Shown here: piece by piece, positions 1 through 64,000 of the stretch
How positions within the stretch are numbered: position 1 is the stretch's first letter
How the letters are laid out: every line of letters begins with the position of its first letter
Assembly (NCBI GenBank): GCA_013306675.1
Contig: JABLUY010000064.1
Location: forward strand, 1-64,000
Length of the DNA stretch: 64,000 nt
Direction: 5' to 3'
From: Thraustochytrium sp. TN22
Lineage: Eukaryota; Sar; Bigyra; Thraustochytrida; Thraustochytriidae
The notes under the pieces: generated by a model
Told to the model about the DNA's origin: nothing
The model's database searches: none
Seen by the model: only the letters and a program-made list of their open reading frames with translations
Made by a program: the position numbers and the translations under genes

Positions 1-2
<2 letters not shown>

Positions 3-55
<53 letters not shown>

Positions 56-140
56 TGGGGACAAGGACGAGGACGTGGACGACCCAAAGGCGCAGAGCAA
101 TGGCAAGGAGAACAACCACGACAAGATTGGCATCATGTAG
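3..140 (+). CDS. 3' end of a gene with an Asp/Glu-rich C-terminal tail (partial)
   Basis: The frame is open from the left edge and ends at a TAG at 138-140. It encodes an alternating Glu-Asp run of about 17 residues, then a short Lys/Asp/Asn-rich tail ending in KIGIM. The Glu-Asp run is written by a GAGGAC hexanucleotide repeat (about 1-53). Acidic tails like this are common on chaperones, histone-binding proteins and ribosome-associated proteins, but nothing diagnostic is inside the window, so no function is given. The next gene ends convergently at 357, leaving 216 bp for both 3' ends, a spacing similar to other convergent pairs in this window. Confidence 0.6.
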
Positions 141-356
141 CCAGAATGAAAAGTGTTGGCCAAAGAGATACCGTACTCAGAAACGGTGCTTGAAATAAGA
201 AAACAAGCTAACTAAAAGCTGTATGGATCTATCGGGTGCTGGAAGGCAAAATAAATAGGCGCGCAGCGCAGAGGTAACACGTAGATACGCGCGCGCGGAA
301 CTTGAGAGAGACAAGTACAGTAGGGCCTCTCCCGATCAGAGCACACCGTTTGTTCA
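141..356. other. Convergent 3' intergenic spacer
   Basis: This stretch lies between the stop of the + strand acidic-tail gene and the stop of the - strand cyclin gene. It is clearly more AT-rich than the flanking coding sequence, as expected for 3' UTRs. No RNA gene or repeat was seen. Confidence 0.5.
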
Positions 357-1599
357 TCAGAGCACGCCGAGGCGGGAGAGGAGAGTGACAAACTCATCCT
401 CAGACACGCGGCTCTGGAAATCGAGAAGCTTGACGAGCAACAGCTCGGAGGAGTTGACTTCGGCAAGCGGCATACCTCCGGCAGCTGCCCAAAAGGCGTT
501 GTTGAGAGGCTCGTCCTCGGAAAACTTGGAGGCGATCATCATGCAACAGAGCAGCACACGGTGCAGGTTGAGCTGCGTGATGCGCAGCGGCACATCCTCC
601 TCGGCAGTGGAGCTCACGATCCTGTCCACCAGCACGAGCGCGCAACCTAGGAGGCGAAAGCCGATGGAGAAGCGCTCCGTGAGAGGGTCATCGCGAACAG
701 ACTCGGCGTCGTTCTGGTTGAGAGTGTGCAAAACGCGAGTCAAGTAGGTGCAGAGGTCCATCCTGGGCACCCTCGCGCAGTCGAGCGTGGCCATGTGGGC
801 GGCGCCCGGGGAGGCGCCACGCGAGGTAGCAAGGCACCAGAGCGCATTGGCTACGAGCTTGATGTGGCGCGCCTCTCGCTCCGGGTCGCGGCCGACCTTT
901 GCCTTTTGGTCTTGAAGCTGCTCGAGCTGCTTGGAGGAATGCTCCGCAGGCACTTCGGGCGCGGCCTTTTGCGCCTTGGCGGCCGGAGGCTTGGCCGGCG
1001 TCCAGCGCGAATAGCGAACGGCAAAGTTCATCACCCGCGCCACTGCGGCACTGCTGTCGCCGCTACTGTAGCTGCTCGCGCTCTCCACGCTGCTGGCACT
1101 GCTCGAGTTCTCACGCCTGCGCGCCTGGGGCCGCTCCCCCCCGCTGCGACGGCGCAGCAGCTCGGTGCCCTTCTCCTCCTCCTCCTCCTCCTCCTCCTCC
1201 TCCTCCTCCTCCTCCTCCTCCTCCTCCTCTTCGTCGCCGTTGCGCAGTAGGTCGCGTTGGCGCCGCCGGTCCAGATGCTGCTGCTGCGGCTGCTGCTGCC
1301 GGCGGCCAACGACTCCTCCGGCTTCGCGCTTGCGCGCCGCCGGGCCGCGCGGCGCGGCGACCTCGCGCGAGTCCGCCGCGCCCATGGGCCGCGGCGCCTG
1401 CTGCTGCTGCTGCTGCTGCTGCTGGTCCTTCTCCGCGCCCTTTGATTCCAGGTCGTCCCTGCCCGCCTCCGCGCCCTGGTCGACGGACAGCGGTTCACGC
1501 GCAAGCTGCTGCAGCTGCTGCAGGTGCGCCAGCAGCACGTGCTGCGGCCGCCGCGGCTTGGGCTGCGGCTCCGCGCTCCGCGCGTAGCGCTGCAGCCGC

Positions 1600-1643
<44 letters not shown>

Positions 1644-2378
1644 CGCCGCCGCCGTCGCCGCCGCGGCGCGCGACGGCGGACTGCCGGCCTCGGGGCGTGC
1701 GGTCGAGTCCTGGCGCGGGCGCGACCTTGCGCCCTCCCCGGTGCGGAAGCCGCTCGAGTGGCCCTGGCCGTCGCGGGACCCAGGCGCCGCCGCGCTCGCG
1801 CTCGCGCTCGCGCTCGCGCTCGCGCTCGCGCTCGAGCGCGAGCCCGAGCTCGGGTCCGAGCTTGGCTTTGAGTCTGCGCGAGACCCCTGCTCGTGGCGGC
1901 GCCACACGATGCTATCCAGGACCTCGAGCAGCTCGGCCGGACCAGGCGCGGCGCTGGGCGCGGAGGCGGGGGCGGCTGCGAGCAAGGATGAGGAGGTTGG
2001 AGGCGGGCGCCGCGCCGCGTCCATGTAGATGGCGGCGGCGGGAGGCATGGAGACGGCGGCCAGGGCCGAGCACGCTACGTCGCGCTTGTCGGCGTCGCGC
2101 ATGCGGCGCGCGGGCGCGCACATGGGCCAGACCTCGCGCGAATGCGAGGACTTGCGGTTCTGGTGCTGGCCCAGCGCCGCTACCGGCTGGCTGGCGGCGG
2201 CCGTCGGAGCCCGCTCGGACTTGGCGCTCCTGATGTTGCTGCCAAGACTGCTGCCGGCGCTCGCAGCGCGCTGCGGCAGCGGCCAGCGCGGCGCCTGGTG
2301 CGAGGTCTGCAGCGGCAGCGCGAGGGTCTGGGAGTGCTGCGCAGGCGCAGCCAGAACTGACGCGCGGCCGCCCGCCAT
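357..2378 (-). CDS. PHO80-type cyclin with a long low-complexity N-terminus
   Basis: The 673-residue frame ends in a cyclin fold of the PHO80/cyclin-P/U class (about residues 500-665). Visible hallmarks are a LVLVDRIV helix, the LNLHRVLLCCMMIASKF helix, SEDEPLNNAFWAAAGGMP, and a closing ELLLVKLLDF helix. In this family the domain activates a PHO85/CDK5-like kinase in nutrient or cell-cycle control; the partner is not in the window. The first 500 residues are probably disordered: an Ala run (about 240-260), Ser/Ala and Gln runs, and a Glu run (about 383-405) written by a CTC/GAG trinucleotide repeat at 1166-1230. PHO80-like cyclins are usually 200-300 residues, so most of this chain is lineage-specific extension. 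The ATG at 2378 is the first in frame, but the true start could be internal because the N-terminus has no conserved anchor. Confidence 0.85.
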
Positions 2379-3767
2379 GGTGCCGGTGCTCCGAGTCGAG
2401 GGCCGCCGGCCGACGCCGAGTCCGAGTCGGGGCGGGTGCCCGAGTGAAACGAGCTGGCTGGCTCAGCTGGCCGGCTCAGCTCAGCTGGGTGGCTGGCTGC
2501 CAGCCAGCGACCACGAGCGCGACTCGACGCTGAGGACGACGAACGAGCTTGGGCTGGCTGCCCAGCTGGCTGGCTGGAGAGAGCAGCAGCGCGTGCCTCT
2601 CCCCAACTTTTTGAGACCTTTTTGAAGAACGAGAGAGAGAGGGAGCTGACGCGCCGGCGCTAAGTAAGCTCGAAGACGAAGCAGAAGAAGAAGGTCAGAA
2701 GTTGGAGAGTCCTCGTTGGTGGCCTACGAGGACACGACTTCCGCCCTCTGGCCCACGCGCGCGCGCTCGTCTTCCGCCCGTCGCGACTGGCTGCAAGAGC
2801 AGCGCCGCGCAGTGCGCACTACAGCTTCGCACGCGCGCTGGGCGCTCGGAAACCAAGCGAGAAGAAACGAAGGCGTCGCGACTCGCGCGTCCGAGTCGCC
2901 GCGGGCCGTCGAAGCGACGGCGGCGCGGCGCAGTACGGCACGGCACGTGACGGCACGGCCAGGCTGCAGAGGTCAGCTGAGCGCGCGTCGTGCGGCCCAG
3001 TGCCCGCGTGGGCCCGCTGGCTGACCTGCCTCACTGAGCGCACTGCAAGCAGGCAGCAGTCGGCGGCCCCCGCGGGTTGCGCTTGCGCGCGAAAGACTTC
3101 TCCTCCGTTCTTCCTGTGTCTTCTTCTGTCGTCGTGTGGCCTCGATGCAGCGCCGCGCCGTCGCGTCGTACGCTCCTCAGGCTTCGGCCGCCACGGGTGG
3201 AGGTCTGACTAGCTTGGCTACAGCTAGCGCGAGTTCAAAATTTTCGAACGAATTTGAATGGGGTCGGCTGGGGCAGCGCAGGCTCGATCTCCAGCTCGAT
3301 CTGGACGCGCTCTGCGAGGACGCGCAGAGGGGCAGACCCGCTGCCGTACCTCGCGCGCGGGGCGGCCGCAATCTTTGCCTCGCGCCGCTCCGGAGCTCGC
3401 TCGCAGGCCCGCGCGCGCGCTCGCCCGCACGCCCGCCTTGCCACTCGTTCCAGAGCTCGTTGCAGATTTGCCTGGCCGCGCGCCACCGCCGGCTGCCAGC
3501 TTGCTCGACGAGGAGGACGAGATTCAACGCAGCGCGCGGCACACGAGGCCTGCCAGGCCGCCGTCACCGAGCCCGACGCCGGCCGCACCTTGGCGCCGCG
3601 CTCGCTGTCAGCGGCGAACTCCAACCCCTCGACCGTGAATCTTTGGCTTCGCCGGCCAGTGTGGGTTGGAGCTCTGCCGGAGGGAGGGGGGCGGCCGATC
3701 GAGCTCGACGCTCGCTCTGCGCGCCTCAGGCAACTGCTCCGCCACCACCGCAACTGACAGCTCCCTG

Positions 3768-3816
3768 GGCGAGGCGAGGCGAGGCGAGGCGAGGCGAGGC
3801 GAGGCGAGGCGAGGCG
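3768..3816. repeat. GCGAG pentanucleotide microsatellite
   Basis: About nine to ten near-perfect tandem copies of gcgag/gaggc, directly visible. No gene overlaps it convincingly. Confidence 0.9.
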
Positions 3817-4486
3817 CTCGCTCGTCGGTCGTCTGCGTGCGCTCGCTGCTTGCCCTCCCACGCTGCGCCGAGCGATGCACTGCGTTGTCGCGCCGCCGCC
3901 GCTGGCTGCCGCTGCCGCTGCCGCTGCCGCTGCCGCTGTCGCTGCTGCTGTGCCGGTTGAAGGATTGGAGTGGAGTACTGCGCATCCAGGCAGGCGCCTC
4001 GCGGCAGCCGCGACTTGAACACACGTAGGAAGGCGGCGCCGCGGCGCCGCGCCCACAGTGACCCGCAGCGGTGAGGGCTGCGGTCCCGCACGAGGGCCCG
4101 GGGATGGGGTGTGCGCGGTGTCCGGCGAAGTCCGCGCTTTGAGCCAGCCGGAGGGCTATGCGGCAGCGTAGCTAGGGCCTAGGCTCGGCGCGGGGAGGGG
4201 GGGGGGCGTGCGTGGGACTTCATCGTTACGCCCACAGCAAAGCTGGTGCTCGCGCGGCGCACATGGAGCGGCTCAACTGCTCGCCAAGTGCAGCCTGGAA
4301 TGCGACCAGCGGCCAAAAGCAAAGCCGCAAGGGCTTTGCACTGTGGAACGGCCCGTGGAAGCCGTCTGGCTGGCTTAGCCGCGGAGGCCAGCACCCCTCT
4401 GGCTGGCGCTGTGGTTCGTGTAGCCAGAATCAGGGAGGCAGGCAGCTCCCGAGTCAACGTCTCGCAGAAGGATGGTTGGCTGCGAG

Positions 4487-4553
4487 CCTGCCTGCCTGTC
4501 GTCAGCCTGCCTGCTGCTTGCCTGCCTGCTTGCCTGCCTACCTGCCTGCTTGT
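4487..4553. repeat. CCTG tetranucleotide microsatellite, interrupted
   Basis: Runs of CCTG broken by CTTG, CTAC and CTGT variants. The same CCTG/CAGG unit recurs at about 34998-35104, 42972-42989, 44452-44515 and 60001-60056. Confidence 0.8.
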
Positions 4554-4763
4554 CCATCCACGCCAGCGTACTCGCCAGGCTTCACTTTCAGGCCGCCCAC
4601 CCACGGCCTGGACTTTATGATCCGGGCCGGTGGAGGGCCAGCCACCACTCAAAAGCTGGACTCGCTTTTCTCGCTGTTTTTTTTTTGCCATGGGTCGATG
4701 CCAAGATGTTCAAGCGTATTATTCTACCAGCGTTGGTCCACCAGCACGTCCTTGATGATGCCC

Positions 4764-5186
4764 CAGCTCCGTGATGACGAGCGAACTAGCGTGCTTGCCC
4801 TCGCCGGGCGCAATGACACCGGACTTCTTGCCCTCCTCGTCGTCCACCGTCAGGTGGTTCGTCGTGTACGTGCCGCCGTACCAGGGCACGAGCTTGCAGG
4901 GTGTCACCAGCTCCGGGTGCGCCTCGGCGCGCACGTTGTGCCGCACGTCCTCCGGGTTGAAGCAAGGCACCGTCGCGCGGAAACCAGTGGCGATGCCGTT
5001 TGCGCCGTTGGGAAGCACGAGCGGCAGGGTCCGCACGTAGAATGCAGGCTCCACGGACGCATTCTCCTGCACGAGGTAGCGTAGCACCGCCGGGTCGCGC
5101 TCCGCGAAAAGCGCCCGCGCCGCCGGCCTCAGCCGCGTGAAGATGTAGCGTGGGCTGGCGTCCGCGCCGATCTCGCGCCGGCTGCC
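4764..5186 (-). pseudogene. Orphan fragment of eukaryotic DNA topoisomerase II (catalytic Tyr region)
   Basis: A - strand frame open over 4719-5297 contains about 140 residues with clear similarity to the breakage-reunion core of type IIA topoisomerase. In order these are GADASPRYIFTRL (the motif carrying the catalytic Tyr, here residue 51 of the open frame), an EPAFY-type segment, LPLVLPNGANGIATGF, CFNPEDVRHNVR, PWYGG, and a terminal VITEL matching the family's ITEL-P segment. A full TOP2 is about 1200-1600 residues; the ATPase, Toprim and C-terminal regions are absent on both sides, and after VITEL the frame drifts into unrelated residues and stops. It sits 193 bp downstream of the ACC stop on the same strand. 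I read it as a host gene fragment left by duplication. A lone exon of an intron-rich gene is possible but unlikely here, because no other exon is found nearby and neighbouring genes are intronless. Confidence 0.75.
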
Positions 5187-5378
5187 GGCTAGCTCTAAGC
5201 CCTTGCAAAATGTATCATCACACGGTAAAGCCACGGTGGCGCAACGTAGGTGTGGCGGCGGCGAGCGAGCGCGAGGGGGGGTGGTCATCATCTTCAAAAA
5301 ACGGCGTATCTGTGCTCGAAGCTGTGTATTCCTTTCACTCGGATCATCTACTACATGGTTGTCTGACCTGGCGTCGAT

Positions 5379-8300
5379 TTACTGAAGGAGAAAGACGCCG
5401 CGGCGGAGGATCTGCACGATGGAGGCGCGCTCCTCCTCGCGGCCGGTCTCCTGCAGCTTGGAGATGAGGCCCATGAGACCCTTGAGGATGGCCTTGGGAT
5501 CCTGCTGGCCGAGGCCAATGACCTGGTTCGCGATGGCGTTGGCACGGATGGTGGAGAGCTGGCGGTCGAGCGCCTGCTTGCCGTCGGCAGAGAGGAGCCA
5601 GTCGCAGACGAGGTTGTCGTTGGACCAGTCCGGCACGGCGGCGGTGTAGGTGGCGTTGAAGACGGCCTCGATGATCTCGAGCGGCTTGGAGTCGTCGCCG
5701 CGCGTGGGCGCGTCGGCGGTCGAGTCCGAGGCGGTAGAGGCGTTGGAGGCGACGCCCGCGGCGGCGAGCTGGGTGTCGAGCTCGGTGTGGAGCGCGAGGA
5801 CCTTGTTGACCTCGGCGATGGCGTCCATCTCGGCCAGACGGCGGCGGAGGCGGGCGTGGAAGAAGCGGCGCGAGTTGGTCCAGTCAACGACGGAGCGGAT
5901 GACGCCCTTGGCCTGCATGCGGCCGGGGCGATCGTGAAGGTCGCCAAAGTGGACGGCGATCTGGTGAAAGATGGGGGTGAGCATCTTCTCGCGCTCGGCG
6001 ATCTGCTTGCGCAGCGCGGGAGCATCGGCCGAGTCCGGGCCGGCGAGCTTGAGCTGCTCGTCGAGGGCGCGGAGCTTGTCATCGACGCGGTGGGCCGTGG
6101 CGATGACGTCCTTGGTGCGGTACTTGATGGAAACGACACCGGCGGGCTCGAGGACACCGCCGCGCGCCTCGGGGGCGGCGTACATCTCCATCATGCCCGG
6201 GTTGATGGTCTCGTCGACCACGACCCAGGCGCCGCCGCGCAGCTCACCAAAGGGCGGCAGGTAGACGAAGACCGGCTGCTTGTACTCGACGAGGGCGTCG
6301 ACGATGTAGGCGCCGAACTTGACGATCTGGTCGAACATGTCGCGGGTGCCGCCGGAGAAGCCGCGCCAGTTGGCGAAGAGCATCAGCGGGAGGCCCTCGC
6401 GGTTGAAGTCGGCGATGGCCTGGGCGGTCTTGTAGGACGAGTCCGGGAACCAGACCTGGCCAGCCTGCTGCCAGATGCGCTCCTGCGAGTCCGGGGCGGC
6501 CGGGTCCGCCGGGGCGCGGGCCTCGACAGTGCGGATCTCCGAGATGATGACACCCATGGGGATCTTGCCGAGGCGGGCGCGGCCGGCGATGACCGTGCGG
6601 GCCCAGCCGGAGAGGGTCTCGGTGAAGGAGTCCTTGTCGAAGAAGCCCGAGAGCCACGTGTCCTCGTCCTTGGCCATGCCGGTGAGGAGGAGGCGCGGGT
6701 CGTAGTCCGGGCCGATGTCGCGAGGGTGCACGTCGACGTTGCGGTCGATGCGGTCGCCGAGCGAGAGCGCGGTGAGCGGGAGCGGGGCGCCGCGGCGCTC
6801 CGGCACGTACGCGAGCCAGTTGACCATGGAGGCGACACCCTCGAGGTCGTGGCGCACGCTCTGGTGCGAGACACCGTTGGCGAACATGACCTTGGTGCCG
6901 CCGAGCTGCAGGTTGGACGTGTAGACGTTGCTGCCCATGAGCGAGTTGAGCGCCTGGTAGCCGGTGAGCAGAATCGGCGCGTTCTTGCCCTTTTGCACAA
7001 TGCGCTGGCCGAGGCGCACGAGGTAGGCGCCAATGCCGACGGAGCGGCCCGAGACGTACGAAAGCGTAAAGGACTCCTCGTAGGCGCGGGCGGTCTCACC
7101 AGCGATGGTGCCAGAGCCGCGCAGGTTCTCGACGCCGAGGTCGGGGGACTCACCGACGATGGCCTCGATCTTGAAGTGGTCCGTGCCCTCGACCTTCTCG
7201 GCGATGAGGCTCTTGCGGCCCTCCGGGCCGAGCTGGTGGTAGGCGTCCTCCTCGACGTAGATGTAGTCGAAGCCCTTGGCCGGGTCCTCCGGGTTGATCC
7301 ACTTGACCTTGAAGGCGCGCTTGACCTCGTCGGCCATGCCGATGCGGGCACCCGAGTTGGCGGCGATGTAGAGGCGCGGCAGGCCGTTGAGGCGCGCGTA
7401 GCGCGAGGCCTGGTCGAAGAGCATGTCCTCGCGCGTGCCGAAGGAGCCGGCCTTGACGGTGATGTCGTTGGCGATCACCACGACCTCGCGGCCCTGCGGG
7501 TACTGCGGCGTGCGCAGCACGTAGCGCCAGGCGACCATGCCGATGGTGTTGCGGCCAGCCTTGCGGTCGACGCGGCACAGGCGCGGCGCGTTGACCGGGT
7601 CGACCGGGTCGCTGGCCTCAAAGTCGTCGTCCAGGACGAACTCCTCGGCCTCCACAAGCAGCTTGCGCGCCGGCATGGACTGCTTGACGCCCGTCTTGGC
7701 GAGGTAGGTGCGCCACTCAAACTCGATCGCCTTGCGGAAGAGGTCCGGAAAGTCGTAGGCGAAGGTAGTGCTGGCGGCGCGCGCACGCGCGCGGCGCTCG
7801 TCGAACTCGTCCGCCACCGGGTACGGCGTGTGCAGCGGCTTGCCGTGCAGGAGGCCCGAGCTGCCGCTCGAGATGGCGCCCGTGGCGTCGGCCTCGCTGG
7901 TGCCGAGGCCCATGGCGGCCATGGCGCCGCCCAGGCCGTTGTCGCCCTCCGAGATGGAGTAGTACATGGAGTCCTGCGGGCTGGTCGGGTCGGTGGCCTC
8001 GACGTAGGTATCGATGTTGAGCGCAAAGCCGGTCGGGTTGGCCGCCACCACGCGGATGGGCATGCTGGGCGCGCCCTCGGCGAGGACCGCGTTGACGCGA
8101 ATCTCAAACTCCTCCACGTTCTGCGCTTGCAGGCGGCGCGCGTAGCGGCGGTGCAGGGTGCGGATGATGCCCTCAACATAGGCGGCGTCCACGTTGGCGG
8201 CGTCCGAGAGCACGTTCATGAAGATGTGGTTCTTGCGAGCCTTGGAGCTGGCGTCGTCCTGAACGGACTCGAGCGCGCGCAGCGCCTGCACGAAGACGCG

Positions 8301-11300
8301 CTCGGGGCCCGGGTAGGCGTCAAAGGCGCCGACGTCGAGCTTGACACGCTCCGCCTCGCGCACCAGAGCGCGGACAAAGTAACGGCGCATGCCGCGCTTG
8401 CCTTCCGGCGCGTTCTTGGGCGTGGCCTCGTACACGTGCACGGTCTGCGAGCGGCTCATGCTGCGGCCAATGGGCACCATGCGGATGTTAAAGTTGGAGA
8501 GGCGCTGCAGGTCGAGCTGGAAGGCGAGCGGGGTCTCGATGTTGCGAACCAGGCGGTCCTCCTCGTAGCCGGAGCTCTTGCGGAAGGTAAAGAAGTGGCC
8601 ACCGTGGCCGGCCACAATGGCCTGGTGCCGGTCCGCCTCCTCGTACTTGGAGCGCACGCAGCCAAAGGTGATGCGGCGCACGTTGTGGTTCTCCAGAACC
8701 TGCTTGTGCTTCTGCACGAGGCTCGAGAGCTGCTCCGAGACGTCCGTCTCGCGGTCGAAGAGCGTGCCAAAGACAACGTGCATGACGTTGAGCGGGATGG
8801 CCGTCTCCTCGTCGTCGTCCAGGTCGGGCGAGCCGGAGAAGTCCTTGACGGCGGTGGCGAGCCCAGCGTCGAGCTCGTTCATGTCCTCGAAGTAGAGCAG
8901 CTTGCCGTTGCGGTGCACGTAAGGCGGGACGACGTTGCCGGTCTTGCCCTCGACCGAGGCGGAGCGCGCCTTGAAGTCCGAGCCCTGGCGCGGGCCGAGC
9001 GACTTGGCGGTCGGCGTCGAGGTGGACACGGTCGAGGCCGTGGTGCCCAGGCCGCGCGAGAGCGTGGGCGGCGGGACGGCCTCGGCGCCGCCAAAGTCCA
9101 TGTCCATGCCGACGCTGCTGCCGTCCGCCTCGGACGGGTCCTCCTTGGCGAGGTCCGCGAGGTTGAACTGCGAGTGGTTGCTGAGCACCGAAGTGAGGTC
9201 CTCAAAGGAGGAGACGCTGGCCAGCGAGGAGCCCACCTGCACGGCGTCCGTGGCCTCCGAGAAGAAGGTGAAGTCGCACGTGAGGTTGTGCTTGGAGCCC
9301 TCGCCGGTCTTGACGTCCACGAGCTTGTAGGCAGCGTAGACGCGCTCCACGTAGAGACGGAGCGCCGCCTTGCGCAGGTCCGAGCCCTGGTCCTCGTAGC
9401 GCGAGATGATGTCCATGAGGTAGGCCAGCACCGGCTCGGTGGACTGGACGAGCTCCTCGCGGGCGTCGTCGTCGCCCTTCATGACGCGCTGCAGCTTGTC
9501 CGTGACAGCGGAGAGCTGCTCCTCGTAGGTGCGCTCGAGCTCGATGAGCGACTGGCGCGCCTCGAGGGCCACGTCAGTGGTCTTGATGCCCTGGAGCGCG
9601 GCGACCTCCTGCATGATCTTGGCGCAGGCCTCGCGCAGCTTGGCGGCCGAGGCGCCCACGACCGTGGAGCGCACGAGCGCCTCGAGCTCGCCGAGGATGG
9701 CCAGCACGAGGGAATCGCGCGGGCCGCGCGAGTGGTGCGCGAGCGCGAAGCGGTGCACCTTGGGCAGGTCCGTGGCGTTCTGCACGCGAAGCTCCTGGAG
9801 GACGTCGTCCTTGTCGGCGGCGTCCGAGAGCTCAAGCTCGGCGAACTTGGCCTCGATCTCGACGAAGCTGTCGACGAGCTTGCCGAGGATGCTGGCGTGC
9901 AGCATGCTGAGGCCAGCGGCGTAGGCGCGCGTGACGCTGAGCATCTCCTGCACGCCCGGCTCGGCGGCGTAGTCCTGGACCGCGGCGAGAGCGGCCTGCG
10001 AGAACTCGGTCGTGTCCTCGAGCGTGGGGGACGCCTTCTGGCGGAAGCCACGGCAGAGCGCGTCGAGAGACTTGACCACGGGCTTGGGCAGCGCGTTCTT
10101 CGAGCGGGCCAGGATGGCCTCGGTCTCCAGCACGGGCAGCATCGGGCTCGAGAGCGCCTCGCGCAGGTCGGCGAGCGCCTGCGAAGCGACGGTCTTGTCC
10201 ACGTCGTAGCCAGCCATGACGTTGGCGAGCTTGGCCTGGGCGCGCTCCAGCGTGTGGTGCGGCATGCCGCGCAGCGCCTGCGGCCACGGGTCGCCGACCT
10301 TGGGCAGGGTGTCCTCGAAGAGGCGCGCCTTCTGGACCTTGCTCGGGTCCTTGAGCTCCATGGTGCAGATCATGTCGCCGGGCTCCATGACGGCGCCCGC
10401 CGGCTTGTGCAGCGTGATGGTGCCGGCCTCGAGCGCGGAGAGCGTCATGTTCATCTTCATGACCTCGATCTCCGCAAAGCCGTCGCCCTTCTCCAGGACG
10501 GCGCCATCCTCGACGAGGTAGCGCAGCAGCTTGCCACCCATCTGCGCGCGCATCTGAGTCGGGTCGTACTCGTCCTCAAAGAGGCAAGTCTGGCCGTCGA
10601 TCATGTAGCGCTGCGCGCCGACGTCGTCCTTGACGTAGGCCACGTGCGAGCGGCCGCCAATGAGCACGAGGAAGCCGCCGTCCGCCAGGCAGCGCAGCTC
10701 GGCGTCCACGTACGTCTCGTTGCAGTAGAGACGGTAGGTGGTCTCGCCCGTGTGGTGCGCCGTGAAGCGGTACTTGACGCCCTCGTAGATGAGCTCGAAG
10801 GAGTGCGTCTGGTCAAGCAGCTGCTGCGGCGGCAGCTGGCCGCGCTCCAGCATGCCGCGGTAGTCCGCGGCGCGCGCCGCGATCTCGCGGTGCGCGGTGC
10901 ACGTGCCGCCCACCAGGGCGATCGTGACCGGGTTCATCTTGGCCACGGCGACGTTACGCTTGATGCGCGCGTCGAGCCAGGCCGTGTTGAACTTGTTGTT
11001 GACGTAGTCCTCGGACTCGATCAGGTCCTTGAGGTACTCGATCGTGGTGCGGATCTCACCGCGGATCGAGAGGTCATGCAGGGCGACCGCCAGGTTGCGG
11101 CGCGCCTCCTCGCGGGTCTCGCCCCACGCAAAAACGTGGCCGATCTGCGAGTCGGCGAACTCGTGCACGCGGCCGGAGCTGTCCACGGAGAAGTAACCCC
11201 AGACATTGCGCATCGAACGGAAGTTGATCTCGGTGATCTGGCCAATGGTGGGCTGGAAGCCGTTGAAGGGGTTCTCGGCCGTGATACGCGCCGCGATGGT

Positions 11301-12545
11301 GTGGCCCTTGGTGTAGCTCTTGACCGTGCCGCCCTCGCGGTACTCGTCCTCGAAGTCGATCTCGCTCGAGCCATAGGCGTCCTCGGCGCCGTAGAAGCGC
11401 CGGACGTCCGGGATGCGGTGCAGCGGGATGCCCATGGCCACCTGGATCTGCGCGGCCGGCACGTTCATGCCCGTGATCATCTCCGTCACCGGGTGCTCCA
11501 CCTGGAGCCGCGGGTTGAGCTCGAGGAAGAAGAAGTCGTCCTTCTCATCGTACAGGTACTCGACCGTGCCGGCGTTCACGTAGCCGACCTCCTTGGCGAG
11601 GCGGATGGCGGCATGCTCCATCTGCTTCCAGCGGTCCGGCTTGGCCGCCACGGGCGGGCCCTCCTCGAGGATCTTCTGGTGGCGACGCTGCACCGAGCAG
11701 TCACGGCCGCTCAGGGCAATGGCCTGGCCGTACTCGTCGGCCAGCAGCTGCACCTCAAGGTGGCGGGCGCGCTCCGCAAGGCGCATGATGAAGATGGGGC
11801 TGCCCGGCACCTCACTCTGCACCTGGCGGAAGCAGGCCTCGACCTTGGCGTAGTCGTCCACGAGGCGGATGCCCTTGCCGCCACCGCCCTCGCTGGCCTT
11901 GATCATGACGGGAACGCCAATCTTCTCGATCTGCGCGAGCGCCTCCTCCACCGTCTGCACGTTGGCGCGATCGAAGATCTCCGCCGACACGCCGCCGTCC
12001 TCCTTGTAGTTGACGCGGATGTCGGAGCCGTTCCAGGCGATCATGGGGCAGTCGCACGACTGCGCAATGATGCTGCTCATGATCTTGTCGCCCAGCGCGT
12101 TCATCGGGCCGGCCGGCGGGCCGACGAAGAGGATGCCGAGCTCCGCCAGCGTGCCGGGCAGGGCCGGGTTCTCACTCGCATGGCCCCAGCCGGCCCACAC
12201 GGCGTCCACCTCGTACTGCTGCGCGACCTCCACGATCAGGCTCACGTTCGCGTAGTTGTTCACGTTCGAGCCGCCCGGCACGTGGCACACCTGGTCCGCA
12301 GCGCGGATGTACTCGGCGTTGGCGCCCAGATCCTCGGGCGTCGCCATGGCCACGATGGTGATCTCCTTCTCATTCTGGAACGTCGAGTAGCACCACGTGC
12401 GCAGCGACCGGATCGCCTTGGCGCCGGCCATGCCGTTCGTGGCCAGCAGCAGCTTCTTGATCACGCGCTTGCCGCCCTGGGCCTTGACGTACTCCTCCAT
12501 GTTCCCGAAGGAGGCCACCGACGAGGCCGGAGCGTCCTGCTGCAT
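5379..12545 (-). CDS. ACC1: Acetyl-CoA carboxylase, homomeric multidomain
   Basis: The 2388-residue protein makes malonyl-CoA from acetyl-CoA, bicarbonate and ATP, the committed step of fatty-acid synthesis. Domain order is standard. Biotin carboxylase comes first, with the ATP-grasp loop GGGGKGIR near residue 223, RDCSVQRRHQKI at about 285 and EHPVTEMITG at about 345. The biotinyl domain follows with EVMKMNM and biotin-accepting Lys697. A long ACC central region comes next. The carboxyltransferase (about 1540-2260) carries GYQALNSLMGSNVYTSN, GGTKVMFANGVSHQSV, VFVYLPPFGELRGGAW and a GMMEMYAAPEARGG segment. Length matches animal/fungal and other eukaryotic cytosolic enzymes. The start (MQQDAPASSVASF) gives only about 25 residues before the biotin carboxylase fold and shows no signal or plastid transit peptide, suggesting a cytosolic enzyme. 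A single uninterrupted frame of 7.2 kb shows how intron-poor the genome is. Confidence 0.97.
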   Translation of the reverse strand: MQQDAPASSVASFGNMEEYVKAQGGKRVIKKLLLATNGMAGAKAIRSLRTWCYSTFQNEKEITIVAMATPEDLGANAEYIRAADQVCHVPGGSNVNNYANVSLIVEVAQQYEVDAVWAGWGHASENPALPGTLAELGILFVGPPAGPMNALGDKIMSSIIAQSCDCPMIAWNGSDIRVNYKEDGGVSAEIFDRANVQTVEEALAQIEKIGVPVMIKASEGGGGKGIRLVDDYAKVEACFRQVQSEVPGSPIFIMRLAERARHLEVQLLADEYGQAIALSGRDCSVQRRHQKILEEGPPVAAKPDRWKQMEHAAIRLAKEVGYVNAGTVEYLYDEKDDFFFLELNPRLQVEHPVTEMITGMNVPAAQIQVAMGIPLHRIPDVRRFYGAEDAYGSSEIDFEDEYREGGTVKSYTKGHTIAARITAENPFNGFQPTIGQITEINFRSMRNVWGYFSVDSSGRVHEFADSQIGHVFAWGETREEARRNLAVALHDLSIRGEIRTTIEYLKDLIESEDYVNNKFNTAWLDARIKRNVAVAKMNPVTIALVGGTCTAHREIAARAADYRGMLERGQLPPQQLLDQTHSFELIYEGVKYRFTAHHTGETTYRLYCNETYVDAELRCLADGGFLVLIGGRSHVAYVKDDVGAQRYMIDGQTCLFEDEYDPTQMRAQMGGKLLRYLVEDGAVLEKGDGFAEIEVMKMNMTLSALEAGTITLHKPAGAVMEPGDMICTMELKDPSKVQKARLFEDTLPKVGDPWPQALRGMPHHTLERAQAKLANVMAGYDVDKTVASQALADLREALSSPMLPVLETEAILARSKNALPKPVVKSLDALCRGFRQKASPTLEDTTEFSQAALAAVQDYAAEPGVQEMLSVTRAYAAGLSMLHASILGKLVDSFVEIEAKFAELELSDAADKDDVLQELRVQNATDLPKVHRFALAHHSRGPRDSLVLAILGELEALVRSTVVGASAAKLREACAKIMQEVAALQGIKTTDVALEARQSLIELERTYEEQLSAVTDKLQRVMKGDDDAREELVQSTEPVLAYLMDIISRYEDQGSDLRKAALRLYVERVYAAYKLVDVKTGEGSKHNLTCDFTFFSEATDAVQVGSSLASVSSFEDLTSVLSNHSQFNLADLAKEDPSEADGSSVGMDMDFGGAEAVPPPTLSRGLGTTASTVSTSTPTAKSLGPRQGSDFKARSASVEGKTGNVVPPYVHRNGKLLYFEDMNELDAGLATAVKDFSGSPDLDDDEETAIPLNVMHVVFGTLFDRETDVSEQLSSLVQKHKQVLENHNVRRITFGCVRSKYEEADRHQAIVAGHGGHFFTFRKSSGYEEDRLVRNIETPLAFQLDLQRLSNFNIRMVPIGRSMSRSQTVHVYEATPKNAPEGKRGMRRYFVRALVREAERVKLDVGAFDAYPGPERVFVQALRALESVQDDASSKARKNHIFMNVLSDAANVDAAYVEGIIRTLHRRYARRLQAQNVEEFEIRVNAVLAEGAPSMPIRVVAANPTGFALNIDTYVEATDPTSPQDSMYYSISEGDNGLGGAMAAMGLGTSEADATGAISSGSSGLLHGKPLHTPYPVADEFDERRARARAASTTFAYDFPDLFRKAIEFEWRTYLAKTGVKQSMPARKLLVEAEEFVLDDDFEASDPVDPVNAPRLCRVDRKAGRNTIGMVAWRYVLRTPQYPQGREVVVIANDITVKAGSFGTREDMLFDQASRYARLNGLPRLYIAANSGARIGMADEVKRAFKVKWINPEDPAKGFDYIYVEEDAYHQLGPEGRKSLIAEKVEGTDHFKIEAIVGESPDLGVENLRGSGTIAGETARAYEESFTLSYVSGRSVGIGAYLVRLGQRIVQKGKNAPILLTGYQALNSLMGSNVYTSNLQLGGTKVMFANGVSHQSVRHDLEGVASMVNWLAYVPERRGAPLPLTALSLGDRIDRNVDVHPRDIGPDYDPRLLLTGMAKDEDTWLSGFFDKDSFTETLSGWARTVIAGRARLGKIPMGVIISEIRTVEARAPADPAAPDSQERIWQQAGQVWFPDSSYKTAQAIADFNREGLPLMLFANWRGFSGGTRDMFDQIVKFGAYIVDALVEYKQPVFVYLPPFGELRGGAWVVVDETINPGMMEMYAAPEARGGVLEPAGVVSIKYRTKDVIATAHRVDDKLRALDEQLKLAGPDSADAPALRKQIAEREKMLTPIFHQIAVHFGDLHDRPGRMQAKGVIRSVVDWTNSRRFFHARLRRRLAEMDAIAEVNKVLALHTELDTQLAAAGVASNASTASDSTADAPTRGDDSKPLEIIEAVFNATYTAAVPDWSNDNLVCDWLLSADGKQALDRQLSTIRANAIANQVIGLGQQDPKAILKGLMGLISKLQETGREEERASIVQILRRGVFLLQ

Positions 12546-14789
12546 GGTGCCTGCTGCTGGGCTTCTTGCTGCTGCTGCTGCTGCCGCTGCTGTTGCTGCT
12601 GCTGCCGGTCCTGCTCTCGCTCGCGCGCGCGCTCGCTCGCTGCCGCCGATTCTTCTTCCCTGCGGCTGCGGCTGCAGCTACAGGTCTGCCGCCTCCGTCT
12701 CGTGCCGCCGTGGCCGAGTCGCCCGCTGACGCAATTGGATCACAACCCGAGAGAGCGGACCCGCTGCACTACGCCAGTGGCAGGCCGCGTTACCGCCGCC
12801 GCCGCCGCTGCCGCTGCCGCTGTGCTGTGCTGCGCTGCGCTGCGCGTCGGTCCTGGACAGGCAGGACGAGCTCGCCGGGGACGAGCTGTCGTTGCAATAC
12901 CCCAAGCGCTTTGATTGAGGTCTGCTGCCCGCGCGCCCGCCGGCGGCGCCCGGCGTGCTGCGCAAGATCTTCGAATTCGAAAAAACAGGGGGGCAGCCAC
13001 GGAAGCGCCGCCGACGCCGGCCGACCTGCGCGACGACGCAAGCGGCCTGTGCGCCTGCGCCGCGGAGCCTGCGGAGCCTGCCCGCGGAGCACGCACTGGC
13101 TGCCTGCCGCTGCCTGGCCCTGGCCACGCCCGCCAACGCTGCCGCGTCGCCGAGCGCCGCGCGGACGGCGGCCGCCTTTGACGCGAGGCGGCGTGGTTGT
13201 CCGCCGCGCTTTGAACGATCGTGGCGTGCTGCATCCTCACGCACAGTCAGAGACCGTCAATGTCAATAATGCAAGCAAAGCTTGCGGCAAGAAGCCGAGC
13301 ACGTATCGCGGCCGCGATTCTCGCCTCGGAATTGATCGATGATGCATCCATCTGATTCCATCCATCAGGATTGACGCGCCTCGCCTCGCAGCCGAGGCCG
13401 CGCGGCGAGCGTCGCCCAGCGAGCGAGCCTCGTCCACGACGTCCAGGCGGCGAGGCGAGCCCGGAGCTGGTTTCGAACGCCAGCGCATAGCGCAGGAGCG
13501 TGGCCGCGCTCGCGTCGTTGCAGCCAGCCAGCCAGCCCGCCCGCGTGCCCTCAGCTCAGATCAAGCGTGGTGATGGCCCGCCGTGCCCCGCCTGCCCCCG
13601 CACAACTATGGTTCGTCATCGCACGCACGCACGCAATGCCAAGCACGCACGCACGCACGCACGCACGCAAGCGCTGCTCGCGACCAGCCTGACAGAGAGG
13701 AGAGAGGCAAGCAAGGCTTGCTTGCCCAGGCAGACGGAACGCTGGAACCGGCGCCGCGGGCGTCGGGCGCTGACGCAGGCCTGACTCTGACTGACACATG
13801 GCGCGCCGCGCGTGGCCGAGGCCGTGGCACCGGCCGCAGCGGCCGCTGCGCTGCGCTGCGCTGCGCTGCGCCATGCCAAGCTTGCCGCGTCAAGGCTCCG
13901 TCGCCGTCGCGGCGGCGGCGCCGCGCGTCCGCCTGCCGATGCGCTGCGCAGCGCTGCATTGAAGCTGCTCGCTGCTCGCTCGCAGTGCCCTCGGGCAGCG
14001 CCGTGGTTGAGTGACGCGACGACGTAAGCGGCGGCCACCTGACGTCAGCGGCGCGGCGGCGGGCTCGGGAGCCTGGAGCGCGGGCGGCGGGGCGGCGCGG
14101 GACGGGGCGGGCGACGGGCAGGACCGCGGGAAGCAGTCGGCGGCCGCTCCGGTTTGGTTGGTAGGGTAGGGTAACTTACTCGGCGTCCCGCGTAGGCTGG
14201 GCAAGCACTGCAAGATGCTGCACGCACTGCACTGCACTAGCAGACAGCTGCTGCAGCGCTGCGGCCACGTGCGACGGAGCCGCGGCTGCGGCTGCGGCTG
14301 TGTCATGAACCTGACGAGCAGACGGAAGGCGTGACGAGCCGGAGCCGCGCCGAAGATTGGAGAGGAGCGTGACAAGGAGATCGCGATTCGCAGCTCGCTG
14401 ACCAGCGCAAAGCAAAGTACCCGTGCGGAGACTCGCCGAGGCTCGTCATCGTCGATCCGCGGACCGTCCGCGATCGGCAGAGCGGCGAATGCCAGACTGC
14501 CACTGCTCTCCCAGACTCTGTCGGAGTCTGTCCCTCTCTCTCTCCTCTCGCGCGCGCGAGCTGGCTGGTCGACGTCCGAGGCTTGTACAGAGGACGTCGT
14601 TCGGACCGTGACGCGTGCGGCGGTCCGCGAGATCACCGATCTGCTCGCACCGCTGTTCGGAGCACCAAGGCAACAAAGCGCACTGCACTCAGTGACAGCT
14701 GGCGAGTGAGCTACGGACGGCCCGGGAGGCGGCACAGGAGAAAAGAGTTCAACCTTGAATAATTGATTGGTACCCTGGTACCATGGTAC
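12546..14789. other. Intergenic region upstream of ACC
   Basis: This 2.2 kb should hold the ACC promoter and 5' UTR (next to 12546) and the 3' UTR of the membrane-protein gene (next to 14789). The first 250 bp read as CTG/GCC-type trinucleotide repeats. A GCAC tetranucleotide array lies at 13621-13671 and a GCGCT pentanucleotide run at about 13849-13872. Short open frames occur on both strands but none has protein-like conserved features. Confidence 0.5.
13621..13671. repeat. GCAC tetranucleotide microsatellite
   Basis: Tandem gcac units interrupted once by an atgccaa segment; directly visible. Confidence 0.9.
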
Positions 14790-17132
14790 TCAGAGAATAG
14801 CGTTGACGTCAGGGAGCATGGAAATGGCCTCGTAGTCGTAGGAACGCTGCAAAAAATCCGGAATGGCGGTGTGGTTCTCGCTCTTGGGGCGGAAGCGCAG
14901 CTCGGAGACCTGGATGGCCAAGTAGGACTTGGCGCCCAGCATCATGAGGACGGCCTTGCGCTTCCCCAGCAAGGTGGCCAAAACGACGGCGATCAGGTAT
15001 TGCATGGGCGTGACGAGGAGAGGACCCCAGCGCAGGTGGTTGTCCTCGATCATGGCGGCGAGGTGGAAGAAGTTGCCGAAGAGAGTACCGATGCTTGACG
15101 TGAGCAGACCGTTGAACTTGCTGCGACCGCCAGCGCTCAAGAGGGCCGCGCTCTCGCACGAGGACACGGAGATATCCTTCTCCACACCGGTCCACCCAAG
15201 GCTCTCGGCCACGAAAAATGGCCGCACGCGGCCCAGGTTACGCCAAGAGCGCACGCGCTCGACGAGAGCCAGCACAAGCTCAGCTCCAATGACCATGCAA
15301 AAGGCCAGGATACAATTGCGAGCGTACAGCGTGAGCATAAGCTCCGGCCCGGAGAAGGTGAAGTCCTTGTAGAAGCGGAAACACCCGATGGTCTGTGCCG
15401 TCGCGAGCGCGCCGTCACGCGGCGCAAGCCTGCACGTGGCATAACTGAAGAAAATGCTCGCGTCCCCCGTGGTGGTGAGCGCGAGCTCGTCGAATGAAAC
15501 GTTGCTCTTGACCGTGGCTGCCAGGACGGAAAGCACGTAGATGAAGGTTCCGCAAACGCGGTAGCGACGCACAAAAAGGAAGCGCAGCTGCCTCAGGAGG
15601 GCCACCACTACCGTGGCGATTGCTGCGCCAAGCATGCACAGCTGGAAAGCCGTTTGCCCCTCTTTGCGCAAGCTCCCGGTCAAATACAGGCTCGGCGTCG
15701 CTAGAATGAAGAAAAAGGCGCATAGCATGCTGGCTTTGGGACTCGTCAGGAGGCCGCCCGCCACGTCGAAGGCGACATACACTCGATAGTTGCGCAATCT
15801 AATGCCGCGGACCAGCGCGATCGCCACCAAAAACCGCACGAAGGCAGAGAGGATGATGCCGCACGCAGCGACAGTCATGATGATGCGCGGGGAGGTGCGC
15901 CGCATGTCGCCATTCACCTTGACGCGTGCGCTGCGGTCGCGAATGCTGGACGTGACGCCGGCGCGCCGACTCACTTGTGGCACTGTCGAGATCTCTTGGA
16001 TCGATCCGAAGCCGTGCTCGTTGCGAAAGGCGAGCTTGTCCACAAGCTCGTAGTCGAGCGCGAACTCGCTCGCCAACGTCGTTCCGCGTGGGATCATGCA
16101 CGATTTCGTACATGGCACCACAGACACGCGGGTGCCGGCCGAGCTAGCGCCTCCCGTTTCGGTACAGCGAAAGGCCTCGACGCCATACCTCGCGGAAGCC
16201 GTAGACGTCTCAGACGTCTCCAATGCATGGCAAACGAGGAAGCTAATCAGCAGGATGTCATCGGCATTCTCGAAGCCAACAAAGGTGTGAAACTCGCTAG
16301 GTGCCTCGAAACGCCGCGTGGGCGTGAAGGGGAGCACGGCCCACCTTGAGGTTAGGACATCCCGGTAGGGTAGCTCAAGGACCAGCTCGCCGGTAACGGA
16401 TGGAATCGCCTCTAAGGTGGTCACCGGCACCTCCTGTTCCACTGTAAGTGACCAGATGCCAAAGGAGTAGAGCATGGCCGACCCGGTCACGGTCCCTACG
16501 TTGACGAGCGTAAAGAAGCCGAGCGCGAGCGACAGGATCGATAGCAGTTGACGTCCAGCTTTCAATTGCGGCAGCGCCTTGAAGCTGCGCGAGCTCCTGG
16601 ACATAGAATCCCAAAGCACATCGCCAATAGTCGACGAGAAAGTCACCGAGTTCTCACGAGCGAGGCGCCGCCCGCTGCCCATGCGCGCATGGAGGCTCCC
16701 GGTTGTCGCGCTTTTTGCGAGGTTTCGTGAGCCATCCGCGGGCGCAGGTGCTGTTGGGCTTCCTGGGAAATTTGAATGAGGGTTCAACTCCGAGTCCGAG
16801 TCGCCGCCGCCCCTGTTTGGTCCTTTGCGCGTGCCACCTTTACTTTTGAGGTGCAACCTGTACCAGCCGATGCCGGACGAGGCGCCGTCCTGCTGCGGCA
16901 GGTCAAGCTTTGGTCGTGGGTCGCCCCGGCCTGTCTTGTTCGGGTCGAGGGAAGGCGTTCCCGTATTTGCGCTTATGTGCGTCTTCAAAGACCCATTTTT
17001 GCGCGACGCCTCCGACGAGTGGCTGACACCATGACTCGACTTGGTCTCCATGCGCAGCAGGCCACCACTCGCAGCGCCGATGGCTCGTACGCCGCCATCC
17101 GGCTTCAGGCTCGCATCGCTCTCCGTCGGCAT
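14790..17132 (-). CDS. Unrecognised multi-pass membrane protein
   Basis: A 780-residue frame with balanced protein-like composition, unlike the Arg/Ala-rich spurious frames around it. The first about 190 residues are hydrophilic (Ser/Gly/Lys-rich). A hydrophobic segment follows (LLSILSLALGFFTLVNVGTV), then an extracytosolic-looking region of about 190 residues with several Cys (for example CHALETS, FRCTETGG, PCTKSC). At least five more membrane helices lie in the C-terminal half: MTVAACGIILSAFVRFLVAI, SMLCAFFFILATPSLYL, a segment around LGAAIATVVVALL, FIYVLSVLAATV, and CILAFCMVIGAELVLALV. One TM, a Cys-bearing loop, then a TM bundle could suit a receptor, channel subunit or transporter, but no family motif is visible. 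It is transcribed away from the CYB5D1-like gene, with which it shares an upstream region of about 0.7 kb. Confidence 0.75.
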   Translation of the reverse strand: MPTESDASLKPDGGVRAIGAASGGLLRMETKSSHGVSHSSEASRKNGSLKTHISANTGTPSLDPNKTGRGDPRPKLDLPQQDGASSGIGWYRLHLKSKGGTRKGPNRGGGDSDSELNPHSNFPGSPTAPAPADGSRNLAKSATTGSLHARMGSGRRLARENSVTFSSTIGDVLWDSMSRSSRSFKALPQLKAGRQLLSILSLALGFFTLVNVGTVTGSAMLYSFGIWSLTVEQEVPVTTLEAIPSVTGELVLELPYRDVLTSRWAVLPFTPTRRFEAPSEFHTFVGFENADDILLISFLVCHALETSETSTASARYGVEAFRCTETGGASSAGTRVSVVPCTKSCMIPRGTTLASEFALDYELVDKLAFRNEHGFGSIQEISTVPQVSRRAGVTSSIRDRSARVKVNGDMRRTSPRIIMTVAACGIILSAFVRFLVAIALVRGIRLRNYRVYVAFDVAGGLLTSPKASMLCAFFFILATPSLYLTGSLRKEGQTAFQLCMLGAAIATVVVALLRQLRFLFVRRYRVCGTFIYVLSVLAATVKSNVSFDELALTTTGDASIFFSYATCRLAPRDGALATAQTIGCFRFYKDFTFSGPELMLTLYARNCILAFCMVIGAELVLALVERVRSWRNLGRVRPFFVAESLGWTGVEKDISVSSCESAALLSAGGRSKFNGLLTSSIGTLFGNFFHLAAMIEDNHLRWGPLLVTPMQYLIAVVLATLLGKRKAVLMMLGAKSYLAIQVSELRFRPKSENHTAIPDFLQRSYDYEAISMLPDVNAIL

Positions 17133-17821
17133 ATCGCCCCTGACCTTGCTGCTCGCGCTCCGTCGCGCTGCGCCGCCGAAGACAAGCGCTGCGCTGCGAG
17201 AGCGCTGCGAGAGCGCTGCGAGAGCGCTGCGCTACGCTGGACTGCGCCGAGATGGCGCTACGCTGGACTGCGCCGAGATGGCGCCGCGCTGCGCCGCGCC
17301 GCGCGCCGGAGCGCGCCAAGGCAACGCGACCGTGCCACGCCTGAACCTGTTTCACTGAGCACCTCACGCGTGATTCCTATTCTTGACGGGAACCATAGAC
17401 AGTCTGCGCGGCGCGGATGCCGTCCAGTGTGCACGCGAGCCGCGTCAACTAATGCAAGCCACATGCTTTCACCCTTCCGAGTCTGACTGTGAGTGAGCCG
17501 TAGGAATCCGTTTCTCTTTTCCGAGCCACAACGAGGACCCCGGTGTGCGCCTGAGCAAAGTTCAAATCAGCTTCAGCTTTTGACCTCACGTTCGCATCCT
17601 GAGTCAAAAGTACGGCTAGCGCCGCTAGAGCTCGCGTCACGGTCGGCGGAGCGTCGAGGCGAGGCTGCAGTTGTTTGACTGACTGACAGATTTAGTCGAA
17701 TCGATCGTTGCAGCTGCCTCCCGTTGCGGCGCGGCAAACAAACGAACCTGGGGCAGAGAACGAAGTCAGTCGGCGAGCAAGCGTGCTCTTGCGCGCAGCC
17801 TGTGCCGCGGCCGTCTCGGAC
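17133..17821. promoter_or_regulatory. Divergent intergenic region with two short tandem arrays
   Basis: It lies between the start of the 780-residue membrane-protein gene (-) and the CYB5D1-like gene (+), so it should contain both promoters. It holds about 3.5 copies of an 11-bp unit gcgctgcgaga at 17191-17231, followed directly by two exact copies of a 26-bp unit at 17232-17257 and 17258-17283. The 420 bp nearest CYB5D1 is less GC-rich. No core promoter motif can be named with confidence. Confidence 0.45.
17191..17283. repeat. Adjacent 11-bp and 26-bp tandem repeats
   Basis: About 3.5 copies of gcgctgcgaga run straight into two identical 26-bp units. Both are directly visible in the sequence. 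Confidence 0.85.
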
Positions 17822-18547
17822 ATGATGCACGAGTCCAAGCGCGACGACGAGGATGGCGGTATGGGCGAGATTGGCAAGCGGAGGCGCTTCTACACGCAGG
17901 CAGAGGTGGCACTGCACAACTGCGCCAAAGACTGTTGGGTCTCCGTCTTCGGCAAGGTGCTGGACCTCACACCGCTCTTGGCCGCGGTGGAGCCGGAGAG
18001 CGAGGACGCGGCGCTTGTTGTGCCCATCGAGGCACACGCAGGCAAGGACGTTTCGCACTGGTTCGACCCGGTCACGCGTGAGGTGCGCCGCGCGCCGGAC
18101 GAGACCACCGGGCTTGTCCTCCCGGTGCTTCCGCACGGCCGCTTTCTGCACGTGGCACCTGCGGAGCCGGTCTCCAACTGGAACACGGACTTTGCCGAGC
18201 CGTGGTGGCGCGACGATGAGGCGTACTGCATCGGCAGCCTTTCGGAGTCTGTGCGCCGCGTCTGCATTGTCAACATGCTCACTTATCAGGAGACCCTCCT
18301 CGACGTCTGCGAGGAGGAGACTCTGCGCGAGATTGAGGACCGCTACATGGACTGGAATGCGCACTCGCAGAGCTACACGTGGAAGGTGCTCGACGGGGAT
18401 GTCTTCAGGCCACTCGACATGGACCTCTCCCTCACCGAGAACGGCGTTGAAGACGAGTCCGCGCTCTTTGACAAGCTCTCCATCCCGCGCGACGCATTCA
18501 TTCCTACCATCCACGTCTACTTCAACGATGATCTGACCACCGCCTGA
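17822..18547 (+). CDS. CYB5D1: Cytochrome b5 domain-containing protein 1-like (CYB5D1), ciliary
   Basis: The protein closely follows animal CYB5D1 along its length. RRFYTQAEVALHN opens the b5-like fold, followed by CWVSVFGKVLDLTPL, DVSHWFDPVTREVR (the His-bearing segment replacing the usual HPGG), GRFLHVAP, NTDFAEPWWRDDE, SYTWKVL, DLSLTENGVEDE and a C-terminal PTIHVYFNDDL. Animal CYB5D1 is about 228 residues; starting at the ATG at 17822 gives 241. The frame is open upstream to an ATG at 17708 (279 residues), but those extra residues are not conserved, so the inner start is preferred. In animals and green algae the family is an axonemal protein that influences ciliary beating. Its presence implies a motile flagellated stage, and it lies 2.8 kb from a kinesin-9-like gene. 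Confidence 0.9.
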   Translation: MMHESKRDDEDGGMGEIGKRRRFYTQAEVALHNCAKDCWVSVFGKVLDLTPLLAAVEPESEDAALVVPIEAHAGKDVSHWFDPVTREVRRAPDETTGLVLPVLPHGRFLHVAPAEPVSNWNTDFAEPWWRDDEAYCIGSLSESVRRVCIVNMLTYQETLLDVCEEETLREIEDRYMDWNAHSQSYTWKVLDGDVFRPLDMDLSLTENGVEDESALFDKLSIPRDAFIPTIHVYFNDDLTTA

Positions 18548-18785
18548 TCAATCGTCGTGTGCGTCCAAGCGAGGGAGCGAAAGAGCGATGAACACAAACG
18601 AACGCAAAGAAAGCAGCGCGGGCGGGCGGGCGCGTGCGTGCGTGCGTGCGCGCGCGCGAGAGAGAGAGAAAGAAAAAGAGGAAGGAAAAAGAAATTGGAG
18701 GTCATTTGAAGTGATACGTACAACTCGGGCGGGTCATCAAAAAGTCCGCCACGCGCTCCGCAAGCATGGTAGCTGGCCTTGTAAT

Positions 18786-20984
18786 TTAGCCTGTTCCGTG
18801 GGCGCGGCCCTGGGTGAGGCGAAGGAACTCCCGCTCCGTGTCCTCCATGGAGCACGAGCTTGAGACACCTCCCCCACGACTCTCCGCACGAAACCCGAGC
18901 CCGCTAGAGGACAGTCTGCAGAGCTGCTGAAACTCCAAGAGCGCGTCGCGCTGCTGCTGGTCGCGGCTGCCCGCGGCCTGGCGGTCGGCGCTGAAGGAGG
19001 CGTCCTGCTGCATGGTAAAGGGGAAATCAGATGAGGAACCGATCGAGCCCTTGGAGCGCGCCAGGACATCGCCGAATTCGCTCAAAAACCTTCCAGCCAC
19101 AGCATCCACATCCTCCTCCGCAAGATGCCACGGCATCTCGAGCGGTACGAGCCGGAAGTTGCGGTAGGAGGCAGCGCGACCATCGGCCGGGGCCATTCCG
19201 CCGCCGGCCCGTGCCGACGCGGCGGACCACCGCCGCGTCAGAGCGCCTTGGGATCCGTCGCCGGGCGGGGTGCTGATCCTGGCGCCAGAACGGCTGCTCG
19301 ATCGTGCCTCGACAGCACCAGCGGCAGCGGTGTGGTGGTCGCGCCATGTCGTCCTCGCGCGGAAAGGATCCATCGCCAGTGCGCTGCGCGGCTCCGGAAG
19401 GCTCGTAGACGCTGCCGCGGCCGGGACCTCGTCCGAGCCCCCTGCGCGCGGCAGCGACGTCTGGCTCGCCCGCTTGCCCGAGTCGCGCAGGCCAAAGCCG
19501 TCCGTGATCTCACGCATGGACTGATCGAGCGAGCTCAGCGAACGCAGCAGCTGCTGCGACGACTGCAGCGAGGCAGACATGGACTCCATCTCCGCGCCTT
19601 TGAGCGAGGGGTACCGCCGGCCGCTCGGAAAGTAAACATGGGTCAGCCGCGTTGGCAGCGAGTGCGGCGCGTGGAGCGCCTCCTCCGCCCCGCTGCTCCC
19701 AGCGCCAGCACCAGCGCCGGCACTGGCGCCGGCACCGGCGCCAGCACCGGCGCCAGCACCGGCGCCGGCGACGCTATTGCTCCCGGCCGCCGTGGCGGCG
19801 GACCCGCTATACGCGTAAAACACCACCTCTCCGGGAGAGCTCACGGCGCCCACCACGCTACGTGAGGCGTCCACGTCCGGCAGCGCTGTCGCCGCGCGCC
19901 GAAAGGGCGCCAGCGACCGTCGCTCGGCCCGCCCGCTCTCAGTTGTGCTGCGTCCTGCCGCCAAGCCCGCCGACCCGCCGGCGGGCAGCGAGGTGGCCGT
20001 CGGGCCCTTTGGCTGCGCCTGGCGCTCGCCCGGCAAGCCACCGCTGCCGCTGCTGCCGCCACGGCCCACCGGAATGGCAAGCGGCCGGCTTCCCGGCGCA
20101 CGGGCGCCGCGCTTCGCCTCGGCGTCGGGCCCCGTCGTACGCAAGTCTGCGGCTTTGACAAGGACCGGGGCGGCCAGGCCCGCGGCGCTCAGGTCGGCGA
20201 GGTAGTTCACGCTCGCCTCCAGGTAGACGCCGTCCACGAGGACCGCCGGCAGCGAGACCTCAGCCCGCTCTAGCGACGGCTGGAGCGCCTCAAAGCCGGC
20301 GCTGGCCGCGCCGGCCTCGCCTGGGCTCGTCGACACCGAAACATGATGGACAACCTTCCGCCCGCGCACGAGGCGCGAAGTCGGCAATGCGGCCGCGAGA
20401 GAGAGAAGCGAGCGCAAGAAGACCGCGCAGCGCCGCGCAGCCTGTGTATCGGGCCGGCGCGGCGCCCCCGCCGCGCCGGCCTGCGACACCGTGTCCGCCG
20501 TGGATGCGCTGCCGAAGCTCTCGTGCCCGCGGTCGCGCAGCCCCTGTGCGGCGTCCGCCGCCACAAGCGCCACGCGCCAGCGCTCCAGCAGCACGGAGCC
20601 CTGTGCCGCGCCCGCGCCCGCGCCTTCCTGGCCCATGTTCGCCTCCTCCGCGCCCTCCTCGTCGCGCACTAGCACGGCCTCCACCAGGGCCTGCGCCAGG
20701 GAACCGGCGGGGGGCGCGGCCGGCAGCTCCAGCGCCGCCGCGGCCTCCGCGCTGTGCGCGCACGTCCGCGCACGCAGCCCGAAGCGCGCCGCCGCCGCCG
20801 CCGCGGCGGCTCGCTCCTGCTCCTCGGCCGTCTCCGCCGCCGCCGCCGCCGCCGCCGACAACGACGACGACGAGGAGGAGGCCGCTGCGCCGCCGGGGCA
20901 CGCCGCGCAGCGCCGCGCCGCCAGCAACGCCACGGCGCCGCGCGCCGCCGCCGCCGCCGCGCCGCCGCCCGCCGCCGCCTCCAT
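18786..20984 (-). CDS. Unrecognised Ala/Gly/Ser-rich protein
   Basis: A 732-residue frame converging on the CYB5D1-like gene (239 bp between stops). The N-terminal third is Ala-rich, and a Gly-Ala-Gly-Ala run lies near residues 410-435. Parts look like ordered protein: a stretch around SLPAVLVDGVYLEASVNYL (about 250-270), and a C-terminal section with LPTRLTHVYFPSGRRYPSL, SMSASLQSSQQLLRSLSSL, PLEMPWHLAEEDVDAVA and LLEFQQLCRLSSSGLGF. No domain is recognised. It starts 397 bp from the divergent kinesin-9-like gene. The true start may be internal, since the first residues are compositionally biased. Confidence 0.6.
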   Translation of the reverse strand: MEAAAGGGAAAAAARGAVALLAARRCAACPGGAAASSSSSSLSAAAAAAAETAEEQERAAAAAAAARFGLRARTCAHSAEAAAALELPAAPPAGSLAQALVEAVLVRDEEGAEEANMGQEGAGAGAAQGSVLLERWRVALVAADAAQGLRDRGHESFGSASTADTVSQAGAAGAPRRPDTQAARRCAVFLRSLLSLAAALPTSRLVRGRKVVHHVSVSTSPGEAGAASAGFEALQPSLERAEVSLPAVLVDGVYLEASVNYLADLSAAGLAAPVLVKAADLRTTGPDAEAKRGARAPGSRPLAIPVGRGGSSGSGGLPGERQAQPKGPTATSLPAGGSAGLAAGRSTTESGRAERRSLAPFRRAATALPDVDASRSVVGAVSSPGEVVFYAYSGSAATAAGSNSVAGAGAGAGAGAGAGASAGAGAGAGSSGAEEALHAPHSLPTRLTHVYFPSGRRYPSLKGAEMESMSASLQSSQQLLRSLSSLDQSMREITDGFGLRDSGKRASQTSLPRAGGSDEVPAAAASTSLPEPRSALAMDPFRARTTWRDHHTAAAGAVEARSSSRSGARISTPPGDGSQGALTRRWSAASARAGGGMAPADGRAASYRNFRLVPLEMPWHLAEEDVDAVAGRFLSEFGDVLARSKGSIGSSSDFPFTMQQDASFSADRQAAGSRDQQQRDALLEFQQLCRLSSSGLGFRAESRGGGVSSSCSMEDTEREFLRLTQGRAHGTG

Positions 20985-21381
20985 CGCGGCCGGCGCGCGC
21001 GCTCCGGTTCTGCCGCGCGCGCAGCGCCCGTGCCGCCGCGGGCGGGCTCGCCGCGGAATCCTTCTCTCTCTCTCTCGCGCGCGACGGCGGCCGCGTCACA
21101 GAGGCGGCAGGATGAAAGCGCGCTTCCCGCTTTCCGCGCCCTTTTCCGCGCGCCGCGCGGCGCGGCGCGGCGCGCCTCGCCTCGCCTCGCCTCGCCCGCT
21201 GCTCGCGGCGGCGCGCGGCGCCTGCGGGCGGGCGGGGCAGGGCGGCGGCGCGCCCCGCGGGACGCAGAACCGGGCCCGCGCGGGCGCGGACCTGGCCGCG
21301 CCGGGCGCGCGATGCCTGCCTGCTCGCTGCTCTACAGCTAGTAGCTAGAGAGCAGCTAGCTAGCAGCTAGAGCGCGCCGCC
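20985..21381. promoter_or_regulatory. Divergent intergenic region (732-residue gene / kinesin-9-like gene)
   Basis: 397 bp between two divergent starts. It holds a CT run (about 21063-21077), CGCCT/GGCGC repeats and, 10-50 bp before the kinesin ATG, a CTAG-rich tract at 21331-21372. Confidence 0.45.
21331..21372. repeat. CTAG-rich tract just upstream of the kinesin start
   Basis: Repeated agctag/ctagct units directly before the start codon of the kinesin gene. Similar tracts occur upstream of the 1009-residue protein gene (about 51047-51057) and the tetraspanin gene (about 59640-59653), and elsewhere in the window. Confidence 0.7.
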
Positions 21382-24228
21382 GTGCCCATGCCCAGCGCAG
21401 CACAGCACGGCGCGACTCGCCGGCCGCGGCGCGGCGCGCGACGCCGCCGCGCGTGCGCAGCGACCACCCCCCCCGCCCGCACGCACGCACGCACGCGCCG
21501 ACGCCGCCGCCGCGCCCGGCCCGGCCAGCCTCGCGGCGCCGGAGCAGGCCCAGGGGCGGGACAGGCGGCGGCAGTCCCGGCCGCGGAGACGTTGAGCAGC
21601 ACCTCCGAGTCGAGCTGCTTGAGCAGCACCAGCGCCGCGGACTCGGACTCGGACTCGGACGCGGACCCGGACTCGGACCCGGACTCGGAGGCGGCCGAGC
21701 CCGGGGCGCGAAGCGGCAGGCGAGATCGCGGCGGAGGCCGCGCGGGGCCAGCGGGCGCGCGGCCCAGCGGCCTGCTCCGGCGCCGCAGCATGCGGGAGGA
21801 CGAGGAGCAGGAGGAGCGGGAGAAGGGGGAGCGGGAGGGGCGGGAGGAGCCCCTGGAGACGCTCGAGCAGACGCGACAAGAGCAGCGGCGGCAGCAGCAG
21901 CAGCAGGAGGAGGAGGCGACGCAGCTGGCTGGAATGCAGGCGGGCAAGACGCAGCGCGTGCGAGTGTTCGTGCGGCCACGGCCGGTGGGGGAGCGGGAGG
22001 AGTCGGCGCTGGAGGGCCAAGGCAGCGAGGCGGCACGCAGGGCCACAGTGGCCTTGGACACGGGCCGCGGGCACGTGCGCGTGAGCGTGAAGCGGGACCC
22101 GCGCCATGCGCACGGCAAGGCGGACGCCGGCGAGGAGCAGTGGAATTTCAGATTCGATGGCGTCATGGCGCCAGACACCACGCAGGAGGAGGTCTTCGAG
22201 CGCTGCGTGCCGGCGCTCCTGCAGGACTTGATGCGCGGCTACAACGGGACCATCCTCGCGTACGGCCAGACCGGGGCCGGCAAGACGCACACCATGTCCG
22301 GGTCGGGGAGGCACGCGCAGGGGCGCGGGCTTGCGGCCAGGACCATCGCAGCGCTCTTTGGCGCCATTGAGAGCGCCACGTGCGGGTCCGCCTACACGGT
22401 GCGCATGTCCTTTCTGGAGATCTACAAGGAGCAGCTCTATGACCTGCTCGCAGAAGACGCTGGGGCGGGTGCAGAGGACGCGGTGCGCCCGCACACGACG
22501 GCCGGGGCGCCGCCGGCCTCCGCCAAGCGTGCCATCCGCGGCAGCTTCCGCTTCGCGGCGGGCGTCGGCGCAAGCGGGGCAGGGGATCACGACGAGGGTC
22601 GCACGCTTCGGGGCCTGAGCCGGCGCGTGGTGCGCTGCGAGGAGGACGCGCTCGCGCGACTCTTCGAAGGCGAGACCAACCGCGCGATCGCCTCGCACGA
22701 GCTCAACTATTCATCCACGCGCTCGCACTGCGTCATCACCCTGTGGGTTGAGCGCCGCGGCCAGGAGGCAGACCCGGACAGCGGCGTGCTGCAGGAACGC
22801 GTCACCAGCGCCAAGCTGCACCTCGTGGACCTCGCCGGCTCGGAGCGCGTGCTCAAGACCAACTCTGAGGGTGCCGTCCTGCAAGAGGCCAAGGCCATCA
22901 ACAAGTCTCTCAGCTTTCTGGAGCAGGTCGTCATCGCGCTTGCTAACGCCAAGACGGAGCACGTTCCGTACCGACGCAGCCTGCTCACGCAGTTCCTGCA
23001 GGACTCCCTCGGCGGAAACTGCAAGAGTCTACTTATCGCGTGCATCTGGCCGGCCGTCGCGCACGCCGAGCAGACGCTCGCCACCTTACGCTTCGCCTCG
23101 CGCATGATGCGCGTCAAGAACATGCCGGTCAGGAACAAGACCGCCGACGTCGCACCTGAGGTCGTGCAGGCCTACAAGCGCGAGATCCGCCTACTGCGCG
23201 AGGAGCTCGCGCTCCGGGACGCCTTTGCAGCGTGCTCCGTGCAGGACTCGGGCCCGCTCGCGCAGCACCTTCCCTACGGCCCCGAACTGCGCGAGGTTCT
23301 CCGCGCTGACGCGCAGCGCTTCCTTCAGGACGGCGACACGTCCGCGTTGCGCGTGCAGAGCCTCCGCCATGTTTACACGCTCCTGGAGCTCGTGCGTGAG
23401 ACCGCGTTGTCTGAGCGCGCTCGCGCGACGGGTGGCCTCCTCGCGCGCTCGCGCGACGCGGGTGTTTCACAGCCACGGCGCCGCAATTCGCGCGGCCCGA
23501 CTGCCAACGAGGAGGATGGGGACGATGAGGACGAGGCGAGCCTGGACGAGGAAGCTGGAGGCGCGAGCTCGAGCCCCATCAAGGTCAGAGCAGAAGGCCT
23601 CGTCTCGGAGGAACCGCTGCCACGGGCTGCTCCTTCGCAGTTGCATCCGCCGCAGCATCAGCCGCAGCGACCCCGGCCGCCATTCGCCGCGGCGCCCCGG
23701 GCCTCGTCGCGGCCCCGACCTGGGCCGCGGCCGCGCTTCAAGAACCATGCGGCTCGCGTCGAGCTCGTCCCGGAGGAAGCACGGACGCGAGTGGAGGGCG
23801 AAGGAGACACCGCGTCGAGCGGGCCCGGCCCGGAGTTGCCAGGCGCCCCTGGTAGCAGCGACGAGGCCTCGCGCGAGAAGCTCTTCGCGAGATTTCGCGC
23901 AGATGCTGCGGCCGGCGCGCCTCATTTTGCGGCCGTGGAGGAGTCCAAGCGTGGCCTCGTGCGTCTCAAGGCGCAAGCCAAGGAGGCGCGAGCCAAGGTA
24001 AATGCGTCCAAGGAGCGCCTTGACGAGCTCTTGCGCCTGGTTCAGGAGGCGGCGGGCGAGCCGGAGTCCGTGGTGATTGAGCGTCTACGTGCCGAGAAGG
24101 CCGAGTACCGGTTGAACGCGGACGTGCTCAAGGAGACCAAGTCGGAGGTGGCCTATGCCACGCAGGTGCTCAAGACTTGCCGTGAGCGCGTCGCCAAGGC
24201 CTTTGACGAATGGATGCAGCAAACCTGA
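21382..24228 (+). CDS. Kinesin-9-like motor protein (KIF9/KIF6 family)
   Basis: The 948-residue protein carries an N-terminal kinesin motor at about 193-575. Visible motifs are RVFVRPRPVGERE at its start, P-loop GQTGAGKT (295-302), switch I NYSSTRSH (443-450), switch II DLAGSE (483-488), then LTQFLQDSLGGNCKSLLI and LATLRFASRMMRV. After the motor comes YKREIRLLREELALRD, typical of the kinesin-9 neck region. The C-terminal 100 residues are a charged coiled coil (ESKRGLVRLKAQAKEARAKV through VAKAFDEWMQ) resembling the KIF9 tail. Kinesin-9 proteins act in flagella, at the central pair and in beating control. The first 190 residues are low-complexity (Arg, Ser/Asp, Gln and Glu runs). An internal ATG at 21790 would give 812 residues and still include the whole motor, so the start is uncertain. 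The CYB5D1-like gene lies nearby. Confidence 0.92.
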   Translation: MPMPSAAQHGATRRPRRGARRRRACAATTPPARTHARTRRRRRRARPGQPRGAGAGPGAGQAAAVPAAETLSSTSESSCLSSTSAADSDSDSDADPDSDPDSEAAEPGARSGRRDRGGGRAGPAGARPSGLLRRRSMREDEEQEEREKGEREGREEPLETLEQTRQEQRRQQQQQEEEATQLAGMQAGKTQRVRVFVRPRPVGEREESALEGQGSEAARRATVALDTGRGHVRVSVKRDPRHAHGKADAGEEQWNFRFDGVMAPDTTQEEVFERCVPALLQDLMRGYNGTILAYGQTGAGKTHTMSGSGRHAQGRGLAARTIAALFGAIESATCGSAYTVRMSFLEIYKEQLYDLLAEDAGAGAEDAVRPHTTAGAPPASAKRAIRGSFRFAAGVGASGAGDHDEGRTLRGLSRRVVRCEEDALARLFEGETNRAIASHELNYSSTRSHCVITLWVERRGQEADPDSGVLQERVTSAKLHLVDLAGSERVLKTNSEGAVLQEAKAINKSLSFLEQVVIALANAKTEHVPYRRSLLTQFLQDSLGGNCKSLLIACIWPAVAHAEQTLATLRFASRMMRVKNMPVRNKTADVAPEVVQAYKREIRLLREELALRDAFAACSVQDSGPLAQHLPYGPELREVLRADAQRFLQDGDTSALRVQSLRHVYTLLELVRETALSERARATGGLLARSRDAGVSQPRRRNSRGPTANEEDGDDEDEASLDEEAGGASSSPIKVRAEGLVSEEPLPRAAPSQLHPPQHQPQRPRPPFAAAPRASSRPRPGPRPRFKNHAARVELVPEEARTRVEGEGDTASSGPGPELPGAPGSSDEASREKLFARFRADAAAGAPHFAAVEESKRGLVRLKAQAKEARAKVNASKERLDELLRLVQEAAGEPESVVIERLRAEKAEYRLNADVLKETKSEVAYATQVLKTCRERVAKAFDEWMQQT

Positions 24229-24413
24229 CAACGAATGCCAAGTCCACAAGACTCCGGGGTCCCGCAGGGAGGAAGAAGAATACTCGCAAACAAACGAACG
24301 ACTCGGTGAGATAGTAAGATAGCAAGAAGGAGAGCACGCACGTGGATGATACTGGAACACGACTCGCAGGACACCTAGCTCGCTTCTCGCATTGCGCGTC
24401 GCAAGCAAGCAAG

Positions 24414-25640
24414 CTAGGAGCCGCGCGCTGGTTCGCTGAGCGGCGTGGACGTCGGGCTGGGCTCATGACTCGCCTGCGCGGACTCGCAAATGCGCTGCAT
24501 CATGCTGAGCTCCGCGCGGCTTTGCAAGGTCGGGTCCTGCGCGAGCGAGCGCGCCATCATGCCGACGGACTGCACAGCCTGCAGCAGCTCGAGCTTCTCG
24601 CGCTGGGCCTTGCGCTCCCGGATGCGCGAGGCGGCCACCGCGTGGTTCGAGGCACGCTGCGGAGGTTGGTCCAAGACCGCCGTCTCGCGCGCCGCCTGCA
24701 TCTCGTCGCGGAAGTTCTGCACCAGCTCCTCGAAGGACTCCTCGACGGCATTCATATGCCGCTTCAGGGCCCGGCCCAGCGAGGCCGGCGCGCTGCTGGC
24801 GTCCACGCCCGCGCGTGCGTCCGCGGCACGGCGCGGGTACCCGAGAAGGTCTTCGCACTTGTGCATGTAGGCAAAGATCGGCTCCGCGAGTTCTTTCGGC
24901 GCCGCCACAGAAGAGGTCGCGGCCGGGCCTGCGGATGCCGGTGCCGACGCCTGCTCGGGGCCTGGCGACGGCGCGAGGCGCGGTGCCATCCGCTTGAGCT
25001 TGGCCTCGGCCGCCTTGACCCTGGCGGCGGCCGCGGCCACCTTGCGCTCGCGCGCCTCAACACGGCCCTCGCGCTTGCCCACGCGGATCTGCCGGTCTGA
25101 GAGCGTGCGCAGCTGCTCCTGGGCCGCGTCGCGCTCGTGCCGCAGCTGGCCCACCTCGCGGCGCAGCGCGTCATTCTCGGATTGCAGCTCGGCCTCGAAC
25201 TTGCGCACATCCAGCACGGCCAGCTCAAAGAGGTCCTCGAAGAGCTCTCTGTGCGCCTCCAGCTCGGGCGCGCGCAGCGCGCTCACCAGCCGGCTCAGCG
25301 AGCTCGGCGTGCTCCGTGACGGCGACGGCGAGGACCACTGCGGGGCCTTTGCCGTGGCATTCTCCGGCGTCGAGGCTGCCGGCGCCGGCGCCCCGAGGGG
25401 GCCGTCGTGCTCCTCGGCGCGCGACTTCATCTCGCTCGCCGGCAGCGCCTGCGCCTGCACCTGGCCCACTACCTGCACCGAGGTGGTCCGCGTGTACGTC
25501 TGCGTCTGTGTCTGCGTCTGTGTCTGCGTCTGCGTCTGCGTAGGCTCGCCCGCCTCCGCGTCGCGCTTCTTGCGGCGCAGAAACGCCTCGGCGCGCTCCA
25601 GCAGGCCCGGCGCGCCCAGCCCGGCGCGCCCGTCGTCCAT
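24414..25640 (-). CDS. Coiled-coil protein of unknown function
   Basis: I take the ATG at 25640, giving 408 residues. The frame stays open to 26471, but that extension runs under the start of the FANCM gene and is Arg/Pro/Ala-rich. The protein opens with LLERAEAFLRRKKRDAEAGE, then a Thr-Gln repeat written by GTCTGC units (25489-25541). A long coiled coil follows (about 140-235: HRELFEDLFELAVLDVRKFE, SENDALRREVGQLRHERD, GRVEARERKVAAAAARVKAA), then a second helical region (IFAYMHKCEDLLGYPRRA, MNAVEESFEELVQNFRDEMQ, EKLELLQAVQSVGMMARSL). No family is recognised; a structural or trafficking role would be a guess. It converges with the kinesin gene (185 bp) and diverges from the FANCM gene. Confidence 0.7.
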   Translation of the reverse strand: MDDGRAGLGAPGLLERAEAFLRRKKRDAEAGEPTQTQTQTQTQTQTQTYTRTTSVQVVGQVQAQALPASEMKSRAEEHDGPLGAPAPAASTPENATAKAPQWSSPSPSRSTPSSLSRLVSALRAPELEAHRELFEDLFELAVLDVRKFEAELQSENDALRREVGQLRHERDAAQEQLRTLSDRQIRVGKREGRVEARERKVAAAAARVKAAEAKLKRMAPRLAPSPGPEQASAPASAGPAATSSVAAPKELAEPIFAYMHKCEDLLGYPRRAADARAGVDASSAPASLGRALKRHMNAVEESFEELVQNFRDEMQAARETAVLDQPPQRASNHAVAASRIRERKAQREKLELLQAVQSVGMMARSLAQDPTLQSRAELSMMQRICESAQASHEPSPTSTPLSEPARGS

Positions 25641-26044
25641 GGCAGACCCGCGCCGCGCCGCGCCAAGCAAGGCTGACTGCGTGCCGCAGTCTGGGCCCGA
25701 GCCCGAGCCCGAGCTCTGGTGCAAGTTCGCTCTCTCTCGTGATCTGCGATTCTGCGACGGCAGCCGTTGCGCCGCTTGCGCGGTGGCCGCCCGCGAGCCG
25801 CGCCGCGGCGTGCGCAACGCATCGTGACGGTTAGTCCCGTTCCGCGGCGCCGCCCGGGCTCCAAGGAGAAGGAGGAGGAGGAGGAGGAGGAGGAGGAGGA
25901 GGAGGAGGAGGAGAGGGAGGGGACCGCGCCGCCAAGCGCCGCCGAGCTCGGCAGAGGCCGAACCCGTCGGCCCGGCCCGGGGCGGGGTGGGGCGGCGCGG
26001 CGCGGCGCGGCGCGGCGGCCGCCCGCGGGCCCGCCACGACCACG
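25641..26044. promoter_or_regulatory. Divergent intergenic region (coiled-coil gene / FANCM gene)
   Basis: 404 bp between two starts. It contains a GGA trinucleotide run at about 25861-25920 and a GGCGC/GCGGC run at about 25990-26020 just before the FANCM ATG. Confidence 0.45.
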
Positions 26045-26417
26045 ATGAGCGACGAGCTGCTGGAGAGCGGCGAGCTGCTAGAGATGTTGGAACGCGCGGA
26101 GCAGATGCACGCGCAGCAAGGCAAGGCGCAGGCGAGGCGCAAGCCGGAGCAGGCGCTCGTGCGCCGCGCGAATACCAGGCCGTGCACGTGCGGATTTCGG
26201 AGCTCGCAGCGCGTGGGCGGCGGCGGTGGCGGCGGCGTCGGAGGCGACGTCTGCGACTTTTGCGAGGGCTCGCTACTGCCGCAGCAGCAGGCGAAGCGGG
26301 CGCAGCAGAAGGTCCAGCAGGCCGTAGAGCCGTCGACATTGGACCCCGCGCGCAAGGCGGCCTTCTCCGCTCCGAGCCGCCCCTCCGCATCCTCATCCTC
26401 CTCGTCCGCTTCGACGT

Positions 26418-26448
<31 letters not shown>

Positions 26449-29400
26449 CTCGTCGCTGTTGCCGGCGACATCTGGCAACCAAGGACGCAATGCGAACCTA
26501 GGGAGCGTCATCACTCCAGGCTCGAATCCTGGGCGAAGCCGGTACTTTGCGTCCATGAAACTGGGCGACTCACACATGCCAAACTCGACCAAGACCTTCA
26601 CGAACACGGCCAAGCCGGCGACCTCAGCCCCAACCACGCACAGTAGCACGAGCCGACCCAAAAAGGCTCTGCTTGGGTCGCTCGGCGCGTCAAATCCATG
26701 GTCGCGCGCCCAGCGCGGGGGCGCAGGGGCACGCCGGAAGCAGGAGGCGGAGGACCATGACGACGACGACGACGAGATGGCCGCCGACATCGCGCCGCCG
26801 GTGCCGCACGATGAGGAGGCCATAAAGACGTGGGTGTTTCCGATGAGTGAGTCGTACGCGAAACGCGAGTACCAGTTCAGCATCATCAAGGCGGCACTGC
26901 TGCGCAACACGCTGGTGGTCCTGCCGACCGGCCTTGGCAAAACCTTCATCGCCGCGGTGGTCATGTACAACATGCTGCGCTGGTTTCCCACGGGCAAGAT
27001 CATCTTCGTGGCGCCTACCAAACCGCTGGTCTCGCAGCAGGTGGAGGCGTGCCACCGCATCGTGGGCATTGACGAGTCCATCACGAGCCGCATGATGGGC
27101 ACGGTGAACGCGAGCACGCGTAAGGCACTCTGGGAGGAGCGCCGGCTCTTCTATTGCACGCCGCAGACGGCAGAAAACGACTGCAAGAACGGGTTTGTGC
27201 CCATGGACAAGGTGGTGTGCGTGGTGATTGATGAGGCGCACCGCGCCACGGGCAACTACGCCTTCGTGAACCTGGTCAAGGAGCTGCGGTCCCGGTCGCA
27301 GAGCTTCCGCATCCTGGCGCTCAGTGCCACGCCCGGCAGCGACAAACAGCGTGTGCAGGATGTCGTGGATAACCTGTACGTGGCCAACATCGAGTACAAG
27401 TCAGAGATGGACCCGGACGTGAAGCCGTACGTCTTCAACAAGCTCATCAAAATCGTCGACGTCAAGGCGAGTTCCGGCATGGCGAACGTGCACATGCGCC
27501 TGCTGGACTTTGTGCGCCCGATCCACCGCTCGCTCATGGCGAGCAACGCCTGCCCGCCCATGTTGCGCCGCTCGCTCGACAAGCTGACAGCTGACATCGT
27601 CATCACGGCGCGCAACTCGCTGCACCACAACCCGCTGGCCGCCCCGATCCAGGAGGCGCGGCGAATCAGCGCCGACATGGGGGCACTCAGCACCCTTCTT
27701 CAAGGCGTCAAGTTTCTCTCGATCGAGGGCGTGCGGGGCATGGTCTCGCACTTTGAGCAGCAGCAGCGCCGCTCCAAGAACGCGAGGCTGGAGTCTATCT
27801 TCCGGGACAGGCGTTGGCGGTCCTTTCTGGACGATATGCGCTCGCTCGGCAATGATCCCGCCTCCAATCCCAAGGTGAGCAAGATGATTGAAGTGCTCAA
27901 TGAGCACTTCGAGCGCATGCGCACCGCCGGCCAGCAGACGAGCTGTATCATATTCGCACACTCGCGAATCACGGTGGCCGGTCTGGTGGAGGTCATTTCC
28001 GAGCGTACCGACCTGCGCGTCTCGCCCTTTGTGGGCCAGCGGTCCACCACGACCGCCAAGGACCGCGCCAAGGCGAAGATGGCGCGCGCATCGGCGCACA
28101 TCTCCGAGGCCGAGCTGGACATTGAAGACGAAGACGGGGATGCTGAGGACGACGATGGGGATGACGACGGCAGCGGCGAGGTCGACAGCGGACCGCGCGC
28201 GGACGCGGTTCAACCCGAGGAGAGCGTGGCGACGCGTGGCCAGAACCAAAAGGAGCAGCAGGCCATTATCAACAAATTCAAGAGCGGCGCGCTGGACGTC
28301 CTTGTGGCCACCTGTATCGGCGAGGAGGGCCTCGACATTGGGTCCGTTGACCTCATTGTGTGCTTCGATTCGCTCAAGTCGCCAGTACGCATGGTCCAGC
28401 GCTTCGGCCGGGCGGGCCGCAAGCGCAGCGGCTCCGTCGTGCTCCTGGTCAGCGAGGGCAAGGAGAAGAACGACCTCGTGGCCGGCACGGAGCGCTCGAA
28501 CAAGATCCACAAGCTGCTCCGCGAACGTCTGCCCTCCATCACGCTGCACCGCGCCGCAAACCCGCGCATGGTGCCCCGCGGCGTGCGCCCCGAGGTGGAC
28601 TATCGTCAGTTGGAAATTGGCGACTTTCGCGCTTCGCAGGTCGCCGGTGTCACGCCGCGCAAGCGCAAGTCCGTCGGGGCCAAGGGCACCGACAAGGACG
28701 TCAAGCGTCGCCAGTCCGACAACAATTGGGTCGCTGTGACTCCGCTGCGCCCGCTCACGGGCGCCGAGCGCCAGTACTATGACGACTTTGTACGCACAGC
28801 GCGCAAGCCCACCGACTCGCTCTTCGAATTTTCCATCTTCAACCGCAAGGACGAGATCGTGCCGGGCGGCGGCCTCGTCGATCCATCCTCGCGGACACGC
28901 GCCTACCTGCGTGTCAAGGACTTCATCGAGAAGCGCGCCTGGGAGGACGGCGCGGTGGACCTCTTCGAGGAGGGGACACTGCGGAACGGTGACAAGGCCG
29001 GCAGCAGGGACGAGGACCTGCTTTCGGAGGTGTCTCACCGCGATCGGCACGCCCGTGCCCGGCCCAAGGGCCCGCCTGCGCCCGACTGGAACGCCCGCTC
29101 CCAAGATGGCCCTGCCGCGGCGGCGCCTGTCGTGGAGGTGCTGGACCTGGTCGGTGCGGACTCCGGCTCGGAGGCTGCTGGCGACGATATGGAGCGCGAC
29201 GAGGACGATGTCGATGTGCCGGCAAGGGATTCGGATTCGGACGCGGACGAGAATGACGATGGGAACGTGGTCGCCGAGACAAAGTCTCAAGCGACCAAGG
29301 CGACCGAAGCGAACGATGCCGAGGAGTGGAAGCCCAGATTCGCCGTGGGGGACCAGGTCACGGTGCGCCCGCGCAAAGGCCCAGGGCCCTACAGGGCAGC

Positions 29401-32400
29401 GGCGTCTGCGCGGGTGACGGCGGTGGACAGATCCTCGCGCACCTACGACCTCCGCCTCCCGGTTGACGGTGGAACGGAGCGCAAGGTTGACGAATCGCTC
29501 CTCGAGCCGGGTATCGTCCCGGACCTGATTTTGCAGTCCAGCCTGCCGGCGAGCGAGCGCCGGGGCGACGCGTCAGGTCCGGCCCACAAGGCGGCGGGAG
29601 ACCCGGCTGCTAAGTGTTCGAGGGCGCGGCAGGCCAAGCTCGGCAAGTCCTACGCGGAGGCATCTATCTCCCCGACGCCGTCGCGGTCCCAGACCGCGAG
29701 CTCCGTCGACCACCAGAAGCCCTCTCAGACCAGCGCGAGCGACGAGGCGGCCTTGGAAGCGCCCAGCTCGCAGGAGGCATCGCCGCCAGAGGAGGTGGAC
29801 GTCGGCGCAGCATCGATCGAGCTGCACGTGCCGAGCGCCGGGATCTCGGGTTCTGTGCACGAAGACGACGAGGACCAGCGCAACGCCTCCACCTCCGCCT
29901 CTGGGGACGAGGACGACGACGCCATGTCGTACTTTGAGGAGGAGATCGCGCTTCCGCCAAGTCCCTACCGCACTGTAGCCTGCGCACCACCTCCGAGCGC
30001 GCGCCGTGGCGAGCCATGCTCGTGTTGCGGAGAAGGCGGTTCGCGTCCAGGCGATCCGCTCCTTTCGTGCGAGGGCTTGCGCACGTGCCGTGCCCGCGTT
30101 CATGCCACGTGCGTGGGCGCTCGCGAGACGGCGGGCTGGCGTTGCGAGCCTTGTCGCCGAGGCGCCGCCCCTGACGCCCGCTTCTGCGCCCTTTGCCCGC
30201 GCAAGGACGGCGCTCTTATCCCGTACAAGGACAAGGCCTGGCTACACGCGTCTTGCACGTGGTGGAACCCGAAGCTGCACATGCTCGTGGATCCTGACGG
30301 CTACTTTTTGGGCGTCGACCTCGAGCCTAGCACTCCGCGTGCCGACCCTCTGCGGCTTCACCAGGTCCCATGCTCCTACTGCAGCAGGAGGATTGGCGCC
30401 TGCGTATCGTGCCGCGCTCCCGGTTGCGCGTTTGCCATGCATCCGTCATGCGCTGTGCATGGAGGTGCCACGCTCTCACAGCCGCGCTGCGCATTTCATG
30501 TGCAGCGCAGAGCTGTGGAAGGCAACGCCGACGCAGACCAGCTTGAAGTCCGTCACGAGCGCCAGAACCCCGAGACTGAGACCCGCAAGCGTGAGCACCG
30601 CGTAGTTCGCGAGACACGCCTGCTTGAGGAGCGCGAGAAGCCTGGACGCGAGCAGCGCGAGCGGCGCGAGCATGTTGAGCAATTTGAGCAGCATGAGCGT
30701 GGGCAGTGTGAACAGCTCGAGCAGCGTGGAAAGCTCAAGCAGCGTGAACAGCTCGAGCAGCGTGAACAGCTCGAGCAGCGCGAACAGCTCGAGCAGCGCG
30801 AACAGCTCAAGCAGCGTGAAGTCTTCGAGCAGCGTGAGAAGCTCAAACAGCGCGAAGAGCTCAAGCAGCGTGAAGAGCTCGAGCAGCATGAAAAGCTCGA
30901 AGAGCGCGAAAAGCTCAAGCAGGATGAGACGCACGAGCACCAAGAACGCCCGAAGCATAAGCGCGACAAGATGGAAGAAAAACAAGGACAACCACCGGCC
31001 CAGCAAAGCGCTCATACAAAGCACGCAATCAACGATGGCGCAGGACACTCACCATTTCGCGGACCCGCCGTTACGCCTTCGTACGATCAAAGCGCTCCTC
31101 TAAAGATGGGGTCGGCTTCGCGTGCCCGGCAACGACAGGCATTGCAGGTCCTGGAGCTCAACTCGGCGACCGAGGGCATGGAATCACGGCTAGCTTCCAC
31201 AACAAGGCCGGGGAGCTCGAGCGAGAGTCCGGCGCCCAGGCCTGCTGCGGCCAGCACGCTGCACACCTCAACGATTGTGACGTCAAAGGCGCCGCGCGTG
31301 CTGGTCACCCCGCGCGCCTCGAAGAGCTCGTCCTCGTCCTCGCTCTCGAAGGCGCTGCCGCCGGCGCGAGTCACCCCACGAGCCAGTGAGAGCGGATCTT
31401 CATCCTCACAACAGGAGCTGGCCGCCCCGCGACCCTTTGCTGCCCCGGCGAGGCTTCCTACGATTGTCAACACGCCCGAGTCGGCCGACGCCTCGGGCCA
31501 ACCACGCAAGAAGCACCTGAAGCGGAAAAGGAGGAGGACGAAGAAGCAGCAGCCACAACAGCGCATCGAGGATCCTGTCGAGAATGGCGTTGCCAGTGAC
31601 TCCGACGAGGATGAGGATGGAAGCGAAAGTGAGGATGTAATGAGCGTGAGCTCTGCGTCGCCGATCGTGCGCAAGGCCGCCCAGGAGAAGCATCGCAAGG
31701 GTCGGCTCCTCTCCAAGTCCAAGAAGAAGTTCTTCGAGGACGAGGCGGAGGAATCAGGCAGCGCTAGCGAAGACGAAGAGGAGGGACACAGCGATGCGGA
31801 TGAGGATGGCAACCTGCGGGGCTTGATTGACGACAGCTCGCTTCCATCTCAGGCAACGGGCTCGCAGCACCGTCACCGAACGCCAGCTCGGTCTGCGAAT
31901 GTGTACCGGCGCAAGATGATGGAAGACTCGCCGCTCCGCATGTTCGGGCGCGGGCGGATGGCCATGCCGATCCTGTCTGCACACCTGCGCGCCCTGGAGG
32001 ATCGAGAGAGTGGCGCCGGAGCGTCGTCGCCACGATCGCCCCTTCGTGCTGCCCCGCCGGCGTCGCCCGCGTCTCCATCCCAGTCGGGCGAGGAGGACGA
32101 GAACGCGAATGACGATGATGGTGATGAGGAGGAAGACGAGGAGGAAAGCGGTTCTGCGTGCAGGAAGGAAAGGACAACAAGCAAGCAAGAGCAGCAGAAG
32201 AAGAAGAAGAAGCGCAAGGTGCTTGAGGACACGCAATCGCAAGACTTCGTGGCTGCCAGCAGCACGATCAAGGCTAAGCCTGCTGCGTGGCGCAAGGTGC
32301 TTCAGGACACACAGTCGCAGGAGTTCGTAATCGCCAGCAACCCGCGTGGGCCAGGCGCGTCGAACGACGTTGAAGCAGTGGACTTGACGCAGGACCCCGT

Positions 32401-33424
32401 TGCAAGCACAGCGCCGCCCTTGGCGATTGCGGCACCGGCGAGCGCAGTCGCGCATAACTCTGCGAAGGGTGCTCACGAGGCGAGCGAGCTTGGCCGAGCT
32501 GCAGAGGCGGCGCCTGTGGCGACCAGGGCACCTTGGGAGCAAACTGCGCCGGCGAGCAAAGCCACCAGCTCGACGAGGGAGCCGGGCGAATCGAGCAGAC
32601 CTGCAAAAGCCGCACCCGAAGCCGAAGCCGCAGGTGCTTCTTCAGGCGCAGACCGAGCGCATGCTGCGGCGCCGGCGGCGTTTCGGGTGTGGGCGGATGC
32701 GCACGCGAGCGGGTCGCTCATGACGGAAGTGTGCCGGCGGATGCGGCACGGGCGCAGGTTCGACGTGGAGATGGTGCGCAGCTTCCCTTTGCAAGGTTTT
32801 GACTTCGTGCTGAGCTCGCGCGTGGGTGTTTGCGTGGTGTCGCAGCGGCGGCTGATGAAGCTGGCGATGATGCCGCCCATCGGCGCGAACCGGACGGTCG
32901 GCGCGGCTGGGCGGCCGCCCACCGGGCTGCACGAGCTGCTGAACAAGGCCGCGCTGCTGTACGCGCAGCCGCTGCTGATCGTGCAGCACGACGAGAAGGA
33001 GGGCGTGGACCTGCAGCTGCACCCGGAGGATGCGTACGCGGAGAGCTTCATGCAGGCGTATCTGACGGCGCAGACGTGGGGTCGCGCGCAGGTGCTGCTG
33101 AGCTCGTCGGTGGATGAAACACTGGGTATTTTGCGGCATGTGTGCGAGACGGAGGAGCGGGACGGGACGAGTCTGCGTGCGCTTGGCGTGCACGGAGAGA
33201 CGACGGCCCGCGAGGAGCATGTGCAGGTGCTGCACTTTCTTCTGACGCTTCGCAGTGTGAGCCTGGTGACGGCGCACCGCATCGTGCGTGAAAACGCGGG
33301 GCGGTCGCTGCTGGAGGTTCTGGAGACGCTCAAGGCGAGGGAACTGGTGGCGCAGGTGCCGGGCTTGTCTGTGGACATTGCAGGGCTCATTGTGACATGG
33401 CTGGTCCGACGAACACAAGAGTAA
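26045..33424 (+). CDS. FANCM: FANCM/Mph1-type DNA translocase with inserted Tudor-like, PHD and extended-PHD domains
   Basis: A 2459-residue protein in one frame. The superfamily 2 helicase core has LPTGLGKTFIAAV (Walker A, near 293), APTKPLVSQQ, DEAH (near 395), LSATPG, and a C-terminal helicase lobe with IIFAHSRITVAGL (near 635) and GEEGLDIGSVDLI through RFGRAGRKRSG (about 758-790). This is the FANCM/Mph1/Hef signature, so it should remodel forks, D-loops and crosslink lesions in the nucleus. Further on come a Tudor-like stretch (about 1095-1155, FAVGDQVTVRPRKGPGPY), a PHD finger from Cys1325 and an extended PHD (about 1380-1487, with KAWLHASCTWW and MHPSCAVHGG), then a Gln/Arg/Glu/Leu hexad array (about 1500-1650). 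Two KVL-E/Q-DTQSQ motifs lie near 2057 and 2084. The C-terminus (about 2212-2459) is a degenerate ERCC4-type nuclease plus helix-hairpin-helix region, as in FANCM. Human FANCM (about 2048 residues) has the two ends but no PHD module. Confidence 0.93.
30700..30950 (+). repeat. 18-bp minisatellite encoding a Glu-Gln-Leu-Lys/Glu-Gln-Arg hexad array
   Basis: Near-repeats of an 18-bp unit such as gaacagctcgagcagcgt lie within the FANCM gene and encode repeated EQLEQR/EKLKQR hexads. A six-residue period does not give a stable heptad coiled coil; the alternating acidic and basic residues resemble single alpha-helix spacers. Confidence 0.8.
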
Positions 33425-33620
33425 GCCTGACCTGACTGACTGTAGGCTAAAGCTTGGCCATTGTAGCGTAGCAAAGCTTCGAAAAGATCATTGGTTATCA
33501 TTCATTTGTGTGCATGAATAACTGGTACATTTATCGGATAGGAGGAAACGGGCGGAGGCGACACAAGAGAGCCTGTGGAGGGGAACGAGCGGACGCACGC
33601 GTGCGCACGCACGCACTCGA
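33425..33620. other. Convergent 3' spacer (FANCM / homoserine O-acetyltransferase)
   Basis: 196 bp between convergent stops, AT-richer than the genes on either side. Nothing else is seen in it. Confidence 0.5.
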
Positions 33621-34952
33621 TTAGTGCTCAAAGAGGTCCTTGACGAGGCGCTGTACAGAGTCCACGCCGCCGACATCCTCCTGATGGCCAAGGAAGGAGC
33701 GCAGGCGGATGTTGATGGGCTGAGCCTCGTTCTCGATGAGGAAGGCGTCGTGGCCGAACTTGGAGTCGATGACCTCAAAGTGCACGGGGACGTTGCGCTG
33801 GCCAAGCACGCGGGCGAGGCGCTCGTGGTCCTGGGCGGGCGTGAGGCGGTCGGTGCTGTAGGAGAGCAGCATGCCGGCCTTGTCAGTGGGGATGCGCGCA
33901 GCGCCGGCCTCAAAGGAGCCGACGTTCTGGCCGATGTCCATGAGGTCCATGCTCTGGGAGAGCAGGAGGTAGCAGTTGGCGTCGTAGTTGACCTGGTGCG
34001 TGAACTTGAGGCCCTGGTGCTGCAGGTAGCGCTCGACCTCGAAGGAGACCTCGCCGGACTGCTCGAGCACGCTGGGGTACCAGTCGAAGCGCTCGTCGAA
34101 CTCCTTGGGCGAGCGGTAGCAGATGGTGCCGAACATGCGCGCGATGCGCATGCCGTCCTTGGGGTTCTCCTCGTAGTGGCCATTCTTGAAGTCCGGGTCC
34201 ATGCGAACGGCCTGGCGCTGCACGGAGCGCAGGGCGACGGTGCCGGGCGAGGTGTGGGCCGTGGAGGCGATGGCGGCGAAGCGCTCGTACATTTCGGGAA
34301 AGTTGGCGACGAACTGAATCACCTGCATCCCGCCCATGGAACCGCCGACGACGGCGAAGACCTTGTCAACGCCGAGCTCGTCGAGCAGACGCTTCTGCAG
34401 AAGCGCCTGGTCGCGAGGCGTGATGAGCGGGAACTCGGAGCGGAAGGGCGGTTGGCCCGGCGCGCGCGGCGTGAGGGGCGAGGTGGAGCCAAAGGGCGAG
34501 CCCATGGGCGCGCCGACAATAACCTGGAACTCGTCGAGGTCGATGCCGAACTCGGGCCCGTGGCCCACGGTGCGGCGCCACCAGCCGCGGTGCTCCTTGC
34601 CGTCGTCCGGGTCCATGCCATCGACGGCGTGCACGCTGTTGCTCATGGACGGGCACAGCAGAATCTTGCGCCCGTTCGGGTTGCCCATGACGGCATACTT
34701 GATGCGGATGGACTCGGCCGGCAGCACCACGCCGCTCGAGAGCTCGAGGTCCTTGTTGGAGAAGAGCGTGTCCACGCGCACGTCCACCGGCACGCCCAGC
34801 TCCGGCTGCAGCGCCGCCACCGAGTGCACGGGCCTGCCGCGCCGCCGCGTCTGCGTCTGCGCCTGCTGTGCCGTCGCCCTCGTCGTCGACGCCAGCGTCC
34901 GCCTTGCCAGCGCCGCGCGCACCGGCGCCGCCACGCGCGCCGCCTTCATCAT
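33621..34952 (-). CDS. MET2: Homoserine O-acetyltransferase, probably mitochondrial
   Basis: A 443-residue alpha/beta-hydrolase that would transfer an acetyl group from acetyl-CoA to L-homoserine, the entry to methionine synthesis by transsulfuration or direct sulfhydrylation. It carries the family's VVGGSMGGMQ nucleophile elbow (Ser205), with Asp368 (YSTDRLTP) and His401 (KFGHDAFL) completing the triad. HRGWWRRTVGHGPEFGID and PMGSPFGSTSP are also typical of MetX/Met2. The ATG at 34952 gives an N-terminus MMKAARVAAPVRAALARRTL, rich in Arg/Ala and free of acidic residues, which looks like a mitochondrial presequence. The frame runs upstream to 35264 only through Gly/Arg/Gln codons of a CCCG/CCTG microsatellite, so that extension is not believed. 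It converges on the FANCM gene. Confidence 0.93.
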   Translation of the reverse strand: MMKAARVAAPVRAALARRTLASTTRATAQQAQTQTRRRGRPVHSVAALQPELGVPVDVRVDTLFSNKDLELSSGVVLPAESIRIKYAVMGNPNGRKILLCPSMSNSVHAVDGMDPDDGKEHRGWWRRTVGHGPEFGIDLDEFQVIVGAPMGSPFGSTSPLTPRAPGQPPFRSEFPLITPRDQALLQKRLLDELGVDKVFAVVGGSMGGMQVIQFVANFPEMYERFAAIASTAHTSPGTVALRSVQRQAVRMDPDFKNGHYEENPKDGMRIARMFGTICYRSPKEFDERFDWYPSVLEQSGEVSFEVERYLQHQGLKFTHQVNYDANCYLLLSQSMDLMDIGQNVGSFEAGAARIPTDKAGMLLSYSTDRLTPAQDHERLARVLGQRNVPVHFEVIDSKFGHDAFLIENEAQPINIRLRSFLGHQEDVGGVDSVQRLVKDLFEH

Positions 34953-34997
34953 GCTGCCTGCTGCTGCTTCGCGCGCTCCCTGACTAGTAGAGTAGCC

Positions 34998-35060
34998 TCG
35001 CCCGCCCGCCCGCCCGCCCGCCCGCCCGCCCGCCCGCCCGCCCGCCTGCCTGCCCGCCCG

Positions 35061-35104
<44 letters not shown>
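34998..35104. repeat. CCCG array merging into a CCTG array
   Basis: About ten to twelve CCCG units followed by about ten CCTG units, immediately upstream of the MET2 start. It looks like a CCCG/CCTG microsatellite with a sequence switch part-way. Confidence 0.9.
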
Positions 35105-37200
35105 CCGTGGGCGCGGGTGAGGCACGGCGAGGGCGCGGCGCTTGAAGGTCTGCCCGCCCGCGCGCCCGCTGCGGCCGGCCACGGGCGCCAGTGCGTGGCA
35201 CGGCTGGGGTCACGGCGGCGGCGTTGACTTCCGCAGCGCCTTTGGTGACGTTGCCGCCGCCCACCTTGGCCGCCGCACGAAAACTCCGGCGCGTCGCGAA
35301 CCCGCCGTCCGCAAGAGCGTAGAGACTCTGTCTGCTGCAGTGGCGGGAAGGAGCAAGGACCGCGGCCGCGCTGCCCGCGCTGCAGTGAAGCTCGGCCGAC
35401 GCGGCGCCGGCGACGCGCAGCAGCCGCAGGCCAGAGCGTCGCGACGCCGCCGCCGCTCCGTGCGGCGCCGGGCTCAGGGCCAGTCACCTGGCTGGCACTG
35501 GGATGATGACGCGGGGACAGGGTGTGTGTGCTACGTGTGGTGATGGTAGAGCCCACCCATGACCACTGTAGTTAAGTTAAGTTAGCCCTGTTACACCTTC
35601 AAGTTGAAAGAAACAAAGATAACTGACCGTCCCGTCTTGCAGTGGTTTGTCACGGTGCAGTGGCGGTGGCGGAAGGCGGCGCGCTGGCCGTGGCCGTCAC
35701 CTGCATCGCATCACTTTCACAGGCTCGCCATGGTAGAAACCGATACACGGGCGCCGCCGGCACTGCACGGTTCGGGCGCGTTCGGGCCTGGGACGCGCTG
35801 TACCAGGCCGTGCCAGTGCCGCGGCTTTCCTTTTGCCAGCGAATGAAGTTCACCAGCCACCCAGGGCTGTGACAGCACTGCGACTGTGCGACAGCAGCAA
35901 CCGGCGCGGGACAGGGGGCGAGGGTCCCGTGACGTTTGCGGCGGGGTTCTGCGACGAGACGCAGGGAGTGGGTGGGTGTAGTGGGCGGTGTGCGCGGGGG
36001 GTGCGCGGTATGTTCCGAGGAGGGTGGCGCTCAGCGCACCCTCGCTGTCCGAGTCAGCGCCTGTCAGCGACGCGCGGTCAGCGACCGTCCATGCACGCTG
36101 TGGACTGCGATGCGAATTCGCGTACGTCATTGCCGATGACTGAATCGCGCCTGCTTGCCACCAAAGGCCTGGATGTCACTGGCTGGCCCTGCCAAGCCGC
36201 GCTGCGGCTACTGCCAATGGCCGGCCTTGGCCGTGGCCGCCAGGCCACCGGCGCCGAGAAGGTTCTAGTGGCCTTCGCCTTGTCGAACTTGGTTGATGAA
36301 GCTTTTCCCAGTGCGACGGTCCACAAGGCCGGAGGGTCCGGTTCTCCCTCGAGCTCGTTCAGCCGGAGCGTAGAGTAGAAGAGGCGAGGTCTGCACCAGC
36401 TTTGCTTGCAATGTTGGCTTCGTTGGCTTCGTTGCTCATGCCGTGGCCATGGTCGTCGTCCGCTTTCCGTCCGCCGGAGGCAGACCCGGTCCCTTGCCAT
36501 GATGCTGTGACTTGCTGCCGCCACCACCCGGCCACCGCCCGCTACGAGGCTGTGGGGGCTTCCTTGGACAAGCACCTGGCCAACGAACTCGTGCCCAGGG
36601 CGAGTCCGGCACCGCTGGCCGCTCGCGGTCTCGGCGTCATGAGGCCAGCGGCGGCGTGACGCGGCGCCGAGCCGAGCGGCCTGGCCATGGCACGCAGGCA
36701 CACTGCCACCACACCCTCTCGGGTAATCCGGAGAGCACCGACGAGGACAAACGCCACTGGCGGGCCAGACTGCCTATTTAATCGAGAGCAGCAAGCCTGA
36801 TGAGCCTTGCCCGGGAGTCGTCATCCGGCCTGGGCCCAGCTAGGCCTAGCAGCGGCGAGGCAGAGACGGATGAGCGGAAGGATGCAGTGACGACAGAGCG
36901 GCGAGGCGAGGCTAGTCGAATCGAGGATTCAGAGGCGCACCCGGGCCACTGGCAGAGAGACCCGTGGAGCAGCGCCACTGCCGAAATGTGCGGTTAACTT
37001 TGCTACCAGCCACTACCTTACTACGATGAGGCTCCCTTCTCGGGCTCGGCGCGAGCGGGTCGGCGCCCGTCTGCGCGCCCGCCGGCCTCGATGGTCGCGT
37101 GCCTGCGCGCGCTCGACGGCAGCCAGCAGCAGACCCAGATCGAACGCAGCGACTCGGAGCGAGTGAGTGAGCGAGCGAGAGACTCGAGCACAGTTCGTTG

Positions 37201-37226
37201 AGAGAGAGAGAGAGAGAGAGAGAGAG
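37201..37226. repeat. AG dinucleotide repeat
   Basis: Thirteen uninterrupted AG units about 125 bp upstream of the EDR2_C gene start. Confidence 0.9.
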
Positions 37227-37352
37227 GCAGCTACTAGAGAGCTCGTAGCTTGCTCTAGAGCACAAGCGAGCGACCGTCAGAGCTGGGCCCGTGTTCCACT
37301 TTAAAGTCGTCCATTCCCTCAACCGGCGCCGCGCTGCAGCAGTCAGTAGCCA

Positions 37353-38429
37353 ATGTCCTCCACTACCACGACCATGTCGAGCACGACGTCGACGACGCGT
37401 GCGACGTCGCGGCTGGGCAGGAAGCGGCGCTCGCGCGAGGTGAGCCCGGCGCGCATGATGCCGCCGCCGCATCTGGACGCCAAGGAGGCGGCTGTGGTGA
37501 GCCCGATGCCGGCCGGCGCGGTCCCGGTGAAGAAGGCAGCGCCTGAGGCGATCAAGCCGGCAGCGGCTTCGGCGAGCGACAAGACGGAGGACTTCAAGGA
37601 GTGGACGATGCACCTGCCGAATTACGTGGACTTTGACGAGGCGGGGAAGAAGAGCGCCGAGGCGCTCCGCAACACCATCATGAAGCCGCCGAGCAGCGAC
37701 TTCATGGTGCGCGACATTGGCTACCTCGAGGGCACGAAGAAGACGCTCAAGGCGCCGAAGCGGCCATCGCCGGAGTCCGTGTACCACATCGTGGGCGTGA
37801 ACGTGTTTCGCGCGCACAGGTCGCTCGCGCACGTGGCGAGCAAGGTGGAGCATCTCAAGCAGTACATCGCCTCGCACGTGCACCCGGACTCTGGGCGCGA
37901 CGAGATGCCGGAGTTCCTGGTGATCACGTGGATGTTCAAGTCCACCTTCAAGCACGAGCACACGTGCGTCGTGCACCTGTTCCAGCGATCGCAGCACTAC
38001 AACGTGGGCGACTCGCCGGGCTTCGACAGCGCCTTTGAGCAGTTCGTGCGTGGCGATGAGACGCAGCGCAAGGCCAAGCTCAAGTTCGAGTTCAAACTGC
38101 GCGAGGCGCCCGGGCCGCTGCGCAAGAGCGTTAAGATGCTGGGCGGCGAGCGGCCGGTGCTCATCGCCAAGGCCATCGGCACGCAGTACTTTCAGGGCCC
38201 GAACTACTACGAGATCGATCAGGACGTGGGCTCCAGCTACGTGGCGTCCATGCTGAACTCGACTATTCTCAAGGCGAGTGGCAAGCTGGTGGTCGACACG
38301 ACCTGGCTTGTCGAGGCGCAGGAGGAGCACGAGCTGCCGGAGCTGCTGCTCGGCACAGTGCGGTGGAACTACGTCAGCCTCGGTGACGTTTGCATCGAGC
38401 TGGACAAGGAGTACAAGCCGAAGAAGTAA
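37353..38429 (+). CDS. Stand-alone EDR2_C (DUF1336) domain protein
   Basis: A 358-residue protein whose residues about 110-358 match the C-terminal domain of plant ENHANCED DISEASE RESISTANCE 2. Visible features are DFMVRDIGYLEGTKK, VYHIVGVNVFRAHRSLAHVA, PEFLVITWMF, GDSPGFDSAFEQFVRGDE, KARPVLI-type segment (GGERPVLIAKAIGTQYFQG), YYEIDQDVGSSYVASML, and closing LPELLLGTVRWNYVSL. Plant EDR2 also has PH and START domains and acts at endomembranes with phosphoinositides; neither is present here. The first 75 residues are Thr/Ser-rich then basic and Ala/Pro-rich, probably disordered. Single-domain EDR2_C proteins exist in many protists and their function is unknown. The first in-frame ATG was taken as the start. 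Confidence 0.88.
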   Translation: MSSTTTTMSSTTSTTRATSRLGRKRRSREVSPARMMPPPHLDAKEAAVVSPMPAGAVPVKKAAPEAIKPAAASASDKTEDFKEWTMHLPNYVDFDEAGKKSAEALRNTIMKPPSSDFMVRDIGYLEGTKKTLKAPKRPSPESVYHIVGVNVFRAHRSLAHVASKVEHLKQYIASHVHPDSGRDEMPEFLVITWMFKSTFKHEHTCVVHLFQRSQHYNVGDSPGFDSAFEQFVRGDETQRKAKLKFEFKLREAPGPLRKSVKMLGGERPVLIAKAIGTQYFQGPNYYEIDQDVGSSYVASMLNSTILKASGKLVVDTTWLVEAQEEHELPELLLGTVRWNYVSLGDVCIELDKEYKPKK

Positions 38430-39210
38430 AGCAAAGAAGCAAAGCATTGCAAAAAGCGGAGTGAATGAAGCTCGTAGCTCTAACTTAAGTTCGCTGTATA
38501 CACTTTTTCCCCTTTTTCTTGAGCCCCCGTTCGATGTGTCGAATTTGTGCTCCTGCTTTTTCGATGGCGAAGGCGCCGGCGAAGGCATCCAGCAGAAACC
38601 AGCAACAGAAGGCAGCAGAAGGCGATTGGATCGTTCGCATCGTACAGGTACGCACTCTACCTCTCTAAAGCTAGCAAGCAAGCTAGTAGCTACTAGCTAG
38701 CTAGCTTAGAGGTACGCGCTCTGGGCCTAGCAGCTGCCAGCTGCTGGCATGCGTAGAAAACAGCGTTGCACCTTCCTTTTGCGCCGCCTGTTCGAGTTTA
38801 AAAAAACCTGCGTTCCACCTTTCCCCTCACCCGCGAAGTAACGATGAGCACACGCGCTGCGCACATCAGTGTCGAAGACAAGACAGCAACGTTGCACTTT
38901 TTCTCAGAGTCAAAAAAAAAAAAGGTTCTCCTCAGTCAATCTACATTGCACATTTCCACCCTCACGCACAGCGAGGTTTCAAAGCTCGTGAAACAGCCAA
39001 AGGCGATGCTACCAAAACTAAAAAGAGCTTTCGTATTCTCTCTCATCATCACATTCTCTCTCATGCAAAAGGTGGCCCTCTGTACATCCCCAGTGCTTTC
39101 ATGTCGGGGGCTCTGGACGGGCAGCGCACGGGCCGCAGCGTCCCAGACGGATTTTGGCGGGGGGTTTGATATTGACATGCGGACGGAAGGCAAGAGGACC
39201 TGTCGTCCGT
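38430..39210. other. Convergent intergenic region with CTAG tract
   Basis: 781 bp between the stops of the EDR2_C gene (+) and the heat-shock factor gene (-). It is lower in GC than the genes, contains oligo-A/T runs (for example near 38916-38926) and a CTAG-rich tract at 38668-38706. No gene is seen. Confidence 0.5.
38668..38706. repeat. CTAG-rich tract
   Basis: Overlapping ctagc/agctag units in the 3' spacer after the EDR2_C gene. Confidence 0.7.
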
Positions 39211-40338
39211 TCAGGCACGCACCTGCTGTGTTGGGAGCGCGGAGCCCTTGCCGAAGCGGCGGTAGGCGCGCACGGCACGCTGGATCTCGGGCAGCGAGAG
39301 CTCGTGGTCGCCTGAGAGCTCGTCGGCATCCTTGGGGCCGACGGCATTTTGAAGATAGCCGAGGACCTTGGAGACTGACTTGGGGTCGAGCTCAGTGGCG
39401 GCGGCGACAAGGTCGGCGGTGGACGTGGGTACGGCGTCGCGCGCCTCCTCGGCGGCGGCCGGCGTCCCGCGGTTCTCCTGGTCCTCGGCAGCGATGAGCT
39501 CGCGGTAGATGAGGTCGGTCTCCTCAATGAGCTCGAAGTCGCCGAGCATCTCGAGGTCAGCCTCGGCGGCGTCGAGGGGCTCAATATCCGAGCAGAGATC
39601 GCCAAAGGAGTTGGCGCGGGTGAGCTGCGGGGCGACCGTGGAGGGCTTGGGCGCTTCGTTGGCCGGGCCCGCGGCGGACGCGGCCGCAGCCGGCGCGGCA
39701 GCGGCAGCGGTGGCGCTCGATGCAGTGGCAGTGGCAGTGGCGGCCGTAGCAGTGGCCGGGGCGGCAGGGGCGCCGGCGCCGCCCTGCACGATGCGGGAGC
39801 GTTTCCTGGAGGCACCGCCGGCCGGCTTGGTGGCGACCTTGAGGGGCTCCCTAGGGGTGCCGTCGGCCGTCGTGCCGGTGGCGGCGCGGCGCGAGACGAC
39901 GACGATGCCGGCGTCGTCGAGCACCGTAAGTACACTGTCGAGCTGCGTGCGCAGATCCTCGACGACACCCTGGAGGTGCGCGACCTGGGACTTGAGCTGC
40001 TGCACCTCGACCTGCGTGGCGGTCATCTGCGCGTCGGCGCGCGACTTGCGGCGGATCTCCGAGAGCAGCTCGGGCTGGTCCCTGCGGAAGTTGGGGTGCG
40101 TGAAGCTCCAGGCGCCCGTCTGCGTCTCGAGCTTGCGGAAGCCGTAGAAGTGGAGCTGCCGGACAAAGGTCTGCAGGCTGCCCTTGTAGAACTTCTTGAG
40201 CGCCATCTCGAACTTGTCCGAGTCCTTGACCACGTAGGCGTCCCCGTCCTCCGTCCACGTCGAAACATCCTCGGGGATGGTCTCGGCGATCTTCTTCAGC
40301 TTTTGCAGAAACGGCGGCAGCACCGTGACGGCCGCCAT
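39211..40338 (-). CDS. HSF: Heat-shock transcription factor family protein
   Basis: A 375-residue protein starting directly at the DNA-binding domain (about 5-98). PPFLQKLKKIAETIP opens it, followed by VSTWTEDGDAYVVKD, then the recognition-helix region GSLQTFVRQLHFYGFRKLE and FTHPNFRRDQPELLSEIRRK. A short coiled coil follows (about 108-150: VEVQQLKSQVAHLQGVVEDL), matching the HR-A/B trimerisation region. After it come a basic stretch GASRKRSRIV (a possible nuclear signal), a long Ala/Thr run and an acidic, Leu-rich section resembling an activation domain. The role is sequence-specific transcription from heat-shock elements, although stramenopiles and other protists carry expanded HSF families with varied roles. 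It is transcribed away from polyubiquitin across a shared 2.65 kb spacer. Confidence 0.93.
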   Translation of the reverse strand: MAAVTVLPPFLQKLKKIAETIPEDVSTWTEDGDAYVVKDSDKFEMALKKFYKGSLQTFVRQLHFYGFRKLETQTGAWSFTHPNFRRDQPELLSEIRRKSRADAQMTATQVEVQQLKSQVAHLQGVVEDLRTQLDSVLTVLDDAGIVVVSRRAATGTTADGTPREPLKVATKPAGGASRKRSRIVQGGAGAPAAPATATAATATATASSATAAAAAPAAAASAAGPANEAPKPSTVAPQLTRANSFGDLCSDIEPLDAAEADLEMLGDFELIEETDLIYRELIAAEDQENRGTPAAAEEARDAVPTSTADLVAAATELDPKSVSKVLGYLQNAVGPKDADELSGDHELSLPEIQRAVRAYRRFGKGSALPTQQVRA

Positions 40339-44137
<3,799 letters not shown>

Positions 44138-44535
44138 ATAGCCTAGCCGTGTGAAGAATAATTCTGCGATGTACATGTCATTCCCAGTTTTCATTCCCAG
44201 GTTTCTGTCAGTTTCTTGGCTTGATCAACGTACAGTGAGTGTTGAGTCTGTTGACAGTGTCATGAGAGTGAGACCAAGACAAACGCGCGCCAGCCAGCAG
44301 CCAGCAAGGTCGGCGCACCGTGCGGCGTGGGCGCAGCAGACCAGACGGCTCGAGCGGCGCGGCGCGGCGCAGCAGATCCGGAAGAGAGCGCGGCACGCGG
44401 CGCGTGGCGCGCGGTTGCCGCACGCAGGCACGCGCGCAGGCAGGCACGTAGGCAGCCAGGCAGCCAGGCAGCCAGGCAGCCAGCCAGGCAGCCAGGCAGC
44501 CAGCCAGAGAGACAGACAGGGATACAGACGGCAAG
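44138..44535. other. Spacer between polyubiquitin and the small membrane-protein gene
   Basis: About 400 bp. It starts with the AT-richer polyubiquitin 3' UTR and ends with a GCAGCCAG-type repeat (about 44400-44515) running up to the next start codon. Confidence 0.5.
44450..44515. repeat. AGGCAGCC octanucleotide array
   Basis: About eight copies of gccaggca/agccaggc variants just upstream of the ATG at 44536. Confidence 0.85.
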
Positions 44536-44994
44536 ATGGCAAGCTCTTGCTCGAGCGAGGTGCTCCCGTGGAAGGTGGCGACGCTGGTGCTGAGCTGCGT
44601 CGTGGCGATCTTCCTTGTGACGCGGGTCTTGGTTTTCGTGCGGCTGGCGCTGGCAGCACGACGCGTGCGAGGCGTTCTGCAAGATGCGGCCAAGCCGCTG
44701 CTCGAGGCTCTGGAGGAGGGCGAGATTGGCGAGCTCAGCGACAGGATGAGTGACACGTCGAGCGTGTTTAGCCCGCCGTTCCGGTCGGCAGAGGCGTTCC
44801 GGGCCCCGGCTGCAAACGCGTCCGCTACCGGCCGCTACCTGCTCGCCTCCTCGGCCAGCAGAGAGCGCCTCTTCTCTGCGGGTGGCCAAGGCGACGAGGA
44901 CGGCAGTGACCACCACGGTGACGAAGGGGCGCAGCTGAGCCTGGAGAAGGGTACAGGCGCAACGGCACGAGCCACGGCTAAGACGAACAGCTGA
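44536..44994 (+). CDS. Small single-pass membrane protein, hypothetical
   Basis: A 152-residue frame with one strong hydrophobic helix near the N-terminus (VATLVLSCVVAIFLVTRVLV, about 13-35), followed by basic residues and an acidic amphipathic segment (LLEALEEGEIGELSDRMSD). The rest is Ser/Ala/Gly-rich and probably disordered. The basic residues after the helix would favour a cytosolic C-terminus. No family is recognised. The helix plus a protein-like mid-section raise it above the spurious frames nearby. Confidence 0.45.
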   Translation: MASSCSSEVLPWKVATLVLSCVVAIFLVTRVLVFVRLALAARRVRGVLQDAAKPLLEALEEGEIGELSDRMSDTSSVFSPPFRSAEAFRAPAANASATGRYLLASSASRERLFSAGGQGDEDGSDHHGDEGAQLSLEKGTGATARATAKTNS

Positions 44995-45200
44995 GCTGCC
45001 GAGCCAACCGGCCAGCAATCAAGTCTCTCGGCACCGCCCCGCCTCACCAAGACATACGTCAAGGTATCTGGTCTCATGTACTCTTCCATTTTCGACTTTA
45101 CAGACACACTTTCGAGCAGCTGGCGCAGCGTCTTGTCATCATCATCATCATCATCATCATGCATGATTACGATACAACAGGCCAAAATAAGAGAAAGAGT

Positions 45201-45396
45201 CAAAGTTGCGTCGGGCGCTCGCTCGTCAGGGACATAACTTGCAGCGGTGCGCAGCTCAAAAGAGTCAACGTTGCGTCGGGCGCTTGCTCGCCAGGGACAT
45301 GACTTGCAGCGGTGCGTAGCTCAAAAGAGCCAAGGTTGCGTCGGGCGCTTGCTCGCAGGGAACATGACTTGACGCGGTGCGCAGCTCAAAAGATCG
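45201..45396. repeat. 65-bp tandem repeat, three copies
   Basis: Three head-to-tail copies of a 65-bp unit; the shared ttgcgtcgggcgct segment begins at 45206, 45271 and 45336. Copies differ by a few substitutions and small indels. The third copy overlaps the 3' end of the - strand ORF at 45386-45730. Confidence 0.9.
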
Positions 45397-45730
45397 AAGG
45401 CTTCTCCTCGACGACAAAGAGCGGGAACTTGGACGTGACTTCCTGCCAAAAGACGTCGACCATGCCGTTGCCCTCCCCGCGCGACTTCCAGTGCACGCGG
45501 ATGACCTTGCGCTTGCCGGTGGACAGGTCATCGAAGCGCATGTGCGTCCAGGCGTAGCCGCGCTTCATGATGGAAGGAAGGCCCCAGCCCACGGTGAGCG
45601 CGATGTGCATCTTGGACGAGTGCACCTGGGTGGCGCGGCAGTGTGAGATGTTGCCGCCGGCGATCTCGCGCGCCGTTGCGTCCATATCCCAATCCCATCG
45701 CCCTAGACGGAGTTTAATCAGGATAGCCAT
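45386..45730 (-). CDS. Orphan hypothetical ORF or gene fragment
   Basis: A 114-residue frame with protein-like composition (IALTVGWGLPSIMKRGYAWT, RKVIRVHWKSRGEGNG, DVFWQEVTSKFPLFVVEE), ending in EEKPSIF and a stop at the edge of the 65-bp repeat array. No family is recognised. Its start is arbitrary, and it lies between the repeat array and the decayed transposon. It may be the C-terminal remnant of a larger gene displaced by those events, or a small real gene. Confidence 0.3.
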   Translation of the reverse strand: MAILIKLRLGRWDWDMDATAREIAGGNISHCRATQVHSSKMHIALTVGWGLPSIMKRGYAWTHMRFDDLSTGKRKVIRVHWKSRGEGNGMVDVFWQEVTSKFPLFVVEEKPSIF

Positions 45731-45893
45731 ATTATCCCTAGTAAATCGGCTCTCCTGCTTGCGCTCGACTGACCTGTTGCTATCATGATTCTAATCATTT
45801 TTGGAACTTTCAACTACTGGGTTTGTATGGAAGCGTAAAGTGTTGGTCACTTCCGACTGGCCTGTGCGGATGCTGAGGCCAACTTGGGCTGCA

Positions 45894-47569
45894 TCAAGGG
45901 CACGATGGACTCGTGCTGAGGCTGCTGCGAGAGGATCTTGAACTATGGCTTGATGGGGTGTCGGTGTAGCTGGCTTGGGCTACGTGGTCGTTCCTGCTCT
46001 GCGCTGTAGGGGTACCGGACGAGGCACTGGCGCTGCTCGAATCGACATGATCGAGGCAAATGGGCGAAGGTGTTCCGTTGACGTTTGTCTTGCGCTTCTT
46101 GAAGCCTTCGTGAGGCTCGACGCGCACGCGCGTGTGCCACTTGGAAAAGCAGGTTGTGCGTTCATTCTTTCTCATGAACACGTGCAGAGGCACACCGCAG
46201 ATGGTGCAACGACGGTGCGTTTGCTTGCCGCAGATGACGCAGAGCCGCTTGGCGGGAATCCTCTTGTTGTTGGCGTTGAAGGATGCCTTTCCCGCTGCCT
46301 CTGAGTCATGTTGCAGTGCGGCATCGAGGCGGATGTCGCGGGCTTGGCCGTGGTTGAAGAACTTCTGCAACTCGGGGGTTCGCTTGCGCTTACCGGCGGT
46401 CACGAGGTCCCTCGCCGCTTCCCTGGTGAGCCCAGTGGGCTTGGGCATGCTTGGCTGCATGTTGAACTCCACCTGCGCCGTATCGAGCTGCCTGCTCCTG
46501 TAGACGTGACGGACCATGTCGACAGTGAGGCGGAACGAGACAGTGCTGAGCGCTTCAGAGCGGTTCACCTTGTCGCGGAGGGCCTTTAGCCCGTCGCTGT
46601 CTTCGAGGTTGCTCTTCCTCGCAGCCTGTAAGTAGCGGTAGACCACGATGGCGTTGACAACGAGCTGCTTGTACGTGCGCAACGCGATGTTCTGGTCGCA
46701 GCTCAGATTCATGCACTGCGTGTTGGTGATCTGCTCCACGTACTGTGTGCTTCCGTCGACGCCGCCCTTTGCGACGTTGTATAGCTCCTGCGGTAAGCAC
46801 TTGATGACATGCACGGGCCGCATGGGCCCCTTCAGAGCGACAAGCTTGCGCATGGCGCGCCACAGCCGGAAGTGCGAGCTCAGCACCGCCCCCTCCTCCT
46901 CGCCGAAGATGGCAGGTGGCTTGGGCGGCGCACCCGCTGTCGATGCTCTGGTGCGCCCATGTCGTGAGCTTGTCCGCCCACGGTTTCAGAGCGCGCTCCA
47001 TGGCGAGCCGGGCGTCCGGAGGCACTTCAACGAGGCAGGCGTACAAACACGAACTCGTGCTGGCAGCAACGTAGAGCACGTGATCGATTTGGAGGACCAC
47101 AGCTTGGTGCAAGACTTGCGCGCGGTGCTCGGCAGGTATGGCCTTCCACCAAGTCTCGTCCCCCACGTGTTCATCTGGGTGCTCACGATACGTGCGTCTA
47201 CCGCGCCTCCAGGCGCGACGCGCGTCTTGATCTCGACGCTGCATAGTACTGACGATGCGTCGCACTCCGCGCCTGGAAGCCGGACGCGAGCGACTCCATC
47301 CGGCGAGACTGCGAGCCCCGGAACGGTCTTGTGCTGAATGAGGCCGACCTCGAACATGCACTCGCACCACGCGTCGGTTCGTCGACCAACGCAAGTATGT
47401 CTTCGAAGTCTTGCTGCGCAGCGGCCTCAGCACGAGCATCCTCGTCGCCAAGCTCCTCTCCTTCTTCGTCTTCGTCCCCTGTGTCCCGCTTGTCCAGGGG
47501 CACGAACTCGCTGTCGCTGTCGCTGTCGCTGTCGTCCTCCACGCGGTGGTTAGGCCTCGCCGATGCCAT
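45894..47569 (-). mobile_element. Decayed PiggyBac-related DNA transposon with a PD-(D/E)XK nuclease-like segment
   Basis: Read along the - strand, three protein-like parts follow each other in different frames. First is an acidic Asp/Ser-rich leader (about 47569-47370) like PiggyBac N-termini. Second is a segment (about 47365-46930) with YqaJ/alkaline-exonuclease-like motifs: FEVGLIQHKTVPGLAVSPDG, CSVEIKTR (the D...EXK pair), and HRAQVLHQAVVLQIDHVLYV. Third, in one open frame of 330 residues (46886-45894), is a PiggyBac-type C-terminus. It has ELYNVAKGGVDGSTQY (the GGVD bearing the family's last catalytic Asp), TYKQLVVNAIVVYRYLQA, and a Cys-rich finger (CVICGKQTHRRCTICGVPLH then CFSKWH). The usual DDE core upstream of GGVD is not visible. 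At least two frame breaks mean it is not functional as it stands. TTAA sites lie outside both ends (about 45713 and 47934), but I could not match terminal inverted repeats. Confidence 0.65.
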
Positions 47570-47966
47570 GATGTCGCAGTGCGGGCCCGACTCCACGTCC
47601 AAGCGCTGCGGCAGGGGCGTGCGAGCTGAGAGCAGGCACAAGGCACCCGCCAGGGCCGCCTGCAGCCGCGCGCCGCAGCGCCTGCGGCTCCAGCGCGCTC
47701 CGCGACGAAGTCGCGCGCGAGCTCCCCCCAAAGCCGCTCTGGGCGAACTGCCGAGCTCATCTCATCCTAACCACCACGCCTTCGGCCAAAATGAATAGGG
47801 GGCAGGAGCCTTGGGTCGCTTCGAGTGGGCCTCTTCAAGCTCGGCCCCATCGCTGCGTTTTTGATCGAATGCGGAACTAACTTCGCCAGACTCTAGGCCA
47901 CTTTTTTGGAGCAAATCGGGAGTAAAGTACCCTCTTAATACGCTTTAGTGCCCCCTGTGCCGGGCG

Positions 47967-50900
47967 TCACCGAGGGACCCCCGCGTGGTAGGCGGATACG
48001 AGTAAGCATAGAGGTGTGATTGGGATATCGTAGTACGTCATGGTGCTCAGGTCGAAGCGCAGGCGGCCGATCTTGGATGTGCTGGGCGAGGGCAGCTGCT
48101 CAAATCGGACACTCTCCTGCTCCACGGGACAAAGGAATGAGCGCTTGGTGGTTTCCATAACGTATTCCTGCTCTAGCGCACCGGCAATCATGTACAGCCC
48201 GGACGCGCTGAACATGTCGAGCCCGATGCTGCGATACTCGGCCATGACCGAGGGCGGCGCGGCCTCAAAGAGGTCCTTGAGAAAGCGCAGCAGCGTCCGC
48301 TTCGGGTTCAAGAGTGCCTCTTCCTGCAGTCCCAGCAGCGCCAGCACCTCGCGGATGAGCTTCGGATTGCGCTGCCACGCCGCCATCCAGCGTCGCTGCC
48401 CAAATGGCGCATTGATCGACACGCCATCTGTGTCCTCGGCCTTGATGAGGGCCTCGGACTTGTCCGTCGCGAAGGCGGCCGCGCCCTTGCTGCTGGCGCC
48501 ACCTGCTGCCGAGGACGAGGACGACGAGGAGGACGAGGACGACGAGGAGGAGGAGGAGGAGGCCGCGCCCGCGCCGCTGCCATCTCCACCGCCGCTACCG
48601 CGCAGGCTCTTGGGTGGCCATTGGGCGGCGTCGCTCAGGTCATGCAGCGTAGGACGCGACGCGCCGCCACCATTGCCTCCGGCGCCAGTCCAGGACGACC
48701 AGTTGCCGCCAAGTTTGCCGCCGTCCAGGCCGGCGCTCTTGCTACTGCTACTGCTACTGCTACCGCCGCCGCCGCCACCGCTGGCGCTGAAGCCAGCCAG
48801 CTTGCCGCCCGGGCCGTCGTCAAAGCCAGCCATCTTGCCGCCAGGACCATCGTCGAAGCCAGCCATCTTGCCACCCGGGCCGTCGTAGTCGAAGCCGGCC
48901 AGCTTGCCGCCATCGTCGAAGCCGGCCAATTTGCCGCCGGGACCGTCAAAGCCGGCTAGCTTGCCGCCGGGACCGTCATCAAAGCCAGCCATCTTGCCGC
49001 CCGGCCCGTCGAAGCCGGCCAGCTTGCCACCGGGCCCGTCGTCCTCAAAGCTGGCCATCTTACCGCCCGGGCCGTCGTCGTCGAACTGGCTCAGCTTGCC
49101 GAAGCTGCCGAGCTTGCCGAAGCCGCCGAGCTTGCCACCGCCGCCGGGCCCGTCGAAGCTGTCAAGCTTGCCAAAGCTGCCCATCCTGCCCCCGGGCCCG
49201 TCGTCGAAGAGCACGTTCTTGCCGCCACCGCCACCGCTGGCGCTGCCGCCGGCCCCATCCTCGTAGGCCGCGCCCTTGCCAGTGAGCAGGATGCCAGCGC
49301 CCTTGCCGTCTGGCGCGAAGAGCGGACCGGCCTTGCCGTCGCCCGGAAACAGCCCAAGGTCGAAGGCGGCGCCCTTGCCGGTGAGCTCGAAGGCGGCGCC
49401 CTTGCCGTCCGGAGCGAACATCGCCCCCTTGCCGCCGCCCAGGTCAAAGGCCGCGCCCTTGCCGGTGAGCTCAAAGGACGAGCCCCTGCCGTCAGGCGCG
49501 TAGAGCGCGCCCTTGCCGCCCAGGTCATAGGCCGCGCCCTTGCCGCCCAAGTCAAAGGCCGCGCCCTTGCCGGTGAGTTCGAAGGAGGAGCCCTTGCCGT
49601 CCGGCGCGAAGAGCACGCCCTTGCCGCCCTCGAAGAGGCTGTCTTTGCCGCCGGCCGACTTGGCACCACCGGCGAAGCCGCCTGGATCCGAGGCCGAGTC
49701 ACGGTCGCCGGAGCCAGGGGAGGCGTCCTTGTCACTGCCGGACGCGCCGGCCGCGCCTTTGCCCCGGCCGCCGCGGTCGCCCGAGGAAGAGGACGCCCAA
49801 GGAGCGTTGCTGCTGTTGCTGCTCCTGCTGCTTCTGTTGTTGGCCGCGTTGCGCAGCGCAAACAGCGCGCCCTTGCCGCGGCCAGACTGCGAGGTGGGCG
49901 GCTCCGAGCGGTGCACGACGCGGCGTTGCGCGTTGTTGGCGGCGACCTGTGCCGCCGCGGCGCTGGCCGTCATCGGTGGCGGCGTTTCCATGGGCGCCCG
50001 TGGCCGCTTATTCCGTGAGATGCTGGGCACCTCGCCGAAGATGGAGATGTCCTCCCACTGGCCAAAGTTCGCGTGGCCCGGGTCCGAGAAGGAGCGGCCG
50101 GCGCCGCCGGCGCCGCCGTCCGATGCCGTGTCCTGATCAGCGCCGCTGCCGCCGCCATTGCCGAAAAGGAAGTTGTCCGGGTCCTTGCCGCGGCTTCCGC
50201 CCGGCATGGACGCCGAAATGATGGCCTCTGCGAGGCCCTCCAGTGGCGGGTACTTGCCGAGCGAGTTCAGGCCGCTGCCCTTGGATGCGGAAAAGGGCAG
50301 CCCCAGCGATGAGCCTGCGCCAGCCAGGTCGTCGTCAGCGTCGTCGTCGTCGCGGCCGAGAGGCCGGCGCTTGCCGCTGGCGTCCATGCCGTCGGACTTG
50401 CCGCCCGCGGGCATGGGGCGGCGCTTGGCGGCCGGCGTGGGCATGCTGGCGGCCGAGGCGCGGCGACCGCTGCTACTGCCGTCGCCCTCGTCCGCTGAGG
50501 CCTCTGGTGGTGAGCCGGAGGCCTTCTTCTTCTTCTTGCTGTTGGCCTTCTTCTTCGCCTTGTTGGCCTTGGCGTCGGCCGGGTTTGCGCCTGTGGTGGC
50601 AATTTCGTGCTGAAGCTCGTGGTAGCCCTTGGCGCGGAAACCATTCGACCCGATGTTCAGGTTGAGGTCCTTGGCCATGGGCCAGGCCTCCTTGCGCCGG
50701 ATAAACTTGAGGATGTCGGCCTCGACCTCGGCGCTGAAGGGCCGACGACCGGAAGACTTGCACAGGTGGGCGGTAATGGATCTCCGGAAGGACTCCTCGG
50801 GCCTCTTCGGGGCCTCCTTGCGCGTCGCGATCCACTCGCGGTAGCACTCGGTGCCCACCACCCCGGCTGGGCCTGCCTTGCGATAGTGCTTCATGAACAC

Positions 50901-50996
50901 CTCGTAGGATGACATCCCGGTCGTCTGCGGCTGCTGCGCCTGCTGCATGTGCATGTGCTGCTGCATGTGCATGCTCTGCTGCTGCTGCTGCTGCAT
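47967..50996 (-). CDS. Unrecognised 1009-residue repeat protein with two Gly/Lys/Phe repeat arrays
   Basis: The protein begins with a Gln/Met/His tract (residues 1-25). A compact domain follows (about 28-130: SSYEVFMKHYRKAGPAGVVG, FRRSITAHLCKSSGRRPFSA, EVEADILKFIRRKEAWPMAK), then a Lys-rich stretch (about 145-160, nuclear-signal-like). A disordered middle contains two arrays. At about 449-579 is a GKGAAFDLGGKG-type repeat alternating with FAPDGKG and FELTGKG. At about 619-739 is a GPGGKLAGFDD-type repeat. After a Ser run, the C-terminal 150 residues look folded (INAPFGQRRWMAAWQRNPKL, LLRFLKDLFEAAPPSVMAEY, LRFDLSTMTYYDIPITPLCL). No family is recognised. The regular Phe spacing suggests a condensate or FG-like role, which is inference. 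Its stop is 33 bp from the TTAA flanking the decayed transposon. Confidence 0.75.
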   Translation of the reverse strand: MQQQQQQSMHMQQHMHMQQAQQPQTTGMSSYEVFMKHYRKAGPAGVVGTECYREWIATRKEAPKRPEESFRRSITAHLCKSSGRRPFSAEVEADILKFIRRKEAWPMAKDLNLNIGSNGFRAKGYHELQHEIATTGANPADAKANKAKKKANSKKKKKASGSPPEASADEGDGSSSGRRASAASMPTPAAKRRPMPAGGKSDGMDASGKRRPLGRDDDDADDDLAGAGSSLGLPFSASKGSGLNSLGKYPPLEGLAEAIISASMPGGSRGKDPDNFLFGNGGGSGADQDTASDGGAGGAGRSFSDPGHANFGQWEDISIFGEVPSISRNKRPRAPMETPPPMTASAAAAQVAANNAQRRVVHRSEPPTSQSGRGKGALFALRNAANNRSSRSSNSSNAPWASSSSGDRGGRGKGAAGASGSDKDASPGSGDRDSASDPGGFAGGAKSAGGKDSLFEGGKGVLFAPDGKGSSFELTGKGAAFDLGGKGAAYDLGGKGALYAPDGRGSSFELTGKGAAFDLGGGKGAMFAPDGKGAAFELTGKGAAFDLGLFPGDGKAGPLFAPDGKGAGILLTGKGAAYEDGAGGSASGGGGGKNVLFDDGPGGRMGSFGKLDSFDGPGGGGKLGGFGKLGSFGKLSQFDDDGPGGKMASFEDDGPGGKLAGFDGPGGKMAGFDDGPGGKLAGFDGPGGKLAGFDDGGKLAGFDYDGPGGKMAGFDDGPGGKMAGFDDGPGGKLAGFSASGGGGGGSSSSSSSKSAGLDGGKLGGNWSSWTGAGGNGGGASRPTLHDLSDAAQWPPKSLRGSGGGDGSGAGAASSSSSSSSSSSSSSSSSAAGGASSKGAAAFATDKSEALIKAEDTDGVSINAPFGQRRWMAAWQRNPKLIREVLALLGLQEEALLNPKRTLLRFLKDLFEAAPPSVMAEYRSIGLDMFSASGLYMIAGALEQEYVMETTKRSFLCPVEQESVRFEQLPSPSTSKIGRLRFDLSTMTYYDIPITPLCLLVSAYHAGVPR

Positions 50997-53900
50997 GCTC
51001 TACCAAGGGCTGCGGCTGCGGCTGCGGCTGTGGCTCTTGGCGTCTCCTCTAGCTAGCTCCTCCTGCTGCGGCTCCCGGAGGCGCTCTCCGGCAAGCCTGG
51101 CCAGCTAGGCGGCGCCGGGGCGCGCCTCAGCGCCGCGCAGGGCTGCGCGGCGCGGCGCTTGGCGCCGCGCCCGCGCTCGCGCTGTCGGGCGGTAGGGGCT
51201 TCCGCTCCGGGCCGAGGTTTGAAGGCTTGATGGTGCCCCTGCCTGGGCCAAGCGGTGATGATGGACTCTCTCTCTCTCTCTCTCTCTCTTTCGCGCGCGC
51301 GCGCGCGCGTCTCTCGCTTCTGCACGTACGGGCCGCGCCGCGTAGGTCGCGCCGCTCTACGCGCTGTCGCGCTGTCGTGCCGGCAGCCGAGCCGAGCCGG
51401 AAGCGGCGGAGCCGGGCAGCACGGAGCGGAGCCGCGTGGGGTGGTGACTGCTGATGCGAGATGGACGCCCGAAGGGGAAGAGGGACGGCGCCAAAGCTGG
51501 CTCCGCCCTGACTCGCCTCGCCTCGCCTCGCCGCGCTCGCGTCGCTGCGGCGTGCCTCGCCGCGCCGCGGTTCGCCGCGCCGCGGTTCGCTGCGCCGCAA
51601 TTCGCCGCGTCGCGCCGCGCCCGCCGCGCCGCGCCGCGCCGCGCCGCGCTGCGCTGTGGCCGCGCCGGCGGCCTCCCAGAAGCCTTGGCCGCCGCGCCGG
51701 TGCGCCTGCTGCTTTTTGGTTTTTGCTTGCGTGCCTGCGTTGCGTGCTCCTCTTTTTCAAAAAGCCTGCTGGTCCGGCCGCCCGCGCGCGTGTGGCGCAG
51801 CCGGCTGGAGTCCCGCGCGCCCGCTGGGCAAGCGACGCGCGCGAGAGAGCGCGCAAAGGAAGGGACGCGAGGGAGCGCGAGAACGAGACGCTTCAAGCGT
51901 GGCCGCCTCTCCTCCTGCCTGCGCTCCTGGCCTGCCTGCCTCGGCCTGCCTCGGCTTGCCTGTATGGACGTGAACGTGGACGTGCACGACGGCTACGAGG
52001 ACGACGGCTCGTGTTCAAAGCGAACGCTGACCGAGCCCGAGCTAGGCTGGCGTTCCTTCGTGCCTCGCTGGCAGACTTCTGGCTGCTGGCGTGCTCGTGG
52101 CTGGCGTGCTCGTGGCTGGCGTCCTTCAAGGCCGAGTGCACCGCGGTGAGGTCCTTCGCCACGAGCTGCTCTTGCTCGGGCCGCGCAGCCGAGGACGCTC
52201 TGCGGCCGAAGGAGGACCCGAGACGCTTGAGCCGCACCTCGCTCGCCTTGACGTGCAGCGTCTCCAGCAGCTCTCTCGCGTCCTGCAGCCGCGCCTCCAC
52301 GCCTATCTCGAGCGAGCCAAGGCCGCCGCCGCCCGCGGCCGCCTCGGCGCTCTCGGCCTTGTTGCCTTCTAGCTAGCTAGCCTGAGAGGCTCGCCGCGCC
52401 AGCCGCGCCGGCGCCCCGGCCCCTCGCCTGATCCGCGCCGCCCCCGCGCCGCCGCCCGCCGCCGCAGCCGCGCTCCTGGACTGCGCGCACGGCACGGCAC
52501 GGCACGGCACGGCGAGCTGCTCGCCGCCGCTGCTCGCTTGCTCACTGCCTGCCTGTCGCTCGCGCCCGCCCGCGTGAGCGCCGCGCGGTCGGCTTGCCTG
52601 CCCGCCGCCGCACCCGCGATTGCGGAGCCCGCCTCGGCTGGAGATGCTGCAGCGCCACGAGCTGTCGCGATGCCGCTGGCCGCGCTGCGCCGCGCCGCGC
52701 CGCGCCGCTGCGCGCGCCGCGCTGCGCCGCTGTCTGCGCGGGCCGGCCGCTCGCGCGCAGGCTCGCTCGCTCGCTCGCTCGCTCGCCCGCGCAGGCGCGC
52801 CGCGCGACCGGGTCTGCCGGGCTCGCTCGGGCGCGGACCAGGCTGGCGTGCTTGGTCGCGGCGGGGTTTGGCTGTGCCTGCCGTAGTAGCGTAGCTGCCA
52901 GGACTCGGAGGGAGCGGGGGCGCTTGGACCGCCGCGACCCGCGAACGCAGGACCCGGCGCCAGCCGAGGCCGGGCGCTGCTGCGGCGCCTGCGGAGCCCG
53001 TGCACGGCGTGCGCAGGCAGCGCAGCTTGGGCGGTGGCTCGGCTGCCTGGCAGCTCCTCGCAGAGTGCGCGGCGGTTGTGCGCGTCGAAGCTACGGCATC
53101 CTTGGCGGGAGCGGCCACGCCGCCACGCGCTCTCGACCCGACTCGGCTCGCGAGCGCGAAGCATCGCAGCGACTCGGGCAGGCAGTCGTCATGGCCAGGA
53201 AGCGACCATGCCGCAGCTCAGGGAGCTCGCCTCGCGCGCCACGGGCAGGCCCGGCCTGGCGCTGCGCCGCGCCGCGCCGCGCTGGGCGGGCGGGCGGGTG
53301 TCCTGCTTGCCTTGCTTGCAGTGGGCTGACAGTGAGTGGGGCATCACCCGGCATGAAGCCGCAGCACCGGAGAAGCACGTACGCTCTTGCTCACAAGTAC
53401 CATGAGAGCTCCGCGGCCGGAAAAAGCAAGCACACCGGAAGCGGCGCGAGCGCACTGGTGGCACTGGTGCATGGCGGACCCGGACTCGGAGGCTGCAGCA
53501 GCGGACGGACGCTGGCGCTGACGAGCGAGCGAGCGAGCGAGCGAGGCCAAAGTTTGTCTCGAGGAGGGAGAGAGCAGCAGCAGGGAAGCCTGCTAGCCTG
53601 AGCCTTCAAGGCAAACAAAACAAAACACCGGAGTGTCCGCGCAGAGCCCCGCGACTTGCTATCCCCGGCGAACACCAGCAATCGAATCCGCGAATTCTTG
53701 CCTCTTCCCGTGTCGCCAGTGGGGCCTGGGCCGCTCGTGTGCGGGCTCCCGCTCAGTCCTGCCGCTCAGGCAGGAGGCACTGGTGCGGCGTGGCTGGCGG
53801 CGCGGGCGGGCAGCCTGGCCGGCAAGCGAGCGAGCGCGCGAGTCGGCGAGCCCAACCGCCGAGCGGCCGCGCTCGAGCGCTAGCTAGCTACGGCCAAGAT

Positions 53901-54851
53901 GGTGCTGTGGCCAGTCGGGGAGTGGGACCAAGCGAGGCTGTCCCGAGTCGTGTGCGTAGTAGCGTCCCGTCTGTCACCCGGTCACCGCACCGCAGCCACA
54001 GAGAGCGGCGGCGTCTGCATCGCCCGTGAGCCGTGGGGCGAGCAGGGCGGATGGGATCAGGTCCACGCTTCGAAGCTTCGGCTGGAAGTGGATCAGCCAG
54101 GCTCGGCCTCCGAGTCTGTCTGGGCATGCGAGCCTCGGCGAGGGACACGTTGCACACGTGGGTCCAAGCTCGGCTTGTTGCTGAGAGTTGCTCGCTGCCA
54201 GCCAGTCTGAGCCAGACGCGCGGCTCGGCTGGCCCCGCAAGAGCCTGTTATCTAGCTGCCAGGAGCGTGACACGAGCGATCTCGTGGCGCGCCAAATTGT
54301 TCCTTCAAGAAGCTGAGCGCAAAACAGCGTGGAGACCGGTCGCGCTAAGTACTAGCGACGAAGAGCAGAGACGACTTCGACGTTAGGGGGCCATCTGCGG
54401 CGAGCGTCTCGGATCGCTGCCTTTGTCGCGCCCAACAACTCACTGCCAGTGCGCCTCGCTGTGGGTACAGCTGAGGGGTCGTACCGGTCTGACGCGCCTC
54501 CGCGAATTTCGCGCCTCTTCTTACCTATGTGGTTCGGGCAGCGACGCTCCAGCGACGAACATTGCATGGACTCCGCGAACTGCGCGCAAGCCGAGCGCGT
54601 CATGCGAATCAGATCCGCATCGCTCCCCGCCAAGGCGGGCAGGTCGACCGCTAGGCCTGCTTGGTGCGCAGCATGGGGGGCTACGAGCTCGGGATGCGCG
54701 TCCTGGTCCAGGGGAGGACTAGGAGGGAAAGATGGGCGGGCAACTAGCCGGCCAGCTTATGGCAGGATGATTCGTGCGTGCATCGTATCGTATCGTACAA
54801 GTTAGTTAGCGAGCTACTGCTGCTAGCTACCTAAGAGGCTACCACTCTCTT
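50997..54851. other. Large gene-poor intergenic region upstream of the 1009-residue protein gene
   Basis: 3.85 kb between the start of the 1009-residue protein gene and the stop of the NUFIP1-like gene. It contains a CTAG tract (about 51047-51057), a CT run followed by a CG run (about 51265-51310), GCCGC/TCGCC pentanucleotide repeats (about 51500-51660), a GGCAC run (about 52491-52513), a GCTC run (about 52758-52790), a GCGA run (about 53524-53543) and further CTAG tracts at about 52370-52381 and 53878-53889. Every open frame is compositionally biased; none has recognisable domains. The stretch 53900-54800 is closer to average GC, but I could identify nothing in it. Confidence 0.5.
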
Positions 54852-56282
54852 CTACAGGGCGCTCGCGCTGATCGGGGAGGCACTGGCACCCGCTGCCTCT
54901 GTCGCAGCCGCCCCCGTCGCCGTCGCCGTCGCCGTCGTCTCGGCGGCACCTATGCGGTCCGGGTCCAAGTCCGAGTCCTGCCGAGCGTTGTCCTGCGCAA
55001 ACTCCTCCTGCTCGGCAGCCCTGCGGAGCAAGTGGTGGATGGCGTGCAGGAGGACGGCCCGCTCCTTGGCGATATCTGCGCGCAAGAGTTTGCGCAGCAG
55101 CGAGTCCTGGCCGTCCGGTCGCGCCGTGGCGTGCAAGAACTGTTGCTTCTCGGCGCGCTTACGACGCGCAATCAGAGCTTGCGTGCGGAGCTTTGGATCG
55201 TGCGAGAAGCGGCACTTGGCTACCCTACAGACCCCACTGGCCAGGAACCGGTTGCACACACGTGGCTGGTCGCGCCGGGTCGTCATCTGCGCCTCATGTC
55301 TCGCCGTCTCCCTCTTGGTCCCGGCGCCACCGTGCTTGCCGTCTTGCTCCGCGCCCGTGCCTGCAGAAGCCGTCGCCGTCGCCGTCGCCGCTGCCGCCGA
55401 GTCCGAGGCTGCCGTCGCCGCCTTCTCCTGCTCCTTGCGCTCAACGTTCGCCTGCGTCGGGAAGTTGCGCCGCCGCGCAGCACGCCAGGCCGCCACCTCC
55501 TCAGGCGTTGTGCCGACGTGGTGTGCTGCCAAGTACTTGGGGTCCAAGTCCGCGAGCGGGTCCTTTTCCTTCTTGCGCCGCTTCGAATCGTGCTGCGCCT
55601 CGGACTGCGCCGCCCTCGCTTGCGCCGCCTGGGGCTGCGCCTTTTTGGGCTGTTGCACAGTGTCTGCGGGCTCCGCCTCGGCCTGCACCTTGCTTGGTGG
55701 GATGGCCGTCCCTGAGGCCTGCCCACCTCCGCCGCGAGCGCGCCGCCCTCGTGAAGTTCTCCGCCTCTTGTTGCCCTGACCGTGCTGCGGCTGCTTTTGC
55801 GGCGCCTCAATGCCCGTGCTCTGTGCATTCTTGTCCATTGTGCCCTGCTTACCTTGATTTGGGTGCTGCTGTTGCTGTTGTTGTTGTTGTTGCTGCTGCT
55901 GCTGCTGCTGTTGTTGTTGTTGTTGTTGCTGCTGCTGCTGCTGCTGCTGATGGTAATGCTGGTACCAGTATTGCTGGTGCTGGTTTTGTTGCTGATGCTG
56001 GTGCTGGTGCTGATAGTAGTGCTGATAGTAGTGCTGCTGGTGCTGCTGGTGCTGCTGGTGCTGCTGGTATTGCTGGTGCTGGGGCTGGTGAAATTGCGTT
56101 GGCGCGTAATGCTGCTGCGACTGCGCAAAAGGCTGCTGTAGCTGCGCATAGGGCTGCTGCGCTCCTCCTTGCGCGCCATGCACGCCATGCGCGCCTTGCC
56201 CCTGCGCATACCACGCCGCTGTCGTCTGATGCGCAGGTCCACCGCCCGCCCGCCACCCGTGCGCCCCGCCCTGCTGCTGCAT
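54852..56282 (-). CDS. NUFIP1: NUFIP1-like box C/D snoRNP assembly factor with polyglutamine tract
   Basis: A 476-residue protein. The key region (about 250-295) reads PEEVAAWRAARRRNFPTQAN followed by VERKEQE, the conserved NUFIP1/Rsa1 PEP segment that grips Snu13/15.5K during snoRNP assembly with the R2TP chaperones. About 50 residues further on is a CCCH zinc finger (CNRFLASGVCRVAKCRFSHD, spacing C-x8-C-x4-C-x3-H), as in NUFIP1 relatives. The C-terminus is helical (LLRKLLRADIAKERAVLLHA). The N-terminal 140 residues are Gln/His/Tyr-rich with a Gln run of about 28-30 at about 112-140. Nuclear or nucleolar action is expected from family knowledge. The first ATG (56282) precedes the Gln-rich region; no conserved anchor confirms it. 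It diverges from the membrane-protein gene at 56681. Confidence 0.85.
   Translation of the reverse strand: MQQQGGAHGWRAGGGPAHQTTAAWYAQGQGAHGVHGAQGGAQQPYAQLQQPFAQSQQHYAPTQFHQPQHQQYQQHQQHQQHQQHYYQHYYQHQHQHQQQNQHQQYWYQHYHQQQQQQQQQQQQQQQQQQQQQQQQQQQQHPNQGKQGTMDKNAQSTGIEAPQKQPQHGQGNKRRRTSRGRRARGGGGQASGTAIPPSKVQAEAEPADTVQQPKKAQPQAAQARAAQSEAQHDSKRRKKEKDPLADLDPKYLAAHHVGTTPEEVAAWRAARRRNFPTQANVERKEQEKAATAASDSAAAATATATASAGTGAEQDGKHGGAGTKRETARHEAQMTTRRDQPRVCNRFLASGVCRVAKCRFSHDPKLRTQALIARRKRAEKQQFLHATARPDGQDSLLRKLLRADIAKERAVLLHAIHHLLRRAAEQEEFAQDNARQDSDLDPDRIGAAETTATATATGAAATEAAGASASPISASAL
55862..55948 (-). repeat. Polyglutamine-coding CAG/CAA tract
   Basis: About 29 consecutive Gln codons of the NUFIP1-like protein, a mixture of CAG and CAA read on the - strand. 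The codon mixture suggests selection for Gln rather than a young pure CAG expansion. Confidence 0.9.
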
Positions 56283-56680
56283 GGCGCCGCCGCGCTCTCG
56301 CGCTCGCGCAGGAGGGAGACGGAAAGAGCGAGCGAGAGAGAGGGAGAGAGAGAGCCGCCCGCCGCGCCGCCGCCCGCGCGGCCCGCCGCCGCCGCCCGCG
56401 CCGCCGCGCGCACCAGTGCTGGCCCCGGACTTGCCCGCGCTGCCAGTGGGCGAGCCGGCCCCGCCGGGCGACTCGACGCCGGCGGACTTTGCCTTGTCGT
56501 GACCACTCCAAGTTACGAACTTGAAAGCTGGTAAGTAACTTAGGCGCTAATTGCGTGCGCAAGAACCGAGTCACGATCAGACCCGGATCCTAGGCGGCGT
56601 CGCGCGGCGGCGCGGCGGCGCGGCGGTTGCTGGTCGCGCGGGCTGTTCGCGCGGGGTCGTCGCGCGGGCGGCGGGACGCC
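56283..56680. promoter_or_regulatory. Divergent intergenic region (NUFIP1-like / membrane protein)
   Basis: 398 bp between two starts, with GA-rich repeats near 56325-56360 (NUFIP1 side) and an AT-richer patch around 56505-56560 that is the likeliest core promoter region. Confidence 0.45.
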
Positions 56681-57949
56681 ATGGCGCTGCCGGCGCTGCC
56701 GGTTCCGCCGGCGCCGTCAACGTGGGCAGCTGCGGGCCTGTACGCGGCAGTGCTCGGCACGAGCGTCCTGCAGGTCCTTGCGAACTGGGCGCCTCTCCGC
56801 GCAGGACCGACGGTGCGCGGGACGGCGCGCGCGACGCTGGCGCTGCCCTTGGCCGGCGCGGCGATGGCGGTGATTTGGAGCATGCTCTTTGCGTTCATGC
56901 GCGAGACCTCGCACAACAAGGGCTGCGGGCCGGGCGAGTCGCCCCTGGAATTGCTGTACTGCGATACGCAGGCATGGCTCGAGACTAGCATTGTGGTAGA
57001 GGGCTACGTGGACGTGACAGAAACCGCAGTGGGCTGGGCGTCCTCCTCGCAGCTACTCATGTTCATGCTTCCGAGCTGCGCTTTTTTGCATCTGGAGTGT
57101 GCCCGCATGCAGCTCCCACGTTCGCTCACGGTGGCCTACGTGCTCGCTGCGCTGCTCGGCGCCATCAGTTTCTCCCTCCCACTACTCCTTGCGCACTTTC
57201 ACATTCTGGCTCAGCAGGAGCCCCAGGAGCAGCAGCAAGAGCAGCCACCACGGCCCCGGCAGCTTGTGCCCAAGGTTTCTGTCTCGCTTGTGGCCTGCAC
57301 CTTACTCGCGCTCGTCGGCGTTCTCTATCTGCCTTACACGTACGCCTACGAGTCGCACCGCCGCACCATTTATGCATGGTCGCTCGCGCTTGTACATGTG
57401 TGTCTCGCCATGCCCAGCATTGTAGGCCGTCCAGGCGTCATCGCCGCCACGCACCCGGACGCACCGCGCTACCGCCACCTCATGGGCCTCCTGTACGCAC
57501 TGCTCGCCGGGGGCAACCTCGTCTACCACGCGCATAACATGCTGCGGGCGTCTTTTGCGTACGCGTCCGCGCACAAGCGTGCCACGGCCTCCTCGCTCCT
57601 CCGTCACCTGGCCTTTGACCCCTTCTTGCAATCCTTTTGCCAGTGCGCCGTCTCGATCGATGTCATTATTGCTAGCATCGCCACCATGGCCTACATGATC
57701 AGCCACTCTTCCTCCCGCGGGGTCTTCCTCAGCGCGCTTACCCCTGTTATTAGCATCGGCGTCACCTTCCCGCTCTTCCTCGCCTTTCAGCTCGTAGATG
57801 AAGAGGCCGCCGCAGCGGCGGCGCTACGCGAGGAGGTGGCGCTGCGCGAGGAAGTGGCGGCCACGGACGCGGCGCTTCGTGAGGCGACGGCGACAGCGCC
57901 GGACCTCGCACCGCGAGCTATTGCTCGGCGCGCTCGTCGTGATCGTTAG
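56681..57949 (+). CDS. Unrecognised multi-pass membrane protein
   Basis: With the ATG at 56681 the protein is 422 residues; the frame is open to an earlier ATG at 56627, but the added residues are Arg/Gly-rich. About nine hydrophobic helices are visible, including AAAGLYAAVLGTSVLQVLAN, LPLAGAAMAVIWSMLFAF, LLMFMLPSCAFLHLECA, VAYVLAALLGAISFSLPLLL, VSLVACTLLALVGVLYLPY, IYAWSLALVHVCLAMPSIV, LMGLLYALLAGGNLVYHA, IIASIATMAYMISHS and LTPVISIGVTFPLFLAF. A cytosolic-looking Gln-rich loop lies at about 180-200, and the C-terminal tail is acidic/Ala-rich. No family motif is recognised; a transporter or lipid-handling membrane enzyme would be a guess. Confidence 0.75.
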   Translation: MALPALPVPPAPSTWAAAGLYAAVLGTSVLQVLANWAPLRAGPTVRGTARATLALPLAGAAMAVIWSMLFAFMRETSHNKGCGPGESPLELLYCDTQAWLETSIVVEGYVDVTETAVGWASSSQLLMFMLPSCAFLHLECARMQLPRSLTVAYVLAALLGAISFSLPLLLAHFHILAQQEPQEQQQEQPPRPRQLVPKVSVSLVACTLLALVGVLYLPYTYAYESHRRTIYAWSLALVHVCLAMPSIVGRPGVIAATHPDAPRYRHLMGLLYALLAGGNLVYHAHNMLRASFAYASAHKRATASSLLRHLAFDPFLQSFCQCAVSIDVIIASIATMAYMISHSSSRGVFLSALTPVISIGVTFPLFLAFQLVDEEAAAAAALREEVALREEVAATDAALREATATAPDLAPRAIARRARRDR

Positions 57950-58482
57950 CGTCGGCCGCGTCACCGTCCCGTTCCACCTCGCGCTTCACCTTTGTTCGTT
58001 TGTTTCAGGTCGCGGCGGCGGCAGCACTGCTGCGCCAAGGGCTGGTGTTGGCAGCGGCGGCGCTTTGCGAGGTGGCGGAAGCGGCGACCGCGACGAAACC
58101 ATCGGGCTTCATTCGACCTGACGCCCAAGTCCGAGCGGGATCCCTGCTTTGGCTCGCCGGACCGCGCCAATACATGGCGAAGCGAACCACCATCCAATTG
58201 AAAGCAGCGGGCTTGGACCCGCTTTCCAAGTACATGCGCACCGCTGTGACCAGCCACGCCCCCCTAGCTCGTGCGAGCACCACGGCACTACACTGTTGGA
58301 GAACAGTTTGAGCGAGCCGCGTGCGCGCGAAGTGGCGAAGAAAACAACCTCAGGCCGGGCTGGCTGCCAAGTCCTGTGAGGAGAAGCATGAAAATGATCG
58401 ACATGAAACGAAACAAAGAGGGAGTGATGCTGACCAGGTCGAGGCCCACAAAAGGCTTTGCGAGCTGGTGCCTCGTGGGGCT
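57950..58482. other. Convergent 3' spacer (membrane protein / tetraspanin)
   Basis: 533 bp between two stops. A good-looking pyrimidine tract with CAG (about 57990-58009) resembles a 3' splice site but has no matching gene structure. No other feature is seen. Confidence 0.45.
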
Positions 58483-59352
58483 TTACGGGCCAGTGCCGGC
58501 AACATGGGCGCCATTGGGGTGCAGGGCGTGCTCGATTTTATGATACGGCGCACGGAACTCGAAGATGGCGCTCATGAAGGAGATGAACTGCAGGACGAGC
58601 AAAAAGCCAGAGACGATAGACCCGTACAGGGTGGCACTGCGCGTAGTCGCTACAATGGCATCCTTGCAGAAGAAGTCGGAGCCCGTGGCATTGAAGGCCG
58701 CATCGTCGGCCGCCTCATCGAACTCCGGGTACAGATCGTGCACGGCCTCAAGATCCGCGTAGCTCGCCGCGCAGTCCTTCTTTATGCCAGAGAGCTGCGA
58801 GACGAGAAAGGACGACACGTTCTTGTCGTACTCGCCGTAAAGGTAGGTGAGCTCAAACGAGATGCCGCAGCACCCGAGCAGGTCCTGCGTGCGCACCCAC
58901 TCCTCCGGGTTTTCCTCGGCAAAAGTGACCAGCTGCAGCTCCAGAGTCTCTTGTGCCTCCGCGATGTCCGCGTTCAGCCCCGGCACGGTCTCCTGGCCGT
59001 TCGCGTATAGCGCCAGCAGAATTGTCGCGAAGAGCTGCAGCACCATGATAATGCACACGACGCCGGCGAAGATAAAGAGTAGCACGCGCCGCTCCGAGAA
59101 CGCCGCCCACACGCCCAGGAGCGACACCGCCAGCGCCAGCGCGGAGCACCCGATCACGACCAGCAGCACCCAGTCGGGCACCACCTCGAGCTCCGGGCCG
59201 CCCGCGTCCGAGTACAGGAGCACCAGCGCGGCCACTAGCAGGGCGAACGAGATCAGCCCGGTGCCGATGTTGATGATCTTGAGCGCCATCTCCGACACTT
59301 GCCCGAGCCGCTCCACGTCGCCCAAGCGCTCCCCCTCGGTGATCTTGGGCAT
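58483..59352 (-). CDS. Tetraspanin
   Basis: A 289-residue protein with the four-helix tetraspanin layout. TM1 is around IINIGTGLISFALLVAALVL, TM2 WVLLVVIGCSALALAVSLLG, TM3 VLLFIFAGVVCIIMVLQLFA, then a large extracellular loop of about 125 residues, and TM4 YGSIVSGFLLVLQFISFMSA. The loop carries the signature CCG (LLGCCGISFE) plus two further Cys (KKDCAAS, FFCKDA), giving the four-Cys EC2 pattern. Tetraspanins organise membrane microdomains. The ATG at 59352 is chosen because MPKITEGERLGDVERLGQV gives a short cytosolic N-terminus; upstream in-frame sequence to 59586 is Arg/Gly/Ala-rich 5' UTR. It converges on the membrane-protein gene. Confidence 0.9.
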   Translation of the reverse strand: MPKITEGERLGDVERLGQVSEMALKIINIGTGLISFALLVAALVLLYSDAGGPELEVVPDWVLLVVIGCSALALAVSLLGVWAAFSERRVLLFIFAGVVCIIMVLQLFATILLALYANGQETVPGLNADIAEAQETLELQLVTFAEENPEEWVRTQDLLGCCGISFELTYLYGEYDKNVSSFLVSQLSGIKKDCAASYADLEAVHDLYPEFDEAADDAAFNATGSDFFCKDAIVATTRSATLYGSIVSGFLLVLQFISFMSAIFEFRAPYHKIEHALHPNGAHVAGTGP

Positions 59353-60000
59353 CCTGGCTGGCGGGTTAGGCCTCGTCGGCCGAGACCTGCCCACGCTCTT
59401 GGCTGTCTGCGCCCCCTCGCCGCTCCGCTCCGCACCTCGCCTCGCCGCGCTGCGCTGCGCTGCACCGCCCGGCGCTCTCGCCGCGACCTCTCTCTCTCCC
59501 GCTCCCCTTTTGCCTTTGCCTTTGCTCAGGGCTTTTCGCCGCCCCCCGCGACCGTCTCGTTGGCCTGGCCTGCTCCTCCACTGCAAGTCTCTGTCAGTGC
59601 CGCGCGGCGCGTGTGCAGGCAGGCCCTCGCGCTTCGCTGGTAGCTAGCTAGCTTTTTGGCTAGGAGAGGCTGTAGAAGTTTACACGGCGCGTGCACCGCA
59701 GTGCAGTGCAGCCGTCGCCCGGGTCGCCGGCACGCGGCGCGCGGCCTGCAGTGGCCTGCAGTGGGACCACTGCCAGTGGGGCTGCCCTGGCTCGCTCACT
59801 GTCATGAGCAGGCCGGGCCAGGCCCGGACTGGCTTCCAAGGCAGCCAGCGCAGACTCGGCCGGTGCGGCGAGCCGCCGCCGGTCAGCGGGGCCGTTCGAT
59901 CTTCGAGATTTCAAAGTTATTGGTGATGTTGGTGCCAGGCCTCAAACTAAAGTTGTCCTTTGGAGGTTAGTTAGTTAGAAGCAAGCACGACTCGAAATGT

Positions 60001-60031
<31 letters not shown>

Positions 60032-60065
60032 TCAGGCAGGCAGGCAGGCAGGCAGGTCTGCCAGG
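59353..60065. promoter_or_regulatory. Intergenic region: tetraspanin promoter and TM9SF 3' UTR
   Basis: 713 bp between two genes on the - strand. CTAGCTAG units lie at 59640-59653, and a CAGC/CAGG array at 60001-60056 sits just past the TM9SF stop. Confidence 0.45.
60001..60056. repeat. CAGC array merging into CAGG array
   Basis: About seven CAGC units, a short CAGT step, then about six CAGG units, immediately downstream of the TM9SF stop. Confidence 0.9.
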
Positions 60066-61952
60066 TCAGTCGAGCTTGACAGAGCCAAAGATGGCGCGGA
60101 CAAAGACAAAGGCGGAGAGCATGCCAATGACGCCCGTGAGGAGGAAGAAGGAAAAGGAGATGAGTCCCATGTAGGCGAAGTAGATGACGGTGGCGACGAA
60201 CTTGAGCTCGAGGCGGGTGGAGTAGTAGAGGCAGGAGTATAGGAAAAGGTAGACCGCGGAAGAGCCGGAGGTGAGGAAAGAGCGCCACCACCAGTGGTAG
60301 TCCTCAGAGCAAAGCTGGAAGTAGCAGAGCACAATGGTGATCTCGGCGCAGGTGACAATGAGGATGAGCAGCACGAGCGCGAGGAAGCCGAAGACGTAGT
60401 AGGGCCTCTTGCCCCAGATACTGGAGAGGAGAAAGAAGAGCTCGATGAAGACGGCGCCAAAGGGGAGGATGCCGCCGACGAGGATGGTGATGGCAGGCTT
60501 CATGTAGACGGGCTGCTCTGGAACCTGCCGCGGGATGAGATTGGTGTCGCAGGGGTTCTTGATGGCGTCGCGCTTGAATCCGGCAAAGGAGCCGAGCGCG
60601 CAGAGCGGGATGCTGATGCCAAACCAGAGCACCAGAAGCGCGAACATGGTGGTGAACTTGACGGCACCCGAGGAGCCAGCCTGCCAGATGAAGAGGTTGA
60701 CCACGAAAAAGACCGCGAAGACGATTCCTGGGTAGAGCGTGGCCGTCAGGTAGAGCGACCGGCGCCACTGCTTTCCGCCAAACATCTTGTAGAGGCGCGC
60801 CGACACGTAACCGGCCGGGTAGCCCATGAAGACGAAGAAGAGCAGCATAGCCGTCATGAGGCCGCCTCGGTTGGCAGGGCTGAGGAAGCCGAGCAGCGCG
60901 AAGACCATGAGCACCAAGGTCATGCAGAGGATCTGCACGCCGCTGCCGCAAAAGACGCTCAGCAGCAGGGGCGAGGTGCTGGGCGGCCGGAAGACGTCGC
61001 CGTGTACGAGCTTCCAGCCGAACTCCTCCTGGGCCTCGTCAGCGCCAGGCTCCTCATTATAGCGCGCAATGTCCTTGTGAAGCGTCCGCATCATAATCAT
61101 GGCCACCATGCCCGTCAGGAAGAGTACAATCATGAGCGAGTTGGAGATGGAAAACCAGTGGATCTTGTCGTTGGGCAGGCCGTTGAGGTAGATGTCCCAG
61201 CGCGAGGCCCAAGGCACGTCAGAGGCGTACCACTCCACGTCGTAGGTCCACGTCACCATCTCACCCTCCACCATGATGGTCTGCGCCTTGTCGCTCTGGC
61301 AGTCTACGGCCCCGCCCTCGCGCACATGCTTCACGGACCGCGGGGCCACGATGAAGCCCACCACGCGATAGCCCTCGAAGGAGTCTGGGTTCTCATGAAT
61401 GCGGATCATGAACTTGATATGGTTGTTAATGAGGTACACGTCCTCCTTCTCGCCCGGCAGCTTGTAGCCCAACGGAAAGCCCTCCTCGTACGCCTCCAGC
61501 GAGGAGCTTTCATCGTGCAGCTGTACGGCCAACGGCAGGTTGTCGATGATCCAGTGCACGCGGTACTCGTCCTCGATCTTGCTCTGGAAGTTGCGCACGT
61601 CAGACAGGGCGTACTCCTTGGTGCAGAGCACCTTGCACGACTCCTCCTGCATCATCAACAGCTCGTACCCGGAGCTCTCGATCGTATCGCCGGCCAGCAC
61701 CTCGCCCAGGTTCTCTGGTGCGTTATCGATGTGCTCCGGCTTGCACACCGGCAGCGAGTAGTACTCAAACGGCAGCTGCGTCTTGACCGAGATGAGCTTG
61801 TTCACCTCCACGTCCACCTTCTCGCCCTGCATGAACTGCTTGGGCGCCACGCCCGGCAGGTAGAAGGCATCGGCCCGCGCCGCCAGCCCGCTCACCGCCA
61901 CCGCCGCCGCCGCCGCCGCCGCGGCCGCGCTCCGCGTCCACCGCCGCCCCAT
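60066..61952 (-). CDS. TM9SF: Transmembrane 9 superfamily protein (nonaspanin/EMP70)
   Basis: A 628-residue protein. Residues 1-28 (MGRRWTRSAAAAAAAAAVAV then SGLAARADA) form a signal peptide, followed by FYLPGVAPKQFMQGEKVDVE, the classic start of mature TM9SF proteins. The lumenal domain (about 29-285) carries PFEYYSLPVCKP and ENLGEVLAGDTIESSGYEL. Nine membrane helices follow, with the family's GYPAGYVSARLYKMFGG, FGISIPLCALGSF and EDYHWWWRSFLTSGSSA segments. The C-terminus ends in VKLD, matching the KxD/E motif that keeps these proteins in the Golgi through COPI. Length (628) is normal. The ATG at 61952 is chosen because it starts the signal peptide; upstream in-frame sequence to 62216 is Arg/Ala/Gly-rich. 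The family acts in Golgi/endosomal sorting of membrane proteins. Confidence 0.95.
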   Translation of the reverse strand: MGRRWTRSAAAAAAAAAVAVSGLAARADAFYLPGVAPKQFMQGEKVDVEVNKLISVKTQLPFEYYSLPVCKPEHIDNAPENLGEVLAGDTIESSGYELLMMQEESCKVLCTKEYALSDVRNFQSKIEDEYRVHWIIDNLPLAVQLHDESSSLEAYEEGFPLGYKLPGEKEDVYLINNHIKFMIRIHENPDSFEGYRVVGFIVAPRSVKHVREGGAVDCQSDKAQTIMVEGEMVTWTYDVEWYASDVPWASRWDIYLNGLPNDKIHWFSISNSLMIVLFLTGMVAMIMMRTLHKDIARYNEEPGADEAQEEFGWKLVHGDVFRPPSTSPLLLSVFCGSGVQILCMTLVLMVFALLGFLSPANRGGLMTAMLLFFVFMGYPAGYVSARLYKMFGGKQWRRSLYLTATLYPGIVFAVFFVVNLFIWQAGSSGAVKFTTMFALLVLWFGISIPLCALGSFAGFKRDAIKNPCDTNLIPRQVPEQPVYMKPAITILVGGILPFGAVFIELFFLLSSIWGKRPYYVFGFLALVLLILIVTCAEITIVLCYFQLCSEDYHWWWRSFLTSGSSAVYLFLYSCLYYSTRLELKFVATVIYFAYMGLISFSFFLLTGVIGMLSAFVFVRAIFGSVKLD

Positions 61953-62936
61953 GCTCCGCCGTCGCGTATCCGCGCTGCCTGCCACGTCAGACGCAAGGGC
62001 GTGAGCGAGCGAGTTCCAGGCCTCCTGCTGCCTGCTGCCGGCCGCTGCCTGCCTGCCCGCCCGCCTGCCTGCCTGCCTGCCCGCCGCCGCCGCCGCGCCA
62101 AGCCGCGCAGCCGCCGCCGCCCGAGCCCAAGCCGCCGCGCGCCGCCCGCGGCTGCCGCGCGCGAGACTGCCGCCGCGCCGACGCCAGGCCGGGCGGCCGT
62201 CATCGACTCCCTGCACCCGGCCGCCGCCGCCGGCCCGCGCCGCGGAGAGGAGAGGCGCCGGAGCCCAACCGCCGCGGCTGGGTTTCGCCGAGGCGCCGCC
62301 AAGCCGCCGAGATACCCCGCGTTCGCGGAACGATCCGCGGTGGCGGGCCGCGGCGGGCGCAACCCGGTCCCTGGGGCGGCAGCTACTTACAGTTAGGCCT
62401 GAGTTACTGACAGTGAGCTGTGCCTGACGAGTGACTCGGACAGCTGACTGACACTGACAGTGAGATCAGCTTGCGAGGCGCGTACCTTGGAGCTGGCGCC
62501 TCTCAGGCCTCTCTGAGGTTCTTTGCCACCCACCAGCGTTGATGCAGAGCCCATCTTTTTTTGCCTCTGTGACGGCGATTTGCAGGGAGCGCACGCGGCC
62601 TGACCGCTGAGATCAGCTCTGGCTAACGTTAGTACTTGGAGCTGGGGAAAGTCCATGTTCTGCAGCAGGCGCTTCTCCTGGCAACGCTGATGCCGAGCTT
62701 CTTCCTCAGGCTTTATCTTTTTGGCGGTGATGGCGATCACCTTGGCGGAGCGCAACTCGGCGAAGCGCTTCTTTGAGTCTAAGAGCGCCGCGCTCGGAGC
62801 CTGCCGGCCAGCGGAGCGCGGCGGCGCGCGCGCGCGGAGCAGAGCGAGGCGGAGCAGAGCAGAGCGCAGCGCAGCGGAGCGCGGCGCGGCGCGGCGAGGC
62901 GCGGCGGGAGGCGGGAGGCGGCGCGCGGCGCGCGGC
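61953..62936. promoter_or_regulatory. Divergent intergenic region (TM9SF / helical-repeat protein)
   Basis: 984 bp between two starts. It has GCC/CCG trinucleotide and CCTG/CCCG units on the TM9SF side, an AT-richer central part with CTGACTGACA-type repeats (about 62400-62470), and GGCGC/GAGCG repeats just before the + strand start. Confidence 0.45.
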
Positions 62937-63851
62937 ATGGGCGGCATGGCCGCGCACGGCGGCGGCGGGCTGACGCAGAGGGTCGAGGAGGAGGACGAGC
63001 AGGTGGAGGAGGAGGCGGTGGTCGTCGTGGCGATGAGGGCCGCGCGCATCGAGAAGGAGGGCAGCGAGAGGGCGCTGAGGAGGCTGGTGAGGCGGCGCGT
63101 GGCGAAAGAGGGAGAGGGGGAGGAGCGGGGGCAGGAGCAGGAGGACGGGAGCAAGGCGCTGCTCCAGGCCAAGTGCGTGGCGGCAGGCGAGGTGCGCGTG
63201 GCGAGCTACGAGCGCTTGCGCGAGCTGGCGGACCGAATGCTGGGCGACCGTGAGGCGCTGGCGGCGGGAGGCTTCGAGCGCGTGGCGGCGGTGCGCAACG
63301 CCAGGGGGTGGGACGTGGTGGTGTGCCGGCGGCGGCGTCAGGGCCGCAGGCGCCAGCGGCCGGCGCCGTTCAAGCTGCTCAAGGTCTCCTTGGAGGAGGA
63401 CGGAGGCTTGCGCGCGCTGCGCGGGTGCGACTTGAACTGGTCGAGGCGCGTGCTCTGGCTGCTGGACCTGCGCATCGGGCTCAAGACGGCAAACGCGTAC
63501 ATCTCGACCCTGGGCGGCGGCTTCTTCCTGTGCCGTCAGTTGGACCAGGCCGAGCAGATGGCGCTGCGCCAGCTTCGCGTCGCGCACTGGCTGGGCGACC
63601 CTGTGCTTGCTGCGCAGTGCCGCATTCACCTTGCCTACAACATCATGCAGCGCGGTCGCCTGAGCCTGGCGCGGTGGTGGATCCTGCGCGAGTGGCGCAT
63701 TGCGCACGCCTTGGGCCACGACCTGCTGCGGTCCATGCTCAAGTCCGCCTGGCACTACCGCCGCCAGCTTTTGCGCCACCGCAGCACGCTCTCGCAGCGA
63801 GCACATAGCCGCGTCCATGATGCTTTTGCGCGCCAGCGATTTGTTCATTAG
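62937..63851 (+). CDS. Conserved uncharacterised protein with TPR-like helical region
   Basis: With the ATG at 62937 the protein is 304 residues; the frame is open to 62721, but those residues are Arg/Ala-rich repeats. The first about 100 residues are acidic and basic runs. The C-terminal half looks like paired helices: RRVLWLLDLRIGLKTANAYI, STLGGGFFLCRQLDQAEQMA, LRQLRVAHWLGDPVLAAQCR, IHLAYNIMQRGRLSLARWWI and LREWRIAHALGHDLLRSMLK. Each block of about 35-40 residues has small residues at helix contacts, as in tetratricopeptide-type arrays. The segment around ISTLGGGFFLCRQLD followed by QLRVAHWLGDP gives me the impression of a conserved uncharacterised eukaryotic family, but I cannot name it. 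No function is assigned. Confidence 0.75.
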   Translation: MGGMAAHGGGGLTQRVEEEDEQVEEEAVVVVAMRAARIEKEGSERALRRLVRRRVAKEGEGEERGQEQEDGSKALLQAKCVAAGEVRVASYERLRELADRMLGDREALAAGGFERVAAVRNARGWDVVVCRRRRQGRRRQRPAPFKLLKVSLEEDGGLRALRGCDLNWSRRVLWLLDLRIGLKTANAYISTLGGGFFLCRQLDQAEQMALRQLRVAHWLGDPVLAAQCRIHLAYNIMQRGRLSLARWWILREWRIAHALGHDLLRSMLKSAWHYRRQLLRHRSTLSQRAHSRVHDAFARQRFVH

Positions 63852-63895
63852 CTAGCAAGCTAGCCAGCTAGCTAGCTAGCCAGCGAAGCTAGCTC
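63852..63895. repeat. CTAG-rich tract after the helical-repeat gene
   Basis: Overlapping gctag/ctagc units beginning right at the stop codon at 63851. Confidence 0.8.
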
Positions 63896-63972
63896 TTCGT
63901 TGAGGGAGCGAAGAAAGAGGAAAAGGAGGGAATAGATTCATCAGCATCATCTTTTGTGTCTTCTTCAAGTCA

Positions 63973-64000
63973 TTACAGCACGTCGTCCAGCATGCGGCTG
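63973..64000 (-). CDS. Possible C-terminus of a further - strand gene (partial)
   Basis: A TAA on the - strand at 63975-63973 ends a frame open to the window edge reading SRMLDDVL. The spacing (about 120 bp to the convergent gene's stop) is like the other convergent pairs here. With eight residues this is only a suggestion. Confidence 0.25.

Follow-up and report, generated by a model that had tools for sequence, protein, structure and literature searches.

The way in which FANCM finds its substrates in chromatin is usually put down to partners, namely MHF, the FA core complex and UHRF1. The protein itself is described as a helicase followed by an ERCC4-like domain and an (HhH)2 pair (available text of PMC5876677). 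UHRF1 brings Tudor and PHD modules into interstrand-crosslink repair, the animal protein being reported as a crosslink sensor that recruits FANCD2 (available text of PMC4386029), but it does so as a protein of its own, which also has SRA and RING domains (PMC11270427, in the portion available). In plants, two recombination and repair proteins, BRCA1 and BARD1, bear an extended PHD (ePHD), a parallel for the gain of a recruitment module (accessible part of PMC11014961). Diatom FANCM genes are given as present, without architecture, in the accessible part of PMC4647503. The literature covered on FANCM fusions and on stramenopile and protist FANCM, with most subscription papers outside its scope, yielded no FANCM–PHD or FANCM–Tudor fusion, judged by titles and abstract openings, and the word PHD is absent from the main texts of PMC11061109 and PMC5876677.

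The locus described here encodes a FANCM whose linker carries both kinds of chromatin module. It lies in a window of 64,000 nucleotides, the whole stretch of DNA that was analysed (G000:C414:1-64000), from a genome of 37.9 Mb in 453 contigs; GC ranges from 60 to 79% across 2-kb blocks of the window. The features of the gene are as follows.

26045..33424, plus strand: FANCM-like protein of 2459 aa, a single ORF with 0 internal stops
26828..28534, plus strand: FANCM/Hef-type SF2 translocase core, aa ~262-830, from PDB matches and motifs read directly
29318..29518, plus strand: Tudor-like SH3-fold barrel, aa 1092-1158, related to a domain of the genome's BRCA1 orthologue
30008..30511, plus strand: PZP module (PHD1, zinc knuckle, extended PHD), aa 1322-1489, with 20/20 zinc ligands and matches to JADE1 and Pfam
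30703..30922, plus strand: 18-nt tandem repeat of 12.2 copies, coding a charged EQREQL-type linker, from a repeat search
32597..33421, plus strand: C-terminal segment, aa 2185-2459, a probable degenerate ERCC4-like domain with a helix-hairpin-helix pair, from weak PDB matches

The helicase motifs of the core are intact by direct reading (Walker A LPTGLGKT, DEAH and QRFGRAGR), and the SF2 translocase is active-looking. Its best PDB match is a FANCM structure (9el5, 6.5e-108), followed at 2.1e-63 by 1wp9, which we take to be archaeal Hef; the next entry scores 1.8e-25. A search of the genome with the core gave 14 matches, the best non-self one reaching 7.5e-8 over a short stretch, and a second FANCM-like core was not found by this query. 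The C-terminal segment is harder to place. Its PDB search gave four hits at E <= 10, three of which are FANCM C-termini with weak values (E 0.011-0.016, or about 0.1 as a single stretch); these are the only hits under E 1. The segment has no Pfam match, a genome search with it at E up to 10 brought back no further copy, and its single-sequence structure model, with a helical end at low confidence, is unusable at a mean pLDDT of 40.4. Read by eye, VVS stands where the ERK of the ERCC4 nuclease motif would be, a loss that we would expect in the inactive FANCM version. The tail is probably a degenerate ERCC4-HhH of the FANCM type.

On these grounds the ORF is assigned to FANCM as an orthologue, and the genome yielded no other. 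This upholds the identification made in an earlier note from the core and the ERCC4/HhH tail, although the tail match is weak. Likeness to FANCM and archaeal Hef extends from the core and tail matches to the lack of a second copy among the search results and to the presence of MHF1- and MHF2-family matches in the genome. The protein departs from them in a linker that bears the Tudor-like barrel and the PZP, and in an MHF-binding segment that is not recognised after the core, either by Pfam or in a PDB search with aa 830-1000 at E up to 10.

The genome also matches the families FANCL_C (5.5e-21), FANCI_S2 (1.2e-23), CENP-S/MHF1 (2.6e-16) and CENP-X/MHF2 (4.3e-7), each above its curated cut-off, and a Fanconi-type pathway is therefore likely to be present, with this FANCM as its probable anchor. 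The CENP-S family is not exclusive to MHF1, because two archaeal controls also match it, one of them over the cut-off. The PND domain of FAAP24 was not found in the genome, and one archaeal control matched it below the cut-off. The Pfam search for FANCD2 is uninformative on absence, the controls being without a match just as the genome is.

Whether the modules belong to the same gene was judged on the continuity of the frame. The 2459 codons run without a stop, and across the same span the two alternative forward frames are interrupted by 44 and 62 stops; when the sequence was shuffled 2000 times, the linkers 851-1091, 1159-1323 and 1488-2185 remained free of stops in 0.2%, 2.7% and 0 of the trials, respectively. 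Continuity by chance is thus very unlikely, which counts against the chance joining of two genes that the earlier note had named as a possible refutation. The ORF frame scores best of six in 20 of 25 hundred-codon blocks, the exceptions starting at 101, 1301, 1501, 1701 and 2101. Synonymous codon bias varies along the gene, with z values of +1.5 in the core, -3.7 in the PZP, -6.7 and -7.5 in the linkers after it, -3.0 in the tail and between -1.9 and -0.7 in the remaining segments. The PZP of a second protein of the genome (C244, below) has a z of +2.3, but that gene was in the training set.

The reading in which two genes, or an assembly join, appear as one frame draws on the shift in codon bias near the PZP start, on the block 1301-1400, in which the ORF frame is not best of six, and on the reliance on one assembly. 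It has to contend not only with the open frame, above all across 1488-2185, but also with a FANCM-like tail that follows the PZP in the same frame, as in known FANCM, where core and tail form one polypeptide (available text of PMC5876677). Frame continuity led to its rejection; because codon bias shifts at the PZP, it keeps a very small residual probability. The stretch from the PZP to the C-terminus (30008-33421) is unusual in its own right, since its synonymous codon bias is markedly below that of the helicase core of the same ORF; this part of the gene seems less optimised and is perhaps younger or faster-evolving. The 18-nt repeat falls within it, coding a Glu/Gln/Arg-rich linker stretch just after the PZP.

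The PZP is complete. All 20 zinc ligands are present, in the order C4HC3 PHD, C2HC knuckle and C4HC2H ePHD, and JADE1 is the best PZP match (4.6e-14, 55.8 bits), accompanied by JADE3, BRPF1, NTO1, AF10 and PHF14 among 11 sequences at E <= 0.01. The Pfam family zf-HC5HC2H_2 is matched at 52.3 bits against a cut-off of 27, so that the zinc fingers are significant in the domain search that the earlier note had proposed as a check. In a second structure model, the PZP part stayed under pLDDT 50. The order claimed in that note, Tudor-like, PHD and extended PHD between core and tail, is borne out by this module and the SH3/Tudor-like barrel before it, and the architecture of core, Tudor-like domain, PZP and tail can be taken as well supported with high confidence, the tail being its weakest part. 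The fusion of domains is real and unusual, and the repair gene that bears it is otherwise orthodox. The layout is that of the PZP readers, but here it is fused to a repair translocase; compared with UHRF1, the modules lie in cis on FANCM and include a PZP rather than a single PHD. The PZP query returned one other PZP from the genome, with four candidates scored: C244 (L018:983-4186, minus strand), a separate PZP protein with an acidic PHD1 and BRPF1 as its best hit (2.9e-23).

Three functions for the module were weighed against residues defined in BRPF1. In that protein, F292 and D294 of PHD1 lie in the histone site, DNA binding needs K383, K390 and R392, F292/D294 mutants leave the complex still recruited to chromatin, and lesions in the knuckle or PHD2 reduce that recruitment, for which the DNA-binding knuckle-PHD2 half is needed (all in the available text of PMC4705663). 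For the PZPs of AF10 and PHF14, H3(20-28) is a further ligand (PMC10124903, in the portion available). If the module still worked as BRPF1 and JADE do, recognising the H3 N-terminus in its unmodified form (H3K4me0), it would recruit FANCM according to histone modification state, as the earlier note proposed. Every zinc ligand is kept, as is the Trp before the last PHD1 pair; Glu1343, which follows Cys1342 and takes the place of D294, is a conservative change and the same Glu is found in the C244 PZP; and 4 of the 11 matched sequences come with histone H3 named as part of the molecule. The printed alignment (FANCM in its own numbering) nevertheless places Ser1341 at F292, and the spacing between ligands 3 and 4 of PHD1 is three residues longer than in JADE1 and one longer than in C244. 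Moreover, PHD1 has a net charge of +1 and a pI of 7.7, compared with charges of -3 to -7 and pI values of 4.05-4.65 in the five other PZPs of this comparison (C244, JADE1, JADE3, BRPF1 and NTO1, with AF10 and PHF14 left out). An acidic PHD1 with an H3 site of the BRPF1 F292/D294 type is therefore not what the sequence of the FANCM PZP presents, and the region expected to contact a histone tail looks changed. H3-mark reading is accordingly judged improbable, and the suggestion in the earlier note that repair is coupled "directly to a histone mark" goes beyond what the sequence shows, the sequence being partly against it.

The altered H3 site would also suit a module that has lost chromatin reading and either binds another protein, such as a repair partner, or acts as a structural spacer. 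The module has diverged strongly, scoring 55.8 bits with JADE1 where the C244 PZP scores 91.7 bits with BRPF1, and this points the same way, as does a Tudor-like barrel that lacks the Trp found in its relative in C144; retention of 20/20 zinc ligands and a strongly basic ePHD half are difficult to square with such a role, which we regard as doubtful. The basic character is pronounced in the knuckle-ePHD half as a whole (pI 9.2 and charge +8.2, against 8.6 and +4.3 in C244), and together with the altered PHD1 it favours anchoring to nucleosomes or DNA over reading H3K4me0. The residues at the DNA site of BRPF1 count against anchoring, K383 and K390 being replaced by Gln1440 and Ser1447 and only R392 being kept, as Arg1449; JADE1 itself has, among these three positions in the printed alignment, only a Lys at that of R392. 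Anchoring of FANCM to chromatin or DNA through its PZP is a likely function, given about an even chance.

The Tudor-like domain has relatives within the same genome. A query with the FANCM copy returned one other match at E <= 0.001, with two candidates scored, in C255 (L019:257-3901, plus strand), at 35% identity and E values of 4.9e-4 across the whole genome and 2e-8 pairwise. C255 has a RING and tandem BRCT with the Tudor-like domain between them, and its best PDB match is BRCA1 for both (BRCT 1.5e-13, RING 5.4e-10, among the best 60 of 132 hits); it is classed on these domains as a BRCA1 orthologue. A related Tudor-like domain in the BRCA1 orthologue of this genome is a new element of the comparison. 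The ePHD-bearing BRCA1 and BARD1 of plants are other proteins than the FANCM described here, and the BRCA1 of this genome has a Tudor-like domain and gives no ePHD hit in Pfam. The C255 domain, used as a query, returned a relative at 60% identity in C144, two of four candidates passing, and the FANCM copy was not among its matches at E <= 0.001. C144 (L026:1314-3677, minus strand) is a protein without a Pfam match, with a Tudor-like domain of the RTWPGINKPGG type. The FANCM domain is nearer to the BRCA1 copy (37.7 bits) than to the C144 copy (26.6 bits). With regard to an aromatic cage for methyl-lysine/arginine, the Trp of RTWPGINKPGG in C144 has given way, by eye, to Gln in BRCA1 and to Gly in FANCM. 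In a Foldseek search for the Tudor sub-type, no hit reached E <= 0.001, the best being a chain of a lambda-type antitermination complex (1.4e-2) and the second the LBR Tudor domain (1.6e-2). PDB hits to PPR proteins in the sub-type search (query aa 65-83, E down to 1.3e-6) were set aside as a bias artefact, 0 stretches passing alone.

The explanation that we prefer, at roughly evens when taken as a whole, is that a FANCM orthologue acquired two insertions, a Tudor-like barrel and a complete PZP, in the long stretch that links its core to its tail. The strongly basic knuckle-ePHD half of the PZP would hold FANCM on nucleosomal or linker DNA close to forks or crosslinks, while PHD1 would make a weak or altered histone contact. 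The Tudor-like domain may be a docking module of a kind common to FANCM and BRCA1, which could give both repair proteins a route to the same chromatin or the same partner. A bolder extension, rather unlikely at present, is that this shared module, with the PZP of FANCM, directs fork or crosslink remodelling and BRCA1 signalling in cis to a single chromatin state, with no adaptor protein of the UHRF1 or 53BP1 type in between. Several observations weigh against the preferred explanation: the low codon bias from the PZP to the C-terminus, the five of 25 blocks in which the ORF frame is not best, the undetected FAAP24 and MHF-binding segment, the weak tail match and the failure of the C255 Tudor query to return the FANCM copy at E <= 0.001.

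The FANCM motor may thus be anchored to chromatin directly, via built-in modules. If so, this FANCM, with nucleosome binding built into it in cis, would amount to a natural experiment, in which translocation and chromatin engagement are separable by mutation. The Tudor-like relative in BRCA1 suggests that the gain of recruitment modules by repair proteins can recur in evolution. Scans that find close relatives only gave no pattern match for the PZP in viral contigs, 78 pattern matches but no relative for the helicase core in the same contigs, and 22 pattern matches but no relative for the PZP in contigs of prokaryotic genomes.

Around the gene, the closest genes that could be recognised encode a kinesin with a KIF9 domain and an alpha/beta-hydrolase; a minus-strand ORF (24414-26471) sits between the kinesin and FANCM ORFs and overlaps the start of the latter. 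Rfam gave no match within the window at gathering scores. Elsewhere in the window, two very long ORFs overlap on opposite strands, at 5379-12545 (minus, 2388 aa) and 5787-12914 (plus, 2375 aa), of which probably only one is coding.
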